A stretch of DNA of 39,444 bases, taken from contig JAGVYF010000006.1 in NCBI GenBank assembly GCA_018303425.1, forward strand, positions 1 through 39,444, written 5' to 3'. This DNA is from Candidatus Woesearchaeota archaeon. Its GTDB lineage: Archaea > Nanobdellota > Nanobdellia > Woesearchaeales > JAGVYF01. Under the pieces are notes generated by a model. It did no database searches, was not told the origin of the DNA, and saw nothing but the letters and a program-made list of their open reading frames with translations. Position 1 is the first letter of the stretch; each line of letters begins with the position of its first letter. Position numbers and translations under genes: made by a program. Shown here in pieces: positions 1 through 39,444 of this stretch.

Positions 1-2
1 AT

Positions 3-206
3 CGCAGACCGTATGAAGGAGAGGATGCGGGTAGGTCATGGATTGACCAACACCCAGATAGTCCTGTTGACCATCAAGAACAGGCAGACGAATTTAATGT
101 CACTTTCAATGTAGGAAAAGATATTCCCTGGATTTATGGATATATGATTTGGGATCCGGGGTATAATGTAGCGATAGGACATGGCTTAAAACTTCCAGAA
201 GGATGA
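3..206 (+). CDS. 3' end of an unrecognised protein gene (partial)
   Basis: An open frame enters from the left edge and ends with TGA at 204-206, giving the last 67 residues of a protein. The tail is acidic and aromatic (for example the segment WIYGYMIWDPGYNVAIGHG). I see no motif that names a family, no membrane segment and no obvious repeat. The gene lies just upstream of a broken restriction-enzyme gene, so it may itself belong to a decaying accessory segment. The frame is supported only by being open to the window edge, so it could be a chance reading. Confidence 0.45.
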   Translation, partial: RRPYEGEDAGRSWIDQHPDSPVDHQEQADEFNVTFNVGKDIPWIYGYMIWDPGYNVAIGHGLKLPEG

Positions 207-218
207 TTATAACCCAAG

Positions 219-271
219 TTTGACAGTTTGCTAACTATTTCATCCTAAATATTAATTTGACAGTTTGTCAA
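219..271. repeat. Short direct repeat TTTGACAGTTTG around a stop-rich junction
   Basis: The 12-mer TTTGACAGTTTG occurs at about 219-231 and again at 256-267. The second copy extends into the palindrome TTTGACAGTTTGTCAAA. The pair flanks a short AT-rich segment between the first partial gene and the Res remnant, so it may mark a deletion or rearrangement scar. Confidence 0.4.
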
Positions 272-628
272 ATTTACCTAATTTTCTTGAAAATTGCGAC
301 GATATAATCTCTTATGTTAAGAATTATTTAGGTGTGCATTTTAGAATTGATTATAAAAATGCTGATGGAGATATATCTAATTATTTTGCCAGATTTCATA
401 GTTAAAAAAACTGAGAACGAAGTATATTTTATTGAAACAAAAGGACAGGAAGATTTAGATGTCCCACTAAAAACAGAAAGATTAAAACAATGGTGTAAAG
501 ATATAAATAAAGCCCAATCTAAAATAAAATATGACTTTGTATTTGTAGATGAAGAGGATCTTAGAAAATATAATCCAAAAACATTTACTCAGTTAATTCA
601 GAACTTTAGAAAATATAAAGACGATTAA
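256..628 (+). pseudogene. Frameshifted C-terminal remnant of a type III restriction enzyme Res subunit
   Basis: Two frames read together give the end of a type III restriction-modification Res (helicase-nuclease) subunit. The first frame, from about 256 to 387, reads ...ENCDDIISYVKNYLGVHF and continues to DGDISNY. The second, from about 386 to 628, continues PDFIVKKTENEVYFIETKG and ends with VFVDEEDLRKY. The D...ETK pattern is the PD-(D/E)XK nuclease signature expected at the C terminus of Res. One extra base near 387-388 (TTTGCCAGA where TTTCCAGAT would keep frame) explains the break. A stop at 253-255 cuts the upstream side and the helicase part is absent, so this is a dead fragment. The family assignment is from recalled motifs. 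Confidence 0.7.
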
Positions 629-1009
629 GAACTCCCATTGATTCTTGTTCTTGATGTATCGCTTCGCTCAATCGATAGAACGCCCCACCCCATGACTAAC
701 TAAAACGAAGACTACGAAATGTCCCCCTTAATACTTGTTCTTGATTGCTTTAATGAGCTAGAATGAACAGAAAGCTCTATTAAATATTTTTACCGCTTCT
801 GCCTCTTGCACAAATACAGGATAAAGGCACGGCATTCATCCCACAAATTAATTTGTGGGTATTCTGCCTACGATTTTATAAAAGCCTTCGGCTTTGAAGT
901 ATTAAAATTGTCCCTTGATACTTCTTCTTTATTTGCTTAATAAACTTTTAGCGTAGCGGTTTTTGAAAGAGGAAAAAGTTTAAGTTTTTAGAATTGTATA
1001 AAAAAAAGA
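629..1009. other. Non-coding gap with palindromes, downstream of the 23S gene
   Basis: I find no supportable gene here. Visible structure includes the perfect 20-nt palindrome CCCACAAATTAATTTGTGGG at 840-859 and the hairpin AAAGCCTTCGGCTTT at 881-895. A TATCG/CGATA hairpin lies near 657-674. CTTGTTCTTGAT occurs twice, near 644 and 735. The region lies 3' of the 23S rRNA on the minus strand and 3' of the Res remnant on the plus strand, so some hairpins may end transcripts. Confidence 0.5.
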
Positions 1010-1031
1010 AACCGTGCTGACCAAAGTAAAG
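1010..1031 (-). other. 23S rRNA processing stem, 3' arm
   Basis: AACCGTGC followed by GACCAAAGTAAAG is complementary to the arm at 3958-3981 (CTTTACTTTGGTC then GCACGGTT). In the precursor this forms a 13-bp plus 8-bp helix with a small asymmetric internal loop (3 nt against 1 nt). This is the usual archaeal arrangement that brings the two 23S ends together for cleavage by the splicing endonuclease. Confidence 0.75.
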
Positions 1032-3957
1032 TTTAAGTCCTTTTGAAGCTATTGGTAATCGCATGCTTAACATCTCGCTTAAGCTTGATGCTTATACACC
1101 GATCCCATCAACCGAGTGTTTTACTCGCGCTTCTAATGTCTCTTTTTGAGGCAAGTTTCGTGCTTAGATGCTTTCAGCGCTTATCTTTTAATGCGTAGCT
1201 GCTCGGCATACCCTCCCGGATAACCGATCGACCAGTGGCATCGAACTTTCGTTCCTTTCGTACTAGAAAATCCTTCCTCTCAGACATTGAACATCTCCAG
1301 TAGATAATAAACAAACTGTCTCACAACGTTCTGAACCCAGCTCACGATCCCTTTTAATGGGTGAACACCCCCACCCTTGGGCGCTTCTGCACGCCCAGGA
1401 TAGGAAGAGCCGACATCGACGAAGCAAGCCGCGCCGTCGCTGTGAACGCTCGGGCGCGACGACTCTATTATCCCCAGGATAGCTTTTCGGACAATCCTAG
1501 CCCTCATCAAAAAGGCATAGGAGATCGTTAGGCCGAAATTTCTTTGCAGGATTTCCCCTTGTTAGAAATCCTGTCAGGCTGACATTTGCCCTTACGCTCT
1601 ACTCCGGATTTCTGACCCGGATGAGTCAACCATTGGGCCCCGCTGATATCATTTCAGCGGGCTGCCGCCCCAGCGAAACTGTCCACCTGTAAGTGTCCTA
1701 AAAAGTTAATTTTAGTAAGCGATGTAAATTCAGAAGAGTGGTGTTTCATTGTCGTCTATTCACGGACTGGCGTCCGTAACTTAACAACTCCCACTTACGC
1801 TGTACAACCTAATTCACATCGCAGTCACAAGCTACAGTAAAGTTCCATGGGGTCTTCACATCCCACTGGAGATTCCCGACTTCTGCACCGGGAAAGAGTG
1901 TTCGGTGGATTGTAATTGGGGACAACGGAGATCTCGTTACGCCATTCATGCAAGCCGTCAATCAAACGGCAAGGTATTACGCTACCTTAAGAGAGTTATA
2001 GTTACTCCCGCCGTTTACCAGATCTTAGCCCGGTTGAACCCGGGTTTAAATTACTGGCACTGGGCAGACGTCACCCTCTGTACACACCCTTACGGGCTGG
2101 CAGGGGGTTAAGTTTTTGTTAAACAGTCGGACCTCCCTAGTTATTGCACCCTGCGATCGCAACCATACGGTTACAAACACAGGGACCCCTTATACCGAAG
2201 GCACAGGGCTAGATTGCCGAATTCCCTCAATTACATTAGTCCATCACACTTTAGGCTACTCACCTAGGGGCACCTGTGTTGGTTCTGGGTATAATTATCT
2301 AAGATTTTTCTATTTTCCCTTTTCAAGGGATCAAGGCCTCAACCAAATGGATTATACAACCCACTATTCTAAGGTTTACTCAATTTCTCATCATTACGAT
2401 ACTCTATTGACTTATCCTTATTAACGAAAACGAGAATTCTCGTTGATTTAGCCTAAACCGTCAGGAAAAAAGCTTGCGTCGCCGCACATACTCAGATAGT
2501 AAAGGAATATTAACCTTTTTCCCATTCCCATTACTCCAGTTAGGAGCTTGGTTAGGATTAACTTACCCTTGACTGAACTGCATTGTCAAGGAACCCTTGC
2601 CCTTTCAGCGGCAGTGATTCTCACACTGCTATGATCCTACTACCACCAGGATTCTCATTTCAGCCAGATCCATGCCTCCTCGTGGAGACACTTCTACTCT
2701 AGCAAAACGCCTACCTACCGCACATCTTACGATGGCCCATGGTATCGGCAGCTAATTTAGCCCCGTCCATTTTCAAGACCAATAGTCTTGACAAGTAAGC
2801 TGTTACGCACTTATTATAGGATGGCTGCTTCTAAGCCAACCTCCTCGCTGTCTTTGACTATAGACACTTTTAACCCTTTAACACTTAATTAGCATTTAGG
2901 GGCCTTAACCATGGTCTGGGTTGTTCCCCTCTCGGAATCCAAGCTTACCCCGGACCCCCGTTTCCCAACATCTACGATATAGAAAAATTCGGAGTTGGAC
3001 AGAGAACCGACCAGTTTCCCGGCCTAAACTCCCTATCCGTATCTCTACCTTTTCTATTATCTCCGTTGAGACTTGACTGCGGCCAACTTCGGTAGGAACC
3101 AGCTATCACCGCTTTCGATTGGCTTTTCACCCCTTACCCCAGGTTAAAAGAACATTTTGCTGACAGCACCTCTGCGGGCCTCCACAAAGTATTACCTTTG
3201 CTTCACCCTACCCAGGGTAAGATCAAGCGGTTTCGGGTCGCATCCAAGTGACTAAAGGCAGATTAGTACCTCGCCCCTCGTAAACTGCGGGCATTTGGTT
3301 TCCCTATGATTACTTCAAAAAGAATTAATCTTGCCACTCAGATGCACTCCCTGGCACGTTATTCGAAACGGATGATAGAACACCTTAGTGCCCTATCTAC
3401 TTATTACTGTTAGGTTTCAGGTTCTTTTCACTCCCTATTAAGGGTACTTTTAAACGTTCCCTCACGGTACTATACTCTATCGGTCTTAGAATGTGTTTAA
3501 GGTTGGAACTTGATGAGTCCCATATTCCTGCTTCGTTTCCGGGAAGCAGTACTCAAGATACTGCCAAACCCTCCTGGTTACCTCTACGGGGCTTTCACCC
3601 TCTAAGGCCCCACATTCCAGTGGAGTTTGAGTCTCCAGGGTCGGGTCGAAAGGCAGTCTGTAACACCACATCTCCATCATATTACTATGAAGGATTCAGT
3701 TTGCCTTATACCATTTTCAGTCGCCCTTACTAGTGGCATCTCATTGATTTCTTTTCCTGCAGGTACTTGGACGCTTCGTTCCCCTGCGTTCTTTGTCCTA
3801 TTAAGACTTTAAAGGATGTCCTATTCGGGTACCTTCGGTTCAAAGCCTGCATGCGGCTCGCCGAAGCATTTCGTAGCTTGCCACGCCCTTCATCATTATT
3901 CTAAGCCAAGTCATCCACCTAACAGCGTCAGGAATCTCGATTAACTAATGTCAATCG
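1032..3957 (-). rRNA. 23S ribosomal RNA
   Basis: The minus strand carries a full-length large-subunit rRNA of about 2.93 kb. Landmarks in the given orientation are the reverse complement of the sarcin-ricin loop (cctttcgtactag, near 1254-1266) and the peptidyl-transferase region around 1480-1660. The ends were placed just inside a long inverted repeat (arms 1010-1031 and 3958-3981) that forms the pre-rRNA processing stem, so each terminus could be off by several bases. The length fits an archaeal 23S gene without a large intron. It is the last gene of the 16S-tRNA(Ala)-23S operon. No 5S gene is visible, so 5S is probably unlinked. Confidence 0.95.
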
Positions 3958-3981
3958 CTTTACTTTGGTCTATGCACGGTT
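3958..3981 (-). other. 23S rRNA processing stem, 5' arm
   Basis: CTTTACTTTGGTC plus GCACGGTT pairs with the arm at 1010-1031 (see that entry). It lies between tRNA-Ala and the mature 23S 5' end. Confidence 0.75.
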
Positions 3982-4115
3982 ATCATTTTTATATTGAAAA
4001 TTTTTAAAAATTTTCAAGGTTCATTTTGGATAAATCCTCATGAACATTTAACCCTACACCCGAAAATGGGTATTTTCGAGCTGAATTAATCTTTCAATAC
4101 ATATTGCATTGAAAC

Positions 4116-4264
4116 TGGACTCGTCGGGATTTTCTCATTGACATTCCAAGCATTGTTGCTTGAGATATTAATATTTGAACCCGAAATCTCCGCCTAACTA
4201 GACGCAGACGTGTCCGTGTTTGCGTTTGCAAGGGCGGCGCATTACCAGATTATGCTACAAGCCC
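4116..4264 (-). tRNA. tRNA-Ala (UGC) with two introns, in the 16S-23S spacer
   Basis: The 5' end is at 4264 and the discriminator A73 at 4116. The acceptor strands GGGCTTG/CGAGTCC contain the G3-U70 pair recognised by AlaRS. The anticodon stem is CCGCC/GGCGG with loop CTTGCAA (anticodon TGC). A 31-nt intron (4196-4226) sits at the canonical 37/38 site. A second, 44-nt intron (4130-4173) interrupts the T-loop between 59 and 60; removing it leaves TTCAAAT between TCGGG and CCCGA. The T-loop intron has a relaxed BHB (three of four central pairs) and a CAAGCA/TGCTTG hairpin. A spacer tRNA-Ala is the normal archaeal rRNA operon arrangement; the T-loop intron is not. Confidence 0.93.
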
Positions 4265-4372
4265 ATGTTTTGTATTGGGAATTAGGACAATTAGGAAAAT
4301 AAGATAGGAGATGATTTTCATCTAAAAAGATGAAATGATTATTTCATTCCAAAAAATAATCTTTTTTATTCA

Positions 4373-4392
4373 TGTGAAATTAGATTCACATA
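4373..4392 (-). other. Hairpin just 3' of 16S rRNA
   Basis: ATGTGAA-ATTAGA-TTCACAT forms a 7-bp hairpin about 10 nt past the 16S 3' end in the precursor. Other small hairpins (GATGATTTTCATC, GAAATGATTATTTC) lie further into the spacer. They may guide processing. Confidence 0.4.
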
Positions 4393-4399
4393 AAAGTAA

Positions 4400-5968
<1,569 letters not shown>

Positions 5969-5972
5969 TCTT

Positions 5973-6428
5973 GTAAATTTTAGAGCATTCAACATGTTGA
6001 ATACAATAAAAATTTTACTAATCCTACAGGTCTCGTTATATTGGTCACAAAACTTATTTTTCTTAAAAAAATTGCGTCTATTGCATCTTATTTTCCTAAA
6101 TCATACCTAATGTTTACATATTAAGTACTCACATATAGCCACTATTTTTTTGGCAGTCAATGCCGTTCTATATGTGTGATTAGAATTTTGAATATCTAAT
6201 GATATAGAACCGGAGGTGATTAACCTTTTGGTTTAGATATGGAAAAAAATACTGATATATAAAGGTATCGAATTTAATTAGTAGTATTTATCCTACTATA
6301 ATTTAATTTTCCATAAGTGTGCTTTACTGGCGATGTCGGGTTTCAATTTACTTTCAGAACTGCAATTTGTAAAATTTAATTAATAAAAAAAATTAATAAG
6401 AAATATAATTAAACAAAATTAAAACTAT
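5973..6428. other. Leader/promoter region of the rRNA operon with strong inverted repeats
   Basis: No protein gene is supported here. A hairpin centred on ATTCAACATGTTGAAT (about 5987-6002), flanked by GTAAATTTT/AAAATTTTAC, sits just 5' of 16S. A second hairpin, CACATATAG (6130-6138) with CTATATGTG (6168-6176), encloses GGCA/TGCC and a T7 run. CCGGAGGTGATTAACC near 6212 resembles a strong ribosome-binding site, but no frame of useful length follows it. A member of a dispersed 30-nt repeat lies at 6321-6351. The rRNA promoter must be here on the minus strand, but I cannot single out one TATA box with confidence. Confidence 0.5.
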
Positions 6429-6530
6429 TTATTTATTGGCCCTTTTACGTTTTTCTTTCTTCATTCTCTTTCTTTGCCATTTCCAACGCATTTGGCCTTT
6501 CTTTTTCCAACGTCTTGAACTTCTCTTCAT
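6429..6530 (-). CDS. rpl41e: Ribosomal protein eL41
   Basis: This is a 33-codon gene (ATG at 6530, TAA at 6429-6431) made almost entirely of Lys, Arg and Trp. Its C-terminal half, MRWKWQRKRMKKEKRKR, matches the single-helix eL41 proteins, which are about 25 residues long and insert into the ribosome at the subunit interface. An internal ATG at 6491 would give a 20-residue protein closer to the usual length; the upstream start adds MKRSSRRWKKKGQ. The gene lies between the rRNA leader and tRNA-Glu, all on the minus strand. Genes this short are easily missed by gene finders. The composition and motif make the assignment good though not certain. Confidence 0.75.
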   Translation of the reverse strand: MKRSSRRWKKKGQMRWKWQRKRMKKEKRKRANK

Positions 6531-6600
6531 TTTGAACCTGTGAAAAATGAAGCTTGAAAATTTTTGATTTTCACTGTTTCATTTTTAATTTAGATATTTA

Positions 6601-6750
6601 TGCCCCGAGCGGGACTTTCTTATCGACGACGCAATGTTCATCAATATTTGAACCCACGTCCTCGGATGTTTTTGAACCCGGACAACATATAAATGATCTC
6701 CGAAAATCTCGAAAATCCGAGATGATTGACCGGACTACACTATCGGGGCA
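6601..6750 (-). tRNA. tRNA-Glu (UUC) with two introns
   Basis: The 5' end is at 6750 and A73 at 6601. The acceptor is GCCCCGA/TCGGGGC, and the anticodon stem TCGGA/TCCGA closes loop TTTTCGA, giving anticodon TTC. A 42-nt intron (6668-6709) sits at 37/38, with BHB helix TTTT/AAAA. A 32-nt intron (6615-6646) sits at 59/60; its excision leaves TTCAAAT between GTGGG and CCCGC. The T-loop BHB keeps three of four central pairs. The D-arm TAGTGTAGTCCGG is typical of archaeal tRNA-Glu. Confidence 0.88.
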
Positions 6751-6842
6751 TAGCGCTTAGATATTAAAGTTAAGTATTCCTTTATAAGGTTTATGTTTTT
6801 ATTAAAGAAAAGTTTATAATTCAATCATTAATCTCATTTATT

Positions 6843-7163
6843 ATGATTGCAGAAATTATAAGTTCATTGGCAAGCAAAATAAGTTCAAAAACACTTGCTA
6901 AATTATTCTCTAAAGGTTTAAACAAATCTATTTATGACGTCGAGAAAAATATTGAAAAAAAACTTAATAAAACATTGCAAAGGAATGTTAATCTTGCGGT
7001 TAAAAAGGTTAAACGTGAGATGTTGAAAACAAGTCTGTTAATGTTTTCAATTATCTTAATTTTAATAAGTTTGATTATAATATTATCAAAATATTTTCCC
7101 GCAGAATATTTATTGTTAATTTTCGGAGCAATTTTATTTTCAATTACCCTTGTTTCAAAATGA
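6843..7163 (+). CDS. Small membrane protein, unknown
   Basis: A 106-residue protein. Residues 1-60 are an amphipathic, Lys-rich helical region without Cys (SSLASKISSKTLAKLF and onward). Residues about 65-103 form two closely spaced membrane segments (SLLMFSIILILISLIIIL and EYLLLIFGAILFSITLV) ending in SK. The shape suggests a membrane-anchored helical or coiled-coil protein with both ends in the cytoplasm. It overlaps the convergent gene 7155-7562 by 9 bp at the stop codons. AT-rich TATA-like sequence (TTTATAAGG, near 6780) precedes it. I do not recognise a family. Confidence 0.6.
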   Translation: MIAEIISSLASKISSKTLAKLFSKGLNKSIYDVEKNIEKKLNKTLQRNVNLAVKKVKREMLKTSLLMFSIILILISLIIILSKYFPAEYLLLIFGAILFSITLVSK

Positions 7164-7562
7164 ATTAATATTTTCTTTTAGCAACGATAAAATTTGTTTT
7201 TTTGAAAGCAAAATATTATTATAACAGGTTTGAATTTGTACATCATCAATTAATCCTTGCATACGTTGAGCATATTTATTAATGTTTACCCAATAGTCTA
7301 ATTCAAAAGTTAAATTTTCTTCTAACTGCTTAACATTTATTTCAATAGAAAGCAGAACTTCCGGGTCTTCTGGTTTTGTTTCAATTGAACCAGAATTTTC
7401 TAATTCCTTTAACTTTAATTCATGAAGTGCAGCGATTTCATTTTTGATTATAGCGAGAAAAAAATTTATCATTTTTAGAAATCGTTTTTCTTTGTAAGGA
7501 AAATCAATTTGAATAGAACGATAACGTGAATTTATCTCTTTCTTTAATTGCAGTTTATTCAT
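7155..7562 (-). CDS. Helical cytosolic protein, unknown
   Basis: A 135-residue charged protein without signal or membrane segments, predicted almost wholly helical. A central stretch (LKELENSGSIETKPEDPEV) looks like a linker between two helical hairpins. There are no catalytic motifs and one Cys. It starts 25 nt downstream of the 3' end of tRNA-Ile on the same strand and meets the small membrane protein gene tail to tail with a 9-bp overlap. I do not recognise it. Confidence 0.6.
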   Translation of the reverse strand: MNKLQLKKEINSRYRSIQIDFPYKEKRFLKMINFFLAIIKNEIAALHELKLKELENSGSIETKPEDPEVLLSIEINVKQLEENLTFELDYWVNINKYAQRMQGLIDDVQIQTCYNNILLSKKQILSLLKENINSF

Positions 7563-7586
7563 CTTTACGCCCTATAAATAAAAAAG

Positions 7587-7787
7587 TGAGCTTGGAGGGA
7601 CTTTCATAGCGACTAATTTATCCTGAATAGAATACTGGTAAGTTTGATTATTCAAACTTGCCTTGTTTTCCCCAGGGCTTTCTTAAAACGCTGATTTGAA
7701 CCCTCGGCCACCGGCTCGCTTAGAGCCGTTCTTGTATAGAACGAGGTCATATAAGACCGGCGCTCCACCAGGCTAAGCTACAAGCTC
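7587..7787 (-). tRNA. tRNA-Ile (UAU) with two introns
   Basis: G1 is at 7787 and A73 at 7587, with acceptor GAGCTTG/CAAGCTC. The anticodon stem CCGGT/GCCGG holds loop CTTATAA, anticodon TAT. A 33-nt intron (7717-7749) lies at 37/38 with a perfect BHB (CTTA/TAAG helix, bulges TAT and CGA). A 94-nt intron (7601-7694) lies at 59/60; the BHB is TTCA/TGAA with bulges AAT and AGT, and excision leaves TTCAAAT between GAGGG and CCCTC. The large intron belongs to the shared intron family described in the findings. A UAU anticodon reads AUA directly; many archaea instead use a CAU tRNA with modified C34. Confidence 0.85.
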
Positions 7788-7857
7788 AACGAACTGAAAT
7801 TATGATTATAGTGGAACGTATTTAAAAGTTTCGTTGTATTTAATAGTGAAAAGGTTA

Positions 7858-8023
7858 TACGGCAGCCGGGATTTTCGTAGCATTACCTGTTTGGATTGGG
7901 TAGTTGGCAAAAATTATTTTGCCCTCTGATTTTTCCCAGGTTTTTTGCTTAAGCAAAAAAGCTGATTCGAACCCGGATCTCAAGCTTGGGAAGCTCAAAT
8001 CCTAACCATTAGACTACTGCCGT
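7858..8023 (-). tRNA. tRNA-Gly (CCC) with a 94-nt T-loop intron
   Basis: The 5' end is at 8023 and A73 at 7858. The acceptor is ACGGCAG/CTGCCGT, so the first pair is A-U rather than the usual G-C. The anticodon stem TGAGC/GCTTG holds loop TTCCCAA (anticodon CCC), with no intron there. The T-loop intron (7872-7965) has a perfect BHB: TTCG/CGAA helix, bulges AAT and AAT, outer helix CCGGG/CCCGG. It leaves TTCGAAT on excision. The intron opens with CAGC-TTTTTTGC-TTAA-GCAAAAAA-C-CTG, a longer version of the family hairpin. Confidence 0.87.
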
Positions 8024-8086
8024 ATATTATGTTTTTAATTTTGCAAATATATAATTACTATTGTTAATTAAAATATAATTCTTTAT

Positions 8087-9307
8087 TTAAAATTCAAATA
8101 TTTTTTGAAGAATCTGATTTTTGTCAAAAGGTTTTAAATCATCATATGATTGACCAGTACCGAGATAAAGAATAGGTTTTTTAGTAACGTAAGAAATTGA
8201 AATTGGTGTGCCTCCTTTATCATCAACATCAGCTTTTGTAAGAATAATTCCCTGTATCCCTATCTGTATGTCATATCTCTGCGCCTGTTCTATGCAATCA
8301 TTCCCCGTTACAGATTCCCCCACAAAAATGTTTAGGTTTGGATTAACCACTTTTACGATTTTCTTTAGCTCATCCATTAAATTAGCATTGCTATGCATTC
8401 TGCCTGCAGTATCAATCAGAACAACATCAATATTATGGGCTTTTGCATATTTTACTGCGTCAAATGCAACTGCCGCAGAATCTGAACCATAATCATGTTT
8501 AACCATTTTAATTGTTAAGTTATTTGCATGCTCTTCTAATTGGTCAATTGCGGCAGCTCTGAATGTGTCTGCAGCAGCAAGGACTACGGAAAAATTATTT
8601 TTTCTTAAAAGGTATGCAAATTTTGCAATGCTGGTTGTTTTACCCGAACCGTTTATTCCAAAGAAACATATGATATAGGGTTTAGATGAATTTTTAATTT
8701 CTTTTATGATATCGAACTTTGGGATTTGTAAAACGTCTTCCAAACTGGTTTTTAAAGAATTAAGAATTGTTTCTTCAATATGGTTTCTTTTAATAGGTTG
8801 GTTAACTAGATTGATTTTTAAATCTTCTTTAATTTTCTCAATAACTTCAAATGCAACATTGTTTTCTAAAAGCGCCAGTTCTAGGTCCCAGAATAAACTT
8901 TCAAATTGGTTATCATCTAATTTTTTATAAGTTATCTTTTCTTTTATTTTTGCAAAAAAACTTTTTTTTTCGGGAATTATTTGGGCGGGTTGTTCAGTTA
9001 GTTGCTGTGAGGTCTCAGGTTCTTTATCAGGGCTGATTCTTTTTTCTTCAGCAATGCTTTTTAATTTTTCATTAACTTTTTCTTTAATTGTTTCTTGAAC
9101 AGGTTTGTTTATTTTGTTAGATTCTTTCCGAACAGGTTGTTCTGTTTCGGGAGTTTTTTCTATTGTTTTGTTAATTTTTTCAACGGGTTTTTCTATATTT
9201 TTCTTTTTTGTTTCTTTAACCGGTTCTATTTCTTTAATAGTTTCATCTATCTTTTTAGTAAAAATTGATACTGCGCTCTTTAATTTTTCTTTAAGAAATC
9301 CAAACAT
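8087..9307 (-). CDS. ftsY: Signal recognition particle receptor FtsY
   Basis: A GTPase that receives SRP-ribosome complexes at the membrane. The protein is 406 residues if started at the ATG at 9307 (MFGFLKEKLKSAV), 2 nt after the stop of the prefoldin gene; a farther upstream ATG at 9322 would overlap that gene and is less likely. Residues about 10-120 are a Lys/Glu/Pro-rich A region, followed by the NG domain. The NG domain shows the P-loop GINGSGKTTS, AADTFRAAA, the DTAGR G3 motif and the TKAD specificity motif. The A region sets it apart from Ffh. It is the last gene of scpA-(59 aa)-pfdA-ftsY; pfdA next to ftsY is a familiar archaeal order. Confidence 0.95.
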   Translation of the reverse strand: MFGFLKEKLKSAVSIFTKKIDETIKEIEPVKETKKKNIEKPVEKINKTIEKTPETEQPVRKESNKINKPVQETIKEKVNEKLKSIAEEKRISPDKEPETSQQLTEQPAQIIPEKKSFFAKIKEKITYKKLDDNQFESLFWDLELALLENNVAFEVIEKIKEDLKINLVNQPIKRNHIEETILNSLKTSLEDVLQIPKFDIIKEIKNSSKPYIICFFGINGSGKTTSIAKFAYLLRKNNFSVVLAAADTFRAAAIDQLEEHANNLTIKMVKHDYGSDSAAVAFDAVKYAKAHNIDVVLIDTAGRMHSNANLMDELKKIVKVVNPNLNIFVGESVTGNDCIEQAQRYDIQIGIQGIILTKADVDDKGGTPISISYVTKKPILYLGTGQSYDDLKPFDKNQILQKIFEF

Positions 9308-9309
9308 TT

Positions 9310-9741
9310 TTAGTGATGGCACTCAGTACCATGTACCTCGTGCTCCAGTTTGTGCGCTTCCGTTCCTAGTTTTTGTAAATCCCCTGATAATTGTTCATGA
9401 ACTTTTTTAACTTCTTCAATTTGTGTAAAGATTAATTCTTTAGTATGTTCAATGTTCATTTCTACCGCAGTATTTGCGCCAACATTCACTATTAAATTTG
9501 TATTATTTTTTAGTTCTGCTTTAGCAAAAATACCCGTAGCAACAGGCGTTAAAATTTCGGAGTTTATTTGTGATTGTTTAAAAACTTCAAGTGTTTCCAA
9601 AGTATCAATTAATTGTTGTTCTTGTTTATCCAGGCTAATTAATTGTTCCTGAGTAGCCTTAATTTGCTGGCTCATCATTTGTAATTGTAAGTATTTTTCT
9701 TGATCTTTTTGATTAAGTTTATCTTTTGGGCTAGGTTTCAT
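9310..9741 (-). CDS. pfdA: Prefoldin subunit alpha
   Basis: A 143-residue subunit of the hexameric prefoldin chaperone, which holds unfolded proteins for the thermosome. Two long coiled-coil helices (residues about 10-55 and 95-135) flank a beta-hairpin segment containing ILTPVATGIFAKAEL and NLIVNVGANTAVEM, the alpha-type pattern. The C terminus ends GTECHH. The stop is 2 nt from the ftsY ATG, and the upstream neighbour ends 12 nt away, indicating cotranscription. Confidence 0.93.
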   Translation of the reverse strand: MKPSPKDKLNQKDQEKYLQLQMMSQQIKATQEQLISLDKQEQQLIDTLETLEVFKQSQINSEILTPVATGIFAKAELKNNTNLIVNVGANTAVEMNIEHTKELIFTQIEEVKKVHEQLSGDLQKLGTEAHKLEHEVHGTECHH

Positions 9742-9753
9742 ATTAATTTACCC

Positions 9754-9933
9754 TTACTGCAGTTTCTGAATTAGGCTTTCTAAAAACTCTTTATATTTTT
9801 CTTCAAGCCCTAACTCTACAATATGCGGCCTTGTAAGACTTAAATCTTCTTCGTTTTCTCTAAAATCAGCATATTCTTTTTTTAATAAACTTTTTAGTAA
9901 ACTTATTTCGTTTTTATTTAGGTTGATTTCCAT
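9754..9933 (-). CDS. 59-residue protein, unknown, in the scpA-ftsY operon
   Basis: ATG at 9933, TAA at 9754-9756. The sequence begins MEINLNKNEISLLKSLLKKE and continues through EYADFRENEEDLSLTRPHIVE to a helical, acidic C terminus. It is predicted as two or three helices with no membrane segment. Its stop is 12 nt before the pfdA start, and it lies 120 nt after the scpA stop. In several archaea small ribosomal protein genes precede pfdA-ftsY, but I see no match to eL20/LX. It is a likely real gene because of its codon use and tight spacing to pfdA. Confidence 0.65.
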   Translation of the reverse strand: MEINLNKNEISLLKSLLKKEYADFRENEEDLSLTRPHIVELGLEEKYKEFLESLIQKLQ

Positions 9934-10002
9934 AAAGAAGTAAATCGAATGGTTATTTTTAAAGGTTACGTTTATATTATATTTAATTTAATTAGAATCT
10001 CG

Positions 10003-10034
10003 TTTTTCACTGGAAGTGTCTGGTTTAGATTGAC
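10003..10034. repeat. Dispersed 30-nt repeat, copy B
   Basis: TTTTTCACTGGAAGTGTCTGG followed by TTTAGATTGAC, between the scpA stop and the 59-residue gene. It is closest to the copies at 16379-16410 and 18896-18926. Confidence 0.45.
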
Positions 10035-10053
10035 ATTTTTTTTAAGTCAATTT

Positions 10054-10791
10054 TTAAGTTTTTTTTGGAAATTGTATGTGTATTTCGCCAAAATGATCTT
10101 TTTGTTCAAGGTCTATTTTTCGTTGATTGCTTAGATGAAGTAAGGGTATGAATGTATAAACTTTGTCCTCTTTATTTGCTTCATCAGGCAGCAACTGAGT
10201 GAACGTCATCTTTTTGTTGCCAGATAAGAAAAATATTTTTACTTTATCAAAAACTTCTCTGATAATGTTTGAGATATCTTTCTTTTTTTGAGGCATATGC
10301 ATTTTTATCTCATCAGGGATGTCTCTAAATACCCTGCGTTTTTTAACTTCCATCGCTTTCTGCAATGCATTCATTAAATCGAAGATAGAAACTTTTCTTT
10401 TCCTAGGCTGTGGAGTTCTAGGTATAAGCTTGAAATGTTCTTTTTCTTTTTGTGGTTTGTCGTAAATATTGCCAAAGTCTGAGAAGAAATCTAAATCATA
10501 ATCGGGTTCTTGCGTATAAGCAAACATACTATCCAATTTGTCTAAATCTTCGCCAATTAAACGGCTAGATTTTATTTTAAGCATCATTGTAGCAGCCAGG
10601 AGTACCTTGCCGGAAATTCTTAAATCACAGTCTTTCATCTTTTTAATCATGTCAATATATTTTTTTGAAAGAATTGAAACGTTGATATCCCAAGGATCCA
10701 TCTGTTCTGAACGGACTAACTCTTTAATAATTGCCTGCCAAGTAATTTCGTCATCTTTGGCAAGCATTGTTATGATTTTTTCTTCATTCAT
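10054..10791 (-). CDS. scpA: Segregation and condensation protein A (ScpA, kleisin)
   Basis: A 245-residue kleisin that bridges SMC heads. The N-terminal part shows the ScpA pattern DPWDINVSILSKKYIDMI followed by DLRISGKVLLAATMMLKIKS. The middle is a charged linker (residues about 95-160). The C-terminal winged-helix part includes FTQLLPD and VYTFIPLLHLSNQRKIDLEQ, the typical FxxLLxL-type ending. A TATA-like element CTTTTATATACA (about 10813-10823, minus sense) lies about 25 nt upstream of the ATG, suggesting a leaderless transcript starting the scpA-ftsY operon. No scpB or smc is in the window. Confidence 0.93.
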   Translation of the reverse strand: MNEEKIITMLAKDDEITWQAIIKELVRSEQMDPWDINVSILSKKYIDMIKKMKDCDLRISGKVLLAATMMLKIKSSRLIGEDLDKLDSMFAYTQEPDYDLDFFSDFGNIYDKPQKEKEHFKLIPRTPQPRKRKVSIFDLMNALQKAMEVKKRRVFRDIPDEIKMHMPQKKKDISNIIREVFDKVKIFFLSGNKKMTFTQLLPDEANKEDKVYTFIPLLHLSNQRKIDLEQKDHFGEIHIQFPKKT

Positions 10792-10811
10792 ATACTAATA
10801 AAGAATTCGGT

Positions 10812-10824
10812 TGTATATAAAAGT
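10812..10824 (-). promoter_or_regulatory. TATA box for scpA operon
   Basis: CTTTTATATACA in the minus sense, centred about 27 nt before the scpA ATG, fits an archaeal TATA element for a leaderless message. Confidence 0.5.
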
Positions 10825-10856
10825 TAGGAAAATAATAGCGAGGGGAGGGTCATCAC

Positions 10857-10887
10857 CAGCTTTTTAAAAAAAATCTGGGAAAAACAC
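10857..10887 (+). repeat. Freestanding copy of the tRNA-intron hairpin module
   Basis: CAG-C-TTTTT-AAA-AAAAA-T-CTG followed by GGAAAAACA matches the 5' module of the 94-nt T-loop introns (CGG-C-TTTTT-AAG-AAAAA-T-CCG then GGAAAAACA). The outer pair is changed in compensation (CAG/CTG for CGG/CCG). It lies 45-75 nt past the 3' end of tRNA-iMet but in the opposite orientation, so transcripts of the minus strand would carry its T-rich complement. Just left of it, AATAATAGCGAGGGGAGGG echoes the tRNA-iMet end AATAATAGCGGGGGGAGG. Confidence 0.7.
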
Positions 10888-10931
10888 GAATGGATTAACA
10901 TAGCTAGCCCTTAATTGAATTGATTAAATAA

Positions 10932-11046
10932 TAGCGGGGGGAGGATTTGAACCTCCGACCTGGGGGTTTCTCGAACTCGATCCGAGAATACGGATGCAAG
11001 TAAGCTATATGAGCCCCCCGGGCACTCCTGACTGCCCTACCCCGCT
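10932..11046 (-). tRNA. Initiator tRNA-Met (CAU) with an anticodon-loop intron
   Basis: A1 is at 11046 and A73 at 10932. The acceptor AGCGGGG/CCCCGCT begins with the A1-U72 pair of archaeal initiators, and the anticodon stem GGGGG/CCCCC contains the initiator G-C pairs. The loop after splicing is CTCATAA (anticodon CAT). A 40-nt intron (10968-11007) sits at 37/38. Its BHB keeps CTC/GAG with one mismatch, bulges TAT and AAA. The T-arm GGAGG-TTCAAAT-CCTCC is uninterrupted. Confidence 0.93.
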
Positions 11047-11136
11047 AGAAATGGCAGAACGTTATTTAGGTTAATTCTGGCTAATTTATAAAACTTTGGA
11101 TAGAAATGTTTAAAAAGGATTAGGTTCTGCATTATT

Positions 11137-11182
11137 TCAAACACGCGGTCTTTATTCAAGTCTATCTTGAAAAGGCGCGTGT
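11137..11182. other. Long imperfect hairpin upstream of tRNA-Ser
   Basis: ACACGCG pairs with CGCGTGT and TTCAAG with CTTGAA around the loop TCTAT, with an internal loop between the two stems. It may be the end of an unseen transcript or a DNA structure. The function is unknown. Confidence 0.4.
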
Positions 11183-11198
11183 CCAACGTTTTATTATC

Positions 11199-11275
11199 AC
11201 GTCGCGATCGCATCCTCGGACTAGCGTCCGGTCGCTATCGCTCGAATAATCAAAAAAATTACGTCGCGATCGCAT
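11199..11275 (+). repeat. 15-nt duplication of the tRNA-Ser 5' end
   Basis: ACGTCGCGATCGCAT occurs at 11199-11213 and again at 11261-11275, where it forms the acceptor strand and start of the D-stem of tRNA-Ser. The upstream copy is followed by a CGGAC/GTCCG hairpin and not by the rest of a tRNA, so it is a partial duplication. Confidence 0.7.
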
Positions 11276-11482
11276 AATCTGGTATTGCGCAGGATTGCTA
11301 AGTACTTTTGTAGTGCTTTAGAAACCTACATTATCACACAAATATCCTGTTTCCTTTGGATATCTGGGTTCAAAACGGCTTTTTAAGAAAAACCCGGGAA
11401 AAACAAGGCGGGCAAAACAAAATTTAGCCCACCATACTTCCAACCGTGTTATTTTTAGTCGATGAAATTCCCAGTCGCGACG
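11263..11482 (+). tRNA. tRNA-Ser (GCU) with two introns
   Basis: G1 is at 11263 and the discriminator G73 (a serine identity base) at 11482, with acceptor GTCGCGA/TCGCGAC. The anticodon stem CAGGA/TCCTG holds TTGCTAA, anticodon GCT. The variable region is 14 nt (TTTCCTTTGGATAT), as in class II tRNAs. A 43-nt intron (11301-11343) lies at 37/38. A 94-nt intron (11375-11468) lies at 59/60, with BHB TTCA/TGAA, bulges AAA and ATT, outer helix CTGGG/CCCAG; excision leaves TTCAAAT. The large intron begins ACGGC-TTTTT-AAG-AAAAA and has a second hairpin GGGC/GCCC. The 3' end lies 53 nt before the Fic start. Confidence 0.9.
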
Positions 11483-11502
11483 TTACTACAAAAATAGCAA
11501 AG

Positions 11503-11511
11503 TATATAAAA
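11503..11511 (+). promoter_or_regulatory. TATA box for the Fic gene
   Basis: GTATATAAAAT lies about 27 nt upstream of the ATG at 11536. This supports that start over the earlier in-frame ATG at 11446, which falls inside tRNA-Ser. Confidence 0.55.
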
Positions 11512-11535
11512 TGTGGGCACCTATATATTAATAAG

Positions 11536-12432
11536 ATGTATATTGAGATAAGAAAAAATGGAAAGAGTAAAAAGTATTATCTAAAACAGAGTTATAGGGT
11601 AGGTGCAAAAGTTAAAAAAATTGTTAAATATCTTGGTTCTAATCTTAGTAAAGAACAGCTTAATAAATGCAGTAAAATCGCTGAAAAGCTTATTCTTGAA
11701 GATATCAGTGGCAAAGACATTCTTGAATTTGAATTAACTAAAGATGAAATAAAAAGGTATCAGCAATATGATAAAAAAATTAAAATTGAACACTTACAAA
11801 AACTTAACTGGGAACATTTTACTGAACAATTTACTTATAACACCAATGCTATAGAGGGTTCAACTATTTCTGCTAAAGAAGTTAAAGAATTGTTAGAACA
11901 GAAAGATAAAGTTGAAAATCTTGAAGAGGTGGAAACATTAAATGTTGCAAAGGCTGTTAGTTATATTAAGAAAAGTAAAAAAAAGTTATCCGTTGCCCTA
12001 ATTAAAAAATTGCATTTAATATGTTTTAAAGGTACAAAGAATTTTGCAGGCAAAATAAGAAAAGTTGAAGTTGTTATAAGGGATAATTTGGGCAGAGTTG
12101 TACACGTAGGTGCGCTTGCTAAAGAAGTAAACGAATTATTAGATGAATTATGTATCTGGTACGAAAAACATAATAAAAATTATCCTCCAAGTTTATTAGC
12201 TACAATTGTGCATAACCAGTTTGAAAAAATTCACCCATTCCAAGATGGGAATGGTAGAGTTGGCAGATTATTGCTAAATTATATTCTATTAAAACATAAA
12301 TATCCGCCAATTAATATTAGACTTAAAGATCGTTCTGAATACTATCAATGTTTACAAAAATATGATCAAAATAGTGAAATTGTGTCTATGCTAAAGTTCT
12401 TGATTAAAGAGTATAGGAAGCAGTATAAATGA
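11536..12432 (+). CDS. Fic-domain protein (AMPylase-type)
   Basis: A 298-residue Fic/DOC protein that probably transfers AMP to hydroxyl groups of target proteins. The core motif HPFQDGNGRVGR (HxFx(D/E)GNGRxxR) is complete. An N-terminal TNAIEG matches the inhibitory helix motif (S/T)xxxE(G/N), so the enzyme is probably self-inhibited. Residues 1-45 form a small basic beta-rich region (IRKNGKSKKYYLKQS) seen in front of many archaeal Fic proteins, followed by a helical linker. An upstream in-frame ATG at 11446 would overlap tRNA-Ser and is rejected. No antitoxin gene is adjacent, which fits a class with the inhibitor built in. The targets are unknown. Confidence 0.9.
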   Translation: MYIEIRKNGKSKKYYLKQSYRVGAKVKKIVKYLGSNLSKEQLNKCSKIAEKLILEDISGKDILEFELTKDEIKRYQQYDKKIKIEHLQKLNWEHFTEQFTYNTNAIEGSTISAKEVKELLEQKDKVENLEEVETLNVAKAVSYIKKSKKKLSVALIKKLHLICFKGTKNFAGKIRKVEVVIRDNLGRVVHVGALAKEVNELLDELCIWYEKHNKNYPPSLLATIVHNQFEKIHPFQDGNGRVGRLLLNYILLKHKYPPINIRLKDRSEYYQCLQKYDQNSEIVSMLKFLIKEYRKQYK

Positions 12433-12573
12433 GGCTTTGCCGATATTGTTGTGGTTGGGGCAACTATATATTATGTTTATAAAAAAGAGTCTTTTAATTA
12501 TTAAATGATGCCATTGATATATTTTTTAGTGCCTACACCACATCTCTAAGAATAAAGGAGGAGCGCTTTTTTT

Positions 12574-13521
12574 CTAATCAACTATCTCACTCACAATAGT
12601 TTTAACTCTATTACTCGGTATTGCAAAACTTAAACTATCATAGCCGGATATTTTAAAATCTACAATGCCAACAATTTCGCCGTTGATGTTAATTATCGGT
12701 CCGCCTGAATTTCCAGGGTTTAAGGTTACGTCGGTTTGAATAAAGTCAAGACCATTCATCTTTCTATGTGGTGAACTAATTATCCCTTCTGTTGCAGTGA
12801 ATGATAAGCCTGCCGGATTACCCAGGGCAACTATTTTTTGTCCTGTCTGTAAATTGTCAGAGTTTGCAAAGTTAAAGTAATTGAAGGTTTCATCTGAAAC
12901 AATTTTTAATACAGCCAGATCATTTTCAATGTTGTATCCTATAAGTTCAACATTGTACGCGTTGCCATTATATGTTACAATCGATGCGCTTGTAATTCCA
13001 TCAATCACATGATGGTTTGTTACAACTAAGCCATTGGCAGAAATAATTGCTCCTGAACCTTGACCAAGATTAGTATGGATGCTTACAACTGAGTCTATGA
13101 CATTTGCAATAACAGTCGTAAAACTTTCAGATTCAACCTGTAAATCAGATATTTGCTGGTCAAGTTGCCCTAACTGTTCACCATAAATATCACTTGAATA
13201 TTTTAAACTTTGTATCTGCGATTTAAATATTTTGGTTGATTTTTCAAGTTCTCCTATCTGTAAATCATACTCCTCAATAGTTTGGCCTAAACTTTGGTCA
13301 AGTACCTTTAATTCTGAGTTTAATACATTAATCTGTTTTTGTTTTTCGTTTAGTGTATCTAAAAACACCAGTTTAGTTGTGTCGAGTTGAGTTTTTATAG
13401 CTTCAATTTGTGAAGTATAATCCTGTTCAAGTTCAGTTAATTTAGTGTTTCCAGTATAAAGTAATGAAGACACTATTAGAATCAATACAAAACTATAGAA
13501 TAGATGATGTTTAGTTTCCAT
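12574..13521 (-). CDS. Membrane-anchored HtrA-like serine protease
   Basis: A 315-residue S1C-type peptidase. A signal anchor (FYSFVLILIVSSLLYTG, residues about 9-25) is followed by a coiled coil (about 28-125) and a trypsin-like domain facing outside. The catalytic triad is visible: His in VVTNHHVIDG, Asp in IENDLAVLKI, Ser in LNPGNSGGPI. No PDZ domain follows; the protein ends with the catalytic domain, so the coiled coil may control assembly. The neighbour downstream on the same strand is unrelated Fic (opposite strand). A role in surface protein quality control is inferred. Confidence 0.9.
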   Translation of the reverse strand: METKHHLFYSFVLILIVSSLLYTGNTKLTELEQDYTSQIEAIKTQLDTTKLVFLDTLNEKQKQINVLNSELKVLDQSLGQTIEEYDLQIGELEKSTKIFKSQIQSLKYSSDIYGEQLGQLDQQISDLQVESESFTTVIANVIDSVVSIHTNLGQGSGAIISANGLVVTNHHVIDGITSASIVTYNGNAYNVELIGYNIENDLAVLKIVSDETFNYFNFANSDNLQTGQKIVALGNPAGLSFTATEGIISSPHRKMNGLDFIQTDVTLNPGNSGGPIININGEIVGIVDFKISGYDSLSFAIPSNRVKTIVSEIVD

Positions 13522-13558
13522 AATTTATACTATTTCTTATTATGGTTTAAATAGTTTA

Positions 13559-13795
13559 TTATTTCAAAAGCCTATGTGTATGCAGAACAATTCCGCCTTT
13601 CAATGCTAACATCCTTTTCTTGTCAATCTTATGTTTGTGAAAACCATTTCTTGTGGTGTATTTGCTATTAGGGGACCAAGAATGCCTGTGTCCAAAATCA
13701 AAAGAAGTCCATTTATTATTAGTCATGACTTGATGTTTTGTAAATTTAGCCGATTTATAAACTGTTTTTTTAAGCAATTTTGAAAATAAACCCAT
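13559..13795 (-). CDS. Small His-rich basic protein, unknown
   Basis: 78 residues from the ATG at 13795 (MGLFSKLLKKTVYKSAKFTK); a farther start at 13843 would add a hydrophobic tail and is less likely. The C-terminal half is rich in histidine: HQ, GHRHSW, GFHKHKID and VLHTHRLLK. This suggests metal or nucleic-acid binding, but there is no recognised zinc-finger spacing and no Cys. It lies between the protease gene and the exonuclease-like gene on the same strand. Confidence 0.55.
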   Translation of the reverse strand: MGLFSKLLKKTVYKSAKFTKHQVMTNNKWTSFDFGHRHSWSPNSKYTTRNGFHKHKIDKKRMLALKGGIVLHTHRLLK

Positions 13796-13872
13796 ATTTG
13801 TATTAAGGAGTTTCAAGAATATAAATGTTTGGTTTTTAATCAAGTGGAATGTTTATCTTTAAGCTTGTCAAA

Positions 13873-13920
13873 CGGCTTTTTAATAAAAATCCGGGAAAAA
13901 CAAGTGCGACATGCGCTCAC
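13873..13920 (+). repeat. Freestanding copy of the tRNA-intron element, two hairpins
   Basis: CGG-C-TTTTT-AAT-AAAAA-T-CCG then GGAAAAACAAG, followed by a second hairpin AAGTG...CACTT with inner GCG/CGC. This matches both hairpins of the 94-nt T-loop introns. The preceding bases GTCAAA resemble the T-loop TTCAAA, but no tRNA body or 3' BHB is present. It lies just 3' of the exonuclease-like gene, antisense to it, so minus-strand transcripts carry T-rich tracts that could act as a terminator. Confidence 0.65.
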
Positions 13921-13933
13921 TTTGTTCGCTTAG

Positions 13934-14686
13934 TCACACAGAATATTTTTCACTTAATTTATCAAACGCAAAGTTTGCCAGAAACTTTAAATTTTCTATA
14001 TCCGCTCGGTTATATTTGATTAATAATGCTAGTGCAGACTTATCCCCTCTTTTGTATCTATGCCATAAACGCACTGCTTCCCATCCATCAACACCCTCAA
14101 GTTCGTTGCCTCTGTTAATGCCAAGTTCTTTTTCTATTTTTTTAAGTCCGCCGGCGTAACCTAATTCTTTTAACGCGAACCTTAAATCCAAATGAAACTT
14201 GTTAAAATCTATTCTAGGAAATGAACGTTTTAAAAAAGGGATATCAAAACATCTGCCATTAAATGTTACAAACATGTCATACTTTTCAATTTCTTGCTCA
14301 AAATCTTCAAGGTTGATACCCTGAATAAAAAACTTTGAATCTGTACCATCATACACACCTATCACAGTTACATAGTTTTTGACTTTATCTGTGCCATTAG
14401 TCTCAATGTCAAGAAATGCAATATCTTTAACATGGTTATATGCGCGCCAGTGCTCATTTTGTGGCAAATGTTCAGAAAAGTAAAGATAGTCTTGGTCATG
14501 ATATGCCTTAATCGATTTTAATATATGTTCATGGATAGTTTCTTTTTTGTTATTTTTAAAGGTTATGTTTTGGTAATGATTTAAAAAATCGTACCATGTA
14601 AAAATGTTATTTTGATTAAGAAATGATTGAGTCTGTTCTCCAACTCCAGGTATGTGTCTAAAGGTTCTTGTTAGAATTTCTACCAC
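13934..14686 (-). CDS. DnaQ/RNase H-fold 3'-5' exonuclease-like protein (YprB-type)
   Basis: 250 residues. The N-terminal 70 residues contain a helix-hairpin-helix-like start (FRHIPGVGEQTQSFLNQNNI). The rest is an RNase H-like exonuclease domain. ExoI is FLDIETNG (catalytic D and E), ExoII is FNGRCFDIPFL, and ExoIII is YNRADIENL, so the acidic residues are present. It resembles the YprB/RNase_H_2 group often found beside helicases. The substrate is unknown; repair or RNA trimming is plausible. Confidence 0.85.
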   Translation of the reverse strand: MVEILTRTFRHIPGVGEQTQSFLNQNNIFTWYDFLNHYQNITFKNNKKETIHEHILKSIKAYHDQDYLYFSEHLPQNEHWRAYNHVKDIAFLDIETNGTDKVKNYVTVIGVYDGTDSKFFIQGINLEDFEQEIEKYDMFVTFNGRCFDIPFLKRSFPRIDFNKFHLDLRFALKELGYAGGLKKIEKELGINRGNELEGVDGWEAVRLWHRYKRGDKSALALLIKYNRADIENLKFLANFAFDKLSEKYSV

Positions 14687-14733
14687 CTATAAAAAATTTG
14701 GAATTGAGGGTTTATATTATTTGTGGGTCTGGA

Positions 14734-14815
14734 GTATAAAATCTGCCATTTTCATAAGTTTATAATTGGCGACATTAGCGGGCTCTGTCTAGAAAGCCAA
14801 TTGTCTGCATGTTAA
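14734..14815 (+). ncRNA. Possible small structured RNA (weak)
   Basis: A TATA-like AGTATAAAATC (14734-14744) is followed about 25 nt later by a foldable stretch: AATTGGC pairs with GCCAATT, and inside it GACA with TGTC. No known family is recognised. It could instead be a regulatory element upstream of lgt (start 14957). Confidence 0.25.
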
Positions 14816-14956
14816 TATTTAAACATAAAATTAATTCCAGTAAGAACTTTCTTGCTTATCTAATTAAATGTGTGTATATTAATTGGTAATGGGGTGACTC
14901 AGGATAATGCATTTTTTATCATAACAATTATAAACTATGAAATTTATTTTTCGTTT

Positions 14957-15682
14957 ATGTTGCCATATAAAATTTTTACAACTATTGATTTAGGATTTTT
15001 TAGTATCCAAGTTTGGGGCTTAATGGCAGCAATTGGTGTATTAATTGCAGCATTATTAGCAGTATATAGGGGTAAAAAATTAGGAATAAAAGAAGATACT
15101 ATCTATGATTTAGTATTTTATACAATTGTTTCAGGGATTATTGGTTCAAGGATTATGTATGTAATCGAAGAATGGGAATTATATAAAAATAATTTATTTG
15201 GCATCTTTAAAATTTGGCAGGGGGGGCTTTCATTCACAGGAGGCCTAGTTTTGGCTGTAATTGTTGCGTATTATTATCTGAACAAAAATAAACTCGATTT
15301 TTGGAAATATGCTGATTTACTTGCGCCAAGTTTAGTAATTGGACACTTAATTGCAAGAATCGGGTGCCATTTCACAGGAATGCACGTGTTTAGCGAAACA
15401 GGTTTGCCGTGGGCAATATACCAAGCAGGCGCATTAAGGCATCCCGGAATATTATATGAAATAATTTATTTGGGAATTGTTTTTTTTGCGTTGTTAAAAC
15501 TTTCAGAATACAGGTTAAAAAAAAGCACAGTCTTTATTATATACCTTGCGCTTTATTCTTTGTTTAGATTTTTTAGTGATTTTTTGAGAATAGATCCTAC
15601 TTTTTTTGGATTTACTGCTACACAGTATTTAATGATAATAATTTTCTTAGGTTCTATTATATGGTATAAATTCAACAAATAA
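14957..15682 (+). CDS. lgt: Prolipoprotein diacylglyceryl transferase-like protein (Lgt)
   Basis: 241 residues from the ATG at 14957 (MLPYKIFTTIDLGFFSIQVW); an earlier frame start adds an unlikely extension. Seven or so membrane segments are visible. Lgt signatures are the GGLSFTGGL segment, the signature-loop region ARIGCHFTGMHVF, RHPGILYE (matching the HPxxLYE motif) and SLFRFFSDFLRIDP near the C terminus. In bacteria Lgt attaches diacylglycerol to the Cys of lipobox proteins; in archaea the lipid would be an archaeol type. A lipobox CuA protein at 24489 is a candidate substrate. Lgt-like genes are known in some DPANN genomes (recalled). Confidence 0.85.
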   Translation: MLPYKIFTTIDLGFFSIQVWGLMAAIGVLIAALLAVYRGKKLGIKEDTIYDLVFYTIVSGIIGSRIMYVIEEWELYKNNLFGIFKIWQGGLSFTGGLVLAVIVAYYYLNKNKLDFWKYADLLAPSLVIGHLIARIGCHFTGMHVFSETGLPWAIYQAGALRHPGILYEIIYLGIVFFALLKLSEYRLKKSTVFIIYLALYSLFRFFSDFLRIDPTFFGFTATQYLMIIIFLGSIIWYKFNK

Positions 15683-15711
15683 ATATAAATTAGGGGAATC
15701 ACCTTAATTTT

Positions 15712-16350
15712 ATGGGTCTTTATGATATAATTAAAAGAGAAGGAATTGCAATTGATGTTGATGAAACTTTGTCAATTACAAGACCAAAAGTATTTGAAGA
15801 TATGAGAAGATTATTTGGTAATCCTGAAAATTTTACAGTTGAACAGTTAATTGCAAAATATGTTCACACGTTTTGTGTACCTTACTGGCAAACATCTGAG
15901 GCGGAATCATGGGTTCAAAACATTTTAAGAGATCAAGATTATTCTCAAAATTTAGAAGTATTTCCGGGGGCGGTAGAATATTTAAATAAAATTTCAGAGA
16001 TTATAGATATAAACTCTTATATTACGGCAAGACCTATAGCTATTGCAGGCGCAACCGAATGCTGGTTGAGAAAACATAAGTTTCCTGATGCGCCAATTAT
16101 CACAAGGTCAAACGAATTGTATGCCCAAGAAAGATATGGTAGTCAATGGAAAGCTAAAGTATTGAACGAACTCTGGCCTAAAGTTAAAGGTATTGTAGAT
16201 GATAATATAGAGTTATTAGACTTGTTAGGGGATTATAAAGGCAAGGTATTTGTTATTGGTTCTGAAAAATTAAAAGAAGATTATGATTTTGCTGTTGCCT
16301 GCCATGATTGGCAAGCTGTATATGAAGCAATAAGAAAAGAGTATGGTTAA
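15712..16350 (+). CDS. HAD-superfamily phosphatase (5' nucleotidase-like)
   Basis: 212 residues with all HAD motifs in order: motif I DVDETL (residues about 15-20), motif II in YITARP, a Lys in WKAKVL for motif III, and motif IV IVDDN. The helical cap between motifs I and II fits the deoxyribonucleotidase (NT5C) type, so dephosphorylation of nucleotides is a fair guess. It begins 29 nt after the lgt stop on the same strand and may share its transcript. Confidence 0.85.
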   Translation: MGLYDIIKREGIAIDVDETLSITRPKVFEDMRRLFGNPENFTVEQLIAKYVHTFCVPYWQTSEAESWVQNILRDQDYSQNLEVFPGAVEYLNKISEIIDINSYITARPIAIAGATECWLRKHKFPDAPIITRSNELYAQERYGSQWKAKVLNELWPKVKGIVDDNIELLDLLGDYKGKVFVIGSEKLKEDYDFAVACHDWQAVYEAIRKEYG

Positions 16351-16471
16351 GACCTTAAAATCTTATTTTAGATTAGTGTGTTTTACAGGTAGCGTCTGGT
16401 TTCGATTGACTATTAATGCATTACAGGATATAGGAATATTTATATATTACACTATTATTCAGTTTTATTTA
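16351..16471 (+). promoter_or_regulatory. Spacer with dispersed repeat and TATA box of a candidate RNA
   Basis: The dispersed repeat copy lies at 16379-16410 just past the HAD gene. A clear TATA element ATTTATATATTAC lies at 16438-16450. Its expected start, about 25 nt on, coincides with the base of the stem that opens the RNA at 16472. Confidence 0.5.
16379..16410. repeat. Dispersed 30-nt repeat, copy C
   Basis: TTTTACAGGTAGCGTCTGG followed by TTTCGATTGAC, just after the HAD phosphatase gene. It shares the run GTCTGGTTT.GATTGAC with copy B. Confidence 0.45.
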
Positions 16472-16560
16472 GCAACTAAGTGCGAAAGCTGAGGGTTGCT
16501 TGTGTAAAATCCTTGAGGTTCGCTTATGCGGTTAAACCTTCGCTCGCAAGTCTTAGTTGC
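16472..16560 (+). ncRNA. Candidate structured small RNA, 89 nt
   Basis: The ends pair: GCAACTAAG (16472-16480) with CTTAGTTGC (16552-16560). Inside are TGCGA/TCGCA, a GC-GAAA-GC tetraloop hairpin, and AGGTT-CGC-TTAT-GCG with a distal AACCT. A TATA box sits about 25 nt before the first base, and TTTTATTCTTATTAT follows the last, as expected for an archaeal transcript end. GC content is much higher than the flanks, typical of functional RNA in an AT-rich genome. No protein frame fits. I do not recognise it as SRP RNA, RNase P RNA, 5S or a box C/D RNA. Confidence 0.55.
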
Positions 16561-16573
16561 TTTTATTCTTATT

Positions 16574-16625
16574 ATAATCGAACAAAGTGAGATTATTTCT
16601 TTTGTTCAAACTTTTTAAAAGTTTG
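16574..16625. terminator. Two successive AT hairpins
   Basis: GAACAAA...TTTGTTC and CAAACTTTT-T-AAAAGTTTG follow the candidate RNA. They could end transcription from either side, because tRNA-Gly reads toward them from the right. Confidence 0.35.
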
Positions 16626-16695
16626 GCGGTCATAGATTTACTCACAAGTTTTAACTGTTAATTTTTCTATATATTCTTATAGAATTAAATTAATA

Positions 16696-16859
16696 TGCGG
16701 TCGCCGAGATTTTCGTGGTTCAAAACAATCCGTATGAATCATAGGTGAGCTAAACTTTGTTTTGCTTGCCATGTTTTTCCCGGATTTTTCTTAAAAAGCC
16801 GTTCGAACTCGGGTTACAGCGTTGGCAACGCCGCGTAATAACCACTATACTACGACCGC
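16696..16859 (-). tRNA. tRNA-Gly (GCC) with a 92-nt T-loop intron
   Basis: G1 is at 16859 and A73 at 16696, with acceptor GCGGTCG/CGACCGC. The anticodon stem CGGCG/CGCTG holds loop TTGCCAA (anticodon GCC). The T-loop intron (16710-16801) has a textbook BHB: helix TTCG/CGAA, bulges AAC and AAT, outer helix CCGAG/CTCGG. Excision leaves TTCGAAT. The intron starts CGG-C-TTTTT-AAG-AAAAA-T-CCG, GGAAAAACA, then an AGC/GCT hairpin and ACC, the same order as in the Ser, Ile and Gly-CCC introns. tRNA-Val lies 12 nt away on the same strand. Confidence 0.92.
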
Positions 16860-16871
16860 ATAATTAAACAA

Positions 16872-16944
16872 TGGGCCTGCCCGGACTCGAACCGGGGATT
16901 AACGCCGTGTAAGGGCGCTGTCATAGCCGCTAGACCACAAGCCC
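16872..16944 (-). tRNA. tRNA-Val (UAC), uninterrupted
   Basis: G1 is at 16944 and A73 at 16872. The acceptor is GGGCTTG/CAGGCCC, the anticodon stem GCGCC/GGCGT with loop CTTACAC (anticodon TAC), and the T-arm CCCGG-TTCGAGT-CCGGG. It is the only intron-free tRNA of the nine in this window. It is probably transcribed with tRNA-Gly(GCC). Confidence 0.96.
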
Positions 16945-17089
16945 AATGTAAGTCTAGGATTACTTAATCATTTAAAAAACTTACTATATTAGAAATATTT
17001 GTTTTAAATCGTATTTCTCTGCTGTAATACACTCTATTGTGGACAGTGCCTTATTGGCAAAACATTTAAATAAACTTGTTTTCTCACAA

Positions 17090-18865
17090 ATGACCATGAA
17101 AGGTTCAGAATTGAAAAAGAAGTATCTCGAGTTTTTTAAAAGTAAAGGCCACGTTATAATTGGCTCAGCGCCTTTAGTGCCTGAACATGATCCAAGTGTA
17201 CTTTTTACTACTGCAGGCATGCACCCTTTAGTACCCTATTTAATGGGCCAGCCGCATCCAGGCGGTAAGAGATTAACTAATTTTCAGAAATGTATTAGGA
17301 CACAGGATATTGATGAAGTTGGAGATAACACACACACAACTTTTTTTGAAATGCTGGGGAACTGGTCGCTTGGCGATTATTTTAAAAAAGAAGCGATTAC
17401 ATGGAGCCATGAATTTCTAACAAGTAAGGATTGGTTAAATTTAGATATAAAGAGGTTAGCTGTAACATGTTTTGAGGGGGATAATAATGCGCCACGTGAT
17501 GAGGAGGCAGCAAGTATATGGAAAGGTTTGGGGATGCCTGAATCAAGGATAGTATTTTTATCAAAGAAAGATAATTGGTGGGGTCCTCCCGGAGAAATTG
17601 GTCCGTGCGGTCCTGATACTGAAATGTTTTATTGGACACCGAATGACAAATCGGCCCCGGAGGTTTTTGATTCAACTGATAAAAGATGGGTTGAAATTTG
17701 GAACAATGTATTCATGGAATATAATAAAACAATTGACGGGACTTTTGAAACTCTTGCGCAGAAAAACGTTGATACCGGGTTGGGTGTTGAAAGGGTCACT
17801 ATGGTGCTGCAAGGAAAACAAAACATTTTTGATACTGAGCTTTTTCAGCCTATCATTAAAAAAATAAAAGAAATTGCGCCGCATTCCGTTAATAATCAAA
17901 AATACACACGGATAATTACCGATCACATGAGGGCCGCAGTTTTTATTTTAGGAGATAAAAGAGATATTGTTCCCGGTAAAATTGATCAGGGATATGTGCT
18001 TAGGAGATATATTAGGCGAGTTTTGAGGTATTTGCGGTTGCTTGATGTTAATTTATTTGAAATTGATGCGACCGTTGAAATTGCTAAAATTATTATTGAA
18101 ACATATAAAATTGATTATCCTGAACTTGAAGAGAAGAAAGAGTTTATTTTTAGGGAGTTGAAAAAGGAAGAAGACAAATTTCAAAGTGCGCTTGATAATG
18201 GTTTAAAAGAATTTGAAAAAATGGTTAAAAAGGATAAAAAAATTTCAGGAGAGGAAGCTTTTCTGCTTTTCCAAAGTTATGGGTTTCCTATTGAGATGAT
18301 TAAAGAATTAACTGATGAAGCCAAGGTTCTTTTAGACAGCGTAGGTTTTATGAAAGAATATAATAAGCATAAAGAACTTTCAAGAATTGGGGGGGAGCAG
18401 AAGTTTAAAGGCGGGATGTCTGAATCATCTGAAAAGACTAAAAAATTTCACACAGCAACACATTTGTTGAATGAAGCGTTGCGTCAAGTATTAAAAGATT
18501 CTAATATTAAACAGAAGGGTTCAAATATTACTGTCGAAAGATTAAGGTTTGATTTTAATTTTCATAGAAAATTGACTAAAGAAGAACTTAATAAAATTGA
18601 AGATTTAGTCAACCTGAAAATTAATGAAGCTATCCCTGTTGAAAGGTATGACATGACTTTTGAAGAATCTAAAAAGTTAGGTGCGCAGGCAGAGTTTAAA
18701 ACCAAATATAATGAGAAAGTTTCAGTTTACAAAATAGGTTTCTTTTCTGTTGAAGTTTGCGGCGGCCCGCATGTTTCAAATACTTCAGAGTTGGGATATT
18801 TTAAAATTCAAAAAGAAGAAAGCTCTGCTGCCGGCGTAAGACGGATTAAGGCTGTTTTAGAGTGA
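17090..18865 (+). CDS. alaS: Alanyl-tRNA synthetase, short bacterial-type form without C-Ala domain
   Basis: Charges tRNA-Ala. From the ATG at 17090 the protein has 591 residues (a second ATG at 17096 is equally possible; TATA-like ATTTAAATAAAC lies about 25 nt upstream). The catalytic core reads FFKSKGHVIIGSAPLVPEHD and FTTAGMHPLVPYLMG, followed by FFEMLGNWSLGDYF, which is the bacterial pattern and not the archaeal one. The editing domain has FHTATHLLNEAL (HxxxH) and VCGGPHVSNTSELG (the Cys and His ligands). The protein ends right after the editing domain, so the DHHA1-containing C-Ala region of full-length AlaRS (about 870 residues) is missing. The form resembles short AlaRS of CPR bacteria and some DPANN (recalled). 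Confidence 0.95.
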   Translation: MTMKGSELKKKYLEFFKSKGHVIIGSAPLVPEHDPSVLFTTAGMHPLVPYLMGQPHPGGKRLTNFQKCIRTQDIDEVGDNTHTTFFEMLGNWSLGDYFKKEAITWSHEFLTSKDWLNLDIKRLAVTCFEGDNNAPRDEEAASIWKGLGMPESRIVFLSKKDNWWGPPGEIGPCGPDTEMFYWTPNDKSAPEVFDSTDKRWVEIWNNVFMEYNKTIDGTFETLAQKNVDTGLGVERVTMVLQGKQNIFDTELFQPIIKKIKEIAPHSVNNQKYTRIITDHMRAAVFILGDKRDIVPGKIDQGYVLRRYIRRVLRYLRLLDVNLFEIDATVEIAKIIIETYKIDYPELEEKKEFIFRELKKEEDKFQSALDNGLKEFEKMVKKDKKISGEEAFLLFQSYGFPIEMIKELTDEAKVLLDSVGFMKEYNKHKELSRIGGEQKFKGGMSESSEKTKKFHTATHLLNEALRQVLKDSNIKQKGSNITVERLRFDFNFHRKLTKEELNKIEDLVNLKINEAIPVERYDMTFEESKKLGAQAEFKTKYNEKVSVYKIGFFSVEVCGGPHVSNTSELGYFKIQKEESSAAGVRRIKAVLE

Positions 18866-18895
18866 TTGGCTAGTAAAACTCATTTTCCGCTAATT

Positions 18896-18926
18896 TGTTT
18901 CACAGGGGTGCCTGGTTTAGATTGAA
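18896..18926. repeat. Dispersed 30-nt repeat, copy D
   Basis: TTTCACAGG..TGCCTGGTTTAGATTGA matches copies at 10003-10034 (TTTCACTGGAAGTGTCTGG then TTTAGATTGAC), 16379-16410 (TTTTACAGGTAGCGTCTGG then TTTCGATTGAC) and, more weakly, 6321-6351. Here it overlaps the last codons and stop of the Nre gene. Confidence 0.45.
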
Positions 18927-20150
18927 AAATTGTGAGAGTTTTGACTGCTCTTTAAATTGTTTAAGAATTATGCTCCCGTTTAAGACTTTATTTATATCAT
19001 AGCCCCATTTTTTTTTGATAATCAATCTTGCATAATTAATCATTAGTTCTTTATTCTCAAAATAGATAGGTTTGTTTTGTAAAGATTTTCTTGTTGCTTC
19101 CCTTACAACAAAAACACCTAAAGGACAATAATAGTCGGGCGTAATCATTCTTAATGCTATAACTGAACCCTGAAATTTCAACTCTTTAAGTTTTTCAAGA
19201 ATTGCAAGTCTGGCGGCATAATAACCTCCGGCGCAGTTTTCAGCATATGCCTTTCTTCCGGAATAAGGTTCGTAGTCAGTTGTATAAATAAAATCTTTAC
19301 TGGTGTTCCAGCTTGCTTCCGGTTTATATATCTCAAAAAGTTCGTAACTCCAAGGGCCTGGAAAAATTAATACCAGGTAATAATTGCCCAAATAATTACC
19401 ATAGAATGCGCAATGTTCGGCGTGTTCATTATATTTAATTTCATCAATCAGGTTTTTTGCCAATATGTCATCAACAGCAGTAATGCTCCACCGGGTAGGC
19501 ACAAATTTTCGTTGATATTTGATTCCTAAATTACCTGTTGAAAAAAGTTTAGTAAGGAAATTTTCATCATACCCCCTTTGGTAAAGTTCGGTTGTGGCAT
19601 TTTGCGCTTTGAAATCTGTATCAGATACTATCCTATCTACCGCTCTGTTAATTTTAGGGTTGGATGTTATTTGTATATTTTCAAGAAAGGCATTTGGTCC
19701 CATTGGCGCAGTGAACGGGCTGGTATTAAACGAAAATTGGGGTTTATTTTTTAGAGTAATTTCTAATTCAACAGGGCAGGATGCCATGCCGATTTCTTGC
19801 GCAATTTCAACTAATTTTCCGGTGCCTTTTATGTTGGATATAAATCTTGAGTTAACTAAAGCTGACCTCAAATTTATTATTTGGCTAATTTGATAATTTT
19901 GTTGAGACCATTGCATTGGGGCATCGTATATTTCAGTATTATTTATTTCAGGGGGGCTGAGGATTCCAACATTTAAATTTGGATACCCGCCCCTTGATAT
20001 GAAAATGTTAGGGGTTGAACCCTGCCAATTTTGTTTTAGTTTAGGTCTTGTTTTAATCATTGCTTCGGTTTTTGCAAGGATTGGACAGCGGGTTTTACCG
20101 CAGTATTTTAATGGGTTTTTACCTTTACATTTTATACAGTCTTTTTGCAT
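18900..20150 (-). CDS. Archaeal DNA repair protein Nre with C-terminal PCNA-binding motif
   Basis: 416 residues from the ATG at 20150; a GTG three codons upstream is possible but less likely. The N terminus carries a four-Cys cluster (CIKCKGKNPLKYCG, then C in RCPILAK), probably a zinc site. It is followed by the family signature GSTPNIFISRGGYPNLNVG and SPP. The C terminus contains QSKLSQFF, a PIP box (QxxLxxFF), 9 residues before the end. Nre proteins act with PCNA in archaeal DNA damage response (recalled from haloarchaea). The gene is divergent from the DHH gene at 20340 with structured sequence between. The stop overlaps a dispersed repeat. Confidence 0.9.
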   Translation of the reverse strand: MQKDCIKCKGKNPLKYCGKTRCPILAKTEAMIKTRPKLKQNWQGSTPNIFISRGGYPNLNVGILSPPEINNTEIYDAPMQWSQQNYQISQIINLRSALVNSRFISNIKGTGKLVEIAQEIGMASCPVELEITLKNKPQFSFNTSPFTAPMGPNAFLENIQITSNPKINRAVDRIVSDTDFKAQNATTELYQRGYDENFLTKLFSTGNLGIKYQRKFVPTRWSITAVDDILAKNLIDEIKYNEHAEHCAFYGNYLGNYYLVLIFPGPWSYELFEIYKPEASWNTSKDFIYTTDYEPYSGRKAYAENCAGGYYAARLAILEKLKELKFQGSVIALRMITPDYYCPLGVFVVREATRKSLQNKPIYFENKELMINYARLIIKKKWGYDINKVLNGSIILKQFKEQSKLSQFFNLNQAPL

Positions 20151-20196
20151 ATAATACACTCATTTTTCACTAGTCTTTGACTGGCGTTATTCGGTA

Positions 20197-20281
20197 GTCA
20201 AAAGCTCATTTACAGCGAGCTGACCGCGCCAAAATGGGGCGTGCCATCGGCCTATGGTCTGCGGGTCAGCGAGCTTTTGAC
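20197..20281 (-). ncRNA. Candidate structured small RNA, 85 nt, in the divergent Nre/DHH spacer
   Basis: The ends form a perfect 11-bp stem, GTCAAAAGCTC with GAGCTTTTGAC. Inside, GCTGACC pairs with GGTCAGC and CGC with GCG. Within these are two smaller hairpins, CCAT/ATGG and GCC/GGC, giving a branched fold. It is GC-rich in an AT-rich setting. On the minus strand a TATA-like ATATATAAAAGT lies about 25-30 nt before the 5' end, so the minus strand is favoured; this same element can serve the plus-strand DHH gene. It does not match an H/ACA pocket, SRP or tRNA. The strand is uncertain. Confidence 0.5.
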
Positions 20282-20304
20282 AAATAACTTTACTAAGCCT
20301 TTAC

Positions 20305-20320
20305 ATACTTTTATATATTA
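20305..20320. promoter_or_regulatory. Bidirectional TATA element
   Basis: ACTTTTATATATTAG is about 25 nt from the ATG of the DHH gene at 20340 on the plus strand. Read on the minus strand as ATATATAAAAGT, it is about 25 nt from the 5' end of the candidate RNA at 20281. Confidence 0.5.
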
Positions 20321-20339
20321 GACAAGATACTTTTTTATC

Positions 20340-21371
20340 ATGAAAGACCTCATAGATTATAATAAATTAAAGAGAGAATTTGATGATTGTTACAGGCCAA
20401 TGTATTTTTTTCATGATGATCCGGATGGTCTTTGTTCATTTTTGTTATGTTATAAATATGTGGGCGAAGGAGTGGGAATTCCTATAAAATCAATGCCGGT
20501 AATTGATTTAAAATTTGTTTCCAAGGTCCAGTATTACCAGCCAGACAAAATATTTGTACTTGATATAGCAAATATCAATCAGGATTTTATTGATAATGTT
20601 AAAACTTCCATAGTATGGGTTGATCATCACGATCTTGTTAAACGTGATAAAGTCATCATTTTTAATCCCCGCGAAAAGTTTCCTGATATATATATTCCGG
20701 CAACTTATCTTTGTTATAAAACATTGGGCGGCCTGGACTGGATTAATATGGTTGGTTGTGTAGGTGATCATTATTTACCTTCTGAAACTAAAGAGTTTTT
20801 GGAAAATTATCCGGACTTAATCTCTAAAGCGCAAACAAAAGACATTGATAAAGTTAAATTTGATTCTAAGCTTGGTATCCTTGTTGAAGTTTTTTCTTTT
20901 ATATTGAAAGGCAATACACCTGATATAAAAAAGACTGTTAAAGTTTTAACAAGAATAAAAACGCCTTATGAAATACTTGAACAAAAAACTGCGGCAGGTA
21001 AATATGTATGGAAACAATATGAAAAAGTTAGAAATTATTATCTTCCTTATTGGAATGTGGCTTCAAAGATTAAACCTAAGAAAAAAGTTGTGCTCTTTGA
21101 GTATGTTTCTAATAAATTTACTTTTGCATCTGATATCGCAACAAGGTTGTCTCATAAATACAGAAAATGTTTAATTATAGTTGCAAGGCGCGCTGATGAT
21201 GAGTTTAGGGGAAGTTTAAGGACAAGAAATGGAGATTTTAAAAATATTTTACCTAAAGCATTGGAAGGGATAAGGGGACATGGTGGGGGCCATGAGAAAG
21301 CAGCAGGGTTTGTTGTTAAGATTGAAGATTTTAATCAATTTGTTGAAAATTTGACTAAACTTATAAATTAG
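20340..21371 (+). CDS. DHH-DHHA1 family phosphoesterase
   Basis: 343 residues. The DHH domain shows FFHDDPDG (metal-binding Asp cluster), VDHHD (the DHH motif) and GCVGDH. The C-terminal DHHA1 domain has RGHGGGHEKAAGF (GGGH substrate-binding motif). The family includes RecJ-type exonucleases, oligoribonucleases and cyclic dinucleotide hydrolases; the compact size fits a nanoRNase or phosphoesterase better than RecJ. A TATA box 25 nt upstream suggests a leaderless message. A second DHH protein lies 1 kb downstream. DHHA1 is also the domain missing from the short AlaRS here, but I have no evidence that this protein supplies it. Confidence 0.85.
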   Translation: MKDLIDYNKLKREFDDCYRPMYFFHDDPDGLCSFLLCYKYVGEGVGIPIKSMPVIDLKFVSKVQYYQPDKIFVLDIANINQDFIDNVKTSIVWVDHHDLVKRDKVIIFNPREKFPDIYIPATYLCYKTLGGLDWINMVGCVGDHYLPSETKEFLENYPDLISKAQTKDIDKVKFDSKLGILVEVFSFILKGNTPDIKKTVKVLTRIKTPYEILEQKTAAGKYVWKQYEKVRNYYLPYWNVASKIKPKKKVVLFEYVSNKFTFASDIATRLSHKYRKCLIIVARRADDEFRGSLRTRNGDFKNILPKALEGIRGHGGGHEKAAGFVVKIEDFNQFVENLTKLIN

Positions 21372-21379
21372 TATCGAAA

Positions 21380-21545
21380 CTAAACCGCATTAATGTTACT
21401 TTTGTATCTGTGTAGTGGCACTTTATATCGTATTCCTTGATGAAAGCGTTCCTCATTATAATACTTTACGAATGATTCCAGTGTATCTCTCACTGGTTGA
21501 AATGTAATTTTATATGTTCCAAACCCTAAAAACCGGCGCTGTCCA
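21380..21545 (-). pseudogene. C-terminal remnant of an rve-type (IS3/IS481-like) transposase
   Basis: On the minus strand a frame ending with TAG at 21380-21382 reads ITFQPVRDTLESFVKYYNEE then RFHQGIRYKVPL. The YYNxERxHQGI pattern is the conserved end of DDE integrase-core transposases, including the catalytic Glu region. Only about 50 residues remain, and no N-terminal part or terminal inverted repeats are seen. It is a relic of an insertion sequence in the spacer between the DHH gene and rps15. Confidence 0.7.
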
Positions 21546-21789
21546 GAGTTGTTCCATTATCGATTAGTATTTGCATATAAAATATAATTACAAGAACGTT
21601 CTTGGTTACTTTATATTTCAAATTATATACAAATCTACAGGCAATGAATTTCTGGATAGCGCCTAAAAACCGAAGCATTTATAAATGGATTCTGAATCTA
21701 AGACTATATAATCAAGAGATAAGCAGGTGAAAGCTCGCTTATACTGGAGAGATATATTTCTCCATATAATTAACAAGGTGAATTTAATA
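21546..21789. other. Spacer before rps15 with a perfect palindrome
   Basis: CAAGAACGTTCTTG (about 21591-21604) is a perfect 14-bp palindrome between two AT-rich tracts. It could be an operator or an IS-related scar. No gene is visible up to the rps15 start, where CAAGGTGAA gives a ribosome-binding site. Confidence 0.45.
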
Positions 21790-22245
21790 ATGGCAAGAAT
21801 GCATTCAAGAGGTAAAGGTAAATCAGGTTCAACTAGACCATTAACAAATAATAAACCTATATGGCAAAGATATGGGGCTAATGAAGTAGAATTATTGGTG
21901 CAAAAATTAGCAAAACAAGGTATGCCTACATCACAAATAGGGTTGCATTTAAGAGATGCATACGGAATTCCGAGTGTAAAACTAACTTGTGAAAAAAGCG
22001 TGTCTAAAATTTTAAAAGATAAAGAAATGTCGCCGGAATTACCAGAGGACCTCTTCAATTTAATGAAAAGAAGTGTAATTATCAGAAAACATTTAGAGAC
22101 TAATCATAAAGATCAACCGGCTGCAAGAGGTTTACAGCTTACCCACTCAAAAATCCTTAGGCTTGTTAAGTATTACAAAGCAAATAAGAAGTTAGATCGA
22201 AATTGGAAATTCGATCCTAAAAAAGTTAAGCTATTTGTAGAATAG
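21790..22245 (+). CDS. rps15: Ribosomal protein uS15
   Basis: A 151-residue small-subunit protein with the archaeal start MARMHSRGKGKSGSTRP and the archaeal N-terminal extension. The core includes LTHSKILRLVKYYK near residues 121-134, close to the C-terminal end. An upstream in-frame ATG at 21727 would add a hydrophobic leader and is rejected; the ATG at 21790 follows AAGGTGAA by about 9 nt. rps15 next to a RecJ-like DHH gene is a conserved archaeal neighbourhood. Confidence 0.96.
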   Translation: MARMHSRGKGKSGSTRPLTNNKPIWQRYGANEVELLVQKLAKQGMPTSQIGLHLRDAYGIPSVKLTCEKSVSKILKDKEMSPELPEDLFNLMKRSVIIRKHLETNHKDQPAARGLQLTHSKILRLVKYYKANKKLDRNWKFDPKKVKLFVE

Positions 22246-22428
22246 ATTTATTTATTTTATTATTGTGTTATGTTTAGGGTTGAATTTTAAATTTTTATAC
22301 CATTTTAGGTTTAGGGATGCAAAATCTTTTTGATTTTAAGCGTGCGTGCAGCTTGCGACAGCGGAATTTTTGTTACAGTTAAGTATTTAATATTCACAAA
22401 TTTGAAACAAAAGTGAGGAGCATAAATT

Positions 22429-24483
22429 ATGGACTTTAACTCTCAGTTAGAAAGTGCAGTTGCGCTGTTTAGAAATTTTGATAAATCTAAACCGGTTAGA
22501 GTTGTTTCTCACCTTGATTCTGATGGCATCAGCGCGGCCTCTATTCTTATCAATGCCTTAAACAATGAAAATGTTAAATATTCAGTTTCAATATTAACTC
22601 AACTTTCTTCGGATAAATTAAAAGAATTGGCAGGGGAAGATTATTTTCAATATTTTTTTACAGACCTCGGATCCGGTCATGTTTCACAAATGGAAGAATA
22701 TTTTAAAGATAAAAAAATAATTATTTTAGATCATCACGAGCCAGAAGATCATATCCTTAAAACTGGAAATATTGCATTTGTGAACCCTCATCTGGCAGGT
22801 ATTGACGGTTCAAAAACCATTTCAGGTTCAGGGGTTGTTTTTCTTTTTACTAAAATGTTAAATCCAATATATGAAAATATGGCGCATATTGCGATTATTG
22901 GCGCAATTGGTGACATGCAAGAAAATAATGGTTTTATCGGGTTAAATCAAGAAATTCTGGAACTGGCGCAAAAACACAAAAAAATAGAAGTTCAGAGGGG
23001 CTTAAAATTTTTCGGCCAACAATCAAGACCATTATATAAGGTATTGGAGTATAGTTCAGAAATCCCGGGTGTTTCGAATTCAGAATCTGGCGCAATACAA
23101 TTTTTAATGCAATTAGAAATAGAACCCAAAAAAGATAATGATTGGAGAATGATATCAGATTTGTCTCATGAAGAAATGCAAAAATTAATTGCAGGCATTA
23201 TAATTAGAAGAGCATCAGCAGGAGAACAATGTCCTGAAGATGTAATTGGCAACATTTACATTCTTCCGAATGAAGAACCAGGTTCTATTTTAAGGGATGC
23301 TCGTGAATTTTCTACATTATTGAACTCGTGCGGCAGAACGAATAAGGCATTATTAGGTATAGGCGTATGTTTGAAAAATGAAGAAGAAACAATTAAAGCT
23401 TTGAAAAATCAAAATTCATATAAAAAAGAAATTGTTAAAGCATTAAAATGGTATGAAAAAAATTCTAAATCAGATAAAATTATATGCAACGGGAATTATG
23501 TTATAATAAATGCTGAAGATAATGTTCTTTATACCATTATTGGAACAGTTGCTTCTATCCTTGCAAGAGGTAATGGTATTCCTAATAATACTTACATTTT
23601 ATCAATGGCCCGCAACAGGGATGATAATCAAACCAAAATTTCTATGCGATATGCAGGCAAACCTTCACAAGAGATTGATTTGCATGCACTTATGACTAAG
23701 ATTATTAGCAATCTTGGCGAAGGAGAAACTGGCGGTCATGCAAACGCAGCAGGCGCAGTAATTTGCAGTGATAATGAACAAAAATTTATTAATGAGGCAA
23801 CTAAGGTGCTTGAACTTGTTCGACAAACCAAAGTTAATGTCAGTTTGTGTGCTCATATGCACTTTAATGTAACTAGAGGTTGCTGTGCTGATAAATGCCT
23901 AACATTGCACGGAATGACGTTAACTTTTGTGTTAAAACTTCATTTTGCTAAAGTATTATCTTGTTTAGAAATCCTTATAAATATAAACAGCTTAATTTCT
24001 CGCATGAAACATTCAATGAAAGTAGGTTTTAGTTTTGGTCTGACTTCTGCAGTAATTACAACACTTGGATTGATGATGGGCATGTATTCAAGCATAGGCA
24101 CAAGATTAGCAGTTATAGGCGGCATTTTGACCATTGCAATCGCTGACGCTTTTTCAGATTCCTTAGGGATACACGTATCAGAAGAATCAGAAGGGATACA
24201 CACAGAGAAACAAGTTTGGGTATCAACAATTACGACTTTTTTTTCAAAGTTGTTATTTGCACTAACATTTCTTGTCCCTGTATTAGTATTTAATCTTGAA
24301 AATGCAATAAAAGTAAATATTATTTGGGGTTTTATGGTATTGGGAACTTATAGCTATTATGTCGGCAACAAAAATAAAGACATGGCTACATGGTACGTTG
24401 TAGCTGAACATTTATTTATTGCAATTATAGTTTTATTTATTACTCATTTTATAGGGTTATGGATATCAGGAGTATTTGGGTGA
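22429..24483 (+). CDS. RecJ-like (GAN-type) DHH protein, in frame with a VIT1/CCC1-like membrane protein
   Basis: One uninterrupted frame of 684 codons, started by an ATG after GTGAGGAG. Residues 1 to about 470 are a RecJ-like DHH-DHHA1 protein: VVSHLDSDG, LDHHEPEDH and GEGETGGHANAAGAV (near 435). Archaeal GAN/RecJ proteins of this size bind the replicative helicase complex. Residues about 475-525 are an odd linker with several Cys and His and no family pattern. Residues 526-684 form a membrane protein of the VIT1/CCC1 type: FGLTSAVITTLGLMMGM, LGIHVSEESEG, then three hydrophobic segments. The second part has its own ATG (24004) and TATA box, so this may be two genes joined by loss of a stop. 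Confidence 0.85.
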   Translation: MDFNSQLESAVALFRNFDKSKPVRVVSHLDSDGISAASILINALNNENVKYSVSILTQLSSDKLKELAGEDYFQYFFTDLGSGHVSQMEEYFKDKKIIILDHHEPEDHILKTGNIAFVNPHLAGIDGSKTISGSGVVFLFTKMLNPIYENMAHIAIIGAIGDMQENNGFIGLNQEILELAQKHKKIEVQRGLKFFGQQSRPLYKVLEYSSEIPGVSNSESGAIQFLMQLEIEPKKDNDWRMISDLSHEEMQKLIAGIIIRRASAGEQCPEDVIGNIYILPNEEPGSILRDAREFSTLLNSCGRTNKALLGIGVCLKNEEETIKALKNQNSYKKEIVKALKWYEKNSKSDKIICNGNYVIINAEDNVLYTIIGTVASILARGNGIPNNTYILSMARNRDDNQTKISMRYAGKPSQEIDLHALMTKIISNLGEGETGGHANAAGAVICSDNEQKFINEATKVLELVRQTKVNVSLCAHMHFNVTRGCCADKCLTLHGMTLTFVLKLHFAKVLSCLEILININSLISRMKHSMKVGFSFGLTSAVITTLGLMMGMYSSIGTRLAVIGGILTIAIADAFSDSLGIHVSEESEGIHTEKQVWVSTITTFFSKLLFALTFLVPVLVFNLENAIKVNIIWGFMVLGTYSYYVGNKNKDMATWYVVAEHLFIAIIVLFITHFIGLWISGVFG
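23974..23988 (+). promoter_or_regulatory. Internal TATA box before the VIT1-like part
   Basis: CTTATAAATATAAAC lies about 23 nt before the in-frame ATG at 24004. It suggests that the membrane-protein part (24004-24483, 159 residues) can be made alone. Confidence 0.5.
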
Positions 24484-24488
24484 AAACA

Positions 24489-24854
24489 ATGAATGTGAAA
24501 ATTATGCCTAAGTTAATATTAATATTTTTAATCTTAATTTTGATTGCAGGCTGTGCTTCTCCAGTAAATTTAACAGGTAAAACGAAAAAGTTTTCTATTA
24601 CAGCAAAACAATGGTCATTTGAACCTGGGACTATTCGTGTTAATCTTGGCGACATAGTAGAGATCAGGTTAAAAAGCATTGACGTTACTCATAGTTTTAT
24701 ATTATCTGCTTTTGGGGTTAATGAAAAGTTAGAGCCGGGTAAAGAAATTAAAATTGAATTTGTTGCAGATAAAACAGGAGAGTTTAGCTTTTTTTGTAAT
24801 GTTCCTTGCGGCAGAGGCCATAATAATATGAACGGAAAAATAATAGTGGCATAA
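24489..24854 (+). CDS. Lipoprotein cupredoxin with CuA-type copper site
   Basis: 121 residues from the ATG 6 nt after the previous stop. The signal peptide ends in a lipobox (L18-I-A-G-C22). The cupredoxin domain shows H68 (VTHSF), then CNVPCGRGHNNM (C103, C107, H111, M114). This Cx3CxGxGHxxM pattern is that of the binuclear CuA centre of cytochrome oxidase subunit II and nitrous oxide reductase. No other oxidase subunit lies nearby. It may be an extracellular electron or copper carrier anchored by Lgt. It is probably cotranscribed with the VIT1-like metal transporter gene. Confidence 0.88.
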   Translation: MNVKIMPKLILIFLILILIAGCASPVNLTGKTKKFSITAKQWSFEPGTIRVNLGDIVEIRLKSIDVTHSFILSAFGVNEKLEPGKEIKIEFVADKTGEFSFFCNVPCGRGHNNMNGKIIVA

Positions 24855-24996
24855 TAATAATTGCCTATAATTAAGATATTGTTAGTTTATAGTTTCATTA
24901 AAATATTATTCTGACAGATAACTAAAACAAAGTGCCTGTAAATAAACAATATCCTAATTAAAAAGATTTATAAAGTATAATTCCCCCATTATTAAT

Positions 24997-25308
24997 ATGG
25001 CCGGAACTTGGTTATTAACATTTACTATTATCGTTTCTCTTTTAGCTGTAGTTATGGCTTATTACGCAAAAAAATATTCCATTGATGAAACAAGAGATGT
25101 ATTAAATTTTCGCATGCAGGGATTATTAGTTTTTGGTTTAGGTTTTATTTTGCATACATTTGGAGATTTTTTAAGTCCTGCCTATGGTGGAACTATTGAA
25201 CTTATTCTAGAATCAATTGCCCACTTTATAATTATGGGATCATTTGTATTTTTTTATTTAGCGGCGCAATCTGCTGTAGAAGGGTCAAGGGGGTTATGGT
25301 TTAAATGA
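24997..25308 (+). CDS. Small three-helix membrane protein, unknown
   Basis: 103 residues with membrane segments at about 4-22, 41-62 and 72-93. The middle and last segments contain His (LHTFGDF and AHFIIMG) and acidic residues, hinting at metal or haem binding. Its last codon overlaps the start of the next gene by ATGA. The two proteins look like distant paralogues. I do not recognise the family. Nearness to the CuA protein suggests, weakly, a redox link. Confidence 0.65.
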   Translation: MAGTWLLTFTIIVSLLAVVMAYYAKKYSIDETRDVLNFRMQGLLVFGLGFILHTFGDFLSPAYGGTIELILESIAHFIIMGSFVFFYLAAQSAVEGSRGLWFK

Positions 25309-25679
25309 CAGGGGTTGAAATTTGGTTATTCATTGCGCAAGCAAGTTCAATAATCACTTTTGTGATAGGATTATTTGCTTTTGGATCTTTAATAAAAGCA
25401 TCGTTGCATCTTGATGAAGGCGGGTATAAATCTATGTTTATAGCTTTATCCGGAACTATTTTATTGATCGTTATTGGTGTAGCCTCAATGGCATTATATC
25501 ATCTTTCCGAATCATTTGATAAATTAGCTGAATTAGGTGAGATTGTAGAATTGGGATGGTACACCTTTACATTTGCAGGTTTGTGTTATTCAATGTATGC
25601 GTCATACCGTGTGATTAATTATCTTAAAAAGTTTTCAAGGTTCAATGTAAAAAATTCAAAAAAAATTAAATCTTTATAG
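25305..25679 (+). CDS. Small membrane protein, partner of the preceding gene, unknown
   Basis: 124 residues with three or four membrane segments, starting MTGVEIWLFIAQASSIITFV. A short LYHLSESFD motif follows the second or third segment, echoing LHTFGDFLS in the upstream protein. The C terminus is basic (KNSKKIKSL). It is translationally coupled by a 4-nt overlap to the upstream gene and overlaps the convergent gene 25666-26205 by 14 nt. Confidence 0.65.
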   Translation: MTGVEIWLFIAQASSIITFVIGLFAFGSLIKASLHLDEGGYKSMFIALSGTILLIVIGVASMALYHLSESFDKLAELGEIVELGWYTFTFAGLCYSMYASYRVINYLKKFSRFNVKNSKKIKSL

Positions 25680-26205
25680 ATTTATCTGAAAAGTAAGTTA
25701 ATGTCGGGATTAAATCATTTGCCTTTTTTTCTTTAACAATGATTAAAAACATTAGAACTTCTAAATTTCTTGCTTTATTTATAAGGAATTGAACAAATTT
25801 CTGAATCTTCACAAGCGGGTCATATATTAAAAGTATGTTCAGGGAATCAAAAAGTATATATTTCATGTCAGTATTATTACAAACCCCTGACAAAGCAATT
25901 GATAGCTCTGTTAATGATTTACCGTTTAATGCTATATGATTATTTTTATTTATGGATTTACCTTCCCAGTCAATAAACAATATCTTTTCAGTGTCAATAT
26001 TTAATTTTGAGCACATTTTTAAAACAATGGTTGATGGCTTGTTTAATGATACATATATTCCAGGCAGTTTAAACTTTCTATTCAAAAATGCCGCAAGCTC
26101 AATACAAGTTTCATTATATTTATTAGGTTCAACAATTATAGTATAAACTCCATTATCATAATCAATTTTTGAAAGAAAATTATTTAAGATTTTATTTTGT
26201 ATCAT
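25666..26205 (-). CDS. RecA-fold protein without Walker A motif
   Basis: 179 residues. The strand pattern YTIIVEP, ILFIDWEG, KYILFDSLN, VLMFLIIVKE resembles KaiC/RecA-like domains such as DUF835-type proteins. No GxxxxGK(T/S) P-loop is present, so it is not a normal ATPase. FIDWEG and LFDSLN correspond to the positions of secondary-structure elements around Walker B. The role is unknown. It overlaps the nitroreductase gene by 14 nt, giving an operon of two on the minus strand. Confidence 0.6.
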   Translation of the reverse strand: MIQNKILNNFLSKIDYDNGVYTIIVEPNKYNETCIELAAFLNRKFKLPGIYVSLNKPSTIVLKMCSKLNIDTEKILFIDWEGKSINKNNHIALNGKSLTELSIALSGVCNNTDMKYILFDSLNILLIYDPLVKIQKFVQFLINKARNLEVLMFLIIVKEKKANDLIPTLTYFSDKSIKI

Positions 26206-26755
26206 TTTTATTAAATACTTCTTTTGAGGTTATTTCTTTCAGACTTAACCTTTCTCTTTTTTTGTGAAAAGCGCCTTTGGCTTCATAACCCAAAGCCAGT
26301 ATTAGTGGCACATAATCTTGTGGCATAATCCTTAATAGGTTTTTAACACTTTCTTGTTTAGGCGTAATTATACAAGAATCAATGCCTAAACTTGTTGCTT
26401 CTAAATTCATGTTTAAAATTGTCATGCCAATACTCATAAATGAATCATAAACTCCTGAATCTTTGCCCTTGTAACATGCGAATTTTTTTCCAATGCAACG
26501 TTTTTGTAATAGAACTCCAGCAATCATTACAGAGGGCTCATTATGAAAATCACCATAGTTAGCAGTCATTATTAATTTTTCAATTAAATAATTATTTTTA
26601 ATTATAATAAAGTGCCATGGTTGACTATTGCTACAGCTAGGCGCCCATCTTCCTGCTTCAAGTATCTTTTTTAAATCCGAATCTTTAATTTTTTTATTGC
26701 CAAACTCATATGTGGTTTTTCTTTTTTTAGCAAGTTCAAGGAAATTCATATCCAT
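26192..26755 (-). CDS. Nitroreductase-family flavoprotein
   Basis: 187 residues of an FMN-dependent NAD(P)H oxidoreductase. Signatures are the N-terminal RKTTYEFGNK (FMN-binding Arg region), WAPSCSNSQPWHFIII, and a C-terminal LILALGYEAKG. The substrate is unknown; members reduce nitro compounds, quinones or flavins. Its coding end overlaps the RecA-fold protein start by 14 nt. Confidence 0.9.
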   Translation of the reverse strand: MDMNFLELAKKRKTTYEFGNKKIKDSDLKKILEAGRWAPSCSNSQPWHFIIIKNNYLIEKLIMTANYGDFHNEPSVMIAGVLLQKRCIGKKFACYKGKDSGVYDSFMSIGMTILNMNLEATSLGIDSCIITPKQESVKNLLRIMPQDYVPLILALGYEAKGAFHKKRERLSLKEITSKEVFNKNDTK

Positions 26756-26828
26756 TCACCAATTATTCAACAGACTTTTTAGTATATAAAACCATAGGTT
26801 TATATAATTAAATTTTATCTCCAAAATT

Positions 26829-27494
26829 ATGTTGCTTATTGACCTAAAAACAAAACTAAATCCTGATTTGTATAATGTGCTTGAGGGAGAAGGCATTAAT
26901 GAGTTAAGGCCTTGTCAGATTAAAGCAATTGATAGGGGGGTGTTAGATAATAAATCGTTATTAGTTTGCACTCCAACTGCATCAGGTAAAACACTGGTAG
27001 CTGAGTTTGCGAGTATGCAATCAATCTTGAACAAAATCGGCAAAGCTATTTATATTGTGCCATTAAAAGCTTTAGCTAATGAAAAATATAAAGAATTTAA
27101 AAGAAAATATGGCCATCTTTGCAAGATTACAATATCAATAGGCGATTTAGACAAGGCTGAACCATATTTACAAGATTATGACTTAATTATTACAACTTCA
27201 GAGAAATTAGACTCTTTACTTAGGCACCATTCTCCCTGGGTTAAAGATGTTAATACTATAATCATTGACGAAATCCATTTGTTAAATGATGTAACGAGAG
27301 GCCCAACTTTAGAAATAATAATTACAATGTTAAAACGTTTATTAAAAAATATTCAGATTATTGGACTTTCTGCTACAATCGGAAATCCCCGCGAATTAGC
27401 GGAATGGTTAGAGGCAGAACTAATACTCGATTCTTGGAGACCGGTAGAACTTAAACACGGGATTTACTTAGAAGGCCAAATTAATTTTTATTAG
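26829..27494 (+). pseudogene. Truncated Hel308-type (Ski2-like) helicase
   Basis: 221 residues hold only the first RecA domain: LRPCQ (Q motif), TPTASGKT (Walker A), DEIH (motif II), GLSATIGNPRELAEWL (motif III). The text stops at VELKHGIYLEGQINFY, just where domain 2 should begin. Full Hel308/Hjm is about 700 residues with motifs IV-VI, winged helix and ratchet domains, all absent. After the stop the frame shows no helicase sequence. A deletion or insertion at about 27490 is likely, with the HEPN/MNT pair beyond it. Confidence 0.85.
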
Positions 27495-27697
27495 GTAATG
27501 TATTATCTTTATAAACAAAAGAGTGTTTGCTAGTAAAAATGGAGTTTCCAGGAATTCCGATGTTCTATTCAATAATTTCAGGGGCTAACGAAGGGGGCAA
27601 TTTTCTACTAACCAAAAACAACGATGGGGACAAATAATGAAACTGAAAGGGACAAACTGGTACCCCTTTATCGATTATCTATTTAGTGTCCATTAAT

Positions 27698-28180
27698 TTA
27701 TCTCCTCTTGGTTACTATATTTTGAAATTTATCTCTTATCTCATTAACCTTTTTCTCATTTAGTTTTATAAGAATTGATTTGCATTTAACTAGAAATTTA
27801 GGAGCCTTCTGAATCATCTTGTTATATTGTTCATCTGGAACAGTTCTGTTTATGTAATATTGAGAATCAACTCTTGCTTTTAATGAATCTTCAATAAAAT
27901 CCAACTCTTTCTCTTCAAAATATTCTTTAAGGAATCTTTTCGCAAATTCAATAGTACAAGAGTGAATTTCACTTTTTACTCCTAATTTCATTAGAACAGC
28001 ATACAATGAGAAATAAACTGTATAATACGCCGTTGAAATTTTCCAATCTTTGATAATGTTTACTCTCATTGATTCAAGAGCTTCTTCGGCTTTTTTGATA
28101 TAAGCATTAGCCAAATTAGAGTTTGGCTCAACTAAACTTAATCCTTCTTTTTTTACTGCACACCATTTGATTTTATCCAT
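27698..28180 (-). CDS. HEPN-domain protein, partner of a minimal nucleotidyltransferase
   Basis: 160 residues, mainly helical. ALESMRVNIIKDWKISTAYYTVYFSLYAVLMKLG is typical of HEPN (PF05168-like) helices, split here over residues about 33-66. A later ARVDSQYYINR fits the family. The canonical RNase motif Rx4-6H is not obvious, so RNase activity is uncertain. The start overlaps the end of the MNT gene by 8 nt. Such pairs act as toxin-antitoxin systems in which MNT AMPylates HEPN. Confidence 0.8.
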   Translation of the reverse strand: MDKIKWCAVKKEGLSLVEPNSNLANAYIKKAEEALESMRVNIIKDWKISTAYYTVYFSLYAVLMKLGVKSEIHSCTIEFAKRFLKEYFEEKELDFIEDSLKARVDSQYYINRTVPDEQYNKMIQKAPKFLVKCKSILIKLNEKKVNEIRDKFQNIVTKRR

Positions 28181-28763
28181 TTTTGAAGACTGCCTGTATA
28201 AATTGTTCTATATTTAGAAAAATTACATGGTTTTTTAAAACTTCTTTCAGAAGAATATCCCTAGTCAGATTTTTCTCAAATGTTTTCAGAGGATAACATT
28301 TGATACTTATTTCTACACCTAAATTTTTTGAGACTCTTTTTATCTCATCATTATTATAACTTCCTGCAATAAAAATATCTAAATCAGAACCTTCTTTTTC
28401 CAAACCTTTAACATAGCTTCCAAAAATTATTCCTATCCCTTTTATATGGGGAGTTATTTTTTCTATAATCTCTTTGATTAAAAGCTTTTTCTCTAAAAAT
28501 GCAATTGCTTTATATTGTTCTACAAAAGCAAGATACCTCAGAGTAAACTCACTTGGATTTAACTTAAATGTTTTAATTTTTCCTCTAGTTTTTGATTCAA
28601 TAATCCCCTTGTCTTCTAAATCCTCAAGAATAAGCTGTGCTGTTCTTGGACTTATCTTCAATAATTTTTTAACTTCCCTAACATAATACTCTCTGTTAAA
28701 ATCATTTGTAAATAGAGATAATACTTGCAATGTATTTTCCGTGAATTTAATTTTTTTATACAT
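28173..28763 (-). CDS. Nucleotidyltransferase (MNT antitoxin) with N-terminal winged helix
   Basis: 196 residues from the ATG at 28763; a farther upstream start at 28811 would lie over the TATA box and is rejected. Residues about 10-70 form a winged helix-turn-helix (REVKKLLKISPRTAQLILED). The nucleotidyltransferase motif GSYVKGLEKEGSDLDIF (GSx10DxD) follows near residue 115. The wHTH fusion suggests it also represses its own promoter. The downstream HEPN gene overlaps by 8 nt. The pair sits beside a truncated helicase and hairpin-rich sequence, consistent with an acquired module. Confidence 0.85.
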   Translation of the reverse strand: MYKKIKFTENTLQVLSLFTNDFNREYYVREVKKLLKISPRTAQLILEDLEDKGIIESKTRGKIKTFKLNPSEFTLRYLAFVEQYKAIAFLEKKLLIKEIIEKITPHIKGIGIIFGSYVKGLEKEGSDLDIFIAGSYNNDEIKRVSKNLGVEISIKCYPLKTFEKNLTRDILLKEVLKNHVIFLNIEQFIQAVFKNG

Positions 28764-28783
28764 ATGTATGATTAATAATACAT

Positions 28784-28797
28784 TTAATATATAAAGC
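28784..28797 (-). promoter_or_regulatory. TATA box of the MNT/HEPN operon
   Basis: GCTTTATATATTAAATG in the minus sense lies about 25-30 nt before the ATG at 28763. Confidence 0.5.
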
Positions 28798-28799
28798 TT

Positions 28800-29283
28800 T
28801 TGTTTACTCAAAAAATAACAAACGACCCCCTAAATGTTCTTTTTAGAAAAGAACCAAAACAAGACCCCCCCTTCTATCTTCTTTTTGTAAAAAGAAGCAA
28901 AAACACGACGGAATTCCTCTCACGAACGACTAAATTAATGTCTGCTTCGCAGTAATTGATATTAAAGTAAATAAATGCACAGAGAAAAAACTATTTCTCC
29001 GGCACGCCAGAAAAGTAGTTTCTTTTCTGTGCGAACTACGGCACCTATCTGATTCCCACAAAAATTAAGAATTTTTTGGGCACGAAAATCTTTGATTTTC
29101 TTGTGTTCGGCAGTAAGAAAACTCTGCGGATTTACTTTGTAAATTCTTGCCTCGCCCACTTCGTAGGCTCGGTCGGCTATTAGGGTTTGTGCTATCGGTG
29201 ATTGATTAGAAAAAGCATTAGTATTACAACATTTAATAACTAAATATCCCTAATTATTTTAGCTAAATACCACATTTTTAATC
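28800..29283. other. Non-coding accessory stretch filled with AT-rich hairpins
   Basis: No gene is supported. Hairpins include GTTCTTTT-TAG-AAAAGAAC (about 28829-28847), CTTCTTTTT-GT-AAAAAGAAG (about 28879-28898), AGAAAAG...CTTTTCT near 29010-29030 and GAAAATC-TTT-GATTTTC near 29085-29101. The CCCCC runs and following TTCTTT tracts resemble the gap at 629-1009. A 65-codon frame on the minus strand reads through these hairpins and is unlikely to be real. Confidence 0.5.
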
Positions 29284-30768
29284 CTAACTTTTACCAATTA
29301 CTAATCTATTAGAAAATACTTTATGTAATTTGCCTGATTTTGTATGAAATTTAACCATTGCAAGCGGTAATGAAAATTTTCCTAAAATGGTTAATCTTGA
29401 TTTGATGCGGTACACAATTAACCTGTCTTCATGCGCATCTAACTCTTCAACATCCCATTGCACAATTGTTGAACCTTTATGAGCATGTTTCATAATTTTC
29501 GAAGGTCTTAAAGTGCCAACATCATATTCACTTGTAACATTTGCTATATTAGGCACTTTATCAATAATTGTGATTCTTTCAATAGGCACGTGAGAAATGT
29601 TTTTTAGACTAAGCAAAACTTTAACTTCGGAAATACCGCCTTCTCTCATTTCAATATTTTTTGTTTCTTTTGTTATGACAATTGGCGATTTTAATTTAAG
29701 GTATAAATAATAGCTAATTACAGAGATTAATAATAAATAAAATATTGATCTATAACTATTATATAGTTCTAAATTAAAAACGCCGCCAGGAGCAAGTTGA
29801 ACATTCCATACCCTGTATCTTTTATCATTTTCTTTAATTATTTGATTGGGGCTAGGATCACTAGACTCAAAAACATCGCTTAATAATGAAGTTTCAATTT
29901 TAATAATTTGTGATCTTGGCATGTTGCCGTCATTTGTATAAACTCTTTTTGAAGTTGTTTTTAAGAATCCTTTAATTACATTTTCAGTTAATTTATATTC
30001 CCCTGAATAATCAATGATTTCAAATCTTATTGGGTCTGGTTTAAATGTGTATCCTTCAATTATAACGGTACTGTATAAAGTATCAAATTCAGGAGGATGT
30101 AAAGGATCAATTTCCATTTGCACCTCTAATATTTGTTTGCTTAGCGGTTCAATAGAGGTTGACAAAATCTTTTTTATAATTCCGCTTTCAAGCCTAACTT
30201 CAACATTGGTAAGATCTTTTCTATTTTTATTTAAAAGCGCAATTCTTATGATGTTGTTCTCTCTTGGGTCAATTCTTATTATATTGTTCTCTCTTGGGAC
30301 AATTTCGTTTGGAAATTGAATATTTGTTGTTATCTGCGGGAAATATTCTTGATCATTGGGGTTTATAGATTTTATATATATTGGTAATCTAATTGATTGT
30401 ATTTTCTTTGAACTAACCTCTTCAACGTTTATAACAACATTATGGAAACCCAATCCAATTTCAGAGATTGGTTTAAGTATGATTTTTGTCGTAAACGAAT
30501 CCCCTCCATTTACACCATTAATTCCACTGAAATAATCGCTTAATGGTTCAGTAGTATAACTTTGCCATAATCCGATATCACCAAAAGTTAATCTGTAATC
30601 CTGGCTGTTAAATAAATTATTTTTAATAATTAACAAAAATTTGGCTTCTTGATCGATATTAATTTCATCCAAGAGGACTTGTGTAGAAATGTCAAAACTT
30701 TCTGCAACAACAAATGTACTGCAAAGAATCAAAATTACAAATATTAAACCCAAGTTATATTTAACCAC
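29284..30768 (-). CDS. Secreted, membrane-anchored beta-rich protein, unknown
   Basis: 494 residues. A signal peptide (YNLGLIFVILILCSTFVVAES) is followed by about 310 residues of beta-sandwich-like exported sequence. A membrane segment IFYLLLISVISYYLYLKL (about 350-367) follows, then a C-terminal beta domain of about 120 residues resembling DUF11/CARDB-like repeats. It resembles archaeal COG1361-type surface proteins. An in-frame tandem duplication gives PRENNIIRI twice (about residues 157-177). A role at the cell surface is inferred. Confidence 0.75.
   Translation of the reverse strand: MVKYNLGLIFVILILCSTFVVAESFDISTQVLLDEINIDQEAKFLLIIKNNLFNSQDYRLTFGDIGLWQSYTTEPLSDYFSGINGVNGGDSFTTKIILKPISEIGLGFHNVVINVEEVSSKKIQSIRLPIYIKSINPNDQEYFPQITTNIQFPNEIVPRENNIIRIDPRENNIIRIALLNKNRKDLTNVEVRLESGIIKKILSTSIEPLSKQILEVQMEIDPLHPPEFDTLYSTVIIEGYTFKPDPIRFEIIDYSGEYKLTENVIKGFLKTTSKRVYTNDGNMPRSQIIKIETSLLSDVFESSDPSPNQIIKENDKRYRVWNVQLAPGGVFNLELYNSYRSIFYLLLISVISYYLYLKLKSPIVITKETKNIEMREGGISEVKVLLSLKNISHVPIERITIIDKVPNIANVTSEYDVGTLRPSKIMKHAHKGSTIVQWDVEELDAHEDRLIVYRIKSRLTILGKFSLPLAMVKFHTKSGKLHKVFSNRLVIGKS
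30245..30303. repeat. 27-bp tandem duplication inside a coding region
   Basis: Two near-identical 27-bp units ending TTGTTCTCTCTTGGG lie head to tail and differ at a few bases. They duplicate nine residues in frame without disrupting the gene at 29284-30768. Confidence 0.7.
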
Positions 30769-30846
30769 TTATCCTCATCTAATTTTAAGTTAAAGTTATA
30801 TTTAAAGTTTATTATAAAGAAAAAAGTAGTGTTTAAATATAGATAA

Positions 30847-30989
30847 TGGGGTCCCGAGGAATTTCGTATAGAGTTAATTATTCTGAATTTCGAACCCCGG
30901 TTGCCAGCGCTTCGGCTTAAACCCAGTTGCAACAAAAGTTCCTTGAAAAGACCCCGGGCTGGAGTGATACCAAGCTACACTAGGACCCC
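30847..30989 (-). tRNA. tRNA-Pro (GGG) with two introns and C33
   Basis: G1 is at 30989 and A73 at 30847, with acceptor GGGGTCC/GGACCCC. The anticodon stem CCAGC/GCTGG closes a spliced loop CCGGGGC, anticodon GGG, but position 33 is C instead of the near-universal T. A 42-nt intron (30910-30951) sits at 37/38 with a relaxed BHB. A 28-nt intron (30861-30888) sits at 59/60 with a perfect BHB (TTCG/CGAA, bulges AAA and ATT, outer helix CGGGG/CCTCG); excision leaves TTCGAAT. If the first intron used another site the loop could differ. Confidence 0.82.
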
Positions 30990-31039
30990 ATATTTGGATA
31001 GCGCCATTAAAATCTATCAATATAGCAAGATTAATAAAT

Positions 31040-31774
31040 TTATCCTATCCAAATTTTAGCGATAAGCATGAACAAAACACCCAATATAAATAAAATAAAT
31101 GATATCACTGAACTTTGATGTTTATTATCCTTTTTAAGACTGGGAATTAAATCTGATGCAGATATGTATACAAATCCGCCTGCAGCAATTGGTAAAAGAA
31201 ATATTGTATTAATACCATCTCCTATAAAATATCCTATTAATCCCCCAATAACAGCTGTAAGTTGCGCGCAAAAACTCATAAATAAAGCTTTAAACTTATT
31301 CATTTTACTATATATTAAAATTGCAAAATTACCCATTTCTTGCGGTATCTCGTGTGATATAATAATGGCAGTAGTTAACCATCCAAAACTAATATTTACC
31401 ATAAAACTTGCTGCTATTACTATTCCATCAATCATGTTATGCAAACTATCACCAACCAAAACTAAATATGAAGTTGGCCTGACATCACAAATACCATTAT
31501 GGCAATGGTGCCAGAATAATACTCTTTCAAGCAGATAAAATCCCACAAATCCAGCCATTAAATATAACATTCCTTCCATAGGCGTTAATATTTGCAGACT
31601 TTCTTCCATTAAATGAAAAAATGCTCCGCCTAATAATGTGCCTGCTGAAAAAGCAACTAACCAGTAAACTATTTTTTCAAGTAATTTTTTATTTAGGCCC
31701 AGTGTAACAACACCAATTAGCCCAATTAATCCAACAATAAATGTTGCTAATAATATTTCGTATAAAATTTCCAT
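31040..31774 (-). CDS. ZIP-family metal transporter
   Basis: 244 residues with eight membrane segments. Segment IV has HNMIDGIVIA and segment V has SHEIPQEMGNFAI, the metal-binding motifs of ZIP proteins. A His/Cys-rich loop (FWHHCHNGICDV) between segments III and IV suits zinc or iron capture. It probably imports divalent metal into the cytoplasm. The downstream direction leads to tRNA-Pro; dtdA lies 25 nt upstream on the same strand. Confidence 0.93.
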   Translation of the reverse strand: MEILYEILLATFIVGLIGLIGVVTLGLNKKLLEKIVYWLVAFSAGTLLGGAFFHLMEESLQILTPMEGMLYLMAGFVGFYLLERVLFWHHCHNGICDVRPTSYLVLVGDSLHNMIDGIVIAASFMVNISFGWLTTAIIISHEIPQEMGNFAILIYSKMNKFKALFMSFCAQLTAVIGGLIGYFIGDGINTIFLLPIAAGGFVYISASDLIPSLKKDNKHQSSVISFILFILGVLFMLIAKIWIG

Positions 31775-31798
31775 ATTAACTGAAAGAGTTTAATCTAT

Positions 31799-32566
31799 TT
31801 AAAATTCTTTCGTCTTTTTAATTTCAATGCCTAACTCTTTAGCAAGGGTTTTTATCTTTTCTTTATGTTCACCAATGCCTTTCCAATCTGCTATTATTAA
31901 ATCTGATTTAGGCATGGTCTTGTCAAGCGCTTGTTTTAACATTTCTTTGTCCAGATTATCCAGCATGTATTTTGGACAAACATGGCCTATTGCAATATGA
32001 GTATTAAGTTGTATTTTCTTAAAGTTGGGCGCATGGTGCGGGCCACCCAGGCCTACAGCGGTCCGAAAAATTATAGGGTTAAAATTCACAATATGTTTTA
32101 CAATTTCTGCATTAATTTTGCCAGCTTCATTTATACTCCATTCCGTAGGCGATGAACCTATTTCGATGAATATTGAGGGTTTTTTTATAAATGGACCGTG
32201 ATGAGTGCATTCCTGTATCACATCAAATCCTTTTAAATCACAAAGTTCAGTCATTTTCTTGAAAGCTTCTTTTAGATATAATGCCGGAGCAATAGCTAAC
32301 GTTTTTTCCCTGCCGCCTAATTCCGCTTTGCCCCAGTTTCCCTGCGTATGCAGAGATAATGATTTAATACCGGATGCTGAGCTATGGGTAGTTATGAATA
32401 AGAACATATCCGCATTAACTTCCGTATCAATATTTTCGCAATAGACGCAAGTATGTTCCTTTGGAAAATTAACATGATGAATAAAGGCATTGCTTGGCAA
32501 ATCAGTTAAATATTTTTCTACATTTTTACTTGCCGGGTCATTAAAGATTAAGATAGCAAATTTCAT
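31799..32566 (-). CDS. dtdA: D-aminoacyl-tRNA deacylase, archaeal type (DTD2)
   Basis: 255 residues. The enzyme removes D-amino acids wrongly attached to tRNA. Family blocks are THSSASGIKSLSLHTQGNWG, ECTHHGPF, SIFIEIGSSPTEW and VGLGGPHHAPNF; the His and Glu residues in these blocks are the expected zinc and catalytic ligands. This form occurs in archaea and plants, not bacteria. It is divergent from the beta-CASP nuclease gene, with 53 nt between the starts. Confidence 0.95.
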   Translation of the reverse strand: MKFAILIFNDPASKNVEKYLTDLPSNAFIHHVNFPKEHTCVYCENIDTEVNADMFLFITTHSSASGIKSLSLHTQGNWGKAELGGREKTLAIAPALYLKEAFKKMTELCDLKGFDVIQECTHHGPFIKKPSIFIEIGSSPTEWSINEAGKINAEIVKHIVNFNPIIFRTAVGLGGPHHAPNFKKIQLNTHIAIGHVCPKYMLDNLDKEMLKQALDKTMPKSDLIIADWKGIGEHKEKIKTLAKELGIEIKKTKEF

Positions 32567-32619
32567 TTACCCTATCAAACTACAAAGATTTATAAATCTT
32601 TATATCTTATTAATTTCAT

Positions 32620-33897
32620 ATGAAGTTTACATTACACGGCGCAGCCCAAGAAGTTGGCAGGTCCTGTATAGAAGTTACATCACAAAAAAACAATTTTTTA
32701 TTCGATTGTGGTATTAAATTAACCGAAAATTTTTCAGATTATCCCAAACTAACACATCAAAAAGAAATTAATGCTGTTTTTCTAAGTCATGCCCATCTTG
32801 ACCATTCAGGGGCTCTTCCCTTGTTTAATTATAAAGGTTTAAACTGCCCAATTTACACGAATAAAATGACTAAAGAGTTATCTAAATTACTGCTTAAAGA
32901 TTCATTGCATGTTGAATTGTTAAAAGAACAGCATCCCGCTTATAATAAAGAACATGTTTATAACGTGATGGATTTAATGAAACATGTGCCTTATCAAAAA
33001 CAACAAACTTTTAATGATTTGACTTTTGATTTCCAAGATGCAGGTCATATTCCGGGCAGCGCAATGGTTCGCGTGACAGCGGATAAAAAGAATATTGTTT
33101 ATACTGGCGATTTTAACACCATAACTTCAAAACTTCTTATAGGTACAAAAGCTAATTTTAAAGGGATTGATGTTTTGATTACAGAAACAACATACGGAGA
33201 CAGGCCGCACCCCTCAAGAACAGGGGAAAAAGAACAGTTTTTGGATACTGTAAAAAAAACAATCGATAAAGGGGCTTCAATCTTAATTCCGGCATTTGCA
33301 GTTGGCAGGTCACAGGAAATATTATTAATGTTAAAAGAATTAAAGTTAAAAGTCCCAATGTATCTCGATGGCATGTCAACAAAAGTGATTAAAACCTTCT
33401 TTAATGCCCCCCAATATTTAACAAATTGCGGAGATTTAAAAAGCATGTTAAAAAAAGTAAAATTTGTAAATACAGAAAAACAAAGACAAGAAATAATGAA
33501 AAAACAGGGTATCTTTGTTACAACTTCGGGCATGCTTGACGGGGGTCCAATAATGGCATATTTAAAACATTTTTATTTTGATAAAGATGCGGCATTATTA
33601 CTTACTGGATATCAAGCTGATGGCACAAATGGCCGGCTTTTAATGGAAGAAGGCAATGTTTATCTTGATGGAACAAAAATTAAGGTTAAATGCAACTATC
33701 ATAAATTTGATTTCAGCGCCCATGTTGGTTTAGATGGTTTAAAACAAACCGTAAAAAATTTTAACCCGGAACACCTAATTTTGAATCATGGAGACCCAGG
33801 CGCAATTCAGCATTTTGCAAAATGGGCAGTAGAAACTTTTCCGCATATGCAAGTTTATAAACCTAAAGTTGAAGATTGTATAGATCTTAAAAAGTAA
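32620..33897 (+). CDS. Beta-CASP metallo-beta-lactamase RNase (aCPSF2-like)
   Basis: 425 residues. The metallo-beta-lactamase core shows SHAHLDHSG (HxHxDH), GHIPGSAM and VYTGDFN. The beta-CASP part shows ETTYGDRPHP and ILIPAFAVGRSQE, FVTTSGMLDGGP, and later KFDFSAHVG with the final HGD motif (LILNHGDPG). No KH domains precede the core, so it corresponds to aCPSF2/RNase J-type proteins and not to aCPSF1. It probably cuts or trims RNA 3' ends or degrades RNA. AT-rich TATA-like sequence (TTTATAAATC) lies upstream. Confidence 0.93.
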   Translation: MKFTLHGAAQEVGRSCIEVTSQKNNFLFDCGIKLTENFSDYPKLTHQKEINAVFLSHAHLDHSGALPLFNYKGLNCPIYTNKMTKELSKLLLKDSLHVELLKEQHPAYNKEHVYNVMDLMKHVPYQKQQTFNDLTFDFQDAGHIPGSAMVRVTADKKNIVYTGDFNTITSKLLIGTKANFKGIDVLITETTYGDRPHPSRTGEKEQFLDTVKKTIDKGASILIPAFAVGRSQEILLMLKELKLKVPMYLDGMSTKVIKTFFNAPQYLTNCGDLKSMLKKVKFVNTEKQRQEIMKKQGIFVTTSGMLDGGPIMAYLKHFYFDKDAALLLTGYQADGTNGRLLMEEGNVYLDGTKIKVKCNYHKFDFSAHVGLDGLKQTVKNFNPEHLILNHGDPGAIQHFAKWAVETFPHMQVYKPKVEDCIDLKK

Positions 33898-34016
33898 TCA
33901 TTTAATTAACGTCAGCACTCTGTTGCGGAACTGAGTATATAACATATCAAGTACAATCTTTAGTGGTATAATACACCTTTAGTTGTATTAAACAAACAGA
34001 TACACAGCCGGAGCTG

Positions 34017-34499
34017 ATGTTATTTAAAATGGCGCAAGCAGTAACACATGTTTTAATCCCAATTATATTAGTTTCTTTATATCGTACATATTTAGCAAAA
34101 CCTAAATTTTCAAGGTGGTATGTGCTATTCGCAGGGGTTGCAGGGTTATTGCCCGACTTGGATTATCCGCTGAGTTATATCTTTCCGGAATACTTTTTTC
34201 ATGGAATGTTTCATTTAATGTATGTAGCATTATTATTTTGGTTTGCAGCGTTAATATTTAGAAAATTTAATTATCCTCGAAAATATTATTTAACAGCTAT
34301 AATATTAGCTTTTGGTTTTACAATGCATTTAAGTTTGGACTGTATTGCTGGGGGTTACGAATTTTTTTATCCTTTTTCAGTTCTAAATTATTGTCCTAAT
34401 ATAATACCGAGCAATATCTGGCCAGGTCTTGACGCAGTTCTTTTAGTATTATGGCTGGCTCATGAATATTTTGAACATAAAATTAAAGCGTTTTTTTAA
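34017..34499 (+). CDS. YdjM-like membrane metal-dependent hydrolase family protein
   Basis: 160 residues with four membrane segments. Family features are MAQAVTHVLIPI at the start, GLLPDLDYPLSY, FHGMFHLMYVAL and HLSLDCIAGG; the conserved His and Asp residues could bind metal at the membrane surface. The function of the family is poorly known. GGAG four nt before the ATG at 34017 favours that start, but the ATG at 34029 (MAQAVTH) is the usual family start. Confidence 0.8.
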   Translation: MLFKMAQAVTHVLIPIILVSLYRTYLAKPKFSRWYVLFAGVAGLLPDLDYPLSYIFPEYFFHGMFHLMYVALLFWFAALIFRKFNYPRKYYLTAIILAFGFTMHLSLDCIAGGYEFFYPFSVLNYCPNIIPSNIWPGLDAVLLVLWLAHEYFEHKIKAFF

Positions 34500-34547
34500 T
34501 GATAATAAAAATGGCGTCTGACTTGCCAAATTGATCTTAGTTTTTAT

Positions 34548-34688
34548 CTATTTAACAAGTATAGTTAAATGGCCCTTATCTTTTCCACATACAGGACATT
34601 TTCAATCACTAGGAAACTCGGATATTTTACCATCTTTTGCTTCGTCACGTATATCCGTTTTACAAAAATCGCATTTTATCTTTGCAAT
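34548..34688 (-). pseudogene. Rubredoxin-like remnant with in-frame UGA at the conserved Trp
   Basis: On the minus strand, just past the stop of the rubredoxin-oxidase fusion, a frame reads IAKIKCDFCKTDIRDEAKDG, then KISEFPSD, UGA, KCPVCGKDKGHLTILVK and TAG. CxxC...CPxCG is a rubredoxin or zinc-ribbon domain, and the UGA (34602-34604) occupies the position of the rubredoxin Trp before CPVCG. No ATG begins the frame; ATT at 34686-34688 stands where ATG would be. It is most simply a decayed rubredoxin gene (TGG to TGA, ATG to ATT). UGA is used as a normal stop by neighbouring genes. Confidence 0.65.
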
Positions 34689-34698
34689 ATCATCACCA

Positions 34699-36453
34699 TT
34701 AAAATCTATTAGGATCAGTATCAATATCGACAATTACAGGCTGATTAATACTTAATGCTTTTTTTATTGCAGCTTCTAATTTTAGAGGCTCTGTTACTTT
34801 AATCCCAATTCCGCCGCAGTTTTCAGCAAACTTTGCAAAGTCGCAGTTAAGCAAATCAGTTTGCCAGTTTTGATATTTTTCAATTTTTTGTTCTTGCCTA
34901 ATCATGCCAAATTGCTTATTATTAAATATAAAAATTTTTACGTTTAATTTATTTTTTACAGCTGTCATAAAATCGCCCATTACCATTGCAAAACCACCGT
35001 CACCAGTGATACAAACAGCTTCTCTGTTAGGATAAACCAGTTTAGCAACCATTGCGCCGGGAAAACCTGGACCCATTGCAGCTAAATAACCGGTCATTAT
35101 CATTTTTTGAGTGTGTTTCATCTGAAAATTTCGACCAAACCACCATGAATTATCGCCAACATCAAGAGATATAACTGCATCATCTGGCAATAAATGTGAC
35201 AGCATTTTAATTATATACTGCGGTTTTATTGGTTTTTTGCTTGAGTCTGCTTCTTTATTTAATTGTATTTCCCAGTTCTTTTTTAGACGCAACATTTTAA
35301 GCAATGTTTGTTTATTATCTTTAGTTTTCAATTCTCTTATTAATTTAGGTAAAGATTCAGTTATATTTCCCCATAAACCAACTTCAACTGGATACTTTTT
35401 ACCAAGCGCCATTGCATCAATATCAATTTGCACAGTTTTCTTTTCCGGCAATAAAGTATGGGGCGCGTATGATGCCCCCAATACGATTAAGAGATCAGAT
35501 TCTTGCACCATTGTTGTTGCTGCTAATGTGCCAATGCCGCCATGACAACCTGCGCAAAAGTTATCAATTTCATCAATAATGCCTTTAGCTCTGAATGTTG
35601 TAACAATAGGTGCGCCAATCTTTTCAGCTAATTCTTTTACATAATGCCCAAAACCCATTGCGCCGTACCCTGCAATGATAACAGGTTTCTTGGATTTATC
35701 AATAACCATTGCGGCTTTTCTTATCATGTGGCTGCAAGGGGTAACAGATTTGTTTGCAATCCTGCCTTCAAATGGTAAAATATTTTCATTGTATAGCAAT
35801 TTTTGGATATCATTAGGAAAACTTATATGAGATACGCCTTTTTTTAATAATGCGTGTTTAATTGCTAATGTTGCTAATGAATTAGTTTGTTCTTTTGACA
35901 TTAGCACTTCATTGAATACAGTTATAGGCTCAAAAAAAGAATGCTGGTCAATTTCTTGAAATGATTTTTGTCCTATAGTTTCTCTTGGCGCCAAGCCAGT
36001 TAATGCTAGCACAGGGGCATTATCAAGTTTTGCATCATATAAACCCGTTGCAAGGTTAGTTGCTCCCGGCCCAGCGATAGTTAAACATGCCGCAATATGC
36101 CCTGTTAATTTTCCATATGCTCCCGCCATAAATGCGGCTGTCTGTTCATGCCTAACTTGTATGTAAGTAATTTTAGAATTTTTCCTGCAGGCATCTACAA
36201 GACCTAATGATGATGTGCCTGGTAAACCAAACACATATTTAACTCCCCACTCTGAAATCTGGTCAATGAAAACATCCGATACAGTTCGTCCAGCAATTTT
36301 AACTTTACCTGATTCTTTCGACAGCAAAACAAATGCGTTTCGCTTTGCATTGCATACGGGGCAAAAAAAATCATCGCTAACTTTTTCAAAGGTTTTTCCT
36401 TCTTTAGTTTCGTCGTAAATCCAGTTACAAATAGTGCACCTATATTTACTCAT
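34699..36453 (-). CDS. Thiamine-pyrophosphate enzyme (pyruvate oxidase type) with N-terminal rubredoxin domain
   Basis: 584 residues. Residues 1-42 form a rubredoxin-like iron or zinc site (C6xxC9 and C31PVC34). After a linker the three TPP-enzyme domains follow. The Pyr domain has VFGLPGTSSLGLVDA and the catalytic Glu in VRHEQTAAFMAG. The middle domain contains PVIIAGYGAMG. The PP domain has ITGDGGFAMVMGDFMTAV with FIFNN, binding TPP and magnesium. The sequence resembles PoxB/acetolactate-synthase enzymes; decarboxylation of pyruvate with electron transfer through the rubredoxin is a reasonable inference. The rubredoxin fusion is uncommon. A broken rubredoxin gene lies immediately downstream. 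Confidence 0.9.
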   Translation of the reverse strand: MSKYRCTICNWIYDETKEGKTFEKVSDDFFCPVCNAKRNAFVLLSKESGKVKIAGRTVSDVFIDQISEWGVKYVFGLPGTSSLGLVDACRKNSKITYIQVRHEQTAAFMAGAYGKLTGHIAACLTIAGPGATNLATGLYDAKLDNAPVLALTGLAPRETIGQKSFQEIDQHSFFEPITVFNEVLMSKEQTNSLATLAIKHALLKKGVSHISFPNDIQKLLYNENILPFEGRIANKSVTPCSHMIRKAAMVIDKSKKPVIIAGYGAMGFGHYVKELAEKIGAPIVTTFRAKGIIDEIDNFCAGCHGGIGTLAATTMVQESDLLIVLGASYAPHTLLPEKKTVQIDIDAMALGKKYPVEVGLWGNITESLPKLIRELKTKDNKQTLLKMLRLKKNWEIQLNKEADSSKKPIKPQYIIKMLSHLLPDDAVISLDVGDNSWWFGRNFQMKHTQKMIMTGYLAAMGPGFPGAMVAKLVYPNREAVCITGDGGFAMVMGDFMTAVKNKLNVKIFIFNNKQFGMIRQEQKIEKYQNWQTDLLNCDFAKFAENCGGIGIKVTEPLKLEAAIKKALSINQPVIVDIDTDPNRF

Positions 36454-36594
36454 GCATAATTTTAAAGAGATTATATTATATAAAGTTTTAGTTTTTTTGT
36501 CGGTGTATAGCTTTTGTCAGTTTAGTTGTGTATATAATTATGAAAAATAAGTCAAGCTTAAATGGATTATATTAAAATCTATTTTTACTATTGA

Positions 36595-37590
36595 CTATTC
36601 CTTTCTTTGCATCTTTGGATAAATACCGGGGTTCATAAATACTTTAGAAGTAATTACTGCAAGTCCTTTTTGCGCATTTTTCATTTCGTTTGAATGCATT
36701 TGTGACATTCCGATGCATATTAATTCATCTTTTAATGTCATAACAGCAACAAGTTCGTCTGCCTGTATTCCTGTTTCTATTTTTGCAATGCCCGGTGCGT
36801 TTAAATTTGCGCCGTTGCATAATGTATTAACAGTTGAATCAGTTACCCAGATTTTAAATAAATGTCCAACTCCGGTTTCAAGAGGCAAAATCATTTTTTT
36901 AAGTAATCTTTCGTTGCCTTCTTCTTTATATATTTGAAACCCATCAGTTAAATTGTGCAATGTGACTGCATCCTTCTCTTGAAATGGTCCGGCTTTGCTT
37001 CTTCTAAGTTCCGCCATATGGGCGCCAGTTTTTAATTTCACGCCGATATCAGTGCATAATTTTCTCATATATGTGCCGGCCTGGCATCCAACCCTCATTA
37101 ACACATCCTGGCCGTTATTTTCAATTATGTCAATATAATATATTTTTCTATATCTCCACTGTCTTTTAACAGCAGATTTAATCGGGGGAAGCTGTTTAAT
37201 TTTCCCGATAAATGAACGGATAGTTTCGGTTAATACATTTGTATCAATTTCTTTGTGCACATGCATCAGCATAATATATTCTTTCCCTGCCGGCAACAAT
37301 GCTTGAACAATTTTTGTTCCTGTACCGAGCGCAACTGGAAGTACACCAGTGACATTAGGATCTAATGTGCCTGAATGCCCGCTTTTATTAATACCGAGAA
37401 TTTTTTGCACATATGCCGAGACTTGGTGAGAGGTTGGTCCTGCAGGTTTATCAACAATAATAATCCCTGATTCAATTAACTCTGAAATGGTTCTATCTTC
37501 TGGCCTTTTTCCATAATTAGCCCCTGTTTTAGTATCCCTTTTAATTAAAACCGTTTTTTCTATTTTTTCAAAAGGCAGCAGTGTTTCCAT
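36595..37590 (-). CDS. cbf5: tRNA/rRNA pseudouridine synthase Cbf5
   Basis: 331 residues. Cbf5 (dyskerin/TruB family) makes pseudouridine as the catalytic part of H/ACA RNPs and also tRNA U55. Signatures are GIIIVDKPAGPTSHQV, SGHSGTLDPNVTGVLPVALG (with the catalytic Asp), YRKIYYIDIIE and CQAGTYMRKLC. A C-terminal PUA domain (FKIWVTDSTVNTLCNGANLN...VAVMTLKDELICIG) follows. The T-loop introns in this genome lie four to five bases from U55, so modification must occur around splicing. The gene is on the same strand, 107 nt after eL31. Confidence 0.95.
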   Translation of the reverse strand: METLLPFEKIEKTVLIKRDTKTGANYGKRPEDRTISELIESGIIIVDKPAGPTSHQVSAYVQKILGINKSGHSGTLDPNVTGVLPVALGTGTKIVQALLPAGKEYIMLMHVHKEIDTNVLTETIRSFIGKIKQLPPIKSAVKRQWRYRKIYYIDIIENNGQDVLMRVGCQAGTYMRKLCTDIGVKLKTGAHMAELRRSKAGPFQEKDAVTLHNLTDGFQIYKEEGNERLLKKMILPLETGVGHLFKIWVTDSTVNTLCNGANLNAPGIAKIETGIQADELVAVMTLKDELICIGMSQMHSNEMKNAQKGLAVITSKVFMNPGIYPKMQRKE

Positions 37591-37696
37591 TTTTACAGAA
37601 GACCATTCAATAAGAATAATCTTTAGTCAATTACATTGACTAAATACAGAAATTTTCGCTTCCTGTATATAACGCCCGATTCACATCAAGCAAAAT

Positions 37697-38146
37697 CTAC
37701 TCTTTCTGAGCATCTAAATCTTTCTTTAAAGTTTTTTTACCTTTTTTAACAGCAGGTTTAGCTTTTTCAAGTTTTTCTTCTAACTTTTCTTTTGCAGTTT
37801 CTGTTTTTTTAACATCATTTTTGGTTTCTTTTTTAGTATTTTTAGTTTTTGGTTCAACTGGTTTAGAGTGATAATCAAAGCCGGCTAATTCTGCTTCCAC
37901 AACTCCTGCGGTTGTTTTAGTTACATTTACTAAAATGTGGTGAGGTGGTTTTTTAATGCCTCTTTCCCAAATTTTAAAGTTTAATTCTTTACCTAGTTTA
38001 ATGTTCTCAGATTTCATATGTCTTGTTAAAAATTCCCGCACGGCTGTAATAGCCTTTTTAGATCTTCTGTACATAGGGGCTTTTAGCCATTCTTTTCTAA
38101 GCGGAATATTATATACCCGTTTTATTTCTTTTGTATCAGTTGCCAT
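37697..38146 (-). CDS. rpl31e: Ribosomal protein eL31 with a long charged C-terminal tail
   Basis: 149 residues. The core (residues 5-90) has the family pattern RVYNIPLRKEWLKAPMYRRS and IWERGIKKPPHHILVNV. Usual length is about 90 residues; here a Lys/Glu/Thr-rich tail of about 55 residues follows (from KPVEPKTKNTKKETK onward). The tail is low-complexity and probably disordered. The gene follows eL39 by 25 nt in the eS19-PDCD5-eL39-eL31 operon. Confidence 0.95.
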   Translation of the reverse strand: MATDTKEIKRVYNIPLRKEWLKAPMYRRSKKAITAVREFLTRHMKSENIKLGKELNFKIWERGIKKPPHHILVNVTKTTAGVVEAELAGFDYHSKPVEPKTKNTKKETKNDVKKTETAKEKLEEKLEKAKPAVKKGKKTLKKDLDAQKE

Positions 38147-38171
38147 TTTTAATTAGTTACCATATTTTAAT

Positions 38172-38345
38172 TTAGACTTTAGTTTTTGTTCTAGTCCAAT
38201 GTCTTTTAACAGCAGTATGCCTGCCTGGATGAACTTTTCTGCCAATACCGTATATTTTTGGGACTGTCCAAAACGGCGCCCATTTAGTTCTTCTAAACAG
38301 TTTCGCTAATTTCAATTTCCGGCTCAGGTGCTTAAATCTTGCCAT
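38172..38345 (-). CDS. rpl39e: Ribosomal protein eL39
   Basis: 57 codons, ATG at 38345, TAA at 38172-38174. The sequence MARFKHLSRKLKLAKLFRRT, then WAPFWTVPK and a basic C terminus with RHTAVKRHWTRTKTKV, matches eL39, which lines the exit tunnel. The RRHWxRTKLK-type ending is conserved. It starts 1 nt after the PDCD5 stop and precedes eL31, the usual archaeal order. Confidence 0.93.
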   Translation of the reverse strand: MARFKHLSRKLKLAKLFRRTKWAPFWTVPKIYGIGRKVHPGRHTAVKRHWTRTKTKV

Positions 38346-38346
38346 T

Positions 38347-38667
38347 TTATTTTCTTGTAATTTTAAAATCTTTTTTTTCCGAATTAATTTTCGACAATAA
38401 TTCCTTCAGATAATCATCTTCTATAAAATTAACCTGCTTTGTTTGTATTGCTTGGGCTAAAACCATTAAGGTTTGTATCGCTTTTTCAGGGTGCGCAGAT
38501 TTTAATATTGAATATCTTGACACTGCATCCCGGGTCATTTTTGATTTAACTGCAAATTCAATCTGTTGTATCTGTTGAAGAGCTTGTTGTTCTTCGGCGG
38601 CTTCATTTTGCGATTGTGCTTGTAATTGAGTTATTCTTTGTTGTCTTAATTGTTCTAGTTCGTCCAT
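38347..38667 (-). CDS. PDCD5-family DNA-binding protein (TFAR19 type)
   Basis: 106 residues. A long N-terminal helix (MDELEQLRQQRITQLQAQ, then AAEEQQALQQIQQ) is followed by a three-helix core (MTRDAVSRYSILKSAHPEKA...VNFIEDDYLKELLSKI). Archaeal PDCD5 homologues bind DNA, but their job is unclear. The ATG lies 2 nt after the eS19 stop. Confidence 0.93.
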   Translation of the reverse strand: MDELEQLRQQRITQLQAQSQNEAAEEQQALQQIQQIEFAVKSKMTRDAVSRYSILKSAHPEKAIQTLMVLAQAIQTKQVNFIEDDYLKELLSKINSEKKDFKITRK

Positions 38668-38669
38668 TT

Positions 38670-39188
38670 TTATTCTGAAGCATTAGCAGTTTCAACTATT
38701 TTTTCAGTTGCTTCTTTAACAGAAACTGCTGATTTTTCGGATTTAACTTCTTTTGAACCCAATTTTATATATAATGTTCCGGCAACTTTATCTAGAAAAG
38801 ATTTTCCGGCAGGAGTAATAATCCTGCCTTTTCTGTTGCCTATTTGAGTTTGTTTGATAAACCCTGCTTTCTCCAATTGTTGTAGAATTTTTCGAATAAT
38901 ATTTCCTGAACCCCGTTTAAATCTTTCAGGTTTGTAACCCCTATTTTTTCTTCCGCCATATTTTTGCCTTAATTTAGATACACCAATTGGACCTAATATG
39001 TAAACACTCCTTAAAATAGCTGCTGCACGCACATACCACCAATCTTGTCTATATGGGGGTCTTTCCTTATGTACTCCAGTTTTTACGGAGATTGCCCATT
39101 CAGGAGGCATAATTGCCCCTACTTTTTGTAATTCAAGCCCGCTTTTTTCGATTAACTGGTTAATCTCTACATCATAGATAGTTGCCAT
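38670..39188 (-). CDS. rps19e: Ribosomal protein eS19
   Basis: 172 residues, first gene of the operon with PDCD5, eL39 and eL31. Signatures are WAISVKTGVHKERPPYRQDW, WWYVRAAAILRSVYI, VSKLRQKYGGRKNRGYKPER and RKILQQLEKAGFI. The last 25 residues are a charged tail (KSEKSAVSVKEATEKIVE). A TATA-like GTTTTATATAGTC (minus sense, about 39239-39251) lies about 50 nt upstream. Confidence 0.96.
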   Translation of the reverse strand: MATIYDVEINQLIEKSGLELQKVGAIMPPEWAISVKTGVHKERPPYRQDWWYVRAAAILRSVYILGPIGVSKLRQKYGGRKNRGYKPERFKRGSGNIIRKILQQLEKAGFIKQTQIGNRKGRIITPAGKSFLDKVAGTLYIKLGSKEVKSEKSAVSVKEATEKIVETANASE

Positions 39189-39238
39189 TATTTTACACCA
39201 TTATTTTGTGTTTTAGTTAGGTTTAGAATTAAGCTCGA

Positions 39239-39251
39239 CTATATAAAACTA
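39239..39251 (-). promoter_or_regulatory. TATA box of the eS19 operon
   Basis: GTTTTATATAGTC in the minus sense, about 50 nt before the eS19 ATG, so the message would have a leader of about 25 nt. Confidence 0.5.
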
Positions 39252-39343
39252 TCTATTTGTTGTACGTAGAAAGCCTGCTTATCAAAAGTTAGTTTAGTAG
39301 CAATCAAAACTCAATAGTACCAATTACTATTTAGTATGAGATG

Positions 39344-39381
39344 AGGCATACATTCATTTCATGCATAATGCCCCTTTTTTT
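39344..39381 (+). terminator. Possible terminator hairpin with T tract
   Basis: GGCAT pairs with ATGCC across 18 nt and is followed by CCTTTTTTT. No plus-strand gene ends nearby in the window, so its use is unclear. Confidence 0.3.
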
Positions 39382-39444
39382 ATCCATGAATAAGCTACAA
39401 TTCCATTTTGAAAAACAACTAATTGCCTAACAAAGTCTTTTTTA

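Follow-up and report, generated by a model that had tools for sequence, protein, structure and literature searches.

Short RNA-structured elements of DPANN archaea that occur as tRNA introns and beside duplicated gene ends

Transposition of introns between tRNA genes has been reported in the Thermoproteales (Fujishima et al. 2010, via PMC4033280 and PMC4090602), and PMC4090602 describes the mechanism behind the spread of archaeal tRNA introns as unknown. The behaviour of the att site of SSV1 has also been described, together with an att model for tRNA intron gain (PMC3293823). Here, we analyse a stretch of 39,444 nucleotides from a Candidatus Woesearchaeota archaeon, referred to below as the window, which is the whole of contig JAGVYF010000006.1. 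The genome (G000) is 0.94 Mb in size, is 96% complete and carries archaeal rRNAs. Mobile BHB introns are already a known kind of element; it is the insertion footprint of the present family that is previously unseen. For its core, its DPANN distribution and this footprint we found no description in the open-licence literature searched, an absence that is not proof.

Four tRNA genes of the window carry an intron in the T-loop, and the positions given for these introns in an initial annotation were confirmed. They are found in tRNA-Gly(GCC) (intron 16710..16801, minus strand, in a tRNA of approximately 16697-16859, P1 and linker at 16768-16801), tRNA-Ser(GCU) (11375..11468, plus strand, tRNA approximately 11263-11482, P1 and linker 11376-11409), tRNA-Gly(CCC) (7872..7965, minus strand, tRNA approximately 7860-8022, P1 and linker 7924-7964) and tRNA-Ile(UAU) (7601..7694, minus strand, tRNA approximately 7588-7787, P1 and linker 7660-7693). 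All four follow the common plan proposed for them, in which hairpin P1 is followed by the linker GGGAAAAAC and then by hairpin P2. The near-constant length of 92–94 nt, noted at the same time, holds for these four introns but not elsewhere, where lengths range from about 30 to more than 110 nt. At their splice sites, the Gly(GCC) intron shows a central helix TTCG/CGAA, a 3-nt bulge AAT and a T-stem CCGAG/CTCGG, and the Ser intron TTCA/TGAA, bulge ATT and T-stem CTGGG/CCCAG; the corresponding helix and bulge are TTCG/CGAA and AAT in Gly(CCC) and TTCA/TGAA and AGT in Ile.

These features were followed in a set of 15 T-loop introns, four from the window and eleven from elsewhere (L097 and L115, which are not T-loop introns, were left out). 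Exon position 57 pairs, with perfect covariation, with the first base of YGAA in all 15 (8 A-U and 7 G-C), the spacing between YGAA and the T-stem is invariably 3 bases, and all 15 show TTCR/YGAA, a 3-nt 3′ bulge and T-stem pairs, in agreement with the 4-bp central helix between two 3-nt bulges that characterises archaeal BHB introns. This arrangement of TTCR/YGAA with 3-nt bulges is the BHB motif of PMC4090602. The conserved YGAAA and the pairing of CGGC or CAGC with the intron 3′ end, both pointed out in the initial annotation, are indeed present, but they represent the BHB splicing fold itself, since exon TTCR pairs with YGAA. The host encodes a tRNA splicing endonuclease (PF01974 at G000:C3:26346, E 4.1e-27) and, because a sense copy in a T-loop forms a BHB, this enzyme could remove it and restore the tRNA. 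Sense copies in T-loops are ordinary BHB introns, predicted from their sequence to be excisable by the host endonuclease. Further sense copies were read in anticodon loops (L030, L126), a D-arm (L041) and 16S rRNA (L051). Spread between tRNAs, as originally suggested, is supported by near-identical introns in two tRNA genes of another genome, G052 (L029 and L050).

A competition between P1 and the splicing fold had also been envisaged. In most T-loop introns the 5′ strand of P1 is complementary to the intron 3′ end over up to 11 bp, a length reached in L070, and P1 and the inner BHB helix are therefore mutually exclusive. When the window introns are folded to minimum energy, a rod is preferred, with the P1 strands paired to the tail; the 3′ strand of P1 likewise pairs with the tail beyond P2. 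Given these folds and the strand complementarity, the idea of competing folds stands.

The element common to the family comprises the P1 hairpin, a purine linker, P2 and a variable tail, with a total length of about 30 to more than 110 nt. A search with a covariance model (R1), the check proposed for the four introns, recovered further copies in their own genome and in many relatives. R1 gave 12 matches in the own genome (E up to 0.03, the best 2.8e-9), a number which is partly by construction since nine of the 12, or close variants of them, were in the model. It also matched 21 of 60 relatives and, at E ≤ 0.001 and with 19 candidates scored per genome, the R1 core was found in at least 48 of the 353 genomes examined from the order. 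An exact pattern with 22 fixed bases matched 13 contigs among 84,980 bacterial and archaeal genomes, one per species, and all 13 belong to Woesearchaeota, Diapherotrites, Micrarchaeota or unclassified DPANN/archaeon records. Three scans of viral contigs gave no match, and a viral origin of the element was rejected on this basis. No family of Rfam 15 matches the element in the window or at ten loci, where the only matches were to tRNA and rRNA, and identity with a known RNA family was rejected. The statement that no RNA family of this form has been described is thus upheld within Rfam and the literature searched; the transposition of tRNA introns in itself, however, had already been described in the Thermoproteales.

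The compensatory changes claimed for P1 are borne out on a larger scale: over 93 distinct rows, 99.2% of cells pair and two-sided changes number 77 compared with the 18 expected from shuffles, although these figures are biased upward by the fitting of the alignment to the model and by the relatedness of the rows. The first P1 pair is C-G in 68 rows, G-C in 16, A-U in 8 and U-A in one. The linker covaries with P1 (mutual information 1.08, 0.87 and 0.18 against shuffle maxima of 0.33, 0.19 and 0.09), with A in the linker for U-A, mostly G for C-G and U for the A-U pair at the fourth position. This fits the needs of an antiparallel third strand along P1, from which a triple helix can only be inferred. 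For P2, the hairpin is supported by folding energy, its regions giving more stable folds than shuffled sequences do (mean z -1.9, n=94), but the inner mismatch is present only in a subset of copies; a conserved C.A mismatch was rejected as being weak against shuffles.

Two further copies in the window, not listed in the initial annotation, are located outside tRNA introns, and an occurrence of the family outside introns with flanking duplications was likewise no part of that annotation. The first (10849..10925, plus strand, P1 and linker 10857-10890) is antisense to a tRNA gene (10932-11046, minus strand) and adjoins the 3′ end of that gene. It is flanked by a direct repeat whose first copy, AAATAATAGCGAGGGGAGG (10830..10848, plus strand), is a displaced fragment of the tRNA 3′ end, identical at 18 of 19 positions to the second copy (10926..10944, plus strand), which includes the 3′ end and trailer of the intact tRNA. 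The other (13873..13933, plus strand, P1 and linker 13873-13906) is antisense to an RNase H-superfamily gene and lies past its 3′ end. Here a displaced, native-like gene end encoding FDKLKDKHST and a stop (13840..13872, minus strand) abuts P1, and the current gene end, FDKLSEKYSV and a stop (13934..13966, minus strand), is a diverged copy of it.

The sequence preceding P1 was compared with the 350 bases following P1 for 103 copies. A direct repeat with a score of at least 13, ending at P1 or no more than a few bases from it, was observed in 31 of them (27 without tandem arrays), whereas none of 304 mismatched flank pairs reached this score. The repeats are 14–47 nt long and include perfect examples of 30/30 (L016), 32/32 (L047), 40/40 and 47/47 (L098). 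The DNA between them is mostly 50–110 nt; in a further case, L133, a copy of only some 29 nt is flanked by repeats of about 54 nt. The first repeat copy abuts P1, the precise 5′ end of the element. By reading, the intact gene was 3′ of the element in about 25 cases and 5′ in one (L107). Targets include tRNAs and the ends of genes for GAPDH, SecY, a PurH-type enzyme, tRNase Z and others, and non-intron copies occur in both orientations. The target gene is intact at nearly all of the approximately 30 non-intron copies with direct repeats: the segment from the insertion point to beyond the gene end is present twice and the gene therefore stays whole. At such insertions, P1 directly adjoins a position within the gene. 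Three genomes carry tandem arrays of copies. T-loop introns have no clear duplicate of the 5′ exon, and intron and gene-end insertion may therefore use different routes.

A further account of the family is that it consists only of vertically inherited BHB introns together with chance resemblance, arising from A/T-rich hairpins and from descent of duplicated tRNA genes. The core is indeed A/T-rich and BHB introns are common in archaea, but a 29-base pattern of P1 and linker has seven matches in the genome compared with none for the reversed control, a model of P1 and linker reaches E values down to 2.8e-9, copies are located at protein-gene ends, the exact matches are restricted to DPANN among the 84,980 genomes, and no duplications were seen in the 304 control pairs. 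The concern that the similarity might be reducible to A/T composition is met in the same way: the reversed pattern, the mismatched flanks and the taxon-restricted scan rule out chance or composition. The account based on vertical introns plus chance is already contradicted by these tests, and we consider it extremely improbable.

Between the two repeats at protein-coding genes, nine loci together show 40 synonymous and 8 nonsynonymous codon differences, with the stop kept in both where applicable; this count leans to synonymous changes because peptide sequences were used to locate or extend L111, L161 and the window copy at 13873, and the six remaining gene-end loci give 19 synonymous against 2 nonsynonymous differences. 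The displaced ends show almost no decay. The two repeats at protein genes are diverged versions of one coding end and not decaying copies, and a plain target-site duplication followed by decay is disfavoured by the mostly synonymous differences. As to which version is native, in G155 the displaced end and the sequence downstream match the ends found in element-free relatives; the gene's present end is different. Similarly, relatives of the RNase H-superfamily gene of the window end in FDKLKNKH or FEKLKQKE, resembling the displaced FDKLKDKHST, and the gene itself now ends in FDKLSEKYSV. From the relatives at these two loci we infer that the native end is the displaced one, the gene's present end having been brought in by the element. 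The element therefore appears to arrive with its own gene end. In the manner of an att site, the gene end is duplicated and the gene would be reconstituted by the incoming version, the direction having been tested at these two loci only. Unlike in known integrative elements, the complete unit spans just one or two hundred bases.

An ordinary insertion with target duplication, its ends having diverged later through homologous recombination with relatives, might also give diverged repeats. Replacement of genes by recombination is possible in DPANN archaea, and several duplications are perfect (those of L016, L047 and L098). However, diverged ends characterise the majority of protein-gene sites and involve genes unrelated to each other, every recombination tract would need to end no more than about 40 nt from the element, and the displaced ends are almost without decay. 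This explanation is, in our opinion, improbable.

We lean towards the view that the copies belong to one DPANN mobile family, a minimal RNA-structured element whose insertion, together with a gene end, is attP-like. The moving unit, element plus gene end, follows from the view that the gene's present end was brought in by the element, and would integrate at a matching gene end in the manner of attP and attB. An enzyme acting in trans might mobilise it, and splicing or reconstitution of the gene end would render the insertion harmless. Repeated rounds of insertion could yield the tandem arrays. P1 and the splicing fold may represent alternative states of one strand, P1 being the putative free-element form recognised by the mobility machinery. 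At about 100–150 bp, the element plus gene end would be extremely small for a DNA circle, which counts against an attP-like model.

Of 12 copy-bearing genomes, 11 encode tyrosine recombinases, which are nearly universal; their presence is compatible with such a model without being diagnostic. The features of a site-specific recombinase system are absent insofar as the element, of about 30–110 nt, carries no gene and recombinase genes are not tied to the copies. In G043, an integrase adjoins a copy-carrying tRNA, on the opposite side of that tRNA, and no direct repeat links integrase and copy.

The main rival is an RNA-templated, retrotransposition-like insertion, in which a reverse transcriptase copies the gene end and element into a nicked site and generates the same product. 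Priming on the nicked gene strand would be by a processed RNA that starts at P1 and continues at its 3′ side into the gene end. This would explain the precise 5′ end of the element, which coincides with the intron 5′ splice site, the variable 3′ ends and repeat lengths (14–47 nt), the conserved RNA structure and, through a single nick, the position of the gene nearly always on the 3′ side. On the other hand, RVT_1 is absent from G000, in spite of its 96% completeness, and from 7 of 11 other copy-bearing genomes, and does not track the element (4 of 12 copy-bearing genomes compared with 5 of 25 without detected copies). A reverse transcriptase was rejected as the driver on these grounds, and we regard the RNA-templated route as unlikely.

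More tentatively, and with considerable doubt, the attP-like reading might be extended to a new kind of mobile element. This would be the smallest known integrative unit, an RNA-structured core with a borrowed gene end, which moves between archaeal species replacing gene ends, resides as a spliceable intron in hairpin loops of tRNA and rRNA and switches between a P1-linker form (possibly a triple helix) and the splicing rod. One family here offers readable insertion footprints, a covariance model, displaced native ends and many DPANN lineages to compare, and the unexplained spread of archaeal tRNA introns therefore becomes testable. The questions include which enzyme is involved, whether the intermediate is DNA or RNA and by what route a mobile element is turned into a neutral intron. 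For annotation, duplicated tRNA or gene ends in DPANN genomes can be footprints of an element.

Among known systems, archaeal group I introns (PMC6125680) are also found in RNA genes, including those of Woesearchaeota and Micrarchaeota, but the DPANN element, whose introns are about 92 nt or shorter, is much too small to contain a group I core, and no group I match emerged when the window and ten loci were scanned with Rfam. Like MITE- and REP-type elements, it is short, non-coding, hairpin-bearing and dispersed, with target duplications as for MITEs; it differs in having neither a duplication of constant length nor general terminal inverted repeats in the inserted copies, and in that sense copies are RNA-spliced. 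With introners, which make spliceosomal introns in eukaryotes, it shares the principle that the mobile element is the intron and that splicing makes the insertion neutral. In contrast to introners, it is archaeal, relies on the BHB and splicing endonuclease instead of the spliceosome, and no terminal-inverted-repeat transposon has been shown. Integrative elements of the SSV and pNOB8 types similarly have a crossover inside a gene, an end reconstituted by the incoming copy and a displaced fragment beyond it, whereas the DPANN element is only about 30–110 nt, has no integrase and uses one core at dozens of unrelated gene ends. The Thermoproteales introns, as far as the articles citing them describe these, resemble it in having a BHB motif, in lying at non-canonical positions, in recurring in similar form in tRNAs that are unrelated and in spreading between tRNA genes. 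Compared with these introns, the DPANN element has a defined and covarying P1/linker/P2 core, DPANN hosts, and non-intron copies in both orientations with flanking duplications and displacement of gene ends.

In the window, the genes for tRNA-Ser (11263-11482) and tRNA-Ile (7588-7787) each carry two introns: the one in the T-loop and another, not related to it, in or close to the anticodon loop. ARAGORN called neither of these genes. A Fic/DOC-family gene (11446-12432, forward strand) has its called start within the stretch occupied by the tRNA-Ser T-loop intron, and translation probably begins at a site further downstream. Another copy of the element in the same genome (L016; G000:C3 25877-25910, reverse strand), flanked by perfect 30-nt repeats, is found between the divergent genes of two tRNA-processing enzymes, tRNase Z, at whose start codon it lies, and the tRNA splicing endonuclease (G000:C3:26346).

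In genome G126, the T-loops of the displaced tRNA fragments at three copies (L067, L088 and L091) hold a different, second insertion of about 50 nt, common to all three and composed of two hairpins (GCTCTTGAATC..GATTCACGAGC and ATCAGGATTC..GAACCCTGAT).

The element can also occur with its spacer in tandem arrays (L034/L053 in G022, L036/L055 in G036 and L092 in G043), whose repeating units measure about 78, 135 and 160-240 nt. In G001, P1 is enlarged by extra hairpins in two copies (L051 and L119), one within a 16S rRNA gene and the other in a tRNA T-loop.

Four copies in G254 (L082-L085) are set within a longer conserved structured region, with GACAAGGGGGAAGUYCCU 5′ of P1 and GUGGGCUUGAGCGAAGCGAAACCC 3′ of it, and some have long outer inverted repeats. 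Four others (L080, L081, L086 and L087) are enclosed in intergenic hairpins which include a GUAG/CUAC helix with a 3-nt bulge, and often a second, inverted copy is present. Their outer stems vary in sequence while retaining complementarity. These hairpin copies may possibly represent excised or circular RNAs.
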